Of a stretch of DNA of 54,382 nt, positions 1 through 54,382 are shown piece by piece; the first letter of the stretch is position 1; the number at the start of each line of letters is the position of its first letter. The DNA lies in the NCBI GenBank assembly GCA_017446045.1, contig JAFSRP010000035.1, positions 1 through 54,382 on the forward strand. The letters run 5' to 3'. The notes under the pieces were generated by a model, which worked only from the letters and a program-made list of their open reading frames with translations, was not told the origin of the DNA and searched no databases. The DNA comes from Lachnospiraceae bacterium (lineage in GTDB: Bacteria; Bacillota; Clostridia; Lachnospirales; Lachnospiraceae). The position numbers and the translations under genes are program-made.

Positions 1-96
1 ATGGCTGATTACATTGACTACTACAACAACGAGCGCATCCAGGCAAAAACAAAGTGGATGCCGCCTGTAAAGTACAGAATGGCATCCACTTGTTGA
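1..96 (+). CDS. IS3-family transposase, C-terminal end (cut by window edge)
   Basis: The frame open from base 1 ends at TGA 94-96 and encodes the last 31 residues of a DDE transposase. The tail contains YIDYYNNERIQAK, the Y-x-x-YNxxRxQ ending typical of the rve integrase core in IS3-family (IS150-like) OrfB proteins. The ATG at base 1 is an internal methionine, not the start. Whether the element is intact cannot be judged because the rest lies outside the window. Confidence 0.85.
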   Translation: MADYIDYYNNERIQAKTKWMPPVKYRMASTC

Positions 97-141
97 ACCT
101 CGGTCATTAATCAATGTGTCCAGGAAACTGGGTACATATCA
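1..141 (+). mobile_element. Right end of an IS3-family insertion sequence
   Basis: After the transposase stop there are about 45 bases ending near 141 with TGTCCAGGAAACTGGGTACA and then TATCA. This resembles the terminal inverted repeat of IS3/IS150-type elements, which end in CA. The left end and any target duplication are outside the window, so the exact boundary is inferred. Confidence 0.6.
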
Positions 142-213
142 GATACCGCGCCCTTTTTCTTTGATCGAAGTATGTATTACCGTACTGCCGTATGATGGTG
201 AAACGGTGTCCCC

Positions 214-1143
214 CTACTTTACGGGATTGGTCAGCTCACCGATCTTTTCGATCTGGCAGCGCACCACATCTCCGGGCTTCAGGAAGCGCGGCGGATCAAA
301 TCCCATACCGACACCCGCCGGCGTACCCATAGCGATCAGTGTGCCGGCCTGCAGGGTAATGCCGGACGACAGCTCCGCGATCGCACCCCCGACAGTCTGG
401 ATCATATAACGGGTGCTGCTGTTCTGACGCAGTTCGTCATTGATATAACAGCGGATGTCCAGCATCGCGGGATCACCGAGTTCATCCGGTGTTACGATGC
501 ATGGGCCGACAGGGGTGAACCCGTCCAGGCTCTTTCCCATGTACCACTGCTTATGCCGGGTCTGCAGGTTGCGGGCACTGACGTCGTTGATGATCGTATA
601 ACCGAAAATGTAGTCTGAGGCTTCCGACGCGGTGACGCCATACGCCGCTTTTCCGATCACAACTCCAAGTTCACATTCGTAATCCAGACGGTCCACGATA
701 TCAGCGTGCGACTGGATCGGCTCACCGCTTGCCACGGCACGGTTGACCCGTTTGGAGAAATAGATCGTATACGGACGCTCTCCGCCAAATGCTTCCGCTG
801 AATAATGGTCCGACTCCTTTGCATGTTCCTCATAGTTGATCCCGAGACATATCACATCCTGCAGAGGATGTACGATCGGCGCGAGCAGCTTACAAGCGGA
901 GATCTCCAGCGCCCTGGCTGCATTGACCGAAGCTGCGGCACCCTCAGCATTGGCTGCTTCTGCTGCATTGGCTGCTTCCACGATCTCTTCCATCAATTCC
1001 GGATCTTCTTCTGCCCGACAGATGAGCTCGTTCATATCCAAAAAATCAAACCCCAGTTCCTCTGTCAGGAACCCCAGTCTGCCGCCGTCGACAGAAACAA
1101 TTACCTTTTCAGCCCCGTTCAGGTCAACCGTATAAAACCGCAT
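214..1143 (-). CDS. Fumarylacetoacetate hydrolase (FAH) family protein
   Basis: A 309-residue protein of the FAH superfamily, whose members hydrolyse, decarboxylate or isomerise beta-diketo acids and related compounds in the cytosol. Visible are the family core ICLGINYEEHAKE, the metal-site stretch DYECELGVVIGK (acidic residues expected to bind Mg/Mn), the segment YTIINDVSARNLQ and the C-terminal GTPAGVGMG loop. The start is set at ATG 1143 because GGAAAGGAGATACT precedes it; a longer frame to 1179 has no such site. Unusual is an Ala/Asn/Glu-rich spacer between the short N-terminal domain and the catalytic core. It lies last after hflK-hflC and a lipoprotein gene. The substrate cannot be told; acylpyruvase or 2-hydroxyhepta-2,4-dienedioate isomerase are typical alternatives. 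Confidence 0.85.
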   Translation of the reverse strand: MRFYTVDLNGAEKVIVSVDGGRLGFLTEELGFDFLDMNELICRAEEDPELMEEIVEAANAAEAANAEGAAASVNAARALEISACKLLAPIVHPLQDVICLGINYEEHAKESDHYSAEAFGGERPYTIYFSKRVNRAVASGEPIQSHADIVDRLDYECELGVVIGKAAYGVTASEASDYIFGYTIINDVSARNLQTRHKQWYMGKSLDGFTPVGPCIVTPDELGDPAMLDIRCYINDELRQNSSTRYMIQTVGGAIAELSSGITLQAGTLIAMGTPAGVGMGFDPPRFLKPGDVVRCQIEKIGELTNPVK

Positions 1144-1180
1144 AGTATCTCCTTTCCTTACTTCAGGCTTATAAACCATA

Positions 1181-1205
1181 CGGAGCGGGCTTTAAGCCCG
1201 CTCCG
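1181..1205 (-). terminator. GC-rich intercistronic stem-loop (terminator-like)
   Basis: CGGAGCGGGC and its exact complement GCCCGCTCCG flank a TTTAA loop, giving a perfect 10-bp stem between the lipoprotein stop (1280) and the FAH start (1143). No clear U-run follows on the minus strand, so it may be a partial terminator or an RNA-stabilising hairpin. Confidence 0.5.
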
Positions 1206-1279
1206 CGTCAATTACACCCGTATGCATTTTATCACAGGATAAAGGATCTGAACAGTACCTGTATCCGGCTGTAAGGAAC

Positions 1280-3361
1280 TTATTCCGGCAGGTTGGAGAT
1301 AAATATCCACTGTCCGTTTTCAATACGGACAGTCACCGCATAAGGCCAAGAATCGTATCCACGGGCAGGAGCATCCACAGTATAATACAGACGATAGGTG
1401 TTATCGCCAAGATCCCATCCGTTCTCAAACTCGATATGCTGGGCATTTGTATCCCCGTGCTCGAAGAGATACAGGTCATATTTCGGCATATAATCCCATG
1501 AGTCGGCAAGCGGATGCTTTGCGTCATCATAGGAAGTACCGGTCATGCGGCGGACATAATTACGAACATCCTTGCCGCTGACCGCGGTGATATCCGTATA
1601 GATCTCCTCCTCGCCGGTCAGGTCCAGGAACTCCTGCCGCTGAAGATCGTTCAGTTTTGTCTCGATGCCTGCGCCGTTATAGAACACTTCTGCCCAGTCG
1701 ATCTCCGTCGGAGCGTGATAATCCGACAGAAAGAAACCGCAGTACTCATAACCGATCTCTTTGTTCAGTTCCGTGATTTCTTCAGGGTCGAGCCAACGTG
1801 CGGCATCCACCGAATCGATATGGCGCAGCGCACCCGTATCCGCTGCAGTGTCCTCCGGGTCAAAGTACTCGTAATCTGTACGGACCAGCCGATAGGCATA
1901 ACGCCAGCCGATGTCCTCCTCGGGCGCGCGTGTGGATTCCGTATACATAGTGAATACTTTGCCGTCCACGTATTCCATGACCTGTGCATTACAGGAAATA
2001 TCGTTTTCATCGGCATATTCAAACTCCGGCAGCCATCCCTCAAATATCATAATGCCATCCGAAGGCAGGATATCTTCCGGACCGTCATACATTACCAGAT
2101 CTTGTGCGCCCTCCCTGTAGCAAAGCTCCAGATCCCCGGCAAGATGGGCCGCAAACGCAGGCTTTCCGGTCTCATCGATATACATCTTTAATGTCTCGGG
2201 ATCCTGGACAAAGTCTCTTTCATACTCTGCTTCAGACCGGGCTTTCAGAATACGCGCATCTGCCTTTTCAGCTTCGTCATCGATCAGCTCCATGCTGCCT
2301 TCCTTGCCGGAAACAGCAGCAGCGTAATGGCTTCCGGCATAAAAGTGTCCGGTACCTTCACGGTATTCCACGGAAACATAGATCCGGTCTCCGTCCGTGA
2401 GAAACTGCACGAACTCCGCCGCGCTGCCGTACTCAGCGTCGGGGAAAGTACCGAGAAGGATCAGCTCAGTTTCGTCTTTGTCTTCGGCACAGTCCAGCTG
2501 CCACAGTTCATCATGAGCTTTGCCGCTTTCATAATTGTGGGAAAGGAAAAAGAGATCCCGTCCGACGACACCGCAGTAGGTCAGATATTCATCTTCCGTG
2601 GCAAACACGACACGGTCCATCTCTTCGTCGCCTGTGACATAGAACGCCTGCGCAGCATCATCGGTATGACCTTCATAGACCAGATGGGAGCCATCCTCCG
2701 AAACGCCCCGGATCTTTCCCCAGGCCAGATCCCGCTTTTCGAAAGTGTCCGGATCGACGCAATACACGATATCGCCGAATCCGGTGCTCCGGTTCAGCCA
2801 CAGCCTGTCTTTGAAGAACCAGAGTCCGCCCCATCCGCCGTCGTCGAACAGCCTTTCATACTGGTTGGTCTTCAGATCCAGTCTCCAGATGGCAGAAGCC
2901 CCGCCGACGACCGGCTGCATAAAGTCCGCCCAAAGCGCAGTGTGCGGGAGCGCATCCGGTCCATATACCCGGAAATAGATATAGTCTCCCCTGCGTACGA
3001 AATACCCGCCGTTGTTTTCAATTTCGGCATTGTCTGCTTTGTCAGCTTCTGAAGCCCCGGGCTCTTCCTCCCGGATCTCCGAAGTTTCGGTTTTCGTTTC
3101 CTCAGGTTCTGCCGCTTCGGATCCCGCTGTTTCGGCAGCATCTGTCTCCATGGCGATGATCTCTGCAGTGTCAGATTCCTTCGATTCTGCAAACTCTGAT
3201 GGTTCTGTTTCCACAGCCGCAGTTTCCGTCGTATCCGGAGACGAAGCTTCACTCTCCGCCGTATTTTTCTGCCCGCACCCCGCTATCAGCAGGGCAGCCG
3301 CCAGCAGGACTGCTCCGGCGATCGTCGTTTTTCTGTTCCTAAGCATCGCAAGAAGTTTCAT
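1280..3361 (-). CDS. Large secreted lipoprotein with acidic linker
   Basis: A 693-residue predicted lipoprotein. The N-terminus has a basic region (MLRNRKTT), a hydrophobic core and a lipobox LIAGC near residue 29, so it should be lipidated and held on the outer face of the membrane. Residues about 31-120 are a Glu/Thr/Ser/Ala-rich low-complexity linker that would hold the rest away from the cell. The remainder is rich in Trp, Tyr, Asp and Gly with repeated YxYxx strands, resembling DUF5050-type beta-propeller-like bacterial surface proteins. The function is unknown. ATG 3361 is chosen because GGAGGG lies just upstream; the longer frame starts at 3373. It follows hflC by 34 bases, so is probably co-transcribed. 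The style matches the lipoprotein at 19516-22197. Confidence 0.75.
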   Translation of the reverse strand: MKLLAMLRNRKTTIAGAVLLAAALLIAGCGQKNTAESEASSPDTTETAAVETEPSEFAESKESDTAEIIAMETDAAETAGSEAAEPEETKTETSEIREEEPGASEADKADNAEIENNGGYFVRRGDYIYFRVYGPDALPHTALWADFMQPVVGGASAIWRLDLKTNQYERLFDDGGWGGLWFFKDRLWLNRSTGFGDIVYCVDPDTFEKRDLAWGKIRGVSEDGSHLVYEGHTDDAAQAFYVTGDEEMDRVVFATEDEYLTYCGVVGRDLFFLSHNYESGKAHDELWQLDCAEDKDETELILLGTFPDAEYGSAAEFVQFLTDGDRIYVSVEYREGTGHFYAGSHYAAAVSGKEGSMELIDDEAEKADARILKARSEAEYERDFVQDPETLKMYIDETGKPAFAAHLAGDLELCYREGAQDLVMYDGPEDILPSDGIMIFEGWLPEFEYADENDISCNAQVMEYVDGKVFTMYTESTRAPEEDIGWRYAYRLVRTDYEYFDPEDTAADTGALRHIDSVDAARWLDPEEITELNKEIGYEYCGFFLSDYHAPTEIDWAEVFYNGAGIETKLNDLQRQEFLDLTGEEEIYTDITAVSGKDVRNYVRRMTGTSYDDAKHPLADSWDYMPKYDLYLFEHGDTNAQHIEFENGWDLGDNTYRLYYTVDAPARGYDSWPYAVTVRIENGQWIFISNLPE

Positions 3362-3395
3362 TATGCCCTCCATACGTTACTGTAAGTCTGCAGCC

Positions 3396-4277
3396 TTAGT
3401 CCCCGGCCGTCCCGTAAAGGACCTGTGCCAGCTCCGAATCCCGGTCGAGGATGATGGTCTTGTTTCCGCCCTTTAAGGATTCTTTCAGTGCATCCAGACC
3501 GCGGATATAATTATAGAACTCCGCCTTATCCTTTGTATTATATGCTTCCTGCAGGATCCGCATGTACTCTGCTTCGCCTTCTGCTTCCGTCACAGCGGCC
3601 TGCCTGCGGGCTTCCGCCTTCATGATGGAGACCTCGCGGTCAGCTTCGTTGCGGATCTTCTGCGCTTCCGCTGCGCCCTCTGCCCTATAGGTAGCCGCTA
3701 TATTCTGCCGCTCTGAGATCATACGCTCATAGACCGATTCCTTGTTATCATCCGGCAGGTCCAGGGATTTGATCTCGGACTGGATGATCTCGATCCCGTA
3801 GTCGTCGATATCCGAGTTGGCTTCTTCCGTGATCAGCTGGGTGAGCCGCTCTCCGCGGGCTTCGATCACTTCATCCTGGTTCATGGAGGAGATCACGTTC
3901 TTGATCGCGTTGTATACAGCAGCTTCGATCCGCTCCTCCGCCCTGAGCTCTACGGCATCAAGGGTACGGATATAACTTGTGGGATCCGTCACACGCCAGA
4001 GGACATAGTTATCGGCGATCATGCTTTTCTTGTCTTTGGTAATGACATCCGATGCCGGAATATCATACAGAATAGTTGCCGCCGAGATCCTCTGTATACT
4101 CTGAATGAACGGGATCTTGAATTTCAGGCCCGGACTGTCCTTGATGTCGACGATCCTTCCGAACTGACGCACCGCCACATACTGTTTCATCGGAACGGTA
4201 TAAAAAGATCCGGCTGCCACTCCGAGGATCAGGATAGCGATGACCATGGCAAGAATTTTACCTATCATTCTCTTCAT
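3396..4277 (-). CDS. hflC: HflC-like SPFH/prohibitin-domain membrane protein
   Basis: A 293-residue protein with one N-terminal transmembrane helix (about residues 5-24) followed by a Band 7/SPFH domain: YTVPMKQYVAVRQFGRIV, then LKFKIPFIQ, and a long charged helix rich in Ala/Glu/Arg near the C-terminus. In E. coli HflC pairs with HflK in a large cage that surrounds and restrains the FtsH protease; the same role is likely here. The ATG has GGGAGGG upstream and follows the hflK stop by one base, so the two proteins are translationally coupled and probably made in equal amounts. Confidence 0.92.
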   Translation of the reverse strand: MKRMIGKILAMVIAILILGVAAGSFYTVPMKQYVAVRQFGRIVDIKDSPGLKFKIPFIQSIQRISAATILYDIPASDVITKDKKSMIADNYVLWRVTDPTSYIRTLDAVELRAEERIEAAVYNAIKNVISSMNQDEVIEARGERLTQLITEEANSDIDDYGIEIIQSEIKSLDLPDDNKESVYERMISERQNIAATYRAEGAAEAQKIRNEADREVSIMKAEARRQAAVTEAEGEAEYMRILQEAYNTKDKAEFYNYIRGLDALKESLKGGNKTIILDRDSELAQVLYGTAGD

Positions 4278-4278
4278 C

Positions 4279-5433
4279 TTACTGTCCCTCCCCTGCTGTT
4301 TCGATCGTCGTACTTCCGCCCGCCGGGCTTTCCTGCCCTGCCCCGGTGAAGGATTCCAGCGGCAGGATCTGCTGCATCCTGCCGTCGGTAATGACCACCT
4401 TCAGGCCGGGCAGTACGTCCTCCATTGTTTCATAGAAGATCCTCTGCCGTGTGATCAGCGGATTGAGTTCATACTGGCTGTACATGGCATTGAAACGAGC
4501 TACCTGGCCTTCCGCTTCCGCGATGCGCGACGCCTTTGCGGCTTCCGCCTGCTGCCGGATCCGGTCCGCCTCAGCCTCAGCCGCGGGCACCTGCTCGTTC
4601 TTGTATTTGTTCGCGTTGTTGACCGCTGTATCCTTGCCCTGCTTGGCGGTCTCCACGGCCTTGAACGCCTGGATGATCTCCGCTGTCGGAGGCTCTGCAT
4701 CCTGTACCGTGATGTTGACCACGGAAAGGCCGATATTCTGCTTCTCCAGTTCCTCTGCCATCTTTTCCCTTACTTCCGACTGGATCTGGGTCTTTGCAGT
4801 CGTGATCGCGTCATCCACGTTGTAGTTGATGATCGTAGAACGGATACTGGCGAGAGCAATGTTCTTCAGGATCTGCTCCGGCTGGCGGGAATTGTACAGA
4901 TATGCCACCGGATCATTGACCTTGTATTCCATATAAAAGTCAATGTCAATAAAATTGAAATCCCTGGTGATCATGATGCCGTCGGTATCTGTCGTAAAAC
5001 TCTGTCCGTCATCATTGACACGATAACCGATCCCGGTACCGTGTGTCGTTATATCCACCTTGCGCACACGCTGAATGAACGGGATCTTGAAATGCAGGCC
5101 TGCCGTATCCGTCCGGACCACGTTTCCGAACATGGTGACGACAGCATTTTCCTGCTCATTGACATTATAATAGCTGCCGAATACGATCCCCGCCAGCACA
5201 GCCAGCACCGCAATGGCAACAACGACGTGCCGCAGCGGCTTAAGGTCCACCGGTTTATGGGGACGCGCCGGATGAACTGTACCGTCCGCATCCACGACGG
5301 TCTGTCCTCCGTCCGTTCCCCCACCCCGCTTTCCGGACTGTCTGTCCGCAAAAGCGTCCCGGATCTTATTCCTGATCTCCGGATTTCTGGAAATGTAATA
5401 TATGATCAGGGCAATAATGATTATCAATTCCAT
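4279..5433 (-). CDS. hflK: HflK-like SPFH/prohibitin-domain membrane protein
   Basis: A 384-residue partner of HflC. It has a hydrophobic start (residues 1-14), a Gly/Asp-rich linker (about 35-60), a transmembrane helix (about 69-88) and then the SPFH domain, with LHFKIPFIQ matching the same segment in HflC. The coiled-coil stretch near residues 270-310 (Ala/Glu/Arg-rich) is the usual oligomerisation region. The extra N-terminal hydrophobic segment with a Gly-rich linker is typical of HflK rather than HflC. GAGGGAT lies upstream of ATG 5433. The gene follows the DUF362 gene by 44 bases. Confidence 0.9.
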   Translation of the reverse strand: MELIIIIALIIYYISRNPEIRNKIRDAFADRQSGKRGGGTDGGQTVVDADGTVHPARPHKPVDLKPLRHVVVAIAVLAVLAGIVFGSYYNVNEQENAVVTMFGNVVRTDTAGLHFKIPFIQRVRKVDITTHGTGIGYRVNDDGQSFTTDTDGIMITRDFNFIDIDFYMEYKVNDPVAYLYNSRQPEQILKNIALASIRSTIINYNVDDAITTAKTQIQSEVREKMAEELEKQNIGLSVVNITVQDAEPPTAEIIQAFKAVETAKQGKDTAVNNANKYKNEQVPAAEAEADRIRQQAEAAKASRIAEAEGQVARFNAMYSQYELNPLITRQRIFYETMEDVLPGLKVVITDGRMQQILPLESFTGAGQESPAGGSTTIETAGEGQ

Positions 5434-5477
5434 TATTTGATCTATCCCTCTCTATAGTAACGTTGCTGTCGTCCCGC

Positions 5478-6368
5478 TTATTTCACTTCGATCAGCTCAT
5501 ATTCCCGGCTTCCGAAACCGAGCTCTGCAGCTGCCTCGATGGTGTGTATGCCGTTCCGGCTGTTGACCCGCTCCAGGAAATGCTCCCGTCCGGGGTCATC
5601 CGAAGCCAGTACCAGATCGATGCACGCCTGATCGACCGCCACGGGATCCAGGGACGCCAGGATACCGATATCCTTCATGCAGGGGTCCTCCGCGATCGCG
5701 CAGCAGTCACAGTCCACAGACATGTTGGCCATGATGTTCAGGTACGCAAGATTGCCGCCCGTGCCGCCGAAATATGCCACAACGGATGACGCCGCATCCG
5801 CCATTGCCTCAAGAAACTCGTCCTGTCCGCAGATGTTGTCCCAGACGATCGTCTGGTCTTTCAGCTTTCCACCGGAATGGATCCAGGCTTTGCCTTCCGA
5901 GGAAGCACAGCCGATGGAAAGCTGCTTGAGCGCCCCGCCGTAACCGCCCATGGGATGCCCCTTGAAATGGGAAAGGACGACCATGGAATCATACTCTGCC
6001 AGATTTTTTCCCACAAAGTTCTCTTTCAGGATCTTTCCGTCCGGTATTGGGAGAACAAGGTCCGGGCCTTCCGCATCCATCAGGTCCACTTTGAAGTAAC
6101 GTGTCCAGCCATGACCTGCCAGAAGCTTGACGTGCTTGTCTGTATAGTTTCGTTCGCCGTCATACGCTGTATTGCATTCGACTACTGTTGCGCCAAGCGC
6201 ATCGATTACCGGCTTCCAGAAGCCGGGCTTCAGATAATTCTGATTACCTTCCTCACCGCTGTGCACCTTGGCTGCCACCCTGCCGGGGAGTTTCCTGTCC
6301 AGCAGCCTGAACATTTCAAGTACCTTTTCCGGAGTAATGGTCTTTGTAAAATAAACCTTTGATACCAT
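5478..6368 (-). CDS. DUF362 domain protein
   Basis: A 296-residue cytosolic protein of the DUF362 family. Visible family features are NYLKPGFWKPVIDALGA, VVLSHFKGHPMGGYGGALK and the run of cysteines CDCCAIAEDPC in the C-terminal third, followed by VDQACIDLVL. Many DUF362 proteins carry a ferredoxin domain of the CxxCxxCxxxCP type; this one lacks that motif. The biochemical role is not established. AAGGAGG stands five bases before ATG 6368, so the start is secure. It is the first gene of the minus-strand run that continues into hflK-hflC. Confidence 0.8.
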   Translation of the reverse strand: MVSKVYFTKTITPEKVLEMFRLLDRKLPGRVAAKVHSGEEGNQNYLKPGFWKPVIDALGATVVECNTAYDGERNYTDKHVKLLAGHGWTRYFKVDLMDAEGPDLVLPIPDGKILKENFVGKNLAEYDSMVVLSHFKGHPMGGYGGALKQLSIGCASSEGKAWIHSGGKLKDQTIVWDNICGQDEFLEAMADAASSVVAYFGGTGGNLAYLNIMANMSVDCDCCAIAEDPCMKDIGILASLDPVAVDQACIDLVLASDDPGREHFLERVNSRNGIHTIEAAAELGFGSREYELIEVK

Positions 6369-6419
6369 ATCTGCCTCCTTAGCTAAAACAGCGCTTTTGC
6401 ATCAGTATAACAGAAATCA

Positions 6420-6428
6420 TGTTATAAT
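6420..6428 (+). promoter_or_regulatory. Extended -10 promoter for guanine deaminase
   Basis: TG-T-TATAAT (TATAAT at 6423-6428) is a perfect extended -10 box about 57 bases before the deaminase ATG. No good -35 at the normal distance is seen, which is common for extended -10 promoters. Confidence 0.55.
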
Positions 6429-6484
6429 TAAAGCAGGATACATGCCGTAACGACGCATGGAATATATACAGGAGAGGTATCCGT

Positions 6485-7762
6485 ATGTCCGGATTTATTA
6501 TAAGGGGAAATATATACCACACGCCGGTGATCGGCTCCTACGAAGTCAGGGAACACGCCTTTCTGGTCTGCGAGAACGGAAAATGTGCGGGCATCTATGA
6601 GGAGCTGCCCGACTATTACAAAGACTATCCGCTGACAGATTATGAAGACGCACTGATCATACCCGGCATGGTGGATCTGCACATCCACGCGCCGCAGTTT
6701 GCCTTCCGCGGCACAGGCATGGACTCCGAACTGATGACCTGGCTGAAGGAGCAGACCTTTCCCGAGGAAGAAAAATACGCCGATCCGGATTATGCCCATC
6801 TGGCATACGGCATCTTTGCTGAGAAAATGAAGAAAAGCGCCACGACCCGCGCCGTCATCTTTGCCACGATCCACAAGGAAGCGACCATTCAGCTGATGGA
6901 ACTGATGGAGGAAACGGGCCTTATCTCCTACGTGGGCAAAGTCAACATGGATCGCGACGCCCCGCCGGCCCTGAAAGAAAAAGGCGCGCTCTTTTCCACC
7001 TATGATACGATCGACTGGATAGACGATGTCCGTACACAGTATTCCTTCGAACGGACAAAGCCGATCATCACCCCGCGCTTCATCCCCTGCTGCAGCGAGA
7101 CCCTGCTGGACCAGCTTGGCGAGGTACGGCGCCTGTATGACCTGCCTGTGCAGTCCCACCTTTCGGAAAACCCCGGTGAGGTGGAACTCGTACATTCCCT
7201 GATGCCTGATACGGCATTTTATGGAGACGGCTATGACCGCTTCGGCCTTTTTGGCGGCGAAGCCCGCACCATCATGGCGCACTGTACCTACTCCACGAAG
7301 GAGGAAGTGGAGCGCATCCGCAAAAACGGCGTCTGGGTCGCACACTGCCCCAACTCCAACATGAATCTCGCCTCCGGTATCGCACCGATACGACGCTATC
7401 TCACCCGCCGCATCCGTGTAGGTTTGGGCAGTGATGTAGCCGGCGGACAGACAGAATCGATCTTCCGCGCGGTGACGGATGCGATCCAGGTCTCCAAGCT
7501 GTACTGGCGCTATATCGACCCCAAAGCACGTCCCCTGGCATTCTGCGAAGCCTTTTATCTCGCTACGAGGGGCGGCGGGTCATTCTTCGGGCGAGTGGGC
7601 AGCTTTACCCGCGGCTCCGCGTTTGACGCGCTGGTCCTGGATGACTCCTCAGATCTCCATCCGCAGCCGATGGGCGTCCGGGAAAGGGTCGAGCGGGCCT
7701 TCTATCTGGGACTGGACACCAGTGGGATCATCGGAAAATATGTCGCCGGACGGAAAATTTAA
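6485..7762 (+). CDS. guaD: Guanine deaminase-type amidohydrolase
   Basis: A 425-residue amidohydrolase-superfamily protein expected to deaminate guanine to xanthine in purine salvage or catabolism, using a single zinc. The metal and catalytic motifs appear in order: PGMVDLHIHAPQ (HxH), the RFIPCCSE segment, SHLSENPGEVE, MAHCTY and GLGSDVAGG with the catalytic aspartate. The FRGTGMDSELMTWL stretch after the first motif is characteristic of guanine deaminases rather than chlorohydrolases. GGAGAGGT lies before ATG 6485. It is monocistronic; the tRNA-Val gene downstream has its own promoter. Related aminohydrolases remain possible but are less likely. Confidence 0.88.
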   Translation: MSGFIIRGNIYHTPVIGSYEVREHAFLVCENGKCAGIYEELPDYYKDYPLTDYEDALIIPGMVDLHIHAPQFAFRGTGMDSELMTWLKEQTFPEEEKYADPDYAHLAYGIFAEKMKKSATTRAVIFATIHKEATIQLMELMEETGLISYVGKVNMDRDAPPALKEKGALFSTYDTIDWIDDVRTQYSFERTKPIITPRFIPCCSETLLDQLGEVRRLYDLPVQSHLSENPGEVELVHSLMPDTAFYGDGYDRFGLFGGEARTIMAHCTYSTKEEVERIRKNGVWVAHCPNSNMNLASGIAPIRRYLTRRIRVGLGSDVAGGQTESIFRAVTDAIQVSKLYWRYIDPKARPLAFCEAFYLATRGGGSFFGRVGSFTRGSAFDALVLDDSSDLHPQPMGVRERVERAFYLGLDTSGIIGKYVAGRKI

Positions 7763-7771
7763 AAAGCAGGC

Positions 7772-7800
7772 TTGTGCTTCTCAGAAATATGTGGTAATAT
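7772..7800 (+). promoter_or_regulatory. Promoter of tRNA-Val
   Basis: TTGTGC (7772-7777) and TAATAT (7795-7800) are spaced by 17 bases and lie 19 bases before the mature tRNA 5' end. Confidence 0.6.
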
Positions 7801-7819
7801 AAACGGGCTGAAAAGCGAT

Positions 7820-7893
7820 GGGTTCGTAGCTCAGCTGGGATGAGCGTCCGCTTGACGTGCGGGAGGTCGTGGGTTCGAGCCCCGCCGGACCCA
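7820..7893 (+). tRNA. tRNA-Val (anticodon GAC)
   Basis: The 74-base gene folds into a standard cloverleaf. The acceptor stem GGGTTCG pairs with CGGACCC (one G-U), followed by discriminator A at 7893. The anticodon arm TCCGC-TTGACGT-GCGGG places GAC at positions 34-36, and the T arm is GTGGG-TTCGAGC-CCCGC. The CCA end is not encoded (GAA follows the discriminator), so it must be added by CCA-adding enzyme. Confidence 0.96.
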
Positions 7894-7897
7894 GAAA

Positions 7898-7929
7898 GCC
7901 GTACACGGTATGTGTGCGGCTTTTCTTTT
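7898..7929 (+). terminator. Terminator of tRNA-Val
   Basis: GCCGTACAC and GTGTGCGGC form a 9-bp stem (one G-U) over the loop GGTAT, followed by TTTTCTTTT. Confidence 0.85.
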
Positions 7930-7930
7930 G

Positions 7931-7976
7931 TCAAAAAAGCCTTATGTACGCTGCAGGTAGCTGTACATAAGGCTTT
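7931..7976 (-). terminator. Terminator of the 8006-8698 lipoprotein gene
   Basis: AAAGCCTTATGTAC (7936-7949) and GTACATAAGGCTTT (7963-7976) are perfect complements over a 13-base loop. On the minus strand the stem is followed by a run of six T, as for an intrinsic terminator, 30 bases after the stop codon. Confidence 0.85.
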
Positions 7977-8005
7977 GTTCATTCACTGATCATAAAAGCA
8001 GCGGC

Positions 8006-8698
8006 TTAAAAATCTTCATTGCCTTCCATGATCACGGACACCAGGCTTTCCACCTGCGACTCATCCGGAACACAAGTGCCGGATGTGAAGGAATAGGAAT
8101 AAGTGTCCGAACAGAAAACGATACGGTGAATGCCGTCTTCATTGCCCTGCATATTGATATCGATACCTTTGCTGTTTATATCATATGTGTTGTCGTAGGT
8201 ATTATAATCGCCGCTGATATCATCCTGACCCTTGCCTTTCCGCAGACGGAATGCCTCTTCCCCTTCTGCATCGGCATAGATCACTTCTATGATGGTATCC
8301 CCCATTGACCGGAACTGTTCCGCCTGATATCCGTCGATCACTGCCGGAAGGGTAAACAGAAATCCCGTGGCAGCTTCGGCGTCTTCCAGGGTCTCATGAT
8401 CGGACCACGGATTCACCATCCCGACCATCTGCTTCGTCTCTTCCTCTGTCTCCGGAGCTTCCTCGACTGTCGTTTCTTCTTCCGCTGCCGGAACTTCCTC
8501 GATGGTCGTTTCTTCCTCCGCTGCCGGAGCCTCTTCGGCAGTCGTTTCTGCTTCTGCCGGCTTATCCGCGGCAGCGGCCTCCGCCTCTGCCTGGACCGCC
8601 GTCTCCGCTGCGGCCGGCTCGTCCTTCGGCACCGCAGTGCAGCCTGCCAGAACTGCCATACATCCTATAGCCAACACGATCATCATTCTCTTTTTCAT
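8006..8698 (-). CDS. Lipoprotein with Glu/Ala/Thr repeats and DUF4367-like domain
   Basis: A 230-residue predicted lipoprotein: basic start MKKRMM, hydrophobic core, lipobox VLAGC near residue 20. Residues about 25-88 are low-complexity, including degenerate 12-residue repeats of the form APAAEEETTIEE. The C-terminal 140 residues (from MVGMVNPWSDHETLED) look like the extracellular DUF4367-type domain, with EVIYADAEGEEAFRLRKGKG and ISGDYNTYDN as its most typical stretch. The domain is common in Clostridia surface lipoproteins; its ligand is unknown. AAGGAGG precedes ATG 8698. It has its own promoter and terminator and so stands alone. Confidence 0.78.
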   Translation of the reverse strand: MKKRMMIVLAIGCMAVLAGCTAVPKDEPAAAETAVQAEAEAAAADKPAEAETTAEEAPAAEEETTIEEVPAAEEETTVEEAPETEEETKQMVGMVNPWSDHETLEDAEAATGFLFTLPAVIDGYQAEQFRSMGDTIIEVIYADAEGEEAFRLRKGKGQDDISGDYNTYDNTYDINSKGIDINMQGNEDGIHRIVFCSDTYSYSFTSGTCVPDESQVESLVSVIMEGNEDF

Positions 8699-8752
8699 AT
8701 TTACAGCCTCCTTGTAAAACCTAGGGAAACATCATCCCACTTGTATATCCTT

Positions 8753-8758
8753 ATTATA
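8753..8758 (-). promoter_or_regulatory. -10 box for the 8006-8698 gene
   Basis: A perfect TATAAT on the minus strand (ATTATA as written), about 55 bases before the start codon. The -35 region is weak, so this rests mainly on the -10 and the position. Confidence 0.4.
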
Positions 8759-8820
8759 CTCATCATCATCCGAATAATCTCTCTGTTTATGTTTAAGGAT
8801 GCATTACACCTTTATAAAAA

Positions 8821-8870
8821 AGAATAAAAAAAGGATTTCGCGTCCGGAATGATCTGTTAAGCGAAATCCT
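8821..8870 (-). terminator. Terminator of the symporter gene
   Basis: AGGATTTCGC (8832-8841) and GCGAAATCCT (8861-8870) pair perfectly. On the minus strand seven or more T follow. It lies just past the symporter stop at 8893. Confidence 0.88.
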
Positions 8871-8892
8871 CTTTTGCGGTTATCTACTGCCT

Positions 8893-10518
8893 TCAGTTCT
8901 TCTCTGAAGAGTAAGTACCTGTGTCGATCGCGTTTTCCCAGAAAGCGACGACGACAGTCGCGGCAATGTCTCCGATAACATTGGAAGCAGTCCGGAACAT
9001 GTCCAGGAACTGGTCGATGCCGAGGAGCATCCCAAGGGCATTGGGCGTGATCCCCATCATGACGACAAGGGAGGAGAGCGAAATGATGCTTGAGTTCTGG
9101 ACAGCCGACGCCCCCATGGAAATAATGAATACCGCGACGATGATCGTAAAGTAAAAATGAGAGTTCATCTGCAGTCCATACATCCTTGCGAGCATCATAC
9201 TGCACAGGACCAGATGGATGCAGCTCCCATCCATATTGACCGTGGCACCGAGCGAGGCTGTGAACGAAGCCAGACGGGACTGGATCCCAAGCCTTTTTGA
9301 GCAGAAATTTACCGTCTGCGGCAGTGCGCTCCCGCCGCTTCCGGCCAGAAACGGAACCTTGGCATAGGAACTGATCTTAAGCAGGAAAGGAAGGGGTGAC
9401 AGCCCCGTGACCAACAGGATCATAATACCGTAGATCACGAACATCAGCAGGCAGCCTGCCGTTTCGGCGGCAATGAGCCTGAGAAGGACCGGAAAGACTC
9501 CTGTACCGATCGTGATGATCATGGAAAGGGTCGATACGAACGTGATCGCCGGAACGCAGGCAGCAATGATCGCAATGATCTTCTGGAAGAAAAGACTGAG
9601 TGCGTCCATCAGGCTGTTCAGGATCGCAACCTTGTCGCCGAGTGAGCCGAGCGCAATGCCGGAGATCAACGCCAGATACATGACCTGGAGAATATCTGCC
9701 GACAGAACGGGATCAACGAAATTGGGAGGTATGATCCCGATCAGGATGCCCTTGATATCAGGAATGATCAGCTCGCCTACCGTTTCCGCACCGATCAGCG
9801 TCAGTGCGTTCCCTTCGATCGAAGGACCGAAAAACAGGCGCCCGAGCCCGATGGCGATCAGGATCGCAAGAAACGTTGTGCCCGCATAGATGATCAGGAC
9901 GCGGCCTGCGATCCTTCCGGCCTCATGAAGGCTCGACAGACTGTTAATGCTGGTGACGATAGAGCAGAAAACAGCCGGTACGATCAAGGCACCAAGCGCA
10001 TTCAGGAAGAGCGTCTTGATCGTGTCAAGGATGTGGTAATCGATAAAACTGAGCACCTCTTCCGGCAGAAGGGCTTTCATAAGAATGCCGGCGATCAGGC
10101 CGCCTGCCAGGGCGCAAAGAGACGCAAAGAAAAAACGGCTTCCGGACGAATAAGCCTTGATAATGACATTATTGCATCCGTTTTGCCGGACATATGTCAG
10201 GTTGTCGCGGTTTCCGCGAATGATCAGTGTGCGGTAATAATCTTCACTTTCTTCAGCCCAGTTCTTCAGCTCACTGATCGGGTCGCACTCGCTGCCGTTC
10301 GAAGACAGGATGACCTGAATATCGCCGATACGCTTTCTGAGCCGGATGCGGATCTCCTGATGTGAGTCCATCTCGGACATGCGCACAAAGATCTCCTCTA
10401 CCAGAAGAAGTGTATTATTGATCTCCCTGGGGCTCAGCCTCAGTGTATGGAGTTCCTCTTTCAGCAATTCACTGACTTCGGAAATATTCTGATGGGTAAG
10501 ACGATATGAAAAAGCCAT
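8893..10518 (-). CDS. Dicarboxylate/amino acid:cation symporter (DAACS) with N-terminal GHKL-like domain
   Basis: A 541-residue protein. Residues about 136-541 are a complete DAACS (GltP/DctA-type) sodium- or proton-coupled importer: several hydrophobic helices, GSGGSALP in hairpin loop 1, GATVNMDGSCIH (NMDG 428-431) and DQFLDMFRTASNVIGD (about 502-517), the substrate and cation site. The substrate is probably a C4-dicarboxylate or an acidic or neutral amino acid. The first 135 residues are not part of that family: a helix with LLLVEEIFVRM resembles an N-box, SSNGSECDP resembles a worn D-x-G-x-x-F-D-P box, and NGCNNVIIKAYSS resembles the last strand of RsbW-type GHKL ATPase domains. That match is by eye and the key Asn/Asp residues look degenerate. 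Its SD is weak. Confidence 0.85.
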   Translation of the reverse strand: MAFSYRLTHQNISEVSELLKEELHTLRLSPREINNTLLLVEEIFVRMSEMDSHQEIRIRLRKRIGDIQVILSSNGSECDPISELKNWAEESEDYYRTLIIRGNRDNLTYVRQNGCNNVIIKAYSSGSRFFFASLCALAGGLIAGILMKALLPEEVLSFIDYHILDTIKTLFLNALGALIVPAVFCSIVTSINSLSSLHEAGRIAGRVLIIYAGTTFLAILIAIGLGRLFFGPSIEGNALTLIGAETVGELIIPDIKGILIGIIPPNFVDPVLSADILQVMYLALISGIALGSLGDKVAILNSLMDALSLFFQKIIAIIAACVPAITFVSTLSMIITIGTGVFPVLLRLIAAETAGCLLMFVIYGIMILLVTGLSPLPFLLKISSYAKVPFLAGSGGSALPQTVNFCSKRLGIQSRLASFTASLGATVNMDGSCIHLVLCSMMLARMYGLQMNSHFYFTIIVAVFIISMGASAVQNSSIISLSSLVVMMGITPNALGMLLGIDQFLDMFRTASNVIGDIAATVVVAFWENAIDTGTYSSEKN

Positions 10519-10572
10519 GGGTCACAGTCTCGCAAGTTATTTCATGATCAGGGCGGATCGCCCGCCGAACCG

Positions 10573-10578
10573 ATTATA
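10573..10578 (-). promoter_or_regulatory. -10 box for the symporter gene
   Basis: TATAAT on the minus strand about 55 bases before the symporter start; the matching -35 is poor. A small GGGCG/CGCCC hairpin lies between it and the start codon (about 10549-10561). Confidence 0.35.
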
Positions 10579-10728
10579 TCATCCGAAACATAATTTTTCT
10601 ATATTAACACCCTTGCCCGATGCCGGAATGATGTAAACTTTAACATTTCTCAGGGACCTCCCTGCCGTGCCGAAAAGAAAGCAGTATCGGGAGATCATAA
10701 TCCGGTAGCAACTTTTCGCGGCAGCGGT

Positions 10729-10734
10729 TATAAT
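10729..10734 (+). promoter_or_regulatory. -10 box for the 10774-13196 operon
   Basis: TATAAT 39 bases before the ATG of the B3/4 gene, with a weak -35 (TAGCAA at 10706-10711, 17-base spacer). This is the only good -10 seen for the operon. Confidence 0.45.
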
Positions 10735-10773
10735 AGAGCGCATCAGATCATTTGATTGTGGAGGAAATAGAAA

Positions 10774-11439
10774 ATGAAATATGACGTCAGGATCGATAAA
10801 GCACTCTATGATGCCTATCCCGAGATCCGTCTCGGCCTGATCCGCTTTTCTGCCGATGTAAAGCCGGCGGATAATACCTTTTGGAATTTCATGCACAAAG
10901 AGATCCTTCCCGGGATCGTGGACAGTATCGAAGGAAAGGAATGGGGAGAGATCCCCGGCGTCCGCGGAAGCCGTCTGGCATACAAGGCCTTCGGGCGCAA
11001 TCCCGGCCGTTACAGAGTCTCGTCTGAAGCCCTTCTCCGCAGGGTGCGGCGTGGTGACGAACTTTATCATATCAATTCCGTAGTCGACGTCAACAACCTG
11101 ATCTCCGTGAAGAGCGGCCTTTCTGTCGGTTCTTATGACCTGGGCCATGTTGTCGGACCGGTCGTGTTCCGCAAGGCCGTGGAAGGCGAGCATTATACCG
11201 GTATCGGCAAGGATGTCCTGGATATGGAAAACATGCTGGTCCTGGCAGACGATGAAGGCATTTTCGGCTCTTCCATGTCGGATTCCACGCGCTGTATGAT
11301 CACCGAGACCGCGAAGGACGTACTCGTTGTCATTTACTGCTTTGAAAATGACATCGATCTCGAAAGCCTCCTTGAGGAGAGCAAAGAAGCTTTCCTCCGT
11401 TTTGCAGACGTAAAAGATCCGGAATCCTGGATCCTGTGA
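10774..11439 (+). CDS. Stand-alone B3/4 (PheRS beta-type tRNA-editing) domain protein
   Basis: A 221-residue protein consisting of one B3/4 domain, the fold that edits mischarged Tyr-tRNA(Phe) in the phenylalanyl-tRNA synthetase beta chain. Supporting stretches are GVRGSRLAYKAFGRNPGRYR, the LLRRV segment, then VVDVNNLISVKSGLSVGSYD and a C-terminal YCFENDIDLESLL. Stand-alone members are widespread but their natural substrate is mostly untested: trans-editing of aminoacyl-tRNA is one proposal and an amino-acid-related reaction is another. GGAGG nine bases upstream fixes ATG 10774. It is the first of three plus-strand genes with an aminotransferase and a class C26 hydrolase, which favours an amino-acid link. 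Confidence 0.8.
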   Translation: MKYDVRIDKALYDAYPEIRLGLIRFSADVKPADNTFWNFMHKEILPGIVDSIEGKEWGEIPGVRGSRLAYKAFGRNPGRYRVSSEALLRRVRRGDELYHINSVVDVNNLISVKSGLSVGSYDLGHVVGPVVFRKAVEGEHYTGIGKDVLDMENMLVLADDEGIFGSSMSDSTRCMITETAKDVLVVIYCFENDIDLESLLEESKEAFLRFADVKDPESWIL

Positions 11440-11455
11440 CCGGACGGATAAATAT

Positions 11456-12352
11456 ATGGAATATACAGGTTATTACAACGGTAATATCGGACCACTCGAA
11501 GAAATGAAGATCCCCATGCTGGACCGCGTGGTGTTTTTTGGGGATTCCTGCTATGACATGGCCACATTTCGCAGCCGGCGGGCCTTTGCGCTTCGGGATC
11601 ATCTGATCCGATTCTACAACAGCTGCCGGCTCCTCGATATCCATGTGGCTCTCGGCATGGAAGAACTGGCTGCGGAGATCCAAAAATGCATCGACTTAAG
11701 CGATTCGGACCGCGGATGTATTTACTGGCAGGCTTCCCGGGGTACCAGGCTCCGTTCCTTTGCCTGGGGACAGGAGCATCTGAATGCCAACCTGATCATG
11801 TATGCCGGACCGGCAGAACTCGAACCCGAAGGGAAAGAATATCATCTCCGCATGCAGGAAGACACCCGTTTCCTTCACTGCAACATCAAGACCAACAACC
11901 TGATCCCCGCTGTACTGTATTCGCAGCGCGCAAGGGAAGACGGCTGCGAGGAAAGCATTCTCTGCAGGGACGGTCTCGTTACCGAATGCGCACACAGCAA
12001 TGTGGTGATCCTGAAAGACGGCGTGCTGTGGACCCACCCGCAGGACCGGCTGATCCTTCCGGGCGTGACCATGAACATCCTGATCCTTCTGGCAGAAAGA
12101 CTCGGTGTGCCTGTGCGCACGGAGGCCTTTACCCCCACGCAGCTGAAGGATGCTGACGAGATCATCATCACTTCCACCGGTGTCCAGTGCATTCGCGGTG
12201 TGTCGCTTGACGGCAAGCCCGCAGGCGGCCGGGATCCGGAGCTGCTTCTGAAGCTTCAGAAAGCTTACAGGGATTTTTACAATGCCAATACCAGCCGCAA
12301 AGCGGTGCTGGATGAAGCCCACTATCAGCAGCCGGGCATGGATCGATCATGA
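11456..12352 (+). CDS. Class IV aminotransferase, D-amino-acid transaminase type
   Basis: A 298-residue PLP enzyme of fold type IV. The PLP lysine is in CNIKTNNLIPAVLYSQRA, matching the DIKSLNLL-type motif of D-alanine transaminases. Also present are TECAHSNVVILKDG (the T-E-x-x-x-S-N motif) and LILPGVTMNILI, which binds the PLP phosphate. Such enzymes interconvert D-alanine and D-glutamate for cell wall synthesis or degrade D-amino acids; branched-chain or aminodeoxychorismate enzymes are related alternatives. It begins 16 bases after the B3/4 gene with only a weak SD, suggesting translational coupling. The N-terminal part (YNGNIGPLEEMKIPMLDR) is standard, so the protein is full length. Confidence 0.85.
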   Translation: MEYTGYYNGNIGPLEEMKIPMLDRVVFFGDSCYDMATFRSRRAFALRDHLIRFYNSCRLLDIHVALGMEELAAEIQKCIDLSDSDRGCIYWQASRGTRLRSFAWGQEHLNANLIMYAGPAELEPEGKEYHLRMQEDTRFLHCNIKTNNLIPAVLYSQRAREDGCEESILCRDGLVTECAHSNVVILKDGVLWTHPQDRLILPGVTMNILILLAERLGVPVRTEAFTPTQLKDADEIIITSTGVQCIRGVSLDGKPAGGRDPELLLKLQKAYRDFYNANTSRKAVLDEAHYQQPGMDRS

Positions 12353-12422
12353 CCGGAAGCCCGATAAAAAATCTGTGGATCTTGAAAACCTGCATGAAAT
12401 CAATACTTCAGGGAGAACTGCG

Positions 12423-13196
12423 ATGAGCAAGCCTGTGATCGGCATTACGCCGCTGATCGATTATGAAAAAGAAAGTTACTGGATGCTGCCCGGATACATG
12501 GGCGGAATAGAGGCCGCCGGCGGACTGCCGCTGATGCTGCCGATGACGGAAGACCCGGAAGATATCCGGCAGCTCCTGGATCTTTGCGACGGCATCCTGA
12601 TCGCCGGAGGACAGGACGTCACACCCATGCTGTATGGAGAAGAGGAACTCCCCTGCTGCAAGGAATGTGCGCCCGAACGTGACCGGATGGAGCTCATCCT
12701 GCTCGACGAAGCACTGTCACGCAGTATGCCTGTCTTCGGCATCTGCCGCGGCCTGCAGTTTATCAACGCCGCTCTTGGCGGCACTCTGTGGCAGGACCTG
12801 CCTGAACAGAGGCCTTCCAAGATCCACCATGTAATGGGAAAGCCTTATGACGCTGCTGCGCACCAGGTGACGATCCTGCCCGGGACACCGCTCTATGCCC
12901 TGCTTAAGGGTGCAGAAGAAGAGACGGACACTCCGGCTTCCGAAGATCCGGATAGCAGTAAGACCGGGGACTTAGTGATCGGCGTCAACAGCCTGCATCA
13001 CCAGGCGATCCGGGAGCTGGCGCCCCGCCTCGAAGTCATGGGCATTTCGGAAGACGGCCTTACAGAAGCGATCCGTCTGCCGGACAAACCCTTTGTCTGG
13101 GCTGTCCAGTGGCATCCGGAGTTCTCCTACAAGGTCAATGCAGACAGCCGGAAGCTTTTCTCTGCTTTTGTGGATGCTGCACGCGCATATGCCTGA
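12423..13196 (+). CDS. Gamma-glutamyl-gamma-aminobutyrate hydrolase-type (peptidase C26) protein
   Basis: A 257-residue class I glutamine amidotransferase-like hydrolase. The catalytic triad is visible: Cys108 in FGICRGLQ, and His231 and Glu233 in QWHPEF. GGQDVTPMLYGEE is the usual PuuD-like N-terminal stretch. Members cleave gamma-glutamyl amides such as gamma-glutamyl-GABA. An acidic insertion (about residues 163-182, EEETDTPASEDPDSSK) sits in a loop where most relatives are shorter. ATG 12423 is chosen over an in-frame extension to 12282 because GGGAGAA precedes it and the family begins with PVIGITP. With the neighbours it suggests processing of amino-acid derivatives. Confidence 0.85.
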   Translation: MSKPVIGITPLIDYEKESYWMLPGYMGGIEAAGGLPLMLPMTEDPEDIRQLLDLCDGILIAGGQDVTPMLYGEEELPCCKECAPERDRMELILLDEALSRSMPVFGICRGLQFINAALGGTLWQDLPEQRPSKIHHVMGKPYDAAAHQVTILPGTPLYALLKGAEEETDTPASEDPDSSKTGDLVIGVNSLHHQAIRELAPRLEVMGISEDGLTEAIRLPDKPFVWAVQWHPEFSYKVNADSRKLFSAFVDAARAYA

Positions 13197-13238
13197 ACCC
13201 GGGTTCCTGTATTTACCTGAAATCTATACAATGAAAAA

Positions 13239-13279
13239 GTCCGTCACTTTCCCTGCGGATCGTGACGGACATTTTTTTT
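13239..13279. terminator. Bidirectional terminator between C26 hydrolase and SDR genes
   Basis: GTCCGTCAC (13239-13247) and GTGACGGAC (13262-13270) pair perfectly. Eight T follow on the plus strand and five A precede, so it can stop both convergent transcripts. Confidence 0.88.
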
Positions 13280-13284
13280 GAAGC

Positions 13285-14055
13285 TCAGGCACTGATGCCG
13301 CCGTCCACCAGGAAACGGCCGCCTGTCGTCCAGCTGCTCTTGTCTGAGAGCAGGAATTCGATCATCGGTGCCAGATCCTTCTTGGGATACCCGATGCGTC
13401 CCAGAGGGTAAAGTGAGACCTTATCCTCGGACCATTTATCATAGCCTTCCTGTGTGTAATCCCCGCTGGTCACATAAATGTTCGTATAGACCGCCGCGGG
13501 CGCCACACAGTTGACCCGGATCCCGTATTTGCCGAGATCCTTCGCAAGATAGCGGGTCATGGCATCCACACCTGCTTTTGCGGCAGAGTAGGCGATCGAG
13601 CCGCCGACTCTCTCTGAAGCCATGGAGGACAGATTGACGATGGACGGGTCAGTTCCTTTCTTTAAAAGGGGCAGCATGGTCTTCGTCATCATGAACATGC
13701 CGGTCAGATTGACCTTGAAGCAGCGCTCCCAGTCCTCCAGTGTCTGCTCTTCGACTCCGCCCAGACGGATAATGCCGGCAGCATTGACAAGACCGTCCAG
13801 ATGTCCGAACCGTGTATCCAGTTCCTCATACAACTTCTGCAGATCCGCCCCGGAACTCACGTCTCCCTGCAGGAACAGCGCCTTGTCAGCTGCATCCCCG
13901 TAGTTCATCCGGAGCGTTTCCTTTGCTTCTTCGATATGGGCTGCACCCCATGAAAATGAAACAGGCACATATCCGCCCTGCTCCAGCAGATATTCGACAG
14001 TACCTAATCCAATACCGCTGGCACCGCCGGTAATGAGTACGATCTTATCCATCAT
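13285..14055 (-). CDS. Short-chain dehydrogenase/reductase (SDR)
   Basis: A 256-residue classical SDR. It has the NAD(P)-binding TGGASGIG motif, GDVSS, LVNAAGI, the catalytic serine in NLSSMAS, the Y-x-x-x-K pair in YSAAK, and a C-terminal GGRFLVDGG. These enzymes oxidise or reduce alcohols, ketones and sugars; the substrate cannot be read here. The start is placed at ATG 14055 because GGGAGG stands nine bases upstream. The open frame continues to 14280 but that extension would run through a terminator hairpin and is not homologous to SDRs. It ends a locus with a transporter, a UroD-type methyltransferase and a GntR regulator, and has its own -10 box. Confidence 0.9.
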   Translation of the reverse strand: MMDKIVLITGGASGIGLGTVEYLLEQGGYVPVSFSWGAAHIEEAKETLRMNYGDAADKALFLQGDVSSGADLQKLYEELDTRFGHLDGLVNAAGIIRLGGVEEQTLEDWERCFKVNLTGMFMMTKTMLPLLKKGTDPSIVNLSSMASERVGGSIAYSAAKAGVDAMTRYLAKDLGKYGIRVNCVAPAAVYTNIYVTSGDYTQEGYDKWSEDKVSLYPLGRIGYPKKDLAPMIEFLLSDKSSWTTGGRFLVDGGISA

Positions 14056-14077
14056 TTCTAAATACCTCCCGGATCCC

Positions 14078-14083
14078 ATTATA
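14078..14083 (-). promoter_or_regulatory. -10 box for the SDR gene
   Basis: TATAAT on the minus strand 22 bases before the SDR start and just past the terminator of the preceding gene. The -35 is weak. Confidence 0.45.
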
Positions 14084-14091
14084 CACGATTT

Positions 14092-14126
14092 CAAAAATGC
14101 CGCGTACATCATCTGTACGCGGCATT
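14092..14126 (-). terminator. Terminator after the YkvI-like transporter gene
   Basis: AATGCCGCGTACA (14096-14108) and TGTACGCGGCATT (14114-14126) form a perfect 13-bp stem over TCATC. On the minus strand it is followed by TTTTTGA. Confidence 0.9.
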
Positions 14127-14183
14127 GATCTTTACAGGAACATCGCTGCCGGAAAAGCCGGTACGATCTGCAATACTGCTTTA

Positions 14184-15365
14184 TCAGCCTTTCTTGGCTT
14201 CTCTGTCCTTCCTGGCAACACGGAACAGGGAGTAGATGATCGGAATACCCATGAAGTAGATACCCAGGGTGCCGAGCCACTTATACCATACCTGGCAGAT
14301 CGCGATCAGGCCTACGAAGCTGAGCAGCAGGCACAGAAGCAGGAATGCCATTGCAATAACGAACAGCTTCACACGCGGCTTGATGTTGTCGTTCTTCCAG
14401 ACCTTGATAAAACGGTTGGAAGTCGTGAAAATGAAGGTGGGGCCAGTGGAAACGACGGAGAACATGACAACTGCCCAGTAGATCGCGGTCATGACCTTGG
14501 GAAGATGATTCGTACAGATCGCAAGGATCGGTGCGTTCTCAGTCGCAACATCAGGCATGTAAGGAAGCACGATCAGGGAGGTCAGAAGGAAGACCAGACC
14601 GATCATAACACCGATGAAGATACCGGAGCACCACGCATCGCTCTTTGTCTTGATCCTGTCGCAGTAGTTGGAAAGCGGTCCACCCCAGCTGCAGCAGATG
14701 CCGCAGTACAGGAATACGAACCAGTAGTGTCCCTTGACAGTACGGGCGCCCCAGTCGGATCCGATGGTGAGGCTGGTAAGGCGCTCTGCCATAACGTCGC
14801 CCTTGAGACCGATGACCAGAGCCAGGATCGCTACCAGGGAGATCGCCAGCGCGATGGTCATCGCGGAATTGAAGCGGCGCAGGAAAGCGGCACCGTACAT
14901 GCTCAGGAATGCGAACAGCAGCAGTGCGATCAGAGATCCAATGCCGGTCGGAACGCCCCACAGGGACTTCATCAGGCTGGCAAACAGTGACATGGTCGCT
15001 GCAACTGTCACGACGCCGATGACTGTGCTGTAGAAATCATAGAAAACAGTTACGATCATCTGGAAGAGCTTGCTGCCCTTTAAGTTGCCCTCCTCATCGC
15101 GAAGGCCCCAGAGTGCCAGATAAAACGAGTTGTACTCACGGGTGTTGTAGACGCGGATGAAATCCAGCGCGGCACCGCAGAAGAACGCCATGATGACGAC
15201 GAACATGCCGATGAGCAGCCACATATGTCCGCCGCCTTTGGTGACCATGTAGTTGGCGGCATAAGCGCCGGATGCCATGTTTGCACCGCAGTAGGTACCA
15301 AACATCAGCGCGCCCAGGCCGAACCAGACCATAAATTTCTCAAAACCGGTTCTTGTGTCTTTCAT
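14184..15365 (-). CDS. Polytopic membrane transporter, YkvI-like
   Basis: A 393-residue integral membrane protein with about ten hydrophobic helices. The start FEKFMVWFGLGALMFGTYCG with GANMASG resembles the YkvI group (COG3949) of the LeuT/APC transporter fold, in which the unwound first helix carries small residues. GGGHMWLLIGMF and later VVMFSVVSTGPTFIFTTSNR fit the same group. Family members are thought to be cation-coupled transporters but substrates are not established. AAGGGG precedes ATG 15365. It lies directly downstream of the UroD-type methyltransferase, separated only by a stem-loop, so uptake of the compound used by that enzyme is plausible. Confidence 0.7.
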   Translation of the reverse strand: MKDTRTGFEKFMVWFGLGALMFGTYCGANMASGAYAANYMVTKGGGHMWLLIGMFVVIMAFFCGAALDFIRVYNTREYNSFYLALWGLRDEEGNLKGSKLFQMIVTVFYDFYSTVIGVVTVAATMSLFASLMKSLWGVPTGIGSLIALLLFAFLSMYGAAFLRRFNSAMTIALAISLVAILALVIGLKGDVMAERLTSLTIGSDWGARTVKGHYWFVFLYCGICCSWGGPLSNYCDRIKTKSDAWCSGIFIGVMIGLVFLLTSLIVLPYMPDVATENAPILAICTNHLPKVMTAIYWAVVMFSVVSTGPTFIFTTSNRFIKVWKNDNIKPRVKLFVIAMAFLLLCLLLSFVGLIAICQVWYKWLGTLGIYFMGIPIIYSLFRVARKDREAKKG

Positions 15366-15411
15366 AATAATCCCCTTTTACTTAATCTATCGCCCAGCAA
15401 TATCCAGTGCT

Positions 15412-15440
15412 GCCGTCAGGGATCCAGCGACCCTGACGGC
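15412..15440 (-). other. Intercistronic stem-loop
   Basis: GCCGTCAGGG and CCCTGACGGC are perfect 10-bp complements over a nine-base loop, between the methyltransferase stop and the transporter start. There is no U-run on either strand, so it may adjust mRNA stability or the ratio of the two products rather than terminate. Confidence 0.6.
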
Positions 15441-15460
15441 AAACACATTCTGCTTAAGAC

Positions 15461-16474
15461 TCAGTGTGCTGCAGCGTATTCGATGCAGGCTTCGCGGACC
15501 CAGTTGAAGCGGTCATCATCGATATCGTTCGGAACCGTACAGTCATCGCCGACGATCACGCCGACCTGTCCGCAGTTGTCCAGGATATCCCAGGTAGCTT
15601 TCTTCAGCTCTTCCTTGGTGCCGGTATAGATCACGCCTTCCTGTGCGAAGCCGCCGATGACGCATCTGCCGCCGAACAGCTCCTTGGCTTCCTTCATGGT
15701 GACGCCTTCCGCATTGACAGCTACGCTGTAAGCTGCCGCATCATAGTCGGTGTAGAGCTTCAGATCGTTGCCATGTCCGTGATAGCCGCAGATATGAAGG
15801 ATGTGCGTGTTGCGGATCTTCTTAGCCTCAGACAGCACACGCTTTTCGCTCGGCGCAACATACTTTTTGTGGAAATCATCCGGGAAGAATCCGCCCTGGT
15901 TGTTGCAGCTGAAGTAAATACCGTCAGCGCCGCACTCGGTCAGCAGGACCTTGTTCAGTTCGACGATACCGTCGGTCAGTGTTTCCAGCGCGTACTTGAT
16001 CGCGTCGGGATCTTCCTTCATGAACTGCTGCATCATGCGCTCCTCGGCACCGTAGACCGGCAGACCGACGGAAAAAGCATTGCGCAGGATCCAGGTCGCG
16101 GAGAAGCTGGTCACATAGACCGGCGCGTCCACGCCCTTATAGATCTCCATGACTCTCTTTGTCAGATCGATCTGTGCCTTTGCGTAAGGCTCGTCGACCT
16201 TCGGCGCCTGGATCTTGTACAGATCGGAGACAGAGTTTACAAAGCTCACATCCAGCGGCATCATCATGAGGGTGTCGTTCATGATCTTGATCACATCGGG
16301 AACGAACTTTTCCAGTGCCGGCTTGTGACCCGCGATATTGCGCTCCACAGCCTCCGGTCTGCTGAGACCCATGTTCCAGTCCTCGGGACCGGTGAAATGA
16401 TGGAAGAACGCGATCGGTGCGCGGTCAACGGGCTCATTTGCCAGAACCTTCATGATCCTCTCTTTGTTTGTCAT
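15461..16474 (-). CDS. Uroporphyrinogen decarboxylase-fold (MtaA/MtbA-like) methyltransferase
   Basis: A 337-residue protein of the UroD superfamily. It starts NKERIMKVLANEPVDRAPIA, typical of the methylcobamide methyltransferase branch rather than heme enzymes. HICGYHGHGND gives the His-x-Cys zinc motif used by MtaA/MtbA, and Cys in FGGRCVIGGFAQEG is the likely third ligand. Such enzymes move methyl groups between a corrinoid protein and a thiol or other acceptor. No corrinoid protein gene is in the window, so the partner would be elsewhere. ATG 16474 has AGGAGGAT upstream; an in-frame extension to 16507 is rejected. It has its own -10 box and is followed by a transporter. Confidence 0.82.
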   Translation of the reverse strand: MTNKERIMKVLANEPVDRAPIAFFHHFTGPEDWNMGLSRPEAVERNIAGHKPALEKFVPDVIKIMNDTLMMMPLDVSFVNSVSDLYKIQAPKVDEPYAKAQIDLTKRVMEIYKGVDAPVYVTSFSATWILRNAFSVGLPVYGAEERMMQQFMKEDPDAIKYALETLTDGIVELNKVLLTECGADGIYFSCNNQGGFFPDDFHKKYVAPSEKRVLSEAKKIRNTHILHICGYHGHGNDLKLYTDYDAAAYSVAVNAEGVTMKEAKELFGGRCVIGGFAQEGVIYTGTKEELKKATWDILDNCGQVGVIVGDDCTVPNDIDDDRFNWVREACIEYAAAH

Positions 16475-16522
16475 AATATCCTCCTCTTGCAAATACATTT
16501 TCCTCACGGAAACATTGACTAT

Positions 16523-16528
16523 ATTATA
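16523..16528 (-). promoter_or_regulatory. -10 box for the methyltransferase-transporter pair
   Basis: TATAAT on the minus strand about 50 bases before the start codon, in an AT-rich stretch; the -35 is not clear. Confidence 0.4.
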
Positions 16529-16565
16529 TAACCAATTTCACAATAAAGAAAGTCTGATCGTACTG

Positions 16566-17828
16566 TCAGGAGATCATCAGGTTCAATATTGTGATATCAG
16601 TACTTTTCATACCATCTCTGCCCACACAGCCGATGTTGCGGATCGTCTGTTCATAATCCCCGGAAACGATCCCTTCTCCATCCCGGAAGTATTCTCCCCG
16701 CTTTGCCATTTCATAACCTAGGATACCTGCCTCCACCGCAGCGGAGATCTTGCTCGCACAAGAGGACTTGGCACCGTCACAGATGATGCCGCCGGTCGTG
16801 CCGATCGAATTGATGATCGTCCTTCCAAGCGTATCATAATCCGCATCCTGCAGATAAGCTATGCCGCACGCAGCACCGGTCGCAGCTGATACTGCTCCGC
16901 AATAGGCGGAAAGATTGCCGATATAGCGTTTCTGGTGCAGGGAAACCAGATTGGAAAGTGTCAGGGCGCGCAAAAGTTTTTCATGGGAGCACCCCAGTGC
17001 CTTGGCATAGGTCAGCACCGGCATGGTACAGGTGATACCCTGATTTCCGCTTCCGCTATTGATCACTACCGGCATGGGGCATCCGTTCATACGCGCGTCA
17101 CTTCCGGCTGCTGCCGCTGCCCGCGCACGCTGAAGTACACCGGCGCCTTCGGCGTCCAGTATCGTCCTTCCAACGCCGGCACCCCATCTGTGGGTGAGTC
17201 CCTCCTCAGATATTGCGGAATTGTAGGAGATCTGCGTTTCCAGCAGATCCCTTATTTCATCCAGGTCGACCGTGTCCGCGTATTCCATGATATCCTTCAG
17301 ATTGAGGCGGGACTTGTCCCCCTTCTCTTCCTGCCGGATCTCCGGCTGTTCAAAGACCACCTCTCCGTTCTTCGTGATCCTAGAGATATGATCATGCCTG
17401 TTTTTCAGCTCTACAGATGCCGTCTCCTCTCCTGCTGATACTGTGATAAGAATATACAGATTCTCACGACCCTCTTCCAGCTCACAGCTGCAGATCCTTT
17501 TAAGAAGGAGCTCCTTCGTCAGCCGGATTTCCTCTTCCGAGACCTCACTGATGACCTGCAGATTCAGATCAGCCCGTCCCGCAACCGCTCCCAGAACAGC
17601 CGCTGCCTCAATGCCGTGCTCGCCGCCGGAGTTAGGAACAGTCACACTCTTGACGTTCTTGATAATATTACCGCTGCAGCGCGCAACGATCTTTTCCGGA
17701 AGACATCCCAGCACTTCCCGCGCTTTTGCAGCCGCCAGCGCGATCGCGATCGGTTCAGTGCATCCCATAGCAGGAATCAGCTCTGAGCGAAGTATTCTTG
17801 AATAATTGTCATAACAGTCCTGTGTCAT
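16566..17828 (-). CDS. UPF0597 / L-cysteine desulfidase-like protein
   Basis: A 420-residue member of the serine dehydratase alpha-like UPF0597 group (YhaM/CdsB). PAMGCTEPIAIALA with Cys23 is the family signature. VPNSGGEHGIEAA, INSGSGNQGI and ICDGAKSSCASKI follow in the expected order, the last supplying cysteines likely to hold an Fe-S cluster. Characterised relatives release sulfide, ammonia and pyruvate from L-cysteine; others may act on related substrates. GGAGGAGA precedes ATG 17828. It reads away from the GntR regulator across a 294-base spacer with several palindromes, so it is the best candidate target of that regulator. Confidence 0.85.
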   Translation of the reverse strand: MTQDCYDNYSRILRSELIPAMGCTEPIAIALAAAKAREVLGCLPEKIVARCSGNIIKNVKSVTVPNSGGEHGIEAAAVLGAVAGRADLNLQVISEVSEEEIRLTKELLLKRICSCELEEGRENLYILITVSAGEETASVELKNRHDHISRITKNGEVVFEQPEIRQEEKGDKSRLNLKDIMEYADTVDLDEIRDLLETQISYNSAISEEGLTHRWGAGVGRTILDAEGAGVLQRARAAAAAGSDARMNGCPMPVVINSGSGNQGITCTMPVLTYAKALGCSHEKLLRALTLSNLVSLHQKRYIGNLSAYCGAVSAATGAACGIAYLQDADYDTLGRTIINSIGTTGGIICDGAKSSCASKISAAVEAGILGYEMAKRGEYFRDGEGIVSGDYEQTIRNIGCVGRDGMKSTDITILNLMIS

Positions 17829-17945
17829 CAGTCTCCTCCGGAACTATGTGATATGCAATGCTTTTTCACAACTGCCTGACGGTCTGCCACCGTAGCATTT
17901 AGCAGATGGTCATTCTCTTTCGCTCTGTAATCATATCACAGAGCT

Positions 17946-17960
17946 CATTGCATTTCAATG
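17946..17960. promoter_or_regulatory. Inverted repeat in the divergent control region
   Basis: CATTG-N5-CAATG lies between the two divergent genes, upstream of the cysteine-desulfidase-like gene. A role as operator is inference. Confidence 0.3.
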
Positions 17961-18026
17961 CCTCTTCCATAGTTTGCCTTTTTTGCGAGAAGTTTCGCCT
18001 TTTTGCACAATGTTGATAGCGCAGAA

Positions 18027-18036
18027 TTGTATACTA
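18027..18036. promoter_or_regulatory. FadR/FCD-type operator candidate
   Basis: TTGTATACTA fits the TNGTNNACNA consensus of FadR-subfamily (FCD) GntR regulators and lies about 90 bases before the regulator's own gene. Confidence 0.4.
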
Positions 18037-18086
18037 TTTCTGTCATCCAAGTGAGCATCTCTTTTAGGGATGGCTATTTCCGATAC

Positions 18087-18105
18087 TTTGTGATAATATT
18101 ACAAA
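18087..18105. promoter_or_regulatory. 19-bp near-palindrome before the GntR gene
   Basis: TTTGTGATAATATTACAAA is a palindrome apart from one mismatched pair and the central base. It lies immediately before the AAGGAG site of the regulator, suited to autorepression. Confidence 0.4.
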
Positions 18106-18122
18106 AGAAGGAGATGCTGGAT

Positions 18123-18740
18123 ATGGAAAAGAAAACCGGTTCGATCACACTGAAGGTCTATCAGGCTATACTGGAAGACATTACACGCGGACATTACAGC
18201 CTCAGTGATTATCTGACAGAAAAGGAGCTGATGGAACGGCACGGTGCCAGCCGTGCACCCATCCGAGAGGCCCTGATCCAGCTCCAGAGCGACCGTTTTA
18301 TCCGGAGCATTCCACGGCATGGTTACCGTATCGACAAGCCAAGCGAGGAAGAATATATGGATATCGTCGCGTTCCGTATAAAACTGGAATGCGCCTTTTT
18401 CCGCAGCTTCCACAGAATGATCTCCAATGAAAAGATCCGGCAGCTACGCCGGGTCTGCGACCAGTATTCTTCCGAGGAAAAAAAGGATTACATAGGACTG
18501 TGGAAGAGCAACACAGCCTTTCACTGCGAGCTCTTTGCTTCCTATGACAACGATTACGCATTGCGCGTACTTAAGGAAGCCATGTCAAGGCAGTTTCTCA
18601 ATTATGTCGAAGTTGCGAAAGAGACATTTCCGGAGGCTGACCTACATTATGCCTTCCTTGATTATCTGGAAAAGGGCAATATCCAGACAGCTGCCACACT
18701 GCTCGAAGCCGACATCGGCAAGATCGTGACCATCGGTTAA
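18123..18740 (+). CDS. GntR-family transcriptional regulator (FCD type)
   Basis: A 205-residue regulator. The N-terminal winged helix-turn-helix includes LKVYQAILEDITRGHYS and GASRAPIREALIQLQSDRFI followed by RHGYRI, the GntR signature. The remaining all-helical part (ECAFFRSFHRM, then NTAFHCELFASYDN) is the FCD ligand-binding domain, which usually binds small carboxylates with a metal. ATG 18123 is chosen because AAGGAG is nine bases upstream; the frame extends to 18003 but the ATG at 18114 overlaps the SD. It is divergent from the cysteine-desulfidase-like gene and probably controls the locus at 13285-17828 in answer to a substrate or intermediate. Confidence 0.88.
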   Translation: MEKKTGSITLKVYQAILEDITRGHYSLSDYLTEKELMERHGASRAPIREALIQLQSDRFIRSIPRHGYRIDKPSEEEYMDIVAFRIKLECAFFRSFHRMISNEKIRQLRRVCDQYSSEEKKDYIGLWKSNTAFHCELFASYDNDYALRVLKEAMSRQFLNYVEVAKETFPEADLHYAFLDYLEKGNIQTAATLLEADIGKIVTIG

Positions 18741-18786
18741 CTCCCCTGTCTCGGAGCCGTTACTTTGGGTCAATACCTGCCCTTTT

Positions 18787-18824
18787 ACAAAAAAGATCCG
18801 GATGCTGTGCCGGATCTTTTGTTT
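18787..18824. terminator. Bidirectional terminator between GntR and nitroreductase genes
   Basis: AAAAGATCCGG (18791-18801) and CCGGATCTTTT (18810-18820) pair perfectly over an eight-base loop. T-rich tails are present on both strands, fitting two convergent genes. Confidence 0.88.
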
Positions 18825-18890
18825 CTTATCTATCTTTTGATCTGTATTTTGACCTTAGGCCAGACATCTTTTTTCCTGACGGGAGTCAGA

Positions 18891-19466
18891 TCAATAATAG
18901 CTGACTGTATCGGAAAGCTTTCTCTTCTTTACGTAGTAGTCGACCTTATCATCCACGTAGTAGTTCAGTTTTCCGTCTTCTTCCGGATCCACGATCGTAC
19001 TCTTGTGGGTCGGATAGCCGAAAGCCACTACAGAATGAAGCTTTTCTTTTTCGGACAGGCCGAACATCTCGGACAGTACCGGCTTGTTGCATGCGCCGAT
19101 GATACAGCTGCCCACCCCGTGAGCCCAGGCTGCAAGTGTCATGTTGGCAAGCGCGATGCCGGTATCTGTATCACACCATGCGCTGATCTCCGGATTTTCG
19201 ATCACGGCAATGAACAGCGTCGGTCTTTCGTCATCCTTCGGCCAGCCGAGCTCCTTCGGCAGCTGTCCGGCCCAGGTCGTGTACTGGAATACCTCGTCGA
19301 CCTTTTCCTTGTCTTTGATCACGATAAAACGCAGGGGCTGCCTGTTCGCGGCACTGGAAGAGTACCTCGTCGAAAGCAGGATGTCATCGAGTACTTTCTG
19401 CGGGACCGGCTCCTGTGTAAAGCGTCTGTACGTCCTTCTGGTCTTCATTAATTCCATCATGTCCAT
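18891..19466 (-). CDS. Nitroreductase-family FMN oxidoreductase
   Basis: A 191-residue protein with the nitroreductase fold: MELMKTRRTYRRFTQEPVP at the start (the RRTxRxF signature), SSSAANRQPLRFIVI for FMN binding, and WAHGVGSCIIGACNKP and VVAFGYPTH in the C-terminal half. These are cytosolic flavoenzymes that use NAD(P)H to reduce nitro or quinone compounds, or have unrelated flavin roles; the substrate is unknown. The start is ATG 19466 with GAGAGGTG upstream; a GTG nine bases earlier is less likely. It lies between a terminator and the end of the 19516-22197 gene, and may be co-transcribed with the latter. Confidence 0.88.
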   Translation of the reverse strand: MDMMELMKTRRTYRRFTQEPVPQKVLDDILLSTRYSSSAANRQPLRFIVIKDKEKVDEVFQYTTWAGQLPKELGWPKDDERPTLFIAVIENPEISAWCDTDTGIALANMTLAAWAHGVGSCIIGACNKPVLSEMFGLSEKEKLHSVVAFGYPTHKSTIVDPEEDGKLNYYVDDKVDYYVKKRKLSDTVSYY

Positions 19467-19515
19467 TGAATACACCTCTCTTTTCTGATCCTGTTTTGTT
19501 TACCTATATCAGCTC

Positions 19516-22197
19516 TCAATATTTCTCGATCCTGCCGTTTCTGAACCGGCAGAAAGCGCGCTCCGTGAAACCATTCATGATATCTTCTTCGTCCAGAAGG
19601 AGAACAGTAAGGAAATCCGGATCGGACAGCCAGACGTGCGTGACATACTTCCCGACAGCATCCACACCGTTTTCCGGACAGTACTGGGGCAGCGCGCCCT
19701 GTCCGAGACTGAATGTTGTCTTCGGCCTGCTGTCCAAAGCGTATATCTCCATGCCCATAGAATCTCCATTGCTCTGTACCAGGAGATGGTTGCTCCCGCC
19801 GCCTTCCTTTGTATGAAGGATCATGCCGCTGAGCGTATCGCTGAAGACCGGCATGCCCTGTTCCTCATTGGTCCGCATCTCTCCCATGGGAGCGTCAGAA
19901 ACCCAGATATTAAGGGTATCTATGTAATTCAGCCGGAGACCGTCCGCATCCTGCGCTCTGTCCGCGGTAACCAGGACTGTCCGGATGCCTTTCCCGGACT
20001 CGGCCTGATAATCCTCGGCAAAGTAGTCATCCAGCAGAATGTCATACGCATATGTTTCCGGCACTGCAGTCCATTTTTCATCAAAAAGCTCCGGATGCTC
20101 GGAAAAGCTGACATAGAATTTCCATGCGCCGCGGACAAAGGGGATGTTGACGGAACCGTTATAGTAGAAGCTCACGCCCTCATAACCCAGGACCCAGGAA
20201 AACTCCGGCGTACTCACAAGGCTCCGGCGGGACAGCATTTCATCCACAAAGTCATAAAGGCTGAAGGACTCCTCCGCACGCGGGAAATTTGCCTGAAGAT
20301 CGGCGATCATCAGATCAGCCAGTCCGTTCAGATCGGTGAAGACCTCATCCAGAGTCAGCGCATGTCCGTCTTCCGTCGCAAAGTTATAACCCGTCTTGAC
20401 CTCATAGTTCCTGGGTCCAACGACCGTATCGGTACTGGTATGCTCCATGAACGTAAACGCCGAAGTATCCGCCCGCTGTATATAAGCCAGGATCTGTGCC
20501 TTGAGGTCAGGATCTTCCAGGTCATCATACATGCCATATGATGCCAGATCTTCTGCCATCTCATAACACTCGTCCGCGAGTTTTTCCGTACGTGCAGCCG
20601 CATCCGTGTTCCAGGCATTCAGAGCGCTGTAAAGCTCATTCCAGTGCCAGGCGCCCTCTGACATCAATTCGGTACAGTATTCCGTGACCTGCAGTCCTTC
20701 CGTTCCTGCTTCCCGCCGCTTCCTTACGAGGGATGTCACGGGGATCGTGTGTATCATATTATCCGGATCCAGGTCAAAAACAAAAGTCCTGTTCTCAATG
20801 TCTTCCACCAGGATATGGTCTTCGGTCAGATAGACTCCGCCCGCGTATATATCCGCCGGCAGGTCAAAGATATCCCTGATGCCGTCCGTGCCGACTGCAA
20901 AGATCCGGTCGGAACCGACCAGGTAATCGGTTCCTCTGACTGTGCAGCCGCTGCGCCAGTACAGCGAATTCTCTTTCTCCGTAAAGGCCTTCGCCGGCTC
21001 CATCGTGCGGAGATCAATATAGCTGCCGCCCGTCTGTCCTGCTTCCCCTGCCGTTTCTCCGGGATCATAAACGATGCATGCGAGGAATCCGTCGACCCAG
21101 ATACCGTAATAATCCCCTGTATCTTCCTCGCAGCGTAGGATCTCTTCCGGTCCGTCAGCATCGACCTTATACAGGACCGCATTGGGAGACCCCGCATCCG
21201 GGTCCGTCATGCTATACCACAGCAGTCCCTGACACGACTGAACGCCCCAGGAATCCGGCTCATCAACGACCGTCTCTCCCTGGAAGCCGAAGATCCTGAG
21301 CCGCTGGGGAGAAACATCGAAGCTGTCATGACGGACAAAGGTATATCCGCCGCGGCAGCCGCCATAGCATCCCTCAAATGTCTCTTCCGGAAGTCCGGTC
21401 TTCAGGCTCATGGCAATGACATTGGATAAATCGGACGCGCCTTCATACATATCATCCGTGATGCCGCCGGGCGTCTCAACATATACAGTAAAGTGCCCCA
21501 CGCCGACAACGCCGCTGCCCTCCGGGACTGCAAAGTCCGGATCAGAGACCGGCACCGGTGCGGCATTGCCCGCAGTGAGATCCAGTGCCATGACACGCCC
21601 GCCGTCACAGTAGTAGAGCATATAGCCGTCTGTACAGATCTCAGCCATACCCGCCGGATCGAGCGCCACCAGCAATTCGGGTTCACGGTGACCTGCCAGA
21701 AGATAAATGCCGTCAGGCTGACGAAGATAGGCGGCACCTGCAAAAACGACCGTCCGGCCGGATCCGTATGCACCTTCGATCGCCGGATCGAGCTCCCCGG
21801 GCTGCGGTCCGTAATAAGCCGTATCGGAGACTTCACCTGCTGCTGTTTTATCTTCGGCTTTTTCCCCGACAGCCGTTTCTTCCACGGTTTGGGCAGATTC
21901 CGCAGCAGCCTCTGTGATGTCTTCCGTGGTTGTTTCCCCGGCTTCCGCGGCCTTCCCTGACTCCGCCTCCGCCTTTTCCGCGGCACCGCTTCCGTTCAGC
22001 AGATCCGAGATGGCACTTTCAGCTGTCTTTGCCGCAGACTCATCCGCAACGGATTCCGACGCGGCATCTGACTTGCTCTGCTCTGTGCCCGGAGACTTCT
22101 CTCCGCAGCCCGTCAGCATCGCACTGCTTATGGCAAATGCTGCCAATAAGGCAAAGATCCCTGCATATCCAAACGGTCTGCTCCCGTATTGTCTCAT
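19516..22197 (-). CDS. Large lipoprotein with acidic linker and DUF3298-like C-terminal domain
   Basis: An 893-residue predicted lipoprotein with lipobox AMLTGC near residue 31. Residues about 32-150 are an Ala/Glu/Ser/Thr-rich linker. A long beta-rich region with YYCDGG, YYGIWVDG and LYWRSG repeats looks like a propeller-like surface domain. From about residue 600 the pattern NYEVKTGYNFATEDGHALTL followed by a LDEVF-type motif resembles the RsiV-like DUF3298 fold, with GVSFYYNGSVNIPF and a later beta hairpin. The ligand is unknown. GGAGGAAACA precedes ATG 22197 and lies over the end of the upstream nucleotidase gene (12 bases away), so both are translated from one mRNA. Confidence 0.75.
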   Translation of the reverse strand: MRQYGSRPFGYAGIFALLAAFAISSAMLTGCGEKSPGTEQSKSDAASESVADESAAKTAESAISDLLNGSGAAEKAEAESGKAAEAGETTTEDITEAAAESAQTVEETAVGEKAEDKTAAGEVSDTAYYGPQPGELDPAIEGAYGSGRTVVFAGAAYLRQPDGIYLLAGHREPELLVALDPAGMAEICTDGYMLYYCDGGRVMALDLTAGNAAPVPVSDPDFAVPEGSGVVGVGHFTVYVETPGGITDDMYEGASDLSNVIAMSLKTGLPEETFEGCYGGCRGGYTFVRHDSFDVSPQRLRIFGFQGETVVDEPDSWGVQSCQGLLWYSMTDPDAGSPNAVLYKVDADGPEEILRCEEDTGDYYGIWVDGFLACIVYDPGETAGEAGQTGGSYIDLRTMEPAKAFTEKENSLYWRSGCTVRGTDYLVGSDRIFAVGTDGIRDIFDLPADIYAGGVYLTEDHILVEDIENRTFVFDLDPDNMIHTIPVTSLVRKRREAGTEGLQVTEYCTELMSEGAWHWNELYSALNAWNTDAAARTEKLADECYEMAEDLASYGMYDDLEDPDLKAQILAYIQRADTSAFTFMEHTSTDTVVGPRNYEVKTGYNFATEDGHALTLDEVFTDLNGLADLMIADLQANFPRAEESFSLYDFVDEMLSRRSLVSTPEFSWVLGYEGVSFYYNGSVNIPFVRGAWKFYVSFSEHPELFDEKWTAVPETYAYDILLDDYFAEDYQAESGKGIRTVLVTADRAQDADGLRLNYIDTLNIWVSDAPMGEMRTNEEQGMPVFSDTLSGMILHTKEGGGSNHLLVQSNGDSMGMEIYALDSRPKTTFSLGQGALPQYCPENGVDAVGKYVTHVWLSDPDFLTVLLLDEEDIMNGFTERAFCRFRNGRIEKY

Positions 22198-22209
22198 TGT
22201 TTCCTCCAT

Positions 22210-23673
22210 TTACTCCAGGATCACGATTCGGCCTTCTACATGCGAATCCAGACCATTGTTGGTCGAGAAATACTCCTCGATGATGTTGTTGACCGAGGTC
22301 GCCACGCAGCGGGGCTTCATGTTGGCTGCCACTTCAGAGAGCGGGACACCCAGGAACTCGTCAAAGTTCTGGTAATGATAGTTTTGGAGGGCGATTTTGA
22401 TCCTCTGCTCATCCGTGATATCCTCGCCGCGGAACTTCAGTTCCTCGATCGTATGTGTGCTCTTCCGGTAAACGATCCGGACGCCCTTGGAATACTGGTA
22501 GAACTCGGTATCTCCCAGCCAGGCTTCATCACGCATGATGTGCTGCACCATACGCCTGAACTGCGCGCCGGTCACTTCCAGCATCCAGAGCTTGTCGTCA
22601 AAGGGCGTATTCTCCAGCATATCCTGGTACTCGACCACCGGACCCATTTCCTTCTTGCGGATGGCACCCGAGCCCATCATCATGATGTCAAAACTTGACT
22701 CCCACTGGATCGCGTCCGCATAGAGATTGCCCATCTCGGTCTCCTGCTCCCTGGAAGGATGTGTCAGCTTTCTGGCGAAACGCGTCACGACCCTCTTGTA
22801 TTTGCGGTCTGTCTCCGTCCGGTAACTGTCAAGCAGGTCTTCCATGATCGGATCCTTCGGCGCAGTGTCCTCGTTGATGGGATCGCAGCGCCAGCGGATC
22901 TCCTTCAGCTGCCGGTCGTCCACGTCGTACTGCAGGTCAAATCTGCCGATGATGCCTGTGCCTGTCCCTGCCTGCACGATCGGGATCTCATTGACATACT
23001 CGGCTTCCTCCATAAAGGTATGGCTGTGTCCGCCGATGATCAGGTCAACGCCCCAGTCCGGATGCAGAAGCTCGGCGAGCTTCCGGTCCTGTTCCAGTCC
23101 GATGTGGGTCAGGAGCACTACGAGGTCGGTATTGACCGTACGATAGTTATCGCAGATGATGCCGACTTCCTTGGCTGCTTCCTCTATATCGATAAAGGTG
23201 CCCACCAGCTTTTCCTGTTTTGCGGACGCCAGGACTTCCTCCGTCAGGATGCCGATGCACAGGATCCTGAGGCCCCCGACCTCCAGGTTTATGTACGGAC
23301 GGAACATACGCGTATTGTTCATCGTCACAAACATGTTGGCGTTAATGATCGGGAACTTGGCGCACTTTTCGATAAACAGGAGGTGGGCAATACCGTAATC
23401 CACCTCATGGTTGCCGATGGTCGCCACATCCGGTGTCAGGTTGTTCATCAGGTCGATCGTGGACAAGCCCATATATTCGGAATCGATGATCGAGCCGCGG
23501 AACATGTCACCGGCGATCGCATAGATCACGTTGTCCTTTTCCGCGCGTACTTTATTGATATATCCGCTGAGGCGCGTAAGTCCTCCGGTCTCTTTCCCAT
23601 CCACTGTTTTCGGCAGAAAATCGCCGTGCATGTCGTTGGAATGCAGTATTGTCAGCTTTTTAATCTCTCCCAT
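22210..23673 (-). CDS. 5'-nucleotidase / metallophosphatase family protein
   Basis: A 487-residue two-domain enzyme. The N-terminal metallophosphatase domain has HSNDMHGDF, AGDMFRGS, GNHEVDYG and GGHSHTF, supplying the dinuclear metal ligands (D, H, N, H). The C-terminal part (about 300-487: ETEMGNLYADAIQW, YQYSKGVRIVYR) is the 5'-nucleotidase substrate domain. Unlike many relatives it has no signal peptide, so it should be cytosolic; it would act on nucleotides, UDP-sugars or other phosphoesters. It is followed at once by a lipoprotein gene. A palindrome and -10 box precede it. Confidence 0.87.
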   Translation of the reverse strand: MGEIKKLTILHSNDMHGDFLPKTVDGKETGGLTRLSGYINKVRAEKDNVIYAIAGDMFRGSIIDSEYMGLSTIDLMNNLTPDVATIGNHEVDYGIAHLLFIEKCAKFPIINANMFVTMNNTRMFRPYINLEVGGLRILCIGILTEEVLASAKQEKLVGTFIDIEEAAKEVGIICDNYRTVNTDLVVLLTHIGLEQDRKLAELLHPDWGVDLIIGGHSHTFMEEAEYVNEIPIVQAGTGTGIIGRFDLQYDVDDRQLKEIRWRCDPINEDTAPKDPIMEDLLDSYRTETDRKYKRVVTRFARKLTHPSREQETEMGNLYADAIQWESSFDIMMMGSGAIRKKEMGPVVEYQDMLENTPFDDKLWMLEVTGAQFRRMVQHIMRDEAWLGDTEFYQYSKGVRIVYRKSTHTIEELKFRGEDITDEQRIKIALQNYHYQNFDEFLGVPLSEVAANMKPRCVATSVNNIIEEYFSTNNGLDSHVEGRIVILE

Positions 23674-23723
23674 GTGATTTACTGTTCCTTTGAAATAATT
23701 GATCTGATCGTGATCCTTATAGG

Positions 23724-23744
23724 TACATAAATATGTATATTATA
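23724..23744 (-). promoter_or_regulatory. -10 box with adjacent inverted repeat before the nucleotidase gene
   Basis: TATAAT on the minus strand (ATTATA at 23739-23744) is followed downstream by the inverted repeat TACATA-AA-TATGTA (23724-23737). The repeat would cover the transcription start, as an operator might. The -35 is weak. Confidence 0.4.
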
Positions 23745-23791
23745 TAAATAATCGGCGCTCCGTGCATCCCTCTTTCGGGGGGATACTCATT

Positions 23792-24454
23792 TTAATTTTC
23801 TTCCCTGACCACCAACCCGAGCTCCCTCGCCTTGACCGCCAGTTCGGTGCGGGATCTGAAGCCGGTCTTGATCAGCATTTTCGTCACATAATCCTTAACG
23901 GTATTCTTGGAAATGAACAGCCTGTCCGCGATCTCCTCATTGGTATCGCCGCTGGTCAGTTCGCGCAGGATCTCCAGTTCCCGTTCTGTAAATTCATAAG
24001 AGGAAATGTTGCCGAACTGCATTTCCGGTGTCCGGTCGGGATATACGGATTCGCCTTCCATCGTCCGGTCCATGACGCTGAGCAGCGGCTCGTCCCCGAC
24101 CTCCTTGTACCAGAAGCTTTCCACGCCGATCTCCCGCGCGCGGTCCAGGTAGGAAACCTCCGGCATGGAGGTAATGATTATGATACGGATATACGGATGC
24201 TTCTTCTTGATCCTGGCAGCCGCGTTCAGGCCGCTGGCACCACCCGCCGTGTATACATCCATCAGTATCAGATCGATCTGTTCCCGTTCACAGTATACAT
24301 CCGCAAGATCCGCATTGCGTAAGGAAGCCGCCAGCTCATAGCGCTCACTGTTCCTGACAATATCCTCCAGAAACTGCTGCACCAGGCGCTGATCCTCTAC
24401 CAGCAGGACCCTGGTCCGGATCCTTTTCTTTTTGATAGGTTCGTTCTCTGACAT
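23792..24454 (-). CDS. NarL/LuxR-type response regulator
   Basis: A 220-residue response regulator. The receiver domain has the acidic pocket at VLLVEDQRLV and the phospho-acceptor Asp66 in DLILMDVYT. The C-terminal helix-turn-helix FTERELEILRELTSGDTN followed by ISKNTVKDYVTKML is the LuxR signature. It should bind DNA when phosphorylated by the kinase encoded just upstream (24477-25757). GGAGGT precedes ATG 24454. It is the last gene of the signalling cassette. A weak ATCCCTC/GGGGGAT hairpin at about 23765-23783 follows the stop. Confidence 0.93.
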   Translation of the reverse strand: MSENEPIKKKRIRTRVLLVEDQRLVQQFLEDIVRNSERYELAASLRNADLADVYCEREQIDLILMDVYTAGGASGLNAAARIKKKHPYIRIIIITSMPEVSYLDRAREIGVESFWYKEVGDEPLLSVMDRTMEGESVYPDRTPEMQFGNISSYEFTERELEILRELTSGDTNEEIADRLFISKNTVKDYVTKMLIKTGFRSRTELAVKARELGLVVREEN

Positions 24455-24476
24455 AAGCCTGTACCTCCATATTTCT

Positions 24477-25757
24477 TTACTGTTCCGGGATCAGGATGCG
24501 CAGGCAGAAAGCCGGACAGTATTCGATCTCCATCTCTGCGCCTTCACTTTCTACGATACGCCGAAGCGATGACAGTCCGCCGCCTTCCCGGACCGGTCCC
24601 ACCGGAGCCAATCCGTCATTGGTATAGCTGATCACCGTTCCGCCGGGGAAGCCTTCTCCGGGCCTTGTGTGTTCGATGCGGATGGTCAGCTCCGTTGCCT
24701 GCGCGTGACGGTATGCGTTGGTCAGGCATTCCCTTGCGCCTGCCAGCAGGAGTTTCTGCTCCTGTCTGGTCCCGGCCTCCCCGATCAGGTCAAGCCGGAT
24801 CCCGATAGCTTCGGCGGCCTGATAAAGATCTCCCGTCACGTCTTCCGTATGCTCTGCATCATCCGGGGCGGGTGCCAACGAAACGATCCGTTCCCACATA
24901 CCAAGCAGTTCCTGCAGGGTCAGACCGGTCTCCTCTCCCTCCAGATAACGGCGCGTCGCAAGCATTGTCCTCCCTGTTTCGTCATGGATCCGTATCTTGG
25001 TCGCGAGCGTCTCCTTCTCCACCGTGATCTCACCGATCATATCGTTGAGTTTATGAAGCCGCTGATTCATGGATGCCAGCCTTCTGTTTTCTTCTGCCAG
25101 CTCTTCCCGCAGCCGGTATTCTTCGGAAATATCCACCGCGATCACTTCATTCAGCGTCTCGCTCTCCAGAGTCGCTTCCCGATGATAAAAGCTCCAGACT
25201 TTCCCGTCCGGAAGTGTGAGGATCGGTTCCTTTTTTTCCTGCTGTCCCTCCTGCAGACGTGCCAGAAACTGGTTCCCGTCCTGCAGGGAAAGCCCTGTCA
25301 GACGCCGCGCGATCTCCATCATGCGCCGGTTGACCAGCTTGATGCGCCCGTCATTCCAGAAATACAGGAGACCGGTCGGCAGCGAATCCACGCCTTCCTT
25401 TACCGATGTGGCCGTGATGTGATGCTCCTGCCAGCGCTGTACCCCCCTGAGCAGACTAAGTGTCACCGCCGTCATCAACAGCATGGCAGCTGTGTATACC
25501 ACAAGCGGAACATCATGAAACATACGGAAGATCAGCCCGGGCGCATCACCGGATGTCAGATCGCTGTTGATAGACAAAATGATCTGATAAAGAAAGTATT
25601 CTCCCAGCATCAGCGCGAGAAGCGGGATATAACGCACCCACCAGCGATGGCGCTGTATGTAGCGGAACAGGACCAGGAATCCGACGTACAGCAAAAGGAG
25701 AAGCCAGATCAGAAGGAAGCCGCGGATATGCAGCGGCATTGATGAAAATGTTGTCAT
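24477..25757 (-). CDS. Sensor histidine kinase (HPK7/NarX-like)
   Basis: A 426-residue membrane kinase. Three hydrophobic segments (about 12-31, 43-62, 84-104) precede a PAS-like region (about 118-210, SLPTGLLYFWNDGRIKLVN). A coiled coil leads to the phospho-acceptor His258 in RIHDETGR, the H-D-E-x-G form of HisKA_3-like kinases. The ATPase domain has the N-box ECLTNAYRHAQA (Asn347), the NDG box at 380-382 and the GGGLSSLRR loop, so it appears active. The ligand is unknown. It overlaps the preceding membrane-protein gene by four bases (ATGA) and is followed by the response regulator, which implies strict co-production of all three. Confidence 0.88.
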   Translation of the reverse strand: MTTFSSMPLHIRGFLLIWLLLLLYVGFLVLFRYIQRHRWWVRYIPLLALMLGEYFLYQIILSINSDLTSGDAPGLIFRMFHDVPLVVYTAAMLLMTAVTLSLLRGVQRWQEHHITATSVKEGVDSLPTGLLYFWNDGRIKLVNRRMMEIARRLTGLSLQDGNQFLARLQEGQQEKKEPILTLPDGKVWSFYHREATLESETLNEVIAVDISEEYRLREELAEENRRLASMNQRLHKLNDMIGEITVEKETLATKIRIHDETGRTMLATRRYLEGEETGLTLQELLGMWERIVSLAPAPDDAEHTEDVTGDLYQAAEAIGIRLDLIGEAGTRQEQKLLLAGARECLTNAYRHAQATELTIRIEHTRPGEGFPGGTVISYTNDGLAPVGPVREGGGLSSLRRIVESEGAEMEIEYCPAFCLRILIPEQ

Positions 25758-27487
25758 ACGGCCGCCTCCTTTCTCTCCTCAGCTCCGGCGCAGATAAAGG
25801 AGATCTCCGCATATGCCGTCCCGTCCTCTTCTTCCACATGGATACGGCCACCGGCAGCGGATACCTCCGCTTGCCTCCAATCAACATCCGGAAGACTTGC
25901 GGGTCCTTCCAGTATCATGCGCAGCTTCCATCCCCGCCCGTCACCGGTGATCCTGATCTGCATCGCGGTAAGTGACGGAAGAGCATGCTCAGCTACCGTC
26001 TGGAAATAATCATATGCCTGCAGGATCTGCGCAGACGGAGCCAGGATCCCGCCGACAGTCTCATATATGCCGGTCACAATGCTGTTCAGTTTCATATATT
26101 CCAGGGATTCGCGGATCGAAAGGACCAGCTCCATCAGCGGGATCCCGACATCGGTCTGTTCCCCGGAGATCAGGGTCAGGTTGGCACGCCGCTTCACATA
26201 AGCACCGAGAAAAGACAGCTCCGCCAGCCGGGCTTTAAGGTCCGGACATTCGGGGTCATTCTTCAGAATGCCGATCTCCGTTCGGATCCTTGAAAGCTGC
26301 GGCGATACGAGCCGATGAATATCGTCATACAGACGGTTCTGCACCTCCAGGCTGTAGTGACGGTGCTTCCATTCATTCTCCGCGCGAAGCAGTTCATTCT
26401 CCTCAGAAAGCTGTTCCGCGGTATCCGACAACGCTTCATTATATTGATTCACAGCGCTCAGATCCTCCGTCCAGAGGATCCCGCCGCCTTCTACTCTCTG
26501 CCCGTGCAGGATCGTATTCTTATCAAGACGAAGAGCCCCGCTTTGGGCTGATTCCAGATTCCATCCTGCAGGGATCACCGCATTTTCAGATACCAGGTAA
26601 CGGCTGTTGTCATCATTTAAAAAGACTGCTGAAATACCGGAGATCCGGATGATATCTTCGTAGTTAGTGTTAGAAGGGACCATGCCGTTCTGGATGCAGC
26701 TCTCCCAGAAGGCAATGATCATCAGGCAGTAAAGCTCGGGAAGGTCAAACAGATGGGGCCACAGGAGATCCGGGATGTTCCCTCCATTAAGATGGATGAC
26801 CAGGAACCAGCACCCAAAAAACAGGAGAATGCCCAGCGGCATCCAGGGATACTGCAGATTCTTCCACCTCCGGATACGGCCGATGATCCGCAGCAGGGTC
26901 AGTCCAAGCAGTATGACGATCCAGGCTGCACCGATATAGCAAAGCAGCCCGTAGGAATGATATTCCATGATCAGGCCCCTGCCCGTATCGCCAAAGGCCA
27001 GATGATGCAGATCATTGGTCAAAAAGCCGATGCAGAGCAGGCTGTCCAGGACGATGAGGACCGTCTGAAGCCGGTTATGCGTATGCTTTTCCTCATCCAG
27101 ACTGTCTGCGGCAAAAAAGCAAAGCAGCGGCATCGTCAGAAACGGCACATAATATCCGTACCAAAGCAGCCGGTCTGCCAGCAGGTCACCCTCCAGGAAG
27201 GTATACCGGCACCCCCGGAGCACCAGGAGAAAAAGCATGTACCAGACGAGACCGGTCAGCATCCTTCGGGTGTATTCGTTCAGGATACGGCGCCAGACCG
27301 CCAACCCCCACGCGATGAACAGGCCGCCGTACAGCACGGTAGACACGGAATATGCAGGGAATGCCTCCGGTAAAAGACGCGAAAGGCCGCATAGCAGGGT
27401 TCCCGCCAGAAATTCAAGGATCCTCTGCCGGGTACTTCTGCTCATATGCAGGAAGGGCCTGTTTTTTTCTGTGGATTGCTCCTGCAT
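25754..27487 (-). CDS. 7TM sensor protein with degenerate kinase-like tail
   Basis: A 577-residue membrane protein. Seven or so hydrophobic segments lie between about residues 25 and 265, resembling the 7TM N-terminal module of some histidine kinases. A short PAS-like region (SGISAVFLNDDNSRYLVSEN) and a coiled coil (about 345-385) follow, then QNRLYDDIHRLVSPQLSRI, where His391 sits where a kinase would have its phospho-acceptor. The last 150 residues lack a clear Asn in the N-box position (AYDYFQTVAEHALPSL) and have no obvious glycine loop, so it looks like a non-catalytic partner. It overlaps the true kinase gene by ATGA. The start follows the cinA stop by 14 bases, probably by translational coupling. 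Confidence 0.7.
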   Translation of the reverse strand: MQEQSTEKNRPFLHMSRSTRQRILEFLAGTLLCGLSRLLPEAFPAYSVSTVLYGGLFIAWGLAVWRRILNEYTRRMLTGLVWYMLFLLVLRGCRYTFLEGDLLADRLLWYGYYVPFLTMPLLCFFAADSLDEEKHTHNRLQTVLIVLDSLLCIGFLTNDLHHLAFGDTGRGLIMEYHSYGLLCYIGAAWIVILLGLTLLRIIGRIRRWKNLQYPWMPLGILLFFGCWFLVIHLNGGNIPDLLWPHLFDLPELYCLMIIAFWESCIQNGMVPSNTNYEDIIRISGISAVFLNDDNSRYLVSENAVIPAGWNLESAQSGALRLDKNTILHGQRVEGGGILWTEDLSAVNQYNEALSDTAEQLSEENELLRAENEWKHRHYSLEVQNRLYDDIHRLVSPQLSRIRTEIGILKNDPECPDLKARLAELSFLGAYVKRRANLTLISGEQTDVGIPLMELVLSIRESLEYMKLNSIVTGIYETVGGILAPSAQILQAYDYFQTVAEHALPSLTAMQIRITGDGRGWKLRMILEGPASLPDVDWRQAEVSAAGGRIHVEEEDGTAYAEISFICAGAEERKEAAV

Positions 27488-27501
27488 CGGAAAGCTGGTC
27501 C

Positions 27502-29073
27502 TTATCCTTTCGGTGCGATCCTGAGAGCTGCCTTGCGGGCCATGTTCAGGGCATGGGAAGCACCGATAAACCGGATGAGCTCACGGTCATCAACACGTCC
27601 TCTCCCAAGGTGCAGCTGCTGCACGATGGTAATGCAGCCGTTCTCCCGGTACAGATACGGCGGATCGGTCTTCGGCCAGATCTGGCTCACCCCGATATCC
27701 TCCATGGCAGTTCCTGCAGGGTCTGCAGTCCCTGTGGAGCTGTCCTGCGGCATGGCAGGATCCCGATAGCTCACAGCTACGAAACAGGTGCCGACTTCCT
27801 TTCCTTCTGAAGGATCCGGGCCGGCCACGCCGGTAGCGGCGATCCCGATATCGGCACCGGAGACCCGACGGATCCCCTCCGCCATCTCACGTGCCGTCTG
27901 CTCCGAAACCGCGCCATAGGCATCAAGGGTCTCCTCACGGACACCCAGATATCTGTGTTTGGCAGAATTCGCATAAGTCACCGCGCTGTATGAGATCACA
28001 GAGGATGCCCCCGAAACGTCGGTGATCCTCTTCGCGATCAGACCACCGGTAAAGCTTTCCGCCGCAGAGACGGTCAGCCCGCGTTCTTTCAGCGTGTGCA
28101 CCAGAACGGTCTGGAGATCCGGGACATCCACACCATAAACAAACCTGTCCAGCTTTTCGCAGAGTTCTTTGATCATCGGCTGCATCATGGCTTCCGCTGC
28201 CTCTTTTGTGGAAGCCTTAGCCGTAACGCGCAGCATGCATTCTCCGTCCTTGGCATAAGGTGCCGCGGTGGGATTCACCTGCCCGAGCAGATACTCGTGC
28301 AACATCGCTTCCATGGCACTCTCACCGATGCCGAAGAGCCGGATGCTGTGGGAAACGATCGTATCTTCGGAAAGGCTATCAAGATAAGGATCCACATACT
28401 CCTCCCACATAGCCCGGAGCTCTCTGGGCGGTCCGGGAAGAAGGATCACGATCTTCTCGGGAACAGCAGACGTACGTACCTGTCCTTCCGGCATCTGTTC
28501 CTCCGAACCTGCTGCGGCAGCCAGCCGTTCACGAAGGGCCTCCGGTACCGGACGTATCCCGTCCTTTTCCGAAGGGCCTTCCTCTACCGCAGCTCTGATC
28601 GCGGCCTCCACATCACCAAGTTCCACACGTTCCGGGATCTCATCAGCCGATGCTTCAATGATCACGCCGGGCGCCGTGCCGTTGTGATTAGGCATCTCGA
28701 GACATCCCTCCGGAAGCACCGCCTGCTTAAGGTTGTTGGCGGTCATGCGGACAGGGTCGTTGCCGAAATACTTCCGGATCATCTGCAGGGATGGTCCGTG
28801 CAGGCGAAGCTGCCTGCAGAAATGTGCGGACACGATCTCCTTGGTCAGATCGTCATAGGTCGGTCCGAGACCGCCTGTGGTGATCACGAGGTCGCTCCGC
28901 CGGACGGCGTCCGAGACCGCCCGCTCCAACCGGGCCGGATTGTCTCCCACAACTGTATGGTGAAAGACATTGATGCCTTTCTCCGCAAGCTTTTGTGAAA
29001 TGTATGTGGCATTTGTATTGGTAATGTCGCCGAGAAGGATCTCGGTCCCTACACATAAGATCTCTGCATTCAT
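27502..29073 (-). CDS. cinA: CinA family protein (competence/damage-inducible protein A)
   Basis: A 523-residue CinA protein: the N-terminal molybdopterin-binding-like (COG1058) domain with AEILCVGTEILLGDITNTNA, TTGGLGPTYDDLTKEI and LLPGPPRELRAMWEEYVDPYL, and the C-terminal CinA/PncC domain with AAESFTGGLIAKRITDVSGA and GIAATGVAGPDPSEG. The family cleans up NAD by-products (ADP-ribose pyrophosphatase and NMN deamidase activities). It is about 100 residues longer than usual because of two insertions, at about residues 141-207 between GVIIE and KIVILLPGPP, and about 430-475 after VSYRDP. Both are Ala/Glu/Pro/Thr/Ser-rich. The start has AGGAGAC upstream. Confidence 0.92.
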   Translation of the reverse strand: MNAEILCVGTEILLGDITNTNATYISQKLAEKGINVFHHTVVGDNPARLERAVSDAVRRSDLVITTGGLGPTYDDLTKEIVSAHFCRQLRLHGPSLQMIRKYFGNDPVRMTANNLKQAVLPEGCLEMPNHNGTAPGVIIEASADEIPERVELGDVEAAIRAAVEEGPSEKDGIRPVPEALRERLAAAAGSEEQMPEGQVRTSAVPEKIVILLPGPPRELRAMWEEYVDPYLDSLSEDTIVSHSIRLFGIGESAMEAMLHEYLLGQVNPTAAPYAKDGECMLRVTAKASTKEAAEAMMQPMIKELCEKLDRFVYGVDVPDLQTVLVHTLKERGLTVSAAESFTGGLIAKRITDVSGASSVISYSAVTYANSAKHRYLGVREETLDAYGAVSEQTAREMAEGIRRVSGADIGIAATGVAGPDPSEGKEVGTCFVAVSYRDPAMPQDSSTGTADPAGTAMEDIGVSQIWPKTDPPYLYRENGCITIVQQLHLGRGRVDDRELIRFIGASHALNMARKAALRIAPKG

Positions 29074-29142
29074 GGTATTCCTGTCTCCTGTAATTCCGGT
29101 CAGCAGTCAGACATCCACACGGTCCCGGCTGTCACATTTACA

Positions 29143-30411
29143 CTACTGCGGTTCCGGAAAAGCAGCGTTGTCGCTCCGGATCTTTCGTACGATCCGGTAC
29201 GGAATGCCGTTTTCCTCCAGTTGCCGCAGGAATGCCTCCCGGACAGAATCTTCCCTGAACCGCTGCTGAAGGCTCAGGCAGATGCTGCCGCCTACCGCAT
29301 TGATCTCTGCCATCAGACTGAATGTATTGGGGGGATGGACCCAGAGCTCGCACATCATATCCGCTACCGCGGGATAGTGCCATCTGCCTACGTAACTGAC
29401 AAGAAAAGTGATTACGCCTTCCCCGCCCCGGAACATCTGTCCGAACACATCCTTTTTTTCCTCCAAAGTTGCGGCAGCGAGGGCCGCCTGCTTCACATGA
29501 TCTGCATTTTCCGTTATCACGGGGACGATCCTGTCGGCATCGCTCTGGAGAAATGTCATTCCGCGGTATACAGTACACTGATGCGAAAACGGCAGGGCCT
29601 TCAGCTTTTCCGTATACGGGAACATGGCCATGCTGAGACAGTTGTGGTATGTTTTCTCCGCGCCCAGCATCGGCCTCGCGTTGATCACATACGCGCTGAT
29701 GATCTTTTTCGTTCTTTCAGGATAAAGACTGTCGATCGCCCTGGCCAGAAGAAGAGAGATCATGGTCCCAGGACTTGCGTCATTGGCGGAAGTGAAACGT
29801 ATAAAAGCGTCTTCCGGGATCGTGATGTCCCACAGTGTTGCTTCCGAAGGTGTCAGTTCCCCGTCTATCTCCAGTGTAAAGGCCTGCTCCATGGGCGGTA
29901 TCTCCCTGGGCATATGCTCCGTCTGAAGCAGCTCATCCTGCGGATCCGTTAACTCGGCTTCGTCAGCCGGAATGTCATCCGTCGGGATGCCGCCCGGTGC
30001 GGTGATCCCATAATGCTCCCTGCCATAATAATAGAGAAGAGTCGCCAGGACAGAGTACATCCCTGTTCCGTCGCTTATGCCGTGAAAGAAATCAAGATGT
30101 ATCCGATCCTCTGCGAAACAGACAGCCCAAACATGATGATTCACTGCAGGAGAATTCAGACAGATGCGTTCCTCTGTTGGGAGTATTACAATCGGAAGCG
30201 GATTGTCCTCATAATACAAGGTCTCCGCTCCTTTGGTAAGCCGCACACAAAAGTACGGATACCGCAGGGCGGCCGCATCGACCGCTTTCCTGAGCACTGC
30301 AGGATCTATACGCTCCGTCAGACGGACGGTGATCCTTACCGTATAGTCCGCCCCCGCTCCGAAGCAGCCGTAAACATGCATCATATCACCGGTAGTGATC
30401 TCCCTTTTCAT
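29143..30411 (-). CDS. Condensation/chloramphenicol-acetyltransferase-fold acyltransferase-like protein
   Basis: A 422-residue stand-alone protein resembling the BAHD/condensation/alcohol-acetyltransferase superfamily. The first domain contains DPAVLRKAVDAAALRYPYF, the usual early helix, then LDFFHGISDGTG (110-118), a variant of the HHxxxDG active-site motif with Phe-His in place of His-His; the second His is the catalytic one. The second domain has TMISLLLARAI and VITFLVSYVGRW, which fits the partner domain. There is no carrier-protein, NRPS or PKS gene nearby, so it may acylate a small molecule, sugar or lipid. AGGAGAAAGAAGG lies before ATG 30411. It is upstream of cinA and could head the operon that includes the signalling cassette. 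Confidence 0.7.
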   Translation of the reverse strand: MKREITTGDMMHVYGCFGAGADYTVRITVRLTERIDPAVLRKAVDAAALRYPYFCVRLTKGAETLYYEDNPLPIVILPTEERICLNSPAVNHHVWAVCFAEDRIHLDFFHGISDGTGMYSVLATLLYYYGREHYGITAPGGIPTDDIPADEAELTDPQDELLQTEHMPREIPPMEQAFTLEIDGELTPSEATLWDITIPEDAFIRFTSANDASPGTMISLLLARAIDSLYPERTKKIISAYVINARPMLGAEKTYHNCLSMAMFPYTEKLKALPFSHQCTVYRGMTFLQSDADRIVPVITENADHVKQAALAAATLEEKKDVFGQMFRGGEGVITFLVSYVGRWHYPAVADMMCELWVHPPNTFSLMAEINAVGGSICLSLQQRFREDSVREAFLRQLEENGIPYRIVRKIRSDNAAFPEPQ

Positions 30412-30466
30412 AAATGACAGACCTTCTTTCTCCTGCTGCAGACCGATAAATCTCCGATTATTATTT

Positions 30467-30495
30467 ATTCTAACAGGGCAATGTCAGCGCCGCAA
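30467..30495 (-). promoter_or_regulatory. Promoter of the acyltransferase-cinA-signalling operon
   Basis: Minus-strand TTGCGG (30490-30495) and TAGAAT (30467-30472) separated by 17 bases, 55 bases before the acyltransferase start. Confidence 0.55.
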
Positions 30496-30599
30496 CCCCC
30501 ATAGGGAGTGTTCGGATCACTCGCATCTGCCCGCAGGACATACTTTGTGGCATCACTCTGCGGCATCGTATGACGGCATGATCTGCCTTCCCGTTCAGG

Positions 30600-30628
30600 T
30601 TGCCTTTTGGGATGCCGGCTAATATAAT
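30600..30628 (+). promoter_or_regulatory. Promoter of the decarboxylase-type gene
   Basis: TTGCCT (30600-30605) and TATAAT (30623-30628) are 17 bases apart, only 20 bases before the ATG, so the leader is very short. Confidence 0.6.
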
Positions 30629-30648
30629 ATTTTGTATGGGTGAAAAAG

Positions 30649-32070
30649 ATGAAGACACCGATCTGTGATTTTGTTGATAAATATATATCTTCCGGTATCA
30701 GCCGGCTGCACGTCCCCGGACATAAGGGGATCTCTTTCCTCGGTTGTGAAAACCGGGACATTACGGAAGTTTTCGGGGCTGATGTGCTTGGAGAAGCAGA
30801 GGGCATCATTGCCGAAAGCGAGGCGATCGCCGCCGGCCTGTTCGGAACTTACAGGACCTTTTATTCCACGGAAGGCTCAAGCCATGTGATCCGTGCCATG
30901 CTGATCCTGGCTGCGCAGTGTTTTCCCCGGCATGGAAAAGGGCGGCCTTTCACTGTCCTTGCTGCCCGCAATGTCCATAAATCGTTTATCCACGCCTGCG
31001 GCTTACTGGATCTGGATGTCGAATGGCTGTATCCGGATGGGGACAGCGGGCTGAATTCGGTCTGCAGCTGCCCGATCACCGCGGTGCAGCTGGAATCGGT
31101 ACTTTCCGGACACTCCGGGGATCTGCCCGATGCGGTTTACATAACGTCTCCTGATTATCTGGGTACGGTCTCGGATATCCGCGGGCTCGCGGACGTATGC
31201 GCACATTTTGGCCTTCCTCTTCTGGTGGACAATGCCCACGGCGCTTACCTGCATTTTCTGAAAGAGCCTGTACATCCGATAGACCTCGGCGCAGTCATGT
31301 GCTGCGACTCTGCTCACAAGACCCTGCCTGTGCTCACCGGCGGCGCGTATCTGCATATCGCGGCGCATCCGGCCTGCTGCGCGGGCAATGCCGCAAAAGG
31401 CTCCGTCTGCCCGGGCCCGGAGCTTCCGGAACGCCTCGCAGCCGGCGCAAGGCACGCCCTTTCTGTTTTCGGATCTACCAGTCCGTCCTATCTGATCCTG
31501 CAATCCCTGGATCTTTGTAATCACTATCTTTCGGACGGATATAAAAAAAGACTGGATGAAACCATCCGGTCTGTCAATAATCTGAAAAAACAGCTTTCTG
31601 CCCCGGGCTTCTCCTGCCTTCCTTCCGAGTCTCTGAAGCTCGTTCTTTCCTGCGCGGATGCCGGTCTCCTGGCAACGCATCTTCGGCAGCATCAGGTGGA
31701 GTGTGAATTTACGGACAGGGATTATGTCGTTTTGATGTTCACTCCGGAGAATACAGAAAAGGACTATGCGCAGGTCCTCGCTGCGCTTGAAACTCTGTCC
31801 GCAAATGAAAGCATCGACGCCCGGCAGAGTACTGCGCGCGGGATCCGTCTCCCGCGTCTCCCGAGAGCCTGCTCCATACGGGAAGCGCTCCTGGGCCCCG
31901 CAGAAATGATCCCTTCCAGATCAGCCTTAGGCCGCATCTGTGCCGTACCCACAGTCTCCTGTCCGCCTGCTGTGCCGATCGCCGTCAGCGGCGAACGTTT
32001 TGATGAAAAAGCACTGGATCTGCTGGAACTGTATGGGATACGCGAGGTATCTGTCCTGAAAGAAGGGTGA
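30649..32070 (+). CDS. Orn/Lys/Arg decarboxylase-family PLP protein
   Basis: A 473-residue fold type I PLP protein. RLHVPGHKG is the family's N-terminal signature, DVLGEAEGIIAESE and STEGSSHVIRAM (PLP phosphate) follow, then LLVDNAHGAYLHF (PLP Asp) and DSAHKTLPVLTGGAYL with the Schiff-base lysine. It is the short YaaO-like form, without the N-terminal wing domain of inducible decarboxylases. Such proteins make agmatine, cadaverine or putrescine, but many YaaO-like members are unproven. ATG 30649 has only a weak GGGTG upstream; GTG 30640 is an alternative. In other Firmicutes this gene often stands beside tmk, holB and ricT, which here lie 20 kb away. Confidence 0.85.
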   Translation: MKTPICDFVDKYISSGISRLHVPGHKGISFLGCENRDITEVFGADVLGEAEGIIAESEAIAAGLFGTYRTFYSTEGSSHVIRAMLILAAQCFPRHGKGRPFTVLAARNVHKSFIHACGLLDLDVEWLYPDGDSGLNSVCSCPITAVQLESVLSGHSGDLPDAVYITSPDYLGTVSDIRGLADVCAHFGLPLLVDNAHGAYLHFLKEPVHPIDLGAVMCCDSAHKTLPVLTGGAYLHIAAHPACCAGNAAKGSVCPGPELPERLAAGARHALSVFGSTSPSYLILQSLDLCNHYLSDGYKKRLDETIRSVNNLKKQLSAPGFSCLPSESLKLVLSCADAGLLATHLRQHQVECEFTDRDYVVLMFTPENTEKDYAQVLAALETLSANESIDARQSTARGIRLPRLPRACSIREALLGPAEMIPSRSALGRICAVPTVSCPPAVPIAVSGERFDEKALDLLELYGIREVSVLKEG

Positions 32071-32085
32071 AAATAAACTCTTAAA

Positions 32086-33261
32086 TCACACGCTTCTTTT
32101 TACCGGTTTCGGACTGGCAAGGCCGACAAATGCCGCGACCGTGCCAATGACACTGATGCCGCATGCGATCCATACAGTCGCAGGAACCGGCAGCATATCA
32201 TAGAGCCGCCCTCCGATCAGACTGGCCAGGATACCGCCGCAGGTGGTCATGGTATATGCCAGGCTCTGGGCTTTTGCGGAGTCCTCCGCAGCGATATTTT
32301 CTGTCACATATGGAACGATCGCTGCCGCATAAAGAGCAAAAGAGGGCGCCTGCATCGCGTAAGAAGCAGTCAGCTGCGGGATCGTGCGGGAAGCTGCGAT
32401 AGCTGCCGACTTCAGGATGAAGAACACGAATGCCACCCGGAGGACATTACGGGTATCCACCCGCCGGAAGATCCGGCTGTAGAACACCATAACGGGGATC
32501 TCCACAGCTGCGATGAATCCATGCAGAACACCCAGCGTACTGGTATCTCCGCCGTCAAAACGAACGATATTGATCAGGAAGTTATTGATGGTATTGTGCG
32601 TGAAGAAAAGCAGTGCCGTACCGGTCAGCAGGATAAAAAATCGCGGATTGGCGGCAATGAAGGCCTTCATGGACCTGCCCTCCGTAAAAGACGGCGCGCT
32701 GCCGGCAGCCCCGATGACAAGGGCTTTCCGCATGGAAACGTATGCGAGAAACTGAAGCGCGGAGATCACAAGGCCGCTGAGCGGGATCATCCGTACACCC
32801 ATGCGCTCTGCCGCGGCGCCGAGCACCAGGGAAATGCCGACAAAGGCCAGGGATCCCATGCCCCGGGCAATGCCGTAATCTACAGAAGCCCCGCTATAGA
32901 CCGCATCGGAATACATTTTCATGTTCAGTGAGTTGATCACGTTGGATGCGGCGATATACGCACCGAACCCAAGAGCACTGACCGGCCCCTTGCCGGGAAC
33001 CAGAAGCAGCATCACAAGGATGACCGTCTGCAGAAGCAGAACCGGGGGCAGCAGCCTGGTCGCCGTCACTTCCTTCCTGCTGTCAATAAAGGAAGACAGG
33101 GCGGGACCGAGCAATGCGCCGGCAATATTGCCAAAAGCCATGATCAGCCCGAGTTCGGCATTGGTATAACCAAGCCCCTGCAGGTATACGGCGGCAAATC
33201 CGTTGGATGCGCAATAGCTCATCCAGAACGAAGCCTGCACCGCAGAAAACTGTTTTGTCAT
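32086..33261 (-). CDS. Major facilitator superfamily transporter
   Basis: A protein of about 391 residues with 12 predicted hydrophobic helices. The N-terminus FWMSYCASNGFAAVYLQGLG and YTNAELGLIMAFGNIAGALL resemble the LacY/nucleoside-symporter-like (MFS_1_like) group. The midpoint loop and TCGGILASLIGGRLYDMLP near the end are also typical. The substrate is unknown. The start is uncertain: ATG 33261 fits the family best, ATG 33279 has GGAG directly against it, and the frame extends to 33354. It follows the SCIFF maturase gene by about 100 bases, so co-expression with the peptide system is possible but not shown. Confidence 0.8.
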   Translation of the reverse strand: MTKQFSAVQASFWMSYCASNGFAAVYLQGLGYTNAELGLIMAFGNIAGALLGPALSSFIDSRKEVTATRLLPPVLLLQTVILVMLLLVPGKGPVSALGFGAYIAASNVINSLNMKMYSDAVYSGASVDYGIARGMGSLAFVGISLVLGAAAERMGVRMIPLSGLVISALQFLAYVSMRKALVIGAAGSAPSFTEGRSMKAFIAANPRFFILLTGTALLFFTHNTINNFLINIVRFDGGDTSTLGVLHGFIAAVEIPVMVFYSRIFRRVDTRNVLRVAFVFFILKSAAIAASRTIPQLTASYAMQAPSFALYAAAIVPYVTENIAAEDSAKAQSLAYTMTTCGGILASLIGGRLYDMLPVPATVWIACGISVIGTVAAFVGLASPKPVKRSV

Positions 33262-33357
33262 AGAGTTTCTTCTGTCCATCTCCACATATTCCCGCATACG
33301 GAAATTCCAGCTTTTTCTTTTCAGGCCATCCTGACCCGGCCTGCGACAGGCCACCGC

Positions 33358-34785
33358 TTACTCGATCCGCGGCGCTTCCTTTTCTTCCCTGCCGGTGAAA
33401 GGAATGCCGCGGGCTTTCATGTCCGCTTCGGCAACCTTCATCATCAACGCACATTCCATACGCTTACGGAACAGCTTGCAGCCATACTCATAAACACCGT
33501 GTATGTCGCCTTCGGCATGAAGGGCATTGGCTGCGCAGCCTCCGGCGCAGTACAGGCGCGCCCAGCATTTCCCGCACTCCTCGCGGGCGTAGACATTGCA
33601 GGACCTGAAGCTGTCCCGGATCTCCGGATGTGTTACGCCATGCCAGACATCACCCATCTTATATTCCGGGTCATTGACGAACTGGTGGCAGGGATAGAGA
33701 TCGCCCCACGCAGTCACTGCCATATACTCCATGCCCGAGCCGCAGCCCGAGACGCGTTTATAGATACAGGGCCCGTGCTGCAGATCGATCATGTAATGGT
33801 AAAAAGTGATGGGCCTGCCTTCCCTCTCCCGGCGCAGCATATCCTTCGCGAGGATCTCGTACTGCTCGTATAGCACCGGCAGATCCGCCTCTGTCAGCGC
33901 GCAGGGGTCATCCGGCGCCGTAACCACGGGCTCCATGGAAAGCTCGGTGAAGCCGAGATCATCCGCCATATGGAAGATATCGTTGGTAAAGTCCGTGTTG
34001 TGGTGAGTAAAGGTTCCGCGCATATAGTAATTCTTATCGCCGCGCGCCGCCGCGAGACGCTGGAATTTCGGCACGATGCGGTCGTAACTTCCATGCCCGG
34101 CCAGATCTGTGCGGAAGCGGTCATTGACCTCTTTGCGGCCGTCCAGGCTGAGGACCACGTTGTAGCACTCTCTGTTGGCCCATTCGATCACCTCGTCGTT
34201 GATGCCGATCCCGTTGGTCGTCAGGGTAAAACGGAAATTCTTATTGTGCTGCTTTTCGATGCTGCGCGCGTATTCCACCAGCTTTTTGCAAACGTCAAAA
34301 TTGACCAGCGGCTCGCCGCCGAAGAAATCCACCTCCAGATTTCTCCGGGTCCCGGAATTCGCGATCAGAAAGTCCAGTGCCTGCTTTCCTGTCTCAAAGC
34401 TCATCAGGCCTTCGCCGCCCTTGAACTTTCCCTGGGCTGCGAAACAATAATCACAGTTCAGATTGCAGGTATGCGCTACCAAAAGACACAGCGCCTTTAC
34501 GACTGTGGAACGATCCTTCAGCACACCTGCCGCAGCGCGGAAGACATCCTCGCTGAAGAGCTTCTTCGCTGCAACGAGCTCCGCGATATCCGCAAAGGTC
34601 TCTTCGATCTCCGGGGAAGATGCTTCGGGATGCTGTACGGCAAGGCGCTCGCGGGCATCCGCTTCGGACACCCCACTGTCAAGAAGGGCGATCGCGTCAT
34701 AGGCAAGGATATCCGTCACGTGTACGCTGGCGCTGCAGACGTCCACGACAATGTTATAACCGTTCATCTGATACTGATGGATCAT
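33358..34785 (-). CDS. scfB: SCIFF peptide maturase, radical SAM/SPASM thioether synthase
   Basis: A 475-residue radical SAM enzyme. An N-terminal peptide-binding part (about 1-95) precedes the SAM-cluster motif CNLNCDYC (Cys107, 111, 114). DFFGGEPLVNFD and FTLTTNGIGI follow. The SPASM part has CIYKRVSGCGSGMEYMAV, DLYPCHQFV, then CNVYAREECGKCWARLYCAGGC, expected to bind two auxiliary Fe-S clusters. Enzymes of this type join Cys sulfur to the alpha carbon of Thr or another residue in the SCIFF peptide. The peptide gene lies 113 bases upstream, as in most Clostridia. An internal hairpin separates the two, which would favour excess peptide over enzyme. Confidence 0.95.
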   Translation of the reverse strand: MIHQYQMNGYNIVVDVCSASVHVTDILAYDAIALLDSGVSEADARERLAVQHPEASSPEIEETFADIAELVAAKKLFSEDVFRAAAGVLKDRSTVVKALCLLVAHTCNLNCDYCFAAQGKFKGGEGLMSFETGKQALDFLIANSGTRRNLEVDFFGGEPLVNFDVCKKLVEYARSIEKQHNKNFRFTLTTNGIGINDEVIEWANRECYNVVLSLDGRKEVNDRFRTDLAGHGSYDRIVPKFQRLAAARGDKNYYMRGTFTHHNTDFTNDIFHMADDLGFTELSMEPVVTAPDDPCALTEADLPVLYEQYEILAKDMLRREREGRPITFYHYMIDLQHGPCIYKRVSGCGSGMEYMAVTAWGDLYPCHQFVNDPEYKMGDVWHGVTHPEIRDSFRSCNVYAREECGKCWARLYCAGGCAANALHAEGDIHGVYEYGCKLFRKRMECALMMKVAEADMKARGIPFTGREEKEAPRIE

Positions 34786-34845
34786 GGCTGTATCTCCAAA
34801 ATAAAGAAGTTTTCGCTCCGCCTGAAGCTTCGCTATAACTACAAC

Positions 34846-34870
34846 GCCGGAACGTGACTAACGTTCCGGC
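34846..34870 (-). terminator. Stem-loop between SCIFF peptide and maturase genes
   Basis: GCCGGAACGT and ACGTTCCGGC are perfect 10-bp complements over GACTA. It lies 29 bases after the peptide stop on the minus strand. No U-run follows, so it is more likely an attenuating or stabilising hairpin than a full stop. Confidence 0.6.
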
Positions 34871-34898
34871 CGCTGATCATACAATTACGATCCGTTGA

Positions 34899-35045
34899 TC
34901 ACTGCTCGCTGTTCTCACACTGCTGGTTCGCAATGCCGCAGCTGGTCTTGCATGCGCTCTGGCAGGAAGTCTGGCACTCGCCGCAACCGCCCTTAACTGC
35001 GCTCTGCTCCATATCACGGGTCTCTAAAGAAATGATGTGCTTCAT
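34899..35045 (-). CDS. scfA: SCIFF ribosomal peptide precursor
   Basis: A 48-residue precursor with exactly six cysteines (21, 24, 28, 32, 36, 43), matching 'six cysteines in forty-five residues'. The leader MKHIISLETRDMEQSA is followed by GGCGECQTSCQSACKTSC, the near-invariant family core. In characterised members the neighbouring radical SAM enzyme forms a Cys-Thr thioether in the CxxSCxxxCxTSC region; Thr34 would be the candidate acceptor here. The biological role of mature SCIFF is not known. AGGAGG eight bases before ATG 35045 and a strong promoter support high expression. There is no export signal. Confidence 0.96.
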   Translation of the reverse strand: MKHIISLETRDMEQSAVKGGCGECQTSCQSACKTSCGIANQQCENSEQ

Positions 35046-35111
35046 AGTTTATCCTCCTGTCATAAAGGGATCCTTCCGGAATCTCACTGTCATACTGTTT
35101 ACAGCATTCCT

Positions 35112-35141
35112 ATCATACCCGCCGGAAGGTATTCTTGTCAA
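35112..35141 (-). promoter_or_regulatory. Promoter of the SCIFF operon
   Basis: Minus-strand TTGACA (35136-35141) is perfect and TATGAT (35112-35117) has one mismatch; the spacer is 18 bases. The leader is about 60 bases. Confidence 0.75.
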
Positions 35142-35200
35142 GAAATAGTTTCCATCCGGAAAATGTGATACAATCAGAACTGAATAAGAGGTCCCCTTCC

Positions 35201-35770
35201 ATGATCCAACACCCCATCCCGCCTTTATATGATACGGACAGCCGGGTCCTGATCCTCGGTTCTTTTCCTTCTCCCAAATCCCGGGAGGCGAAGTTCTTCT
35301 ACGGCCATCCGCAGAACCGCTTCTGGAAGGTCATGGCAGAAGTTCTGGACTGGACGGTAGAAAAGGCCGGTGACGCGGCCGGCAGCCGCGCTGATCCCTG
35401 TGCGCTGGAGAGATCCGTTTCAGGCGACGCCGGCGGTATCCTTATTCCGCAGACCATCCCCGAAAAGAGCCTCATGCTGCATGCGTCACATATCGCGGTC
35501 TGGGACACCATCGCGTCCTGCGACATCACCGGCGCGTCTGATGCCAGCATCACCAACGTGGTTCCGAACGATATCTCCTTGATCCTTGATGCGGCAGAGA
35601 TCCGTGAGATCTTCTGTAACGGCGCCAAATCTCATGAGCTCTATATGAAATATATCTTCCCGCAGAACGGCCGGCGGGCTCTGAAACTTCCTTCCACAAG
35701 CCCTGCCAATGCCGCCTGCTCCGTTTCCAAACTGGTCTCCTCCTGGAGCATTATAAGGAGTTATTTATGA
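35201..35770 (+). CDS. DNA-deoxyinosine / mismatch uracil glycosylase
   Basis: A 189-residue uracil-DNA-glycosylase-superfamily protein of the hypoxanthine/deoxyinosine type. The motifs RVLILGSFPSPKSREAKFFY, GHPQNRFWKVMAEVL, SITNVVPNDI and LPSTSPANA match that group, which removes deaminated bases in base-excision repair. ATG 35201 has AGAGG upstream; the frame extends to 35135 without support. An insertion at about residues 54-86 (Ala/Gly/Asp-rich) lies in a loop after the second motif. The gene overlaps the next one by four bases (ATGA), so the two are translationally coupled. Confidence 0.82.
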   Translation: MIQHPIPPLYDTDSRVLILGSFPSPKSREAKFFYGHPQNRFWKVMAEVLDWTVEKAGDAAGSRADPCALERSVSGDAGGILIPQTIPEKSLMLHASHIAVWDTIASCDITGASDASITNVVPNDISLILDAAEIREIFCNGAKSHELYMKYIFPQNGRRALKLPSTSPANAACSVSKLVSSWSIIRSYL

Positions 35771-36945
35771 AATACAGAAAAGACCGTTATGGTACCGAGA
35801 TCTCGCAGCTGGGCTACGGCTGCATGCGTTTTACGAGAAAAGGCGCCGGTATCGACTATGAAAAGGCGGAAAAGGAGCTTCTGCTGGCTTATGAAAAAGG
35901 CGTCAATTACTTTGATACTGCCTACATTTACCCCGGAAGCGAGGAATGCCTCGGCCGTATCCTGGCGGAAAATCATATCCGTGACAAGGTTTACATTGCC
36001 ACCAAACTGCCCCAGTACCTCATGCATTCGGAACGCGCCATAGAAAAGACCTTCCGGGAAGAGCTCTCACGCCTGCGGACTGACTATATTGACTTCTACC
36101 TGATGCACATGTTCACCGATGTGCTGGAATGGGACAATTTAAAGAAGCTCGGGATCGAGGACTGGATCCGCGCGCGGAAGGAAGAAGGCAGCATTCGCCG
36201 CATCGGCTTTTCTTTCCATGGGAATACGGAAACGTTCCTGGAGATCCTGCATGCTTATGACTGGGACTTCTGTCAGATCCAGTACAATTACCTGGATGAA
36301 ACGAGCCAGGCGGGAAGGCGGGGACTCGAAGCCGCGGCCGAGTTGGGGATCCCGGTCATTATCATGGAGCCTCTGCGCGGCGGAAAGCTCGTGAATCTCC
36401 CGGACAAAGCCCTTACGGAACTGAAAGCCTCGGGTACCGGCTATACCCCGGCGGAACTCGGACTGCGCTGGCTCTGGAATCAGCCGGGCGTGACCTGCGT
36501 GCTCTCCGGCATGAATTCCACGGAAATGGTCGAAGAAAATATCCGTGTGGCTTCCGATGCCGCACCCGGCCTTCTCACAGACGAGGATCTCGCTTTAGTA
36601 TCAAGGATCCGCGACATCATCCGCGAAAGGGAAAAAGTCGGCTGCACCGGCTGCCGCTACTGCATGCCCTGCCCGAAAGGCGTGGATATCCCCGGCATTT
36701 TCCACTATTACAATCTGATGTATCTTGAGAAGAAAGGGCCGGTCCGCATGGAATATGCCCGCAACGCCGGGCTGAGCAGGGAACCCGGCTTTGCGGATCG
36801 CTGTGTCGGCTGCGGCAAATGCGAATCTCACTGTCCCCAGCACCTGCCCATCCGGGAAAAGCTGAAAGAAGCGGATGCCGACCTCAGGCCGTGGCCTTAC
36901 CGTGCCGGCATAGCGGTGGCGCGAAAGATCTGGCGCAGACCATAA
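35767..36945 (+). CDS. Aldo/keto reductase with C-terminal 4Fe-4S ferredoxin domain
   Basis: A 392-residue oxidoreductase. The AKR barrel (about 1-285) starts RYGTEISQLGYGCMRF and has FDTAYIYPGSEECLG (Asp/Tyr of the active site), LPQYLMHSERAIEKTF and IIMEPLRGGKL. The tail has two cysteine sets, CTGCRYCMPCPKGVDIP and CVGCGKCESHCPQ, for [4Fe-4S] clusters. This architecture is common in anaerobic Clostridia, probably linking ferredoxin to carbonyl reduction; the substrate is unknown. GGAG stands before ATG 35767, which overlaps the glycosylase stop. No clear terminator follows. Confidence 0.9.
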   Translation: MKYRKDRYGTEISQLGYGCMRFTRKGAGIDYEKAEKELLLAYEKGVNYFDTAYIYPGSEECLGRILAENHIRDKVYIATKLPQYLMHSERAIEKTFREELSRLRTDYIDFYLMHMFTDVLEWDNLKKLGIEDWIRARKEEGSIRRIGFSFHGNTETFLEILHAYDWDFCQIQYNYLDETSQAGRRGLEAAAELGIPVIIMEPLRGGKLVNLPDKALTELKASGTGYTPAELGLRWLWNQPGVTCVLSGMNSTEMVEENIRVASDAAPGLLTDEDLALVSRIRDIIREREKVGCTGCRYCMPCPKGVDIPGIFHYYNLMYLEKKGPVRMEYARNAGLSREPGFADRCVGCGKCESHCPQHLPIREKLKEADADLRPWPYRAGIAVARKIWRRP

Positions 36946-37074
36946 GTTTTGTGTGTCTGCCGCGGGATTTACCTTTGCTTCCGAGTCCATCCCTTATGAG
37001 TTGCTGACTAACACGCTGCTGACTCACGCGCTGGTACGGTGAATGTTTGGAGCCCAGAGGTTCAAATGCCTAAA

Positions 37075-37249
37075 TTGCTACATTTTTGCTGAAAAATTGC
37101 TCAAACGTAGCAAAAACAGGTCTTTTTAAAGCCCCTTACCAACTTCGATGCTACGTTTTCATTGAAAATATGAGTCTGTGTAGCATTTGATTCACATAAG
37201 TCAAAAATGATGCTACGTTTCTGTTCTCTTTTTTACAGAAACGTAGCAT
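37075..37249. repeat. Three successive GCTACGTTT palindromes in a 449-base gene-free stretch
   Basis: The stretch 36946-37394 holds no credible gene. Within it are three hairpins built on the same half-site: A, TTGCTACATTT (37075-37085) with AAACGTAGCAA (37103-37113); B, ATGCTAC (37148-37154) with GTAGCAT (37180-37186), with additional internal pairing; C, ATGCTACGTTTCTGT (37210-37224) with ACAGAAACGTAGCAT (37235-37249), a perfect 15-bp stem over a pyrimidine loop. The six half-sites are clearly related. They could be a small mobile palindromic (REP/MITE-like) family or binding sites. The first 130 bases of the gap show nothing recognisable. Confidence 0.75.
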
Positions 37250-37259
37250 TTTCGTCATT

Positions 37260-37273
37260 TTGACCATGGTCAA
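37260..37273. repeat. Perfect 14-bp palindrome
   Basis: TTGACCATGGTCAA is fully self-complementary, 11 bases past hairpin C. It has the form of a dimeric regulator site. Nothing else supports a role. Confidence 0.5.
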
Positions 37274-37300
37274 CAATTATTCCTTAAATCAAATATGAAA

Positions 37301-37325
37301 TAAGAGCTGGCGGTCGCCCGTCAGC
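37301..37325 (-). terminator. Probable terminator of the Hsp20 gene
   Basis: GCTGGCGG (37306-37313) pairs with CCGTCAGC (37318-37325), one G-U, over TCGC. On the minus strand a T-rich tail (TCTTATTTCATATTT) follows, about 70 bases after the Hsp20 stop. Confidence 0.6.
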
Positions 37326-37394
37326 CCTTTGCAATGATTGGTAAAGCTATTTAGTTGTGTGATCCTCAAACCGCAGTCGCGGCACCTGAAGGCA

Positions 37395-37850
37395 TCAGCC
37401 CTCGATCATAATGGACTTCTTCTCCGGAAGCTTCGGAGCGCTCTTCTTCGGGATGGAAAGCTTCAGGACACCATCCTCGAATTTAGCCTTGATCTCTTCC
37501 TCGGTGACATACTCACCGATATAGAAGCTTCTCTTCATGGCACCCGCGTAACGCTCCTGGCGGATCACTCTGCCTTTCTTGTCCTTCTCGTCCTTGTCCA
37601 GGCCCTTCGCGGCGCTGACGGTCAGGTAGCCCTGCTCCAGATCCAGCTTGATCTCATCCTTCTTGAAGCCCGGCAGATCGATATCGACCTCAAAACCGTC
37701 CTCATGTTCACGGACATCGGTCTTCATAACATGTGCGGCATGCTTGCCATACAGCTTCTTGTCGACATCGTCGAAACCACGGAATGTCGGGAAGTCAAAA
37801 TTCATAAAATCATCAAACAGGTTCTCGCTGAAAATACTCGGATATAACAT
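37395..37850 (-). CDS. Hsp20/alpha-crystallin small heat-shock protein
   Basis: A 151-residue chaperone. After a short Phe/Asp-rich N-terminal arm (MLYPSIFSENLFDDFMNFDF) comes the alpha-crystallin domain: MKTDVREHEDGFEVDIDLPG, DEIKLDLEQGYLTVSA, RQERYAGAMKRSFYI and the A-x-x-x-x-G-x-L motif in AKFEDGVLKLSIPK. The tail lacks a clear I-x-I motif. It would hold unfolding proteins in the cytosol during stress. GGAGG eight bases before ATG 37850 fixes the start; a TTG at 37856 is unlikely. A CIRCE element overlapping its promoter shows HrcA control. Confidence 0.95.
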   Translation of the reverse strand: MLYPSIFSENLFDDFMNFDFPTFRGFDDVDKKLYGKHAAHVMKTDVREHEDGFEVDIDLPGFKKDEIKLDLEQGYLTVSAAKGLDKDEKDKKGRVIRQERYAGAMKRSFYIGEYVTEEEIKAKFEDGVLKLSIPKKSAPKLPEKKSIMIEG

Positions 37851-37958
37851 AATCAATTCCTCCTTTGCACCGAAATTGTTATCTGCATGGGACGGAGGGG
37901 ATCGGATCTCGAAATCTCGACCTTTCTCAAATCTTCTCTGTTCCCTTGAACTGACTAT

Positions 37959-37987
37959 GTTATATCACCTTTTGTTAGCACTGTCAA
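37959..37987 (-). promoter_or_regulatory. Sigma-A promoter of Hsp20
   Basis: Minus-strand TTGACA (37982-37987) and TATAAC (37959-37964) with a 17-base spacer. The -35 lies inside the CIRCE element. Confidence 0.8.
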
Positions 37988-38001
37988 TAGTTGAGTGCTA
38001 A
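37975..38001. promoter_or_regulatory. CIRCE operator (HrcA site)
   Basis: TTAGCACTG-N9-GAGTGCTAA matches the CIRCE consensus TTAGCACTC-N9-GAGTGCTAA at 17 of 18 positions. Overlap with the -35 box is suited to repression by HrcA under normal conditions and release on heat shock. Confidence 0.95.
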
Positions 38002-38150
38002 TTATTTTTAAATTTTTCTTGCACTCTCATCTTGATTTCTGCCAAAGCGTTTTAGTGAGGCTATTCCCCCCCCCTTGTCTGTTTGGTGAGGCTGCACTCC
38101 ATCCAGTCTGTTTTGCCGGGTGGCCCTGCTCTGGTCTGTGCGATTTCCTG

Positions 38151-38180
38151 TTGCCAAAGCCAGATGCTATGGAGTACAAT
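38151..38180 (+). promoter_or_regulatory. Candidate promoter of homoserine dehydrogenase
   Basis: TTGCCA (38151-38156) and TACAAT (38175-38180), 18-base spacer, would give a leader of about 170 bases. The rest of the 505-base gap from 37851 holds the CIRCE/Hsp20 control region, a C9 run at 38066-38074 and the repeats described separately. Confidence 0.45.
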
Positions 38181-38275
38181 GTTCCCATCATGCCGGCGCT
38201 GCCTCCGGATCGTTTGCCTCGCAGGCAGGATTCACTCAGCGGGTATCCTTTACAGTAAAACTAAGACCCACACAC

Positions 38276-38359
38276 ATGACTATACACGACTCATGACGAT
38301 ACACTACTCATAATGATACATTACTCATGACGATAATTCAAAAGAGGGAAAAAGTATGA
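38276..38359 (+). other. Chain of four overlapping mini reading frames running into hom
   Basis: Frame 1 (38276-38296) reads MTIHDS-stop; its TGA overlaps the ATG of frame 2 (38293-38313, MTIHYS-stop). The TAA of frame 2 shares its last A with the ATG of frame 3 (38313-38330, MIHYS-stop). That TGA overlaps frame 4 (38327-38359, MTIIQKREKV-stop), whose TGA overlaps the hom ATG at 38356. None has a good SD; the only SD (AGAGGG, 38343-38348) serves hom. The arrangement follows from a 17-base repeat that contains ATGA. Translation is not shown. Confidence 0.5.
38289..38339 (+). repeat. Three tandem 17-bp direct repeats before hom
   Basis: Unit ACTCATGACGATACACT at 38289-38305, then ACTCATAATGATACATT (38306-38322) and ACTCATGACGATAATTC (38323-38339), with a decayed copy just before. 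They end 17 bases before the hom start codon. Confidence 0.85.
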
Positions 38360-39651
38360 AGACGATCAAAGTCGGCCTGCTCGGAATCGGAAATGTCGGC
38401 TCCGGCACCTATCTTGCATTGGAAATGAACTGCGCGGCGATCGAGAAATCCGCCGGCGTACATGTGGAGATCGCGAAGATCCTGAACCGCCGTCCGGAAG
38501 CGAAACGCGCCGTGGATGTCCCGCGTGAAAAATATACTGCCGATCCCTACGAGATCATCAATGACCCCGAGATCCAGATCATTGCGGAGGTCATGGGCGG
38601 TATCGAGCCTGCGACTACCTATATGGCGGACGCGCTGAAGGCAGGCAAGCATGTAGTGACCGCCAACAAGGCCGCGCTTGCAGTCAACGGCAAGCAGCTG
38701 CAGCAGCTGGCGATGGACAATCACGTCATGCTGCGTTTCGAGGCCAGCGTCGGCGGCGGTATACCCATTATCAATGCTGTTGCGGATCCCCTGGTCTCCA
38801 ACCAGTACGACGAGGTCCTTGGTATCCTGAACGGGACCACCAATTATATACTTACTAAAATGACAGAAAACGGTGCGGATTACGCGGATGTACTTCGGGA
38901 CGCCCAGGCAAAGGGCTTTGCCGAGGCAGATCCCACCGGTGATGTGGAAGGAATTGATGTTGCCAACAAGCTGTCCATCCTGATCTCGCTCCTTTTCGGC
39001 AAGCGTATCCTGCCCCAGGACATTCCGACGACCGGCATCACTTCCATTTCCGGCATCGACATCAGTTACGCTACCGAATTCGGATACAAGATCAAGCTGA
39101 TCGCCCATGCGCAGAGAACGCCGGAAGGATTGACCTACAGTGTGGAACCGACCCTGCTGCCGGTCTCCCATCCGATGGCTGCCGTCAGCAACGAATTCAA
39201 CGCCGTCTTCGTCCGGGGCAATGCCGTTGATGAGCTGATGTTCTACGGCAAAGGCGCAGGTCCTCTTCCTACAGGCAGCGCAGTACTCGGCGACATAATC
39301 GATATCGCAAACTGCATCGCAAAGGGCGCCGCATTCGACGTACAGCCCCTGCTGCATTATGACTCGAAGATGCCGTCTCTCGGAGAAGGCTCCGCACAGT
39401 ATTATATGCGCATGACGGCCATTGACCGGCCCGGTATCCTTGGCCACATTGCGTCTACCTTTGCCAAACACGATATCGGCCTTCAGTCCGTCATGCAGCG
39501 GGCTGGTGACAACGACCGCAAGACCTCCGTGCCGCTGATCTTCATCTGCTATACTACGGAGCGCCGTATCCTCAACGAGGCTTTGAACGAGATCCGTGCT
39601 GATGGCTATGCTACGAGCATTGACGCCGTCATGCGTGTACAGGATCGTTAA
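38356..39651 (+). CDS. hom: Homoserine dehydrogenase with C-terminal ACT domain
   Basis: A 431-residue enzyme that reduces aspartate semialdehyde to homoserine for threonine, methionine and isoleucine synthesis. The Rossmann GLLGIGNVGSGTYLA motif begins the protein. VMGGIEPATTYMADALKAGK, VTANKAALAV, FEASVGGGIPII, LNGTTNYILTKM and GFAEADPTGDVEGIDVANKL are the family signatures, including the catalytic lysine region. The last 80 residues (RMTAIDRPGILGHIASTFAK) form an ACT domain, the usual site of threonine inhibition. AGAGGG lies seven bases before ATG 38356. The leader carries tandem repeats with overlapping mini frames. Its 3' end overlaps the convergent hydrolase gene by 23 bases. Confidence 0.96.
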   Translation: MKTIKVGLLGIGNVGSGTYLALEMNCAAIEKSAGVHVEIAKILNRRPEAKRAVDVPREKYTADPYEIINDPEIQIIAEVMGGIEPATTYMADALKAGKHVVTANKAALAVNGKQLQQLAMDNHVMLRFEASVGGGIPIINAVADPLVSNQYDEVLGILNGTTNYILTKMTENGADYADVLRDAQAKGFAEADPTGDVEGIDVANKLSILISLLFGKRILPQDIPTTGITSISGIDISYATEFGYKIKLIAHAQRTPEGLTYSVEPTLLPVSHPMAAVSNEFNAVFVRGNAVDELMFYGKGAGPLPTGSAVLGDIIDIANCIAKGAAFDVQPLLHYDSKMPSLGEGSAQYYMRMTAIDRPGILGHIASTFAKHDIGLQSVMQRAGDNDRKTSVPLIFICYTTERRILNEALNEIRADGYATSIDAVMRVQDR

Positions 39652-40408
39652 AACCGGCCGGATCATCAGGGCTGGCAGAACCGTTAGAGGCGGCAGGATC
39701 GTTGCCGGCGGGATCGCATAAGAAACCGGCATAAGGGAATTTGTAAAGGCAGATATCATTGCCGTGAAGGCTGACCGGGCTTCCCTGCACGAGGCCGTCC
39801 CGGATCTGCCCGGCTCCGTCGAGCAGCCTGCCGATCAGGTCCGGTGACACCGGAAAGCTGCCGTGCATCGGATAGATCTCATCAAATTGTCCTTCATACA
39901 GGGCAAGATGACGGAGGCTTTCGATATACAGCTCCATGTTCCGCCGGCTGCCGAACATGAAAATGTTACCGTCCTGGACCGAATCGCCGCTGACAAGGAT
40001 CCGGTTTTTCGCATCGAGCAATGCGATACTGCCCGGCGTATGGCCGGGAATATCGATCACCTGAAGGCTCCGGCCGCCCAGGTCGATCACGTCGCCTTCC
40101 CGGACCGGGATCAGTTCCCCTTTTCCTCCGTGGGCACGGTAGTTGTCCTCTTCCGAGGAACTCATATAAAATCTTTCAAACGCGCCGTTTCCGGAAATAT
40201 GATCGGGATCGGCGTGTGTGTTTATCAGGAGAAGGGGCAGATCTGTCAGGCTTTCCGCGATTTGCCTCGCATCCGGTGCGTTCATGCCTGTATCGATCAA
40301 TAAGGCCTTTTCCGAACCGCAAAAAAGAAAAAACCGAACGCCCCCGTCTTCAATGCGCCAGGTATCGTCACCTGAAGTGACCCGGCATCTTTCCGCGATA
40401 TGTTCCAT
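39629..40408 (-). CDS. Metallo-beta-lactamase-fold hydrolase
   Basis: A 259-residue MBL-superfamily protein. The metal motif is NTHADPDHISG, the H-x-D-x-D-H variant in which the second His is Asp. Further ligands are in DIPGHTPGSIAL, VSGDSVQDG and YPMHGSFPV. It starts with CRVTSGDDTWRIEDGG, followed by LIDTGM, as in small-molecule hydrolases. The substrate is unknown; thioesters, lactones and phosphodiesters are all possible. The last 30 residues are a low-complexity Asp/Pro/Ser/Ala tail and its coding overlaps the end of hom. ATG 40408 is chosen for the GGGAGG upstream. Confidence 0.85.
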   Translation of the reverse strand: MEHIAERCRVTSGDDTWRIEDGGVRFFLFCGSEKALLIDTGMNAPDARQIAESLTDLPLLLINTHADPDHISGNGAFERFYMSSSEEDNYRAHGGKGELIPVREGDVIDLGGRSLQVIDIPGHTPGSIALLDAKNRILVSGDSVQDGNIFMFGSRRNMELYIESLRHLALYEGQFDEIYPMHGSFPVSPDLIGRLLDGAGQIRDGLVQGSPVSLHGNDICLYKFPYAGFLCDPAGNDPAASNGSASPDDPAGFNDPVHA

Positions 40409-40423
40409 TGCGCTGCCTCCCTG

Positions 40424-40465
40424 CAAAAACAAAAGGCCGGCTGACCACCGCAGGTCTTCGCCGGC
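40424..40465 (-). terminator. Terminator of the alpha/beta hydrolase gene
   Basis: GCCGGC (40436-40441) and GCCGGC (40460-40465) close a hairpin with some inner pairing (GACC/GGTC). On the minus strand CTTTTGTTTTTG follows. Confidence 0.65.
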
Positions 40466-40482
40466 AATTTTTGTAAGCTCCG

Positions 40483-41274
40483 TTATGCTGTGATCCCGCC
40501 GAAAAACCGGAGGATCCGGTCCTTATAGTCCGGTGCTTCGTCATAGACAGCGTGCCCGTAGTCCTCATAGATATAGAGTTCACAGCCGAGCCTGTCCGCG
40601 ATCTCTTTGGACTGTACAGCACCCAGCACACGGTCTTGTGCGGCACCCAGCACAAGCACAGGACACTGGATCCGGTCCAGCTCATCGTATGCGTTCATTC
40701 CTTCCGTGCCCTTCGCGAGGATCACAAAGCGTGCCAGATCCTCTTTCGTCACCCCATCCGCCATCGCCAGGATCAGGTCCTTGTACTGCGCGAAAAATGC
40801 CGGTGTATATACCATTTCGGAGAATGAAAGTGTAAGCCCTTTCGCATCACCTTCTTCTGCCAGCCTGATCCATTCCCGGATCCCGGAAAGCTCCGGAACA
40901 CGCGCTGTGGTAGAGCCCAGTACCATAGCGTGTACGAGTTCCGGATGGTCGATCGCAAGGAATTGTGCCATCATTCCGCCCTGGGAGGCGCCGAAAATGT
41001 ATGCATCCCGGATCCCAAGGGCTTCCATGGCTTCGGCAGTGTCCTGTGCCATTTCACGCACCGGATAGACCGGCGGCAGATTCGTTCGGCGGTCAAACAG
41101 CCAGACGGTGTAATCTTTTGCAAAGCACTCATACGCGGCAGCCACTGCATCCGCAGATCCCAGGACACTTGTAAGGCTCAGGCCCGGCAGGATCACAAAA
41201 TACCTGCTGCCGCTGCCGAACCGGAAGTACTTCATTTCCATATGCTCTGTTTTTACTGTTTCGATCTGTGCCAT
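40483..41274 (-). CDS. Alpha/beta-hydrolase fold protein
   Basis: A 263-residue alpha/beta hydrolase. The nucleophile elbow is IFGASQGGMMAQFLA (Ser), the oxyanion strand is YFVILPGLSLT, the acid lies in PVLVLGAAQDRVLG (Asp) and the His in YGHAVYDEAPDYK. Such proteins are esterases, lactonases or C-C hydrolases; the substrate is not predictable. GGAG stands about ten bases before ATG 41274. It is 59 bases downstream of mnmA on the same strand. Confidence 0.86.
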   Translation of the reverse strand: MAQIETVKTEHMEMKYFRFGSGSRYFVILPGLSLTSVLGSADAVAAAYECFAKDYTVWLFDRRTNLPPVYPVREMAQDTAEAMEALGIRDAYIFGASQGGMMAQFLAIDHPELVHAMVLGSTTARVPELSGIREWIRLAEEGDAKGLTLSFSEMVYTPAFFAQYKDLILAMADGVTKEDLARFVILAKGTEGMNAYDELDRIQCPVLVLGAAQDRVLGAVQSKEIADRLGCELYIYEDYGHAVYDEAPDYKDRILRFFGGITA

Positions 41275-41333
41275 ATCCGCATCACTCCGCTTTCCGTAAT
41301 TGCTTCAAATACCGTTTTCCCTAAATTCGCTCT

Positions 41334-42455
41334 TTACTCCTTATAGGAGGAAATGATCCTGCCGCCCCCAATGATCCGGCCGGCTTCATCATAAAAAACT
41401 GCCGACTGTCCCGGCGTCGCTGCACGCACAGGCTTTTCGAAGGTAACCATGACCATATCGTCCCCCGCCGATTCGATCATCGCCGGGGTCCCTTCGTGAT
41501 GATAGCGGATCCGCACAGACGCGGGAAGCGCTGTGCCGGGTATCAGCCCCTCGATGCTCATGAAATTCACGCGGTCGCAGAGGATCTGCCGGCTGTAGAG
41601 TCCTTCCTCTCGGCAGAGCACCACTTCATTTTCCTTTGGGCGGATCTCCCGCACGTAGGCGTGATATCCGAGCGGAAGACCCAGGCCTTTCCGCTGCCCG
41701 ACAGTGTAATGCGTGATCCCTTTATGTGTGCCCAGTACATGGCCTTCTTCATCCACGAAATGCCCCGGTCCGGGGATCGGCCGGTCTGCATTTTCTTCAA
41801 TATACGCCGCATAGCTGCTGCCCTCCGCAACAAAACAGATCTCCTGGGAGTCCGCCCTGTGGGCAACCGGGATCCCGGCCTTTTCCGCGATCTCACGGAC
41901 CTGTTGTTTCTCGAAGGCGCCAAGCGGCATCAGTGTGCGTGCAAGCTGCGCCTGTGTCAGGCGATACAATACATAAGTCTGGTCCTTTTCGGGGGAAACT
42001 GCCTGCCGAATGGTCCACCTGCCATTGGGAAGCTGTTCAGTAAATGCGTAGTGTCCTGTCGCTACATGATCGGCCCCCAGCATTGCCGCTGTTTTGACAA
42101 GCCAGGCCCATTTTACATAGCGGTTGCATTCCACGCACGGATTCGGTGTCCGCGCGGAAAGATACTCATTGACAAACGGTTCTGTCACATAATGACAAAA
42201 ATCCTCCGTACAGTCCCGGACATGCAGTGGGATCCCCAGCATTCTGGCAGTCTCATCCGCCGCATCGATCTCGCAGCAGCGGCTGTCCTTCCCATACTTA
42301 TCCTGCCAGGTCCGCAGTATGACCCCGATCACATCATAGCCGGCTTCTTTTAAAATGTACGCGGTCACAGCGCTGTCCACACCGCCGGACATGCCAACGA
42401 CCACTTTGCCGTTCGCCCCCGGGCGCTCACTTTCTTTGAAATGTAAAACACTCAT
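41334..42455 (-). CDS. mnmA: tRNA-specific 2-thiouridylase MnmA
   Basis: A 373-residue enzyme that thiolates U34 of tRNA-Glu, -Gln and -Lys using ATP and a sulfur relay. The PP-loop GMSGGVDSA (21-29) binds ATP. Cys107 in NPCVECNR is the first catalytic cysteine and the second is in ADSQEICFVAEG. VATGHYAF and KDQTYVLYRLTQAQL are standard family stretches. The C-terminal domain has HEGTPAMIESAGDD and TPGQSAVFYDEAGRIIGGG. The length is normal. The start is supported by a modest AGGGA upstream. Confidence 0.96.
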   Translation of the reverse strand: MSVLHFKESERPGANGKVVVGMSGGVDSAVTAYILKEAGYDVIGVILRTWQDKYGKDSRCCEIDAADETARMLGIPLHVRDCTEDFCHYVTEPFVNEYLSARTPNPCVECNRYVKWAWLVKTAAMLGADHVATGHYAFTEQLPNGRWTIRQAVSPEKDQTYVLYRLTQAQLARTLMPLGAFEKQQVREIAEKAGIPVAHRADSQEICFVAEGSSYAAYIEENADRPIPGPGHFVDEEGHVLGTHKGITHYTVGQRKGLGLPLGYHAYVREIRPKENEVVLCREEGLYSRQILCDRVNFMSIEGLIPGTALPASVRIRYHHEGTPAMIESAGDDMVMVTFEKPVRAATPGQSAVFYDEAGRIIGGGRIISSYKE

Positions 42456-42516
42456 GATCTATCCCTGCCTGTCTTTACTTCTCCAAGAAGCAGCGGTTTC
42501 CTTATCTCATTTTCTG

Positions 42517-43842
42517 TTATTTCCATTCATGTCTGCGATACAGAACCACGCAGATCAGTATCGATACGAGAGAGCCCGCCGGAGCAGCGAGTCCCATCGG
42601 GTACAGGGTCAAAGGGAACAATGCAGAAGCCAGCCAGGCGCCCGGTATCCGAATACAGATTGCTGACAGCATGTTGTGAAGAAAGGAATAACCGGACTTT
42701 CCGTACGCGCTGAAGAACCCGCTGAAGCAGAAATGGATCCCCGCGAAAATGCAGTCCAGCGTATAGGAGCGAAGATACTGGCCTCCCAGCTTCACGACCT
42801 CAGCATTATCATGAACAAAGCAGGACACGATCGGTTCGGAGATGCACTGGCAGATAAGGAAGATCACAAAGCCGAAGCCGGCGCAGATGATAATGCCGGT
42901 CTGCAGTACCTTCCGGCTCCGCTCATGCTTGCCGGCACCGGCATTCTGCGCGGCCAGCGCGGATACAGTCGAGAGCATGGCAGAAGGAACAAGGAACAGG
43001 AAGCTGATGATCTTTTCCACGATTCCCACGGCAGCCGCCACATCCACACCGCGGCTGTTCGCGATCGCTGTGATCACGAGAAAAGAGATCTGGATGAGTC
43101 CCTCCTGAAACGCAACGGGTACGCCGATCCCAAGGATCCTGCGGATGGTATCGGGATCAAAGCGAAAGTCACTGCGTGACATCTTCACACCGATATCGAA
43201 ACGGCGAAGGGAAAGCAGCGCCAGCAGGACCGACCCTGCCTGACTGATCACAGTCGCCAAAGCAGCGCCTGCGGCACCCATGCCAAAAGGTCCGATCAGC
43301 AGGTAGTCCAGACCTATATTCATCAGGCCCGCGACTGCCACAAAATACATCGGACGCTTTGTGTCTCCCAGTCCGCGGAAAATGCTGCTGACTATATTAT
43401 AAGCGGTAATAAAAGGAATGCCTGCGAAACAGATCAGGCAGTAACGACGGGCTTCGGAAAACGCCTCCCCGGGGACAGCCATGATCCGCAGGATCGGATC
43501 CGCAAGCAGCAGCAGGATCCCCGTAACAGCCACAGAGACGAGCATAAACAGCGAGACCGTGCTGCCGATCCCTGCTGCCGCGCCCCGTTCGTCACGGGCG
43601 CCGATACACCTGCTGATCGTAACAGTGGAGCCCATGGCAAGCCCGACGATCATGACCGTCAGCATGTGCATGAGCTGGGACCCTACGGCGACCGCCGAGA
43701 TGGAAGCTGCCCCGTTGAACTGCCCCGTGATAAACAGATCCGCCATCCCGTAAAAAGTCTGGAGGAAACAGCTGATCAGATAGGGTATGGAAAAGGACAG
43801 CATGCCCCGTGTGATATTTCCCTCTGTAAGATTCCTGGTCAT
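42517..43842 (-). CDS. MATE-family efflux transporter
   Basis: A 441-residue protein with 12 hydrophobic helices in two similar halves. The first, GMLSFSIPYLISCFLQTFYG followed by MADLFITGQF, carries the usual early MATE pattern, and GLGDTKRPMYFVAVAGLMNI lies in the fifth and sixth helices. The second half begins IPGAWLASALF near its end. Members export drugs or metabolites using a sodium or proton gradient; the substrate is unknown. The gene is 60 bases after mnmA in reverse order and may be co-transcribed. Confidence 0.9.
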   Translation of the reverse strand: MTRNLTEGNITRGMLSFSIPYLISCFLQTFYGMADLFITGQFNGAASISAVAVGSQLMHMLTVMIVGLAMGSTVTISRCIGARDERGAAAGIGSTVSLFMLVSVAVTGILLLLADPILRIMAVPGEAFSEARRYCLICFAGIPFITAYNIVSSIFRGLGDTKRPMYFVAVAGLMNIGLDYLLIGPFGMGAAGAALATVISQAGSVLLALLSLRRFDIGVKMSRSDFRFDPDTIRRILGIGVPVAFQEGLIQISFLVITAIANSRGVDVAAAVGIVEKIISFLFLVPSAMLSTVSALAAQNAGAGKHERSRKVLQTGIIICAGFGFVIFLICQCISEPIVSCFVHDNAEVVKLGGQYLRSYTLDCIFAGIHFCFSGFFSAYGKSGYSFLHNMLSAICIRIPGAWLASALFPLTLYPMGLAAPAGSLVSILICVVLYRRHEWK

Positions 43843-43879
43843 AGGTCACCCATTGTCGCAAGGATCCCGGCTCCGGACC

Positions 43880-44680
43880 TTATGCCCGGTTGGCCATATA
43901 CACCAGTGCCCAGAACAGCAGCAGGTGCAGGGGGTAAGCAAAATAGAAAAAGTACTTGAGCGGGAGATCTCCCCGTTTACCGTTGTAAAAACGGATCAGG
44001 ATAAATGCCAGGGCAGAAACGCCGCACAGCTCTATACTCTCCGCCGCGGAGATCGCCGCGCCCGCGAGCAGCTGGAAATTCCTCTCCTGCCGCAGCAGAT
44101 ACATGACAGAGATCAGCGCGACACCCACTGCCCCGTAGTCGGTATGGAACAGATATGCCAAGCCGCAAAAGATCGACGCCGTCAGGATCCGAAACAGGAT
44201 ATGGAGCCTGTGCGCGCGCTCCATTGCGGCCACCGAAAGCACACCGAGAAGGAGCGTCCAAAGCGTATTCTGGTACTCCGGATAGAACACGACGCCCTTG
44301 CAGGCAAGATCGAACGGCACTTCGCTCAGCGCCGCAAAGAGTAAAAGCCGGAGGCTGTAACGCCGGAGACTCCCCGTATGAATACAACCCTCCACTGTAA
44401 GATAGGCAAACAACGGAAAGGCAATGCGTCCCAGGTAACGGAGCACTGTCGCCAGTAAATACCAGCGCTGTCCTTCCGGAGTCTCCAGTGCCATGGTCCA
44501 GTACATGGGATTCTGGCCATACAGAACGCCGTTCTCGATCAGCATATATCCGATGTGGTCACATAACATCAGGAAAAAGGCAATCATTTTTAACTGATTG
44601 CCTGTAAATCCCGCCAGACGGCGCTTATGGAACTGTAGTTTGATCGGCTGTGCGGACATGTCTGGTTTTAAAAATGACAT
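43880..44680 (-). CDS. TraX-like integral membrane protein
   Basis: A 266-residue membrane protein with about seven to eight helices. LAGFTGNQLKMIAFFLMLCD followed by HIGYML is the TraX family's N-terminal signature, with Asp-His in the first helix. LGRIAFPLFAYLTVEGCIHT and LSEVPFDLACKG are conserved loops. TraX acetylates pilin in the F plasmid, but most chromosomal Firmicute members have no known target and no conjugation genes are near. The start at 44680 lies just beside a strong hairpin, so an internal start (44659) is possible. Confidence 0.85.
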   Translation of the reverse strand: MSFLKPDMSAQPIKLQFHKRRLAGFTGNQLKMIAFFLMLCDHIGYMLIENGVLYGQNPMYWTMALETPEGQRWYLLATVLRYLGRIAFPLFAYLTVEGCIHTGSLRRYSLRLLLFAALSEVPFDLACKGVVFYPEYQNTLWTLLLGVLSVAAMERAHRLHILFRILTASIFCGLAYLFHTDYGAVGVALISVMYLLRQERNFQLLAGAAISAAESIELCGVSALAFILIRFYNGKRGDLPLKYFFYFAYPLHLLLFWALVYMANRA

Positions 44681-44683
44681 TCC

Positions 44684-44718
44684 GGCGCAGGACCGGGCTT
44701 TTTACGGTCGCCTGCGCC
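44684..44718 (-). terminator. Stem-loop between metG and the TraX-like gene
   Basis: GGCGCAGGACCG (44684-44695) pairs with CGGT and CCTGCGCC (to 44718) with a two-base bulge. On the minus strand TCATTTTTAAAA follows but this overlaps the TraX-like start codon, so it may work as an attenuator. Confidence 0.55.
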
Positions 44719-44741
44719 TGAAACAGTCATATCAGATCTTA

Positions 44742-46790
44742 TCAATAGACCTCGCTTCCGGACGGCATCGCGTCATTATCCGGAACCATCAGGGAGATCA
44801 GCTTCCCGTCCGCGGACTCGGCTGCCACGATCATTCCCTGGGACATCTCGCCCGCGATCTTACGGGGCTCGAGGTTGCAGCAGATCATGACCTTCTTGCC
44901 AACCATATCTTCCGGTTTGTACCATTTCCTGATGCCGGAAAGGATAGTACGGGTCTCATTGCCGATCTTCACGGTCTCCCGGAGAAGCTTCTTGGAATTC
45001 GGCACCACTTCGCAGGCAATGACTTCGCCGACACGGAACTCCAGCTTTGCGAAATCCTCGAACTGGACATTGGGCTTATGCTCGATCGCAGCTGCCTCTT
45101 CCTGCGGCGCTTCCGCCTCAGGCTCCGGATTCAGGATCGACTTGCCCGTTGCCGCTATGATGCGTTTGTCGAGCTCGTTGATATCCATACGGGCAAAGAG
45201 GATCTTCGGGCTCTCCGTGACCTTGTTGCCGTTGGGATACAGTCCGAAGGTATCCATCTCTTCAAATGGTCTCTTCTCTGTGTTCAGCTCCGCGAGGACT
45301 GCTTCGGCCGTCTCGGGCATGAAGCTGTAAAGCAGGGACGCGCCGATGGTAATGCCTTCCGTAAGATTGTACAGTACGGATTTCAGTCTGTCCTTCTTGC
45401 TCTCGTCCTTGGCAAGCGCCCATGGCATGGTCTCATCGATGTATTTGTTGCAGCGGCGGAAAATGTTGAAGATCTCTGAGATCGCATCCGCAACGCGAAG
45501 CTCGTTCATCTTGGCTTCGGCATTGTCTACGCAGTTGAGGATGGTATCGATCAGGTCGTCATCCACTTCTTCAAAGGCATCGTTGTTCTCCACAATGCCG
45601 CCGAAATACTTATTGCTCATGGAAACCGTACGGGATACCAGGTTGCCGAGAACATTGGCCAGATCCGCATTGTAACGGTCCATGATCAGCTCCCAGCTGA
45701 TGCTGCCGTCATTGTCAAAGGGCATCTCATGCAGGACGAAATACCGGATCGGATCCACGCCGAAAACATGGACCAGATCATCCGCATAGAGGACGTTGCC
45801 CTTGGACTTGGACATCTTGCCGTCAGCCTGCAGCAGCCAGGGATGGCCGAATACCTGCTTCGGAAGCGGCAGATCCAGGCTCATCAGGAAGGTGGGCCAG
45901 TAGATCGTATGGAAACGGACGATGTCCTTGCCGATCAGGTGAAGGTCCGCCGGCCAGTATTTTTTATAAATGCCGCGCGTCTCCTCCGTGACCTCGCCAT
46001 TGCCGTACTTGCCGCCTGCATAGGCTGCTGCCTCATCCGCCATATCGCCGTCCAGGTCCAGTCCGCAGCCGGTGATGTAGTTTGAAAGCGCATCGAGCCA
46101 GACGTAGATGACATGCTTGTCGTCAAAATCGACCGGAATGCCCCATTTGATAGAGGTACGGGAAACACAGAGGTCCTGCAGACCGGGCAGCAGGAAGTTG
46201 TTCATCATCTCATTCTTGCGGGCGACCGGCTGAATGAACTCGGGATGGGTGTTGATGTACTCGATCAGCTGATCGGCATACTTGCTCATACGGAAGAAAT
46301 AAGCCTCTTCCTTTGCCTTGCGGACCGGGCGTCCGCAATCGGGGCAGTTGCCGTCCACGAGCTGGCTGTCGGTCCAGAAGGACTCACAGGGAGTGCAGTA
46401 CCAGCTCTCGTAATATCCCTTGTAGATGTCGCCTTTCTCGTACATCTTATGGAACATCTTCGTGACCTGCTTTTCATGCTGCTCATCGGTCGTACGGATG
46501 AATTTGTCATAGGAGGTATTCATCATATCCCAGATGTCCCGGATGACAGCCGCTACTTCATCGACATATGCCTTCGGGCTCACGCCTGCCGCGATCGCCT
46601 TCTCCTCGATCTTCTGTCCGTGCTCGTCCGTACCCGTCATAAAACGGACGTCGAAGCCCTGCTCTCTCTTGAAACGCGCGATGGCATCTGCCAGCACGAT
46701 CTCGTAAGTATTGCCGATATGCGGCTTACCGGATGTATATGCGATCGCTGTCGTAATATAATACGGCTTGTTTTCCGCTGTTTTTCTCAT
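44742..46790 (-). CDS. metG: Methionyl-tRNA synthetase
   Basis: A 682-residue class I synthetase. YYITTAIAYTSGKPHIGNTY carries the HIGH-type motif (HIGN). The zinc knuckle has CTPCESFW and CPDCGRPVR, so it is the four-cysteine form. KMSKSKGN is the second ATP motif. The C-terminal 110 residues (FAKLEFRVGEVIACEVVPNS followed by KKLLRETVKIG) form a tRNA-binding Trbp111-like domain, joined by a Pro/Glu/Ala-rich linker. ATG 46790 has AAGGAGGG upstream; the frame extends to 46856 without support. A hairpin 70 bases upstream separates it from the preceding lipoprotein gene. Confidence 0.96.
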   Translation of the reverse strand: MRKTAENKPYYITTAIAYTSGKPHIGNTYEIVLADAIARFKREQGFDVRFMTGTDEHGQKIEEKAIAAGVSPKAYVDEVAAVIRDIWDMMNTSYDKFIRTTDEQHEKQVTKMFHKMYEKGDIYKGYYESWYCTPCESFWTDSQLVDGNCPDCGRPVRKAKEEAYFFRMSKYADQLIEYINTHPEFIQPVARKNEMMNNFLLPGLQDLCVSRTSIKWGIPVDFDDKHVIYVWLDALSNYITGCGLDLDGDMADEAAAYAGGKYGNGEVTEETRGIYKKYWPADLHLIGKDIVRFHTIYWPTFLMSLDLPLPKQVFGHPWLLQADGKMSKSKGNVLYADDLVHVFGVDPIRYFVLHEMPFDNDGSISWELIMDRYNADLANVLGNLVSRTVSMSNKYFGGIVENNDAFEEVDDDLIDTILNCVDNAEAKMNELRVADAISEIFNIFRRCNKYIDETMPWALAKDESKKDRLKSVLYNLTEGITIGASLLYSFMPETAEAVLAELNTEKRPFEEMDTFGLYPNGNKVTESPKILFARMDINELDKRIIAATGKSILNPEPEAEAPQEEAAAIEHKPNVQFEDFAKLEFRVGEVIACEVVPNSKKLLRETVKIGNETRTILSGIRKWYKPEDMVGKKVMICCNLEPRKIAGEMSQGMIVAAESADGKLISLMVPDNDAMPSGSEVY

Positions 46791-46860
46791 AAATGACCCT
46801 CCTTGCCATGTCCGCCGCCGGCATGCCGGAAATGACCGGACAGCAGCGGTTTCCACTGAT

Positions 46861-46905
46861 TAAAATTGACGGATACGATCCTTCGTGGGTATCGTATCCG
46901 TCAAT
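46861..46905 (-). terminator. Terminator upstream of metG
   Basis: ATTGACGGATACGAT (46865-46879) and ATCGTATCCGTCAAT (46891-46905) form a perfect 15-bp stem over an 11-base loop, followed by TTTTAA on the minus strand. It ends the lipoprotein transcript. It leaves metG with no obvious promoter of its own in the 70 bases that remain. Confidence 0.8.
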
Positions 46906-46974
46906 TCTATCACACTTTATCTGTTTTTGAAATATCTTTCCCTGTCAAAACCTCATACGGCCAAAAGAAGCAGA

Positions 46975-47598
46975 TCAGACGTCGTAATCGCTCGTAAAGC
47001 CCATCTCGCCGTAATCCTTGTCCCCTACGATCAGCTTGAGCGTATCAAGGTCAAAATTATCGATGAAGGTGTTGACCACGCTCACCACGACCTCCTCTTC
47101 GGTCGCCTTATAGTAAACACCGCTCAGGGAGCTGAGCTCCAGCTCACCGGCCCCGTCAACCGCATCGAAGAAAATGACCTCACAACCGTCCTTGATCGCA
47201 CCGTTGCGGATCATGGCGTCGATCAGTGACTGGGCGTCACATTCCTCGACCGCGTCGAAATCCTGGTCGATGCCACCGAGTACAGCCTTATAGATGATGA
47301 CCTGGGTCGTCGCGGTCTCATCGTCCGCGATCACCGGCTGCTTGTCGTCCGGATAGTAGGAATAATCCACCTCCGTCGTCTCCATCGCACCGGGACCTCC
47401 CTTTTCACCGGTCTCCGCGTCCGCGGGGATCGTATACTTGCTGGTCTCCGGCATGGTCCAGGTCTCCCGTGTCCCGGTCTCCAGGATCGCGCCTGCCGGG
47501 ATCTCCATGCTCTGGGATGCTTTGATGTCTGACGGTGTACAGCCGAAAAGAAGCATTGCTGCCATGCCTGCCAAAACTATATTGAAAAGCCTTTTCAC
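46975..47598 (-). CDS. Small lipoprotein with GerMN-like domain
   Basis: A 207-residue predicted lipoprotein with lipobox LLFGC near residue 20. A Thr/Glu-rich spacer follows. The rest (IYKAVLGGIDQDFDAVEE to the end) has the alternating pattern of GerMN-type domains, with DAQSLIDAMIRNGAIKDGC, VVNTFIDNFDLDTLKLIVGD and a final GEMGFTSDYDV. GerMN domains are found in germination and surface proteins with unclear binding partners. The start codon is GTG 47598, with AGGAGG eight bases upstream; no ATG fits. An extended -10 box lies about 40 bases before it. Confidence 0.72.
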   Translation of the reverse strand: MKRLFNIVLAGMAAMLLFGCTPSDIKASQSMEIPAGAILETGTRETWTMPETSKYTIPADAETGEKGGPGAMETTEVDYSYYPDDKQPVIADDETATTQVIIYKAVLGGIDQDFDAVEECDAQSLIDAMIRNGAIKDGCEVIFFDAVDGAGELELSSLSGVYYKATEEEVVVSVVNTFIDNFDLDTLKLIVGDKDYGEMGFTSDYDV

Positions 47599-47637
47599 TT
47601 AAAAATCCTCCTGAAGTACTATTCTGCCCGAATCATC

Positions 47638-47646
47638 ATTATATCA
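47638..47646 (-). promoter_or_regulatory. Extended -10 promoter of the 46975-47598 gene
   Basis: Minus-strand TGA-TATAAT (TG-N-TATAAT) about 40 bases before the GTG start; the -35 is weak. Confidence 0.5.
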
Positions 47647-47686
47647 GATATTTCCCAATATTCTATAATTTTTCTTTAAAATAGTC

Positions 47687-48556
47687 TTACCTTTCTGTGA
47701 CCAAAAGAGCATTATAAACGTCCCGGCGGGAAATGCCCCGGTCCTTCGCCACTGCCTTCATGGCCTCCTTTCGGTCGATGCCCCGGTCTGTGTACAGCCG
47801 CATATGCTCTTCGAGGCTCATTTCTTCGTACTTCGCAGCCGCTTCTTTCCGGCTCTCCTCCGGATCGCGTCCCTCAATGACCAGCACATATTCTCCCCTT
47901 GGCTCCAGCAGGGCCGCCTCGCCAAGTGTCGTCCGGATCACTTCCTCATGGAGCTTCGTCAGCTCCCTGCAAAGGGCGATCCTCCGGCTGCTCCCGAGGA
48001 CCCCGGTGAGTTCTTCCAGTGTTTCCTTCAAATGATGCGGGGCTTCATAGAGCACGATCGTCCCTGTCTCATCTCTGAGACGTTCCAATACTGCTGTCCT
48101 CTCCTTCCTGGCGCCGCGGGGCAGAAAGCCCTCAAAGACAAATCTTCGCACGGAAAACCCGCTGAGCGTCAGCGCCGTGATCAGCGCCGAAGGCCCCGGC
48201 AGACTTGTGACAGGGATGCCGGCCTCCGCGCATTTTTGTACCAGCACTTCACCCGGATCCGAAATACAGGGCGTGCCGGCATCGGTAATGATCGCAACAT
48301 TCTCCCCCTTCAGCATTCTCGCGACCAATTCATCTGCCTTTTCAAAGCGGTTGTACTCATGGTAGCTGGTCATGGGGGTGTGGATATCAAAATGATTCAG
48401 GAGCCGGATAGAATTGCGCGTATCTTCCGCAGCGATGATGTCCACGGTCCGCAGCGTCTCCACTGCCCGCGGGCTCATGTCACCCAGATTACCGATCGGC
48501 GTGGCACAGATATAGAGTTTTCCGACAGATGCCGCTTCAGTATCCATAGATGTCAT
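47687..48556 (-). CDS. rsmI: 16S rRNA (cytidine-1402-2'-O)-methyltransferase
   Basis: About 289 residues of the tetrapyrrole-methylase fold. GKLYICATPIGNLGDMSPRA is the RsmI signature. AAEDTRNSIRLLNHF, SYHEYNR, ITDAGTPCISDPGEVLV and LPGPSALITALTLSGF complete the SAM-binding core. The C-terminal KYEEMSLEEHMRLYTDRGID leads into a small helical tail typical of Firmicute members. The start is uncertain: ATG 48556 lies inside the end of the trmN frame, as does ATG 48547. A longer frame to 48613 is unlikely. It is last in the coupled operon that begins at 53902. Confidence 0.93.
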   Translation of the reverse strand: MTSMDTEAASVGKLYICATPIGNLGDMSPRAVETLRTVDIIAAEDTRNSIRLLNHFDIHTPMTSYHEYNRFEKADELVARMLKGENVAIITDAGTPCISDPGEVLVQKCAEAGIPVTSLPGPSALITALTLSGFSVRRFVFEGFLPRGARKERTAVLERLRDETGTIVLYEAPHHLKETLEELTGVLGSSRRIALCRELTKLHEEVIRTTLGEAALLEPRGEYVLVIEGRDPEESRKEAAAKYEEMSLEEHMRLYTDRGIDRKEAMKAVAKDRGISRRDVYNALLVTER

Positions 48557-49364
48557 AGATCTCGTCTGTATAAACGTTCGGTTCCTTGTATACGACCAGC
48601 GGTTCCTCCACACGGCATTCCGGACGTCCGTCCCGTACCGCCTCGATCAGGACCATATTGGCCTCCCTGTCAAGGTAGGGATGTACGAATTTCAGCCGCT
48701 TGGGCTCAAGACGCGCCTCTTTCAGTACAGTGATGATCTCCGGCAGCCGGTGCGGACGATGTACCATATAAAAACGTCCGCCGGAACGGAGCAGCCGGGC
48801 TGCTGCGCAGCAGACATCTTCCAGCGTACACCTTACTTCATGTCTTGCGATCGCGAGCGCATCCTCCGGATTCTGCAGGCCGTGCATTTCCCGGATATAA
48901 GGAGGGTTGGCAGTGACGACATCCGTCCTGCCCATAAGCGCATCCAGCTCTGCCAGTTCCCCATGCGCGATACCGCTGCCGGCAGCACATCCCGCGTTCC
49001 CGGTCCCCGAGGACGTACTCCCCGGAAGGATCTCACGGAGATCCCCCTCCAGGATCCTTACCTTATCCCCGATACCGTTCAGAAGCAGTGAACGGCGTGC
49101 CATATCAGCCATTTCCGGCTGGATCTCGACCCCGTAAAAGAAGCTCCCTTCCGTTTTGGCTTCCAACAGCACCGGTACGATGCCGGTACCTGTACAAAGG
49201 TCCACCACGGTCTCACCACGCCGGACTCTGGAAAAGCCGCTCAGGAGCACGGCGTCCATCCCGAAGCAGAAAGCACCGGTATTCTGAATGATACCGTATC
49301 CGTTTCTCTGCAGGTCGTCGATCCGTTCCCCGTCCTTCAGCCGGACGCGGCTGTCATCTCTCAT
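48537..49364 (-). CDS. trmN: tRNA1(Val) (adenine-37-N6)-methyltransferase-like protein
   Basis: A 275-residue class I SAM methyltransferase of the YfiC/TrmN6 group. GYGIIQNTGAFCFGMDAVLL is the group's start, VVDLCTGTGIVPVLL the SAM motif and TANPPYIRE the N6-adenine catalytic NPPY. NMVLIEAVRDGRPE is the usual late strand. A 33-residue Gly/Ser/Ala insertion (about 114-146) sits between SAM motif III and NPPY. ATG 49364 overlaps the ricT stop by four bases (ATGA), with GGAG upstream. It overlaps rsmI at its own end. Confidence 0.9.
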   Translation of the reverse strand: MRDDSRVRLKDGERIDDLQRNGYGIIQNTGAFCFGMDAVLLSGFSRVRRGETVVDLCTGTGIVPVLLEAKTEGSFFYGVEIQPEMADMARRSLLLNGIGDKVRILEGDLREILPGSTSSGTGNAGCAAGSGIAHGELAELDALMGRTDVVTANPPYIREMHGLQNPEDALAIARHEVRCTLEDVCCAAARLLRSGGRFYMVHRPHRLPEIITVLKEARLEPKRLKFVHPYLDREANMVLIEAVRDGRPECRVEEPLVVYKEPNVYTDEIYDIYGY

Positions 49365-50404
49365 AGGAACTCCATCTGCACGTCGCGCCGGATCTCCTTC
49401 ATATCCATCTCGTCCGGCGAACTGTCAGCTCCGCTGCCGTTATTGCCGCGGCTTTCGCTCTTCCTGCCGCGGTTTCTGGAACGGCCGCGTTCCCGGGACT
49501 CCTTCGGCTCTGTTTCTTTTTCTCTGTCTTTCTCTTTCTCTTTTTCCTTATCCTTCTCTTTTTCCTTCTCCTTGCCGCGGTTCTTCCGGCGGCTCTGGAA
49601 ACGGATGTCGGAGACAGGATACTCACGGACTTCCTTTTCATCATTGGGAAGGTCCACCACGACCTTCACAAGCTGTTTGAGAATATTGACAGAGATCACG
49701 CTGCCTCTCAGACTGTCGGGTGTTTCCACGGGATCCCCGACAGAAGGAAGCTTGCGGTTCAGCTCCTCATAGACTTCCTCCTCATTTTTGAGGCAGCACA
49801 TCAGGCGGCCGCAAACACCCGAGATCTTGACCGGGTTGAGGGAAAGGTTCTGTTCCTTTGCCATCTTGATAGAGACCGGCACAAAGTCAGCCAGATAAGA
49901 ATGACAGCAGAGCTCCCTGCCGCAGGACCCCAGGCCGCCAAGGATCTTGGTCTCGTCACGGACGCCCACCTGGCGAAGTTCGATCCTCGTATGGAACACC
50001 GAAGCGAGGTCCTTTACAAGATCACGGAAATCGATGCGTCCATCCGCTGTAAAATAAAAAAGGATCTTGGAATTGTCGAAGGTGTACTCACAATCGATCA
50101 GCTTCATCTCCAGTTCGCGCTTGTGGATCTTCTGCAGACAGATGTCCAGCGCTTCGATCTCTTTTCGCTTATTATCCGCGGCATGATTGATGTCTTCATC
50201 TGTCGCGAGCCGCATAACTTCCTTGAGCGGCTGCACGATCTTATCGTCAGGCTCTTCATGCGGATCCACGATAACCTCTCCGAACTCGATACCCCGGGAA
50301 GTCTCGACCACCACTTTATCTCCTTTATGCAGTTCCAGGCTGCCGGGCGCAAAATAATAGATCTTGCCGGCGCGCCGGAAACGTACCCCTGCTACTATAG
50401 CCAT
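49361..50404 (-). CDS. ricT: PSP1-domain protein RicT (YaaT) with charged tail
   Basis: A 347-residue protein. The PSP1 core (about 1-270) has YYFAPGSLELHKGDKVVVET, ELRQVGVRDETKILGGLGSC, GRELCCHSYL and SGVCGRLMCCLKNEE; the conserved cysteines bind an Fe-S cluster in the B. subtilis RicT-RicA-RicF complex, which promotes mRNA maturation with RNase Y. The C-terminal 80 residues are unusual: alternating Lys/Glu (GKEKEKEKDKEKEKEKDRE) then Arg/Ser/Gly-rich, probably disordered. AGGAGT precedes ATG 50404. The position between holB and trmN is the standard Firmicute order. Confidence 0.94.
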   Translation of the reverse strand: MAIVAGVRFRRAGKIYYFAPGSLELHKGDKVVVETSRGIEFGEVIVDPHEEPDDKIVQPLKEVMRLATDEDINHAADNKRKEIEALDICLQKIHKRELEMKLIDCEYTFDNSKILFYFTADGRIDFRDLVKDLASVFHTRIELRQVGVRDETKILGGLGSCGRELCCHSYLADFVPVSIKMAKEQNLSLNPVKISGVCGRLMCCLKNEEEVYEELNRKLPSVGDPVETPDSLRGSVISVNILKQLVKVVVDLPNDEKEVREYPVSDIRFQSRRKNRGKEKEKEKDKEKEKEKDREKETEPKESRERGRSRNRGRKSESRGNNGSGADSSPDEMDMKEIRRDVQMEFL

Positions 50405-50433
50405 AAATAAAACTCCTCTTGTTTCGTTCCCTG

Positions 50434-51426
50434 TCAGATCTCTTTCATGCTCAGCAGAAGAAGCTCCAGGGAAAGCTCCGGGTTGACATTGGCCTGCAGC
50501 CTCTTTCTGCAGGTCTCAATGCTCTCCATAATACTCTGTACTTTTGTATACGAACTGACGGAAGCCGTTTCCATCAGCGTTTTCTGCTCGCCGGCGAGCG
50601 CCAGCCCGTTGAGGTCCCGCGTGATCATAAACATGATCAGGTCCCTGTACCACAGCTCCAGAAGGTCCAGCGCCTCCATCAGGTCCGGACATTCATTCCG
50701 GAGCTTCCCGATCTCGATCAGGATGTCCGCATTGTTCATACCGCGGATGCCCCGGATGATCTTCATCAGACGCTGGTACCATTCCGAAAAGGTCTCGCTC
50801 CGGTAAAGCTCCATGGCCCGCCCCAGATTGCCCCGGGCAAAGGCCACGCAGATCTTTGCCTTCTCATCCTCCGCGCGAAGATGCTCACGCATGTACGCAA
50901 AGATCATCCCGTCTGTCAGAGGCTTCATCTTCTCGCGCACGACTCTCGAACGGACCGTCTCCAGCAGGTTCTTCTCGTCATTTGCCAACAGGAAGATGAT
51001 CACATATTCGGGCGGCTCCTCAAGCGTCTTCAGCAGCGCATTCTGCGCCTGTACGGTCATCTTGTCGGCATCCGGAACCACATAGACCCGGAAACCGCCC
51101 TCATAGGGACGGATATCCACGGTCTCCGTGATCTGGGTCCGGATATCATCCACACTGATGCTCGCCGGCTTTTCATGCGTGACCCAGGTCACGTCAGGAT
51201 GATTGCCGGACAGGATCTTCTTGCATGCAGGGCATCCCAGGCAGGGCGCCCCGTCCGCAGCAGGGGAAGTGCAGAAAAGCTCAAGCAAAAAAGCCTGTAC
51301 CATGCTCTTTTTCCCCATGCCTTTTTCGCCGGTGAGCATATAAGCATGCTGCAGCCGACGGGTATGGATCGCATTCTTCAGTTGATCCCTGATCAGTTCG
51401 TTGCCGAGAATGTCCTGAAATGTCAT
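50434..51426 (-). CDS. holB: DNA polymerase III delta' subunit
   Basis: A 330-residue clamp-loader subunit. FQDILGNELIRDQLKNAI is the start, and GEKGMGKKSM is the (modified) P-loop. A zinc knuckle lies at CTSPAADGAPCLGCPACKKI. LLKTLEEPPEYVIIFLLAND is the AAA+ Walker B-like/sensor segment. It helps load the sliding clamp at replication forks. ATG 51426 overlaps the stop of the guanylate-kinase-like gene by four bases (ATGA), so translation is coupled. Confidence 0.93.
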   Translation of the reverse strand: MTFQDILGNELIRDQLKNAIHTRRLQHAYMLTGEKGMGKKSMVQAFLLELFCTSPAADGAPCLGCPACKKILSGNHPDVTWVTHEKPASISVDDIRTQITETVDIRPYEGGFRVYVVPDADKMTVQAQNALLKTLEEPPEYVIIFLLANDEKNLLETVRSRVVREKMKPLTDGMIFAYMREHLRAEDEKAKICVAFARGNLGRAMELYRSETFSEWYQRLMKIIRGIRGMNNADILIEIGKLRNECPDLMEALDLLELWYRDLIMFMITRDLNGLALAGEQKTLMETASVSSYTKVQSIMESIETCRKRLQANVNPELSLELLLLSMKEI

Positions 51427-52001
51427 AGCTTTATATCTGCCAGTATTTCCTGCAGACAACGGTCGAAATCATTGTTGATATATCGTCTGGTAATACCGGC
51501 CTCCAGGAGCTTCTCCTCCGAGAAATCCTCCGCATCCGCCAGAAAGCGCCGGCACACCTCGGCGTAGTGAGGCTGCGGCTCTTCCATCTCTCTCCGCACA
51601 GCCCGGATCAGCCGTTCCCCGTCTTCCACTTCAATATAGATCGGGATGAGCGCTTCTTCCCCGAAATATCGTTTCAGATGCAGATAGGACTCCAGTGTAC
51701 CAGGCATCAGGTAATCGCCGCATGTAAGGTCGATCTGCCCGTCGTCGACCGTAGCGTAGGTCCAGGGACCGAATACCGTATCATAGGTCCTTGATTCGAT
51801 CAGCCTGCCTTCCGCGGCATATGCTCCGATCCTCTCCGGATCCGTAAAATGGTAAGCTGTGCCATCTTCCTCATGCTCCCTGCGGGGCCTGGTCGTATAC
51901 ATGACATAGGTTCTGAGGGACGGCCTGGCCTGCAGGATCGCCCGGTACAGGGAATCCTTGCCTGAGGCGGACTTACCCATTACGCAATAGATCTTTCCCA
52001 T
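51423..52001 (-). CDS. Guanylate-kinase-like protein
   Basis: A 192-residue P-loop kinase. The Walker A motif is MGKSASGKDSLYRAI. YVMYTTRPRREHEEDG corresponds to the GMP-binding TTRxxRxGE stretch of guanylate kinase, DGTAYHF and the YATVDDGQ segment also match, and RREMEEPQPHYAEVCRRF occupies the lid region. It is shorter and more divergent than housekeeping Gmk, with Asp after the P-loop lysine. In many Firmicutes thymidylate kinase occupies this position beside holB. Its true nucleotide is not certain. Its start overlaps the stop of the 52001-53902 gene. Confidence 0.82.
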   Translation of the reverse strand: MGKIYCVMGKSASGKDSLYRAILQARPSLRTYVMYTTRPRREHEEDGTAYHFTDPERIGAYAAEGRLIESRTYDTVFGPWTYATVDDGQIDLTCGDYLMPGTLESYLHLKRYFGEEALIPIYIEVEDGERLIRAVRREMEEPQPHYAEVCRRFLADAEDFSEEKLLEAGITRRYINNDFDRCLQEILADIKL

Positions 52002-53902
52002 CAGGGCATTCCTCCCACCTGCGGGGCATCGCCCGGACCGATCTGCTCCGCGCCGTCGGGCGGCGCGATCACGTTGACGTCTTCAGACCCGCCGCCGGGA
52101 CCGAGGGCAACCTCCGGATTCTGCGTCTCCGCTGCGGTATCTTCAGTGGGTGCCGGCTGTCCTGCTACTGCCGTATCATAATCTTCGACGTCGGGAACGG
52201 TCGTTTCCGGCATCGGGCCGCCCGGACCCGCCATAGTAGGCCATTCCGTCGCACCCGCGGGGTGATCTCCGTCACCGCCAGGACCCTGTGCAGTCTGGTC
52301 ATTGCCAGGACTCAGGATCGTCACCTGGCTGCCCGAATCCGTTGCTTCCTCTCCGCCGTTGATGACTGTGGAGGTATCCGGATCATCCTCCTCGAGAATG
52401 ATCGGCGTAACGCTGACCGCGATCGGGGTTGATATCCGTGCGCGCAGGCTTACGAACTGAGTAGCGCCGGCATGGGTACGCTTCGCGATCACGGTGTTGC
52501 CCTGGATCCCGTACAGCTCATATCCGCCGTCGACACCGGTCGCGTCCTGCAGGAAATCGATATCTCCGTACGTGTTCATGCGAAGGATCCCCGAGAAACC
52601 GTCTATGTCCCTGAACTCCGCGAACATTTCTCCTGTGCCGTAATCATAATGCATGTTGCCGGTACTGCCGTAAAACTCCGAGGAGATCAGCTCGACAGTC
52701 CCGTCTGCTGCCGACTCACGCAGGAGCCTTGAACGGGTGTTGCCGAAAGCACTGCCGTTCTCAAAACTGTACTTGTAACCGCCGACCGTGACCGAGGTCT
52801 TGGGCGCGACGCCCAGGATCTCACCGGAGGCTGAAAGACGGTAGGTGAAATTGCCCGCCGTAAAGCTGTCCGTCGCCATTGTCACCGGATGTCCGCCCTC
52901 CAGCATCAGGGTCGCCCGTCCGGGAGAGTACTCCAGATCGATATAATAATTGCCGTCCTCCGGGAATGCCACCACTGTATGGTCTTCGGTAAAGGACTGG
53001 GTCCGGTGCAGCGCTGTACCGTCAAACCAGTAGACCGCCGGCTGCCCGTTCTCTCCGGTAATGACTTTGTAGCCGGTCACGCCCTCCGCGGCCAGCTCGC
53101 GCACATCCATACCAGGCCGCATACGGAACAGCTTGTTGTTGATGGCGTCCAGGATCCCGCCCGGATCATCATTGCTCCGCGCCAGGAAATAAATATACCC
53201 GTCATGGATCGACATCGTATACAGCGAAGAATACTGGGGATTGGAACTGCCGCCCAGCTGGTGGGAAAGGGATTCGGTCGTCTTCTTGTACATGACTGTA
53301 CCGAACTGCCCCAGCTTTTTGGACTCATCCAGATAAGCCCAGAGCGCCTTGGTCTGTACCAGTCCCGGATAGTCCTCACTCGTATCAGAAAGGTCCGGCC
53401 GGTAACCGGGATTGTAGCTGATCCGCTGTGCCGCACCGTCCGTTCCAAAGACATAGTTCATTGCGCCTTCGGAATAATTGCCGGTCGCCGCATACCCCTC
53501 AGGTCCGAAATAATAAAGATGACCATCCAGCTCGGTCCAGATGTCACTTAAGATCTCATGCCCGTCAGTGGTCTTTTTCTTCTGTTTGTCGTCATACAGC
53601 ACAGACTCTGCGGGGGTCAGAACATATATCAGGCCTTCCCGGCGAGTAAGCAGTCCGTACTGCTCCTCCTCCAGGTCCAGCGAAAACTCGCCTTCTGGTG
53701 TCTCGTCCTCGGCTGTTCCGGTACTTTCCTCTGTATTGGACCTGCCATTGAGAAAAGAGAAAATGCCGCTGTTATCTTTGATATACATGTATACAAAGAT
53801 CACCATCAGTACCGCGATCACGACCAGCGAAAGTGCTGTGACCAGGCTGACGGCGTCCTTCCATCCAGTATCTCTTCTGTTTTTTCTGCGATTCGATGCC
53901 AT
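52001..53902 (-). CDS. Membrane-anchored DUF5050-like surface protein with Pro/Gly/Thr tail
   Basis: A protein of about 633 residues. A basic cytoplasmic start (MASNRRKNRRDTGWKD) leads to one transmembrane helix at about 20-45. The extracellular part has many YYFGPEGYA, GYIYFLARSN and NYYIDLEY repeats, suggesting a beta-propeller-like domain. The last 130 residues are rich in Pro, Gly, Thr, Asp and Ala, resembling a spacer or wall-spanning region. The function is unknown. The start is uncertain because no SD stands before ATG 53902; the frame continues to 53974, with ATG 53920 as an alternative. It heads the gmk-like-holB-ricT-trmN-rsmI operon. Confidence 0.7.
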   Translation of the reverse strand: MASNRRKNRRDTGWKDAVSLVTALSLVVIAVLMVIFVYMYIKDNSGIFSFLNGRSNTEESTGTAEDETPEGEFSLDLEEEQYGLLTRREGLIYVLTPAESVLYDDKQKKKTTDGHEILSDIWTELDGHLYYFGPEGYAATGNYSEGAMNYVFGTDGAAQRISYNPGYRPDLSDTSEDYPGLVQTKALWAYLDESKKLGQFGTVMYKKTTESLSHQLGGSSNPQYSSLYTMSIHDGYIYFLARSNDDPGGILDAINNKLFRMRPGMDVRELAAEGVTGYKVITGENGQPAVYWFDGTALHRTQSFTEDHTVVAFPEDGNYYIDLEYSPGRATLMLEGGHPVTMATDSFTAGNFTYRLSASGEILGVAPKTSVTVGGYKYSFENGSAFGNTRSRLLRESAADGTVELISSEFYGSTGNMHYDYGTGEMFAEFRDIDGFSGILRMNTYGDIDFLQDATGVDGGYELYGIQGNTVIAKRTHAGATQFVSLRARISTPIAVSVTPIILEEDDPDTSTVINGGEEATDSGSQVTILSPGNDQTAQGPGGDGDHPAGATEWPTMAGPGGPMPETTVPDVEDYDTAVAGQPAPTEDTAAETQNPEVALGPGGGSEDVNVIAPPDGAEQIGPGDAPQVGGMP

Positions 53903-53992
53903 GATACAATAGTTTAACATTAAATATATGCCATGACAAGATTGAGAACGTTTAACAAATCTGGTCAAATACATTAAGGAAATAACGGAAAA

Positions 53993-54017
53993 GGCGATAT
54001 CCCGAAAGGATACCGCC
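53993..54017 (-). terminator. Stem-loop between the repeat array and the 52001-53902 gene
   Basis: GGCGATATCC (53993-54002) pairs with GGATACCGCC (54008-54017) with one mismatch over CGAAA. On the minus strand TTTT follows. It would stop transcripts coming leftward from the repeat array. Confidence 0.5.
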
Positions 54018-54055
54018 CTGTAAACTGCATTGGTGGAACAAACTAAAATAAAAAA

Positions 54056-54382
54056 GCCTCAGGCCAGAATCCTGGGTGCAAGGCAACTTCAGATCGCGAA
54101 GCTATGAGCGATCTGGACTTTAGCGGGTTCGCTTCTGGCAAAAAAACTGAAAATAAAAAATGCCTCAGGCCAGAATCCTGGGTGCGAAGCACCTTCAGAT
54201 CGCGAAGCTATGAGCGATCTGGACTTTGGCAAGTTCGATTCTGGCGAAACAAACTGAAAACTAAAAAAATGCCTCAGGCCAGAATCCTGGGTGCGAAGCA
54301 CCTTCAGATCGCGAAGCTATGAGCGATCTGGACTTTGGCAAGTTCGATTCTGGCGAAACAAACTGAAAACTAAAAAAATGCC
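54056..54382. repeat. Tandem array of about 109-bp structured repeats (three copies and the start of a fourth)
   Basis: Copies begin with GCCTCAGGCC at 54056, 54162, 54271 and 54380, giving spacings of 106, 109 and 109. Copies 2 and 3 are identical by eye; copy 1, at the array edge, differs at several sites. In copy 2, GCCAGAATC (54169-54177) pairs with GATTCTGGC (54237-54245) and encloses three hairpins: GGTGC/GCACC (54181-54193), CAGATCGC/GCGATCTG (54196-54221) and GGACTT/AAGTTC (54221-54236). A spacer ending in an A run (T run on the minus strand) separates units. The array continues beyond the window. No credible gene lies in 53903-54382. Confidence 0.9.

Follow-up and report, generated by a model that had tools for sequence, protein, structure and literature searches.

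The tandem array that closes one contig of a Lachnospiraceae genome appears to consist of tRNA-derived trailer units: each unit begins with an inverted copy of a tRNA T arm, carries two hairpins kept by compensatory change, and ends with a copy of the 3' end of the tRNA gene it follows. The plan is that of the RtT repeats of Escherichia coli, yet the Rfam model of that family finds no match in the units; we therefore read the element, with a probability of about 0.6, as a new tRNA-trailer element of the RtT type that is not a member of RF00391.

The window analyzed is 54,382 nucleotides long and is the entire contig C8 (1-54382) of its genome, here G000, a 2.26-Mb assembly in 63 contigs that is 79% complete. 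Tandem Repeats Finder places the array at 54037-54382 with a period of 109, 3.2 copies and 94% matches, which bears out the 109-bp repeat described in an earlier note on this DNA. Three units lie on the minus strand: copy 1 at 54056..54139 (99.9 bits by R1, a covariance model built from five Phe units only), copy 2 at 54162..54245 and copy 3 at 54271..54354 (113.2 bits each). Copies 2 and 3 are 100% identical over 109 bp; copy 1, at 91%, is decayed and has lost a pair in two stems. Since the window is a whole contig and the array lies at its end, three units are the minimum and the array stays unclosed; since the contig stops there, its tRNA-Phe gene is inferred from relatives, with copy 3 the nearest to it and copy 1 the farthest. 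By the gene order in the relative G001, the last five letters (54378..54382, minus strand) may be the start of another tRNA-end copy or of tRNA-Phe itself.

On the sense strand beyond the array, a minus-strand hairpin at 53991..54019 (13 bp in the predicted fold, then a short T-run only) is a candidate terminator, unflagged in a consensus scan. Next to it, also on the minus strand, stands a gene of 657 aa (52001..53974) with no Pfam match, which identifies this locus in relatives whether or not they have a unit there (tblastn E of at most 1e-70). Nor does Pfam recognize either of two ORFs, of 70 and 72 aa, that cross the array. ARAGORN calls only a tRNA-Val in the window (7819-7894), as does Rfam, and neither a tRNA gene nor any Rfam family is called in the array there. 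Elsewhere, the window holds a 36-bp tandem repeat at 8452-8554 (2.9 copies, 82% matches), and its first 100 positions (1-100), read by eye, open in the end of an IS3-type transposase gene.

The ends of the units identify their origin. Read on the minus strand, copies 2 and 3 end in GATTCTGGCCTGAGGC, identical in 16/16 positions to tRNA-Phe of G001 and made up of the 3' strand of its T arm followed by the 3' strand of its acceptor; in copy 3 this segment is 54271..54286, and the corresponding segments are 54162-54177 in copy 2 and 54056-54071 in copy 1. The earlier note was thus wrong to deny the unit an acceptor end. It had also noticed a motif followed by a T-run on this strand, which holds for copies 2 and 3 (GCCTGAGGCA and the T-run) and fails for copy 1, where GCCTGAGGC is followed by T and the A is missing; what looked to it like a built-in end signal is tRNA-Phe's own 3' end and the T-run behind it. 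As GCCTGAGGCA plus T is that end, the unit is tRNA-derived on both sides: the start of copies 2 and 3, GCCAGAATCGAACTTGC, agrees in 16/17 positions with the reverse complement of the tRNA-Phe T arm (0/500 shuffles do as well). This inverted arm occupies 54338..54354 in copy 3, 54229-54245 in copy 2 and, altered, 54123-54139 in copy 1, all on the minus strand. Recurrent matches to the first 17-18 nt of the unit used as query sit at the ends of tRNA-Phe(GAA) genes at the loci checked, one of which (L015) is cut at a contig end.

The correspondence is with the particular tRNA that precedes the unit. Against 81 pooled tRNA sequences, the own tRNA is the best fit for the 3' end in 6/6 units that have such an end, and best or tied for 7/9 inverted arms, the exceptions being G004-Phe and G001-Glu. 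The direct repeat formed by tRNA end and unit end, T-run included, is 24 bp long in G001; in G004 it spans 24 positions, one of them mismatched. Among 93 ARAGORN tRNA records from the loci of G000, G001 and G004 (a set in which the Glu and Asn genes of G000 each appear twice and from which three G004 tRNAs, out of 95 listed, are missing), a copy of the 3' end within 700 nt is confined to tRNA-Glu in G000 and to tRNA-Phe in G001 and G004.

Relatives supply the context that the contig lacks. When one unit was compared with 99 related genomes, near full-length matches came from G001 (goat rumen; 82% over 109 nt) and G004 (roe deer duodenum; 86% over 84 nt), with two short ones outside the genus; against 25 genomes of the genus there were many further matches of 15-22 nt. 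G001 and G004 belong to the same genus as the window, and in both a single unit, as against at least three in the window, directly abuts an intact tRNA-Phe gene. The gene of 657 aa has relatives beside tRNA-Phe in G001, G013, G011, G024, G012 and G023 (tblastn E 1e-70 or better), and at this locus the last five have no unit; tblastn found no relative of it on the G004 contig or at the other tRNA-Phe of G000, on contig C52, which has no unit either. Two further tRNA-Phe contexts may be recorded: G021 carries a different short palindromic repeat, GATTGCGAGAGTACGAAGTACGGAGCAATC and variants, three times after tRNA-Phe (L022, about 1630-1890), and on C25 of G000 (1-1520; L007) a fragment of an SRP54-like gene runs into tRNA-Phe at a junction that is not clear by eye, possibly an assembly chimera.

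The element is not tied to tRNA-Phe. R1 finds a sole further unit in G000, at C62:2054-2144 (E 3e-6), after tRNA-Glu(TTC) and with tRNA-Glu ends. A third relative, G024, has two tRNA-Glu units in succession, the first complete and the second partial; it came from a looser pattern, whose matches in 16/25 genomes of the genus are mostly those expected by chance, and was chosen by eye for its perfect stem, the tRNA check covering 10 loci only. After tRNA-Glu of G001 lies a related element that has the inverted arm and hairpin 2 and lacks the tRNA-end copy. Reading by eye of 18 tRNA-Glu contexts in 17 members of the genus gave no unit in the 13 contexts other than those of G016, G011, G000, G001 and G024. 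In G016 (L193) the contig ends inside the unit, as it does in the window; such arrays may break assemblies. In G011 (L190) only an inverted T arm and acceptor strand follow the terminator-like hairpin of the tRNA, with neither core nor 3'-end copy, and we propose that this is a reduced or a starting form. As read from the sequence, a terminator-like hairpin stands between tRNA and unit at the Glu loci, so that transcription of the unit would there need read-through. All units that could be placed (Phe in G001 and G004; Glu in G000 C62 and G024) follow their tRNA in the same direction.

For copies 2 and 3, the four-way junction proposed earlier for every unit is indeed the fold of lowest energy, whichever strand is folded: -36.8 kcal/mol on the plus strand (z -3.69) and -34.9 on the minus strand (z -4.22), with 0/200 shuffles as stable. 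Copy 1 on its own does not fold into the junction (z -1.35 and -1.69; 20 and 10 of 200 shuffles as stable), which agrees with the mixed support that the earlier note drew from its variation. Within the units, hairpin 1 lies at 54290..54302 in copy 3 and 54181-54193 in copy 2, and hairpin 2, framed in the sense direction by GTCCAG and CTGAAG, at 54305..54330 and 54196-54221, all on the minus strand; the conserved letters around the hairpins are GTCCAG, CTGAAG and AGGATTC. An alignment of six distinct units (A3), fitted to R1, has 10/26 pairs changed on both sides, in 15 cells as against 4.8 +/- 1.9 after shuffling (0/500 reach this), and sliding the partners by 1-3 columns leaves at most 6 cells; the changed pairs include 4/5 in hairpin 1 and 5/8 in hairpin 2. 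The signal is weaker in an unfitted alignment of Phe units only (3 pairs, reached by 72/500 shuffles; 4 cells, by 15/500). Judged by these compensatory changes, the structure of hairpins 1 and 2 is evidently under selection. In the outer stem, 87% of cells still pair; its support is weaker than that of the hairpins, and the pairing is in part explained by the tRNA origin of both its sides. Homologs that vary without keeping their stems had been named as the sign of a plain repeat; what the homologs have is this partly tRNA-derived outer stem and two hairpins that change and still pair. Wobble cells number 5 in sense and 4 in antisense and so favor neither strand.

The known hosts of RtT are E. 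coli and its relatives, and the source cited for it is work by Bosl and Kersten in 1991. The trailers of E. coli tyrT and tyrV, where rttR is annotated, contain four Rfam RtT units (RF00391; 132.9-137.5 bits). All four carry the T arm of tRNA-Tyr in inverted form (19/22, scoring 16 where 500 shuffles of the spacer reach no more than 12), and their last segment is the 3' end of tRNA-Tyr. With 14 further regions of strain K-12 included there are 11 Rfam RtT matches, found also after lysT, lysW, lysY, lysZ, lysQ, lysV and proK; four of the lys matches begin inside the tRNA gene. Among K-12 trailers of at least 40 nt, 12/35 copy the end of their own tRNA (0/200 shuffles each), and 6 of these 12 also have an inverted arm at no more than 3/200 shuffles, a level that leuT reaches without a copy; the regions examined cover only part of the K-12 tRNAs. 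The 12 include the trailers of argQ, argZ and argV (L226), which have no RtT match at gathering score.

The two elements are thus alike in several respects: both lie after tRNA genes of several types and in their direction, both close several hairpins with an outer stem, both copy the 3' end of their own tRNA, both have the inverted T arm (in E. coli, the tyr units and some others) and both occur in tandem, in E. coli at tyrT. They differ in sequence and host. The Lachnospiraceae core is about 84 nt with GTCCAG/CTGAAG, against 130 positions for the RtT core; one belongs to Bacillota and the other to Gammaproteobacteria; and the copied end in Lachnospiraceae has no tRNA-encoded CCA. The RF00391 model gives no match in the window at gathering score, none in window positions 54000-54382 or the locus L048 at E values up to 10, and none at gathering score in L089, L134, L092, L049 and L050, while the E. 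coli control (L177) gives four. For RtT-family RNAs beside Asn and Lys tRNA genes, the part of one report available to us gives Northern signals and describes release from tRNA transcripts (PMC4986893). E. coli 3'ETS-leuZ, a tRNA 3' trailer acting as a functional RNA according to the portion consulted of PMC6191717, is annotated in K-12. It is alike in being a functional RNA from a tRNA trailer; it differs in being a single trailer that pairs with small RNAs, and the end of its tRNA is not copied in the leuZ trailer (score 6). Neither the present element nor an inverted T arm in RtT is described in the titles or opening abstract lines of the open-licence papers searched.

Convincing units are confined to one genus among the genomes searched. 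With R1, 8/397 genomes of the family have matches at E up to 0.1, and with R2, 4/392 of the order at E up to 0.05 and 4/397 of the family, all weak apart from the own genome; the loci of these weak matches (L040-L046, L187) have no tRNA. A strict pattern finds only the own genome among the 397. Within the genus, R2 matches 7/25 genomes at E up to 10; neither the G003 locus (3e-4) nor four weaker ones have a tRNA. Weak members may be missed, since the filters were tightened whenever more than 40 genomes were searched. A pattern for the exact 26-nt hairpin has no match in viral or genome contigs; when relaxed, it finds 3 viral stretches, none with a tRNA nearby, and 15 genome stretches (in a collection of some 84,980 species by its own description), of which 12 have no tRNA nearby. 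The other 3 retain both hairpins and have a tRNA no more than 600 nt away; they come from the Lachnospiraceae MAGs RGIG3678 (goat rumen), RGIG4309 (roe deer duodenum) and SUG126, which are G001, G004 and G024 and not extra genomes. Two other candidates were set aside. A scattered palindromic repeat of the REP or MITE type does not fit the own-genome BLAST, in which, at E values up to 10, only six fragments of 14-21 nt match beyond the array; three of these fall at tRNA-Phe genes (twice on C52, once on C25). A hammerhead-like reading of GUC...CUGA finds no ribozyme among the Rfam matches of the window array or L048, and the core letters presumably do not fit.

Predicted folds of tRNA and unit as one transcript suggest how the two might interact, namely by an exchange of strands in which the acceptor stem re-forms with the unit's copy and the T arm is taken up by the inverted arm. 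The 5' acceptor strand pairs with the unit's copy in 4/4 Lachnospiraceae cases (7/7 nt each), and in 3/4 the inverted arm also takes the T arm as its partner (16, 15 and 13 of 18 nt in G001-Phe, G000-Glu and G024-Glu); in G004 the T arm pairs with the unit's copy instead. In E. coli, both exchanges are predicted for tyrT and tyrV (2/5), and lysQ, lysV and proK re-pair the acceptor only. Under a looser criterion both exchanges appear in 2/58 tRNAs without a unit and, for each case, in 4-9 of its 100 shuffled trailers. Compared with separate folding, the gain in energy beats all 100 shuffles in 5/6 cases; in G004 it is matched by 20/100. All these predictions carry the caveat that a tRNA folds before its trailer is made.

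The scenario that we favor runs as follows. Units lying downstream of tRNA-Phe and co-directional with it would most likely be transcribed as a 3' extension of the tRNA precursor, so that host T arm (inverted), two covarying hairpins and host 3' end would follow the tRNA in one RNA. The unit could fold alone, its inverted arm pairing with its 3'-end copy, or could exchange strands with the tRNA, the copy rebuilding the acceptor stem and the inverted arm capturing the T arm; in competing with tRNA 3' maturation it would slow or redirect it, an effect that we consider less likely than not. The unit might then be released as a small RNA, as described for RtT. Units would multiply by recombination between the direct repeats of the tRNA end; the array probably grew in this way, since copies 2 and 3, on the tRNA side, are identical and copy 1, at the far end, is decayed.

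A second perspective places the driver in mobility: a miniature DNA element would insert at tRNA 3' ends, the direct repeat being the trace of a tRNA-targeting recombinase acting in trans, and the array would record repeated insertion at one site. The att sites of tRNA-targeting integrases are likewise direct repeats that start in the T loop and stop where the tRNA ends. The 24-position repeats with their T-runs, the common core at two different tRNA genes and the relatives that have the neighbor gene and no unit are all compatible with this idea. The unit differs from an att site in that it lacks integrase and cargo, and has an inverted T-arm copy, covarying hairpins and a 109-bp tandem period, into which no gene fits; it is absent from 50,697 phage and 72,556 plasmid records. 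Moreover, the repeat begins in the T loop of each host tRNA with letters specific to that host, so that a mobile element would need its ends re-templated at each site. We consider mobility improbable, though the strongest competitor. Somewhat less credence still goes to a neutral VNTR, in which a chance duplication of a tRNA end would expand and shrink by slippage or unequal recombination and do nothing. Identical copies beside a decayed one, and single units in relatives, are what it predicts, and the E. coli-type repeat is itself listed, in the part seen of PMC2658671, as an rtT RNA VNTR of 175 bp between two strains. Because relatives have one unit and the window at least three, a VNTR component, which the earlier note had offered, is real; but neutrality sits poorly with compensatory change in hairpins 1 and 2 of units at two tRNAs, with a core common to Phe and Glu, and with the same plan in E. 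coli RtT.

Far less probable than either is a structural DNA element, a cruciform or a protein-binding palindrome acting as DNA and not as RNA. Both strands fold about equally well, and the wobble cells barely distinguish them; but the placed units follow a tRNA in its direction, and BLAST finds no scattered copies in the own genome. The RtT-type reading has its own difficulties: the RF00391 model does not match, inverted arms are best or tied for the own tRNA in 7/9 only, the T arm is captured in 3/4 folds, G001-Glu has no tRNA-end copy, G011 has the inverted arm only, and copy 1 has lost pairs. Among the options that the earlier note had listed, a tandem small-RNA locus nevertheless fits best, given the covariation of hairpins 1 and 2 and the likeness to RtT, although the note had denied the tRNA derivation.

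A wider and more doubtful extension of the RtT-type reading, to which we would assign a minority chance, is that such trailers belong to a general bacterial class, spanning two phyla or more, of elements that exchange strands with tRNAs; the unit would turn the precursor into an enlarged tRNA-like fold and the core would move between tRNA genes, re-templating its ends for each host. A second family, unrelated in sequence to RtT and built on the same plan in gut Lachnospiraceae, makes the trailers a comparative problem. What the two have in common (the inverted T arm, the own tRNA end, internal hairpins and possible strand exchange) is likely to be what matters, and how the units keep their ends matched to whichever tRNA is host becomes a testable question.
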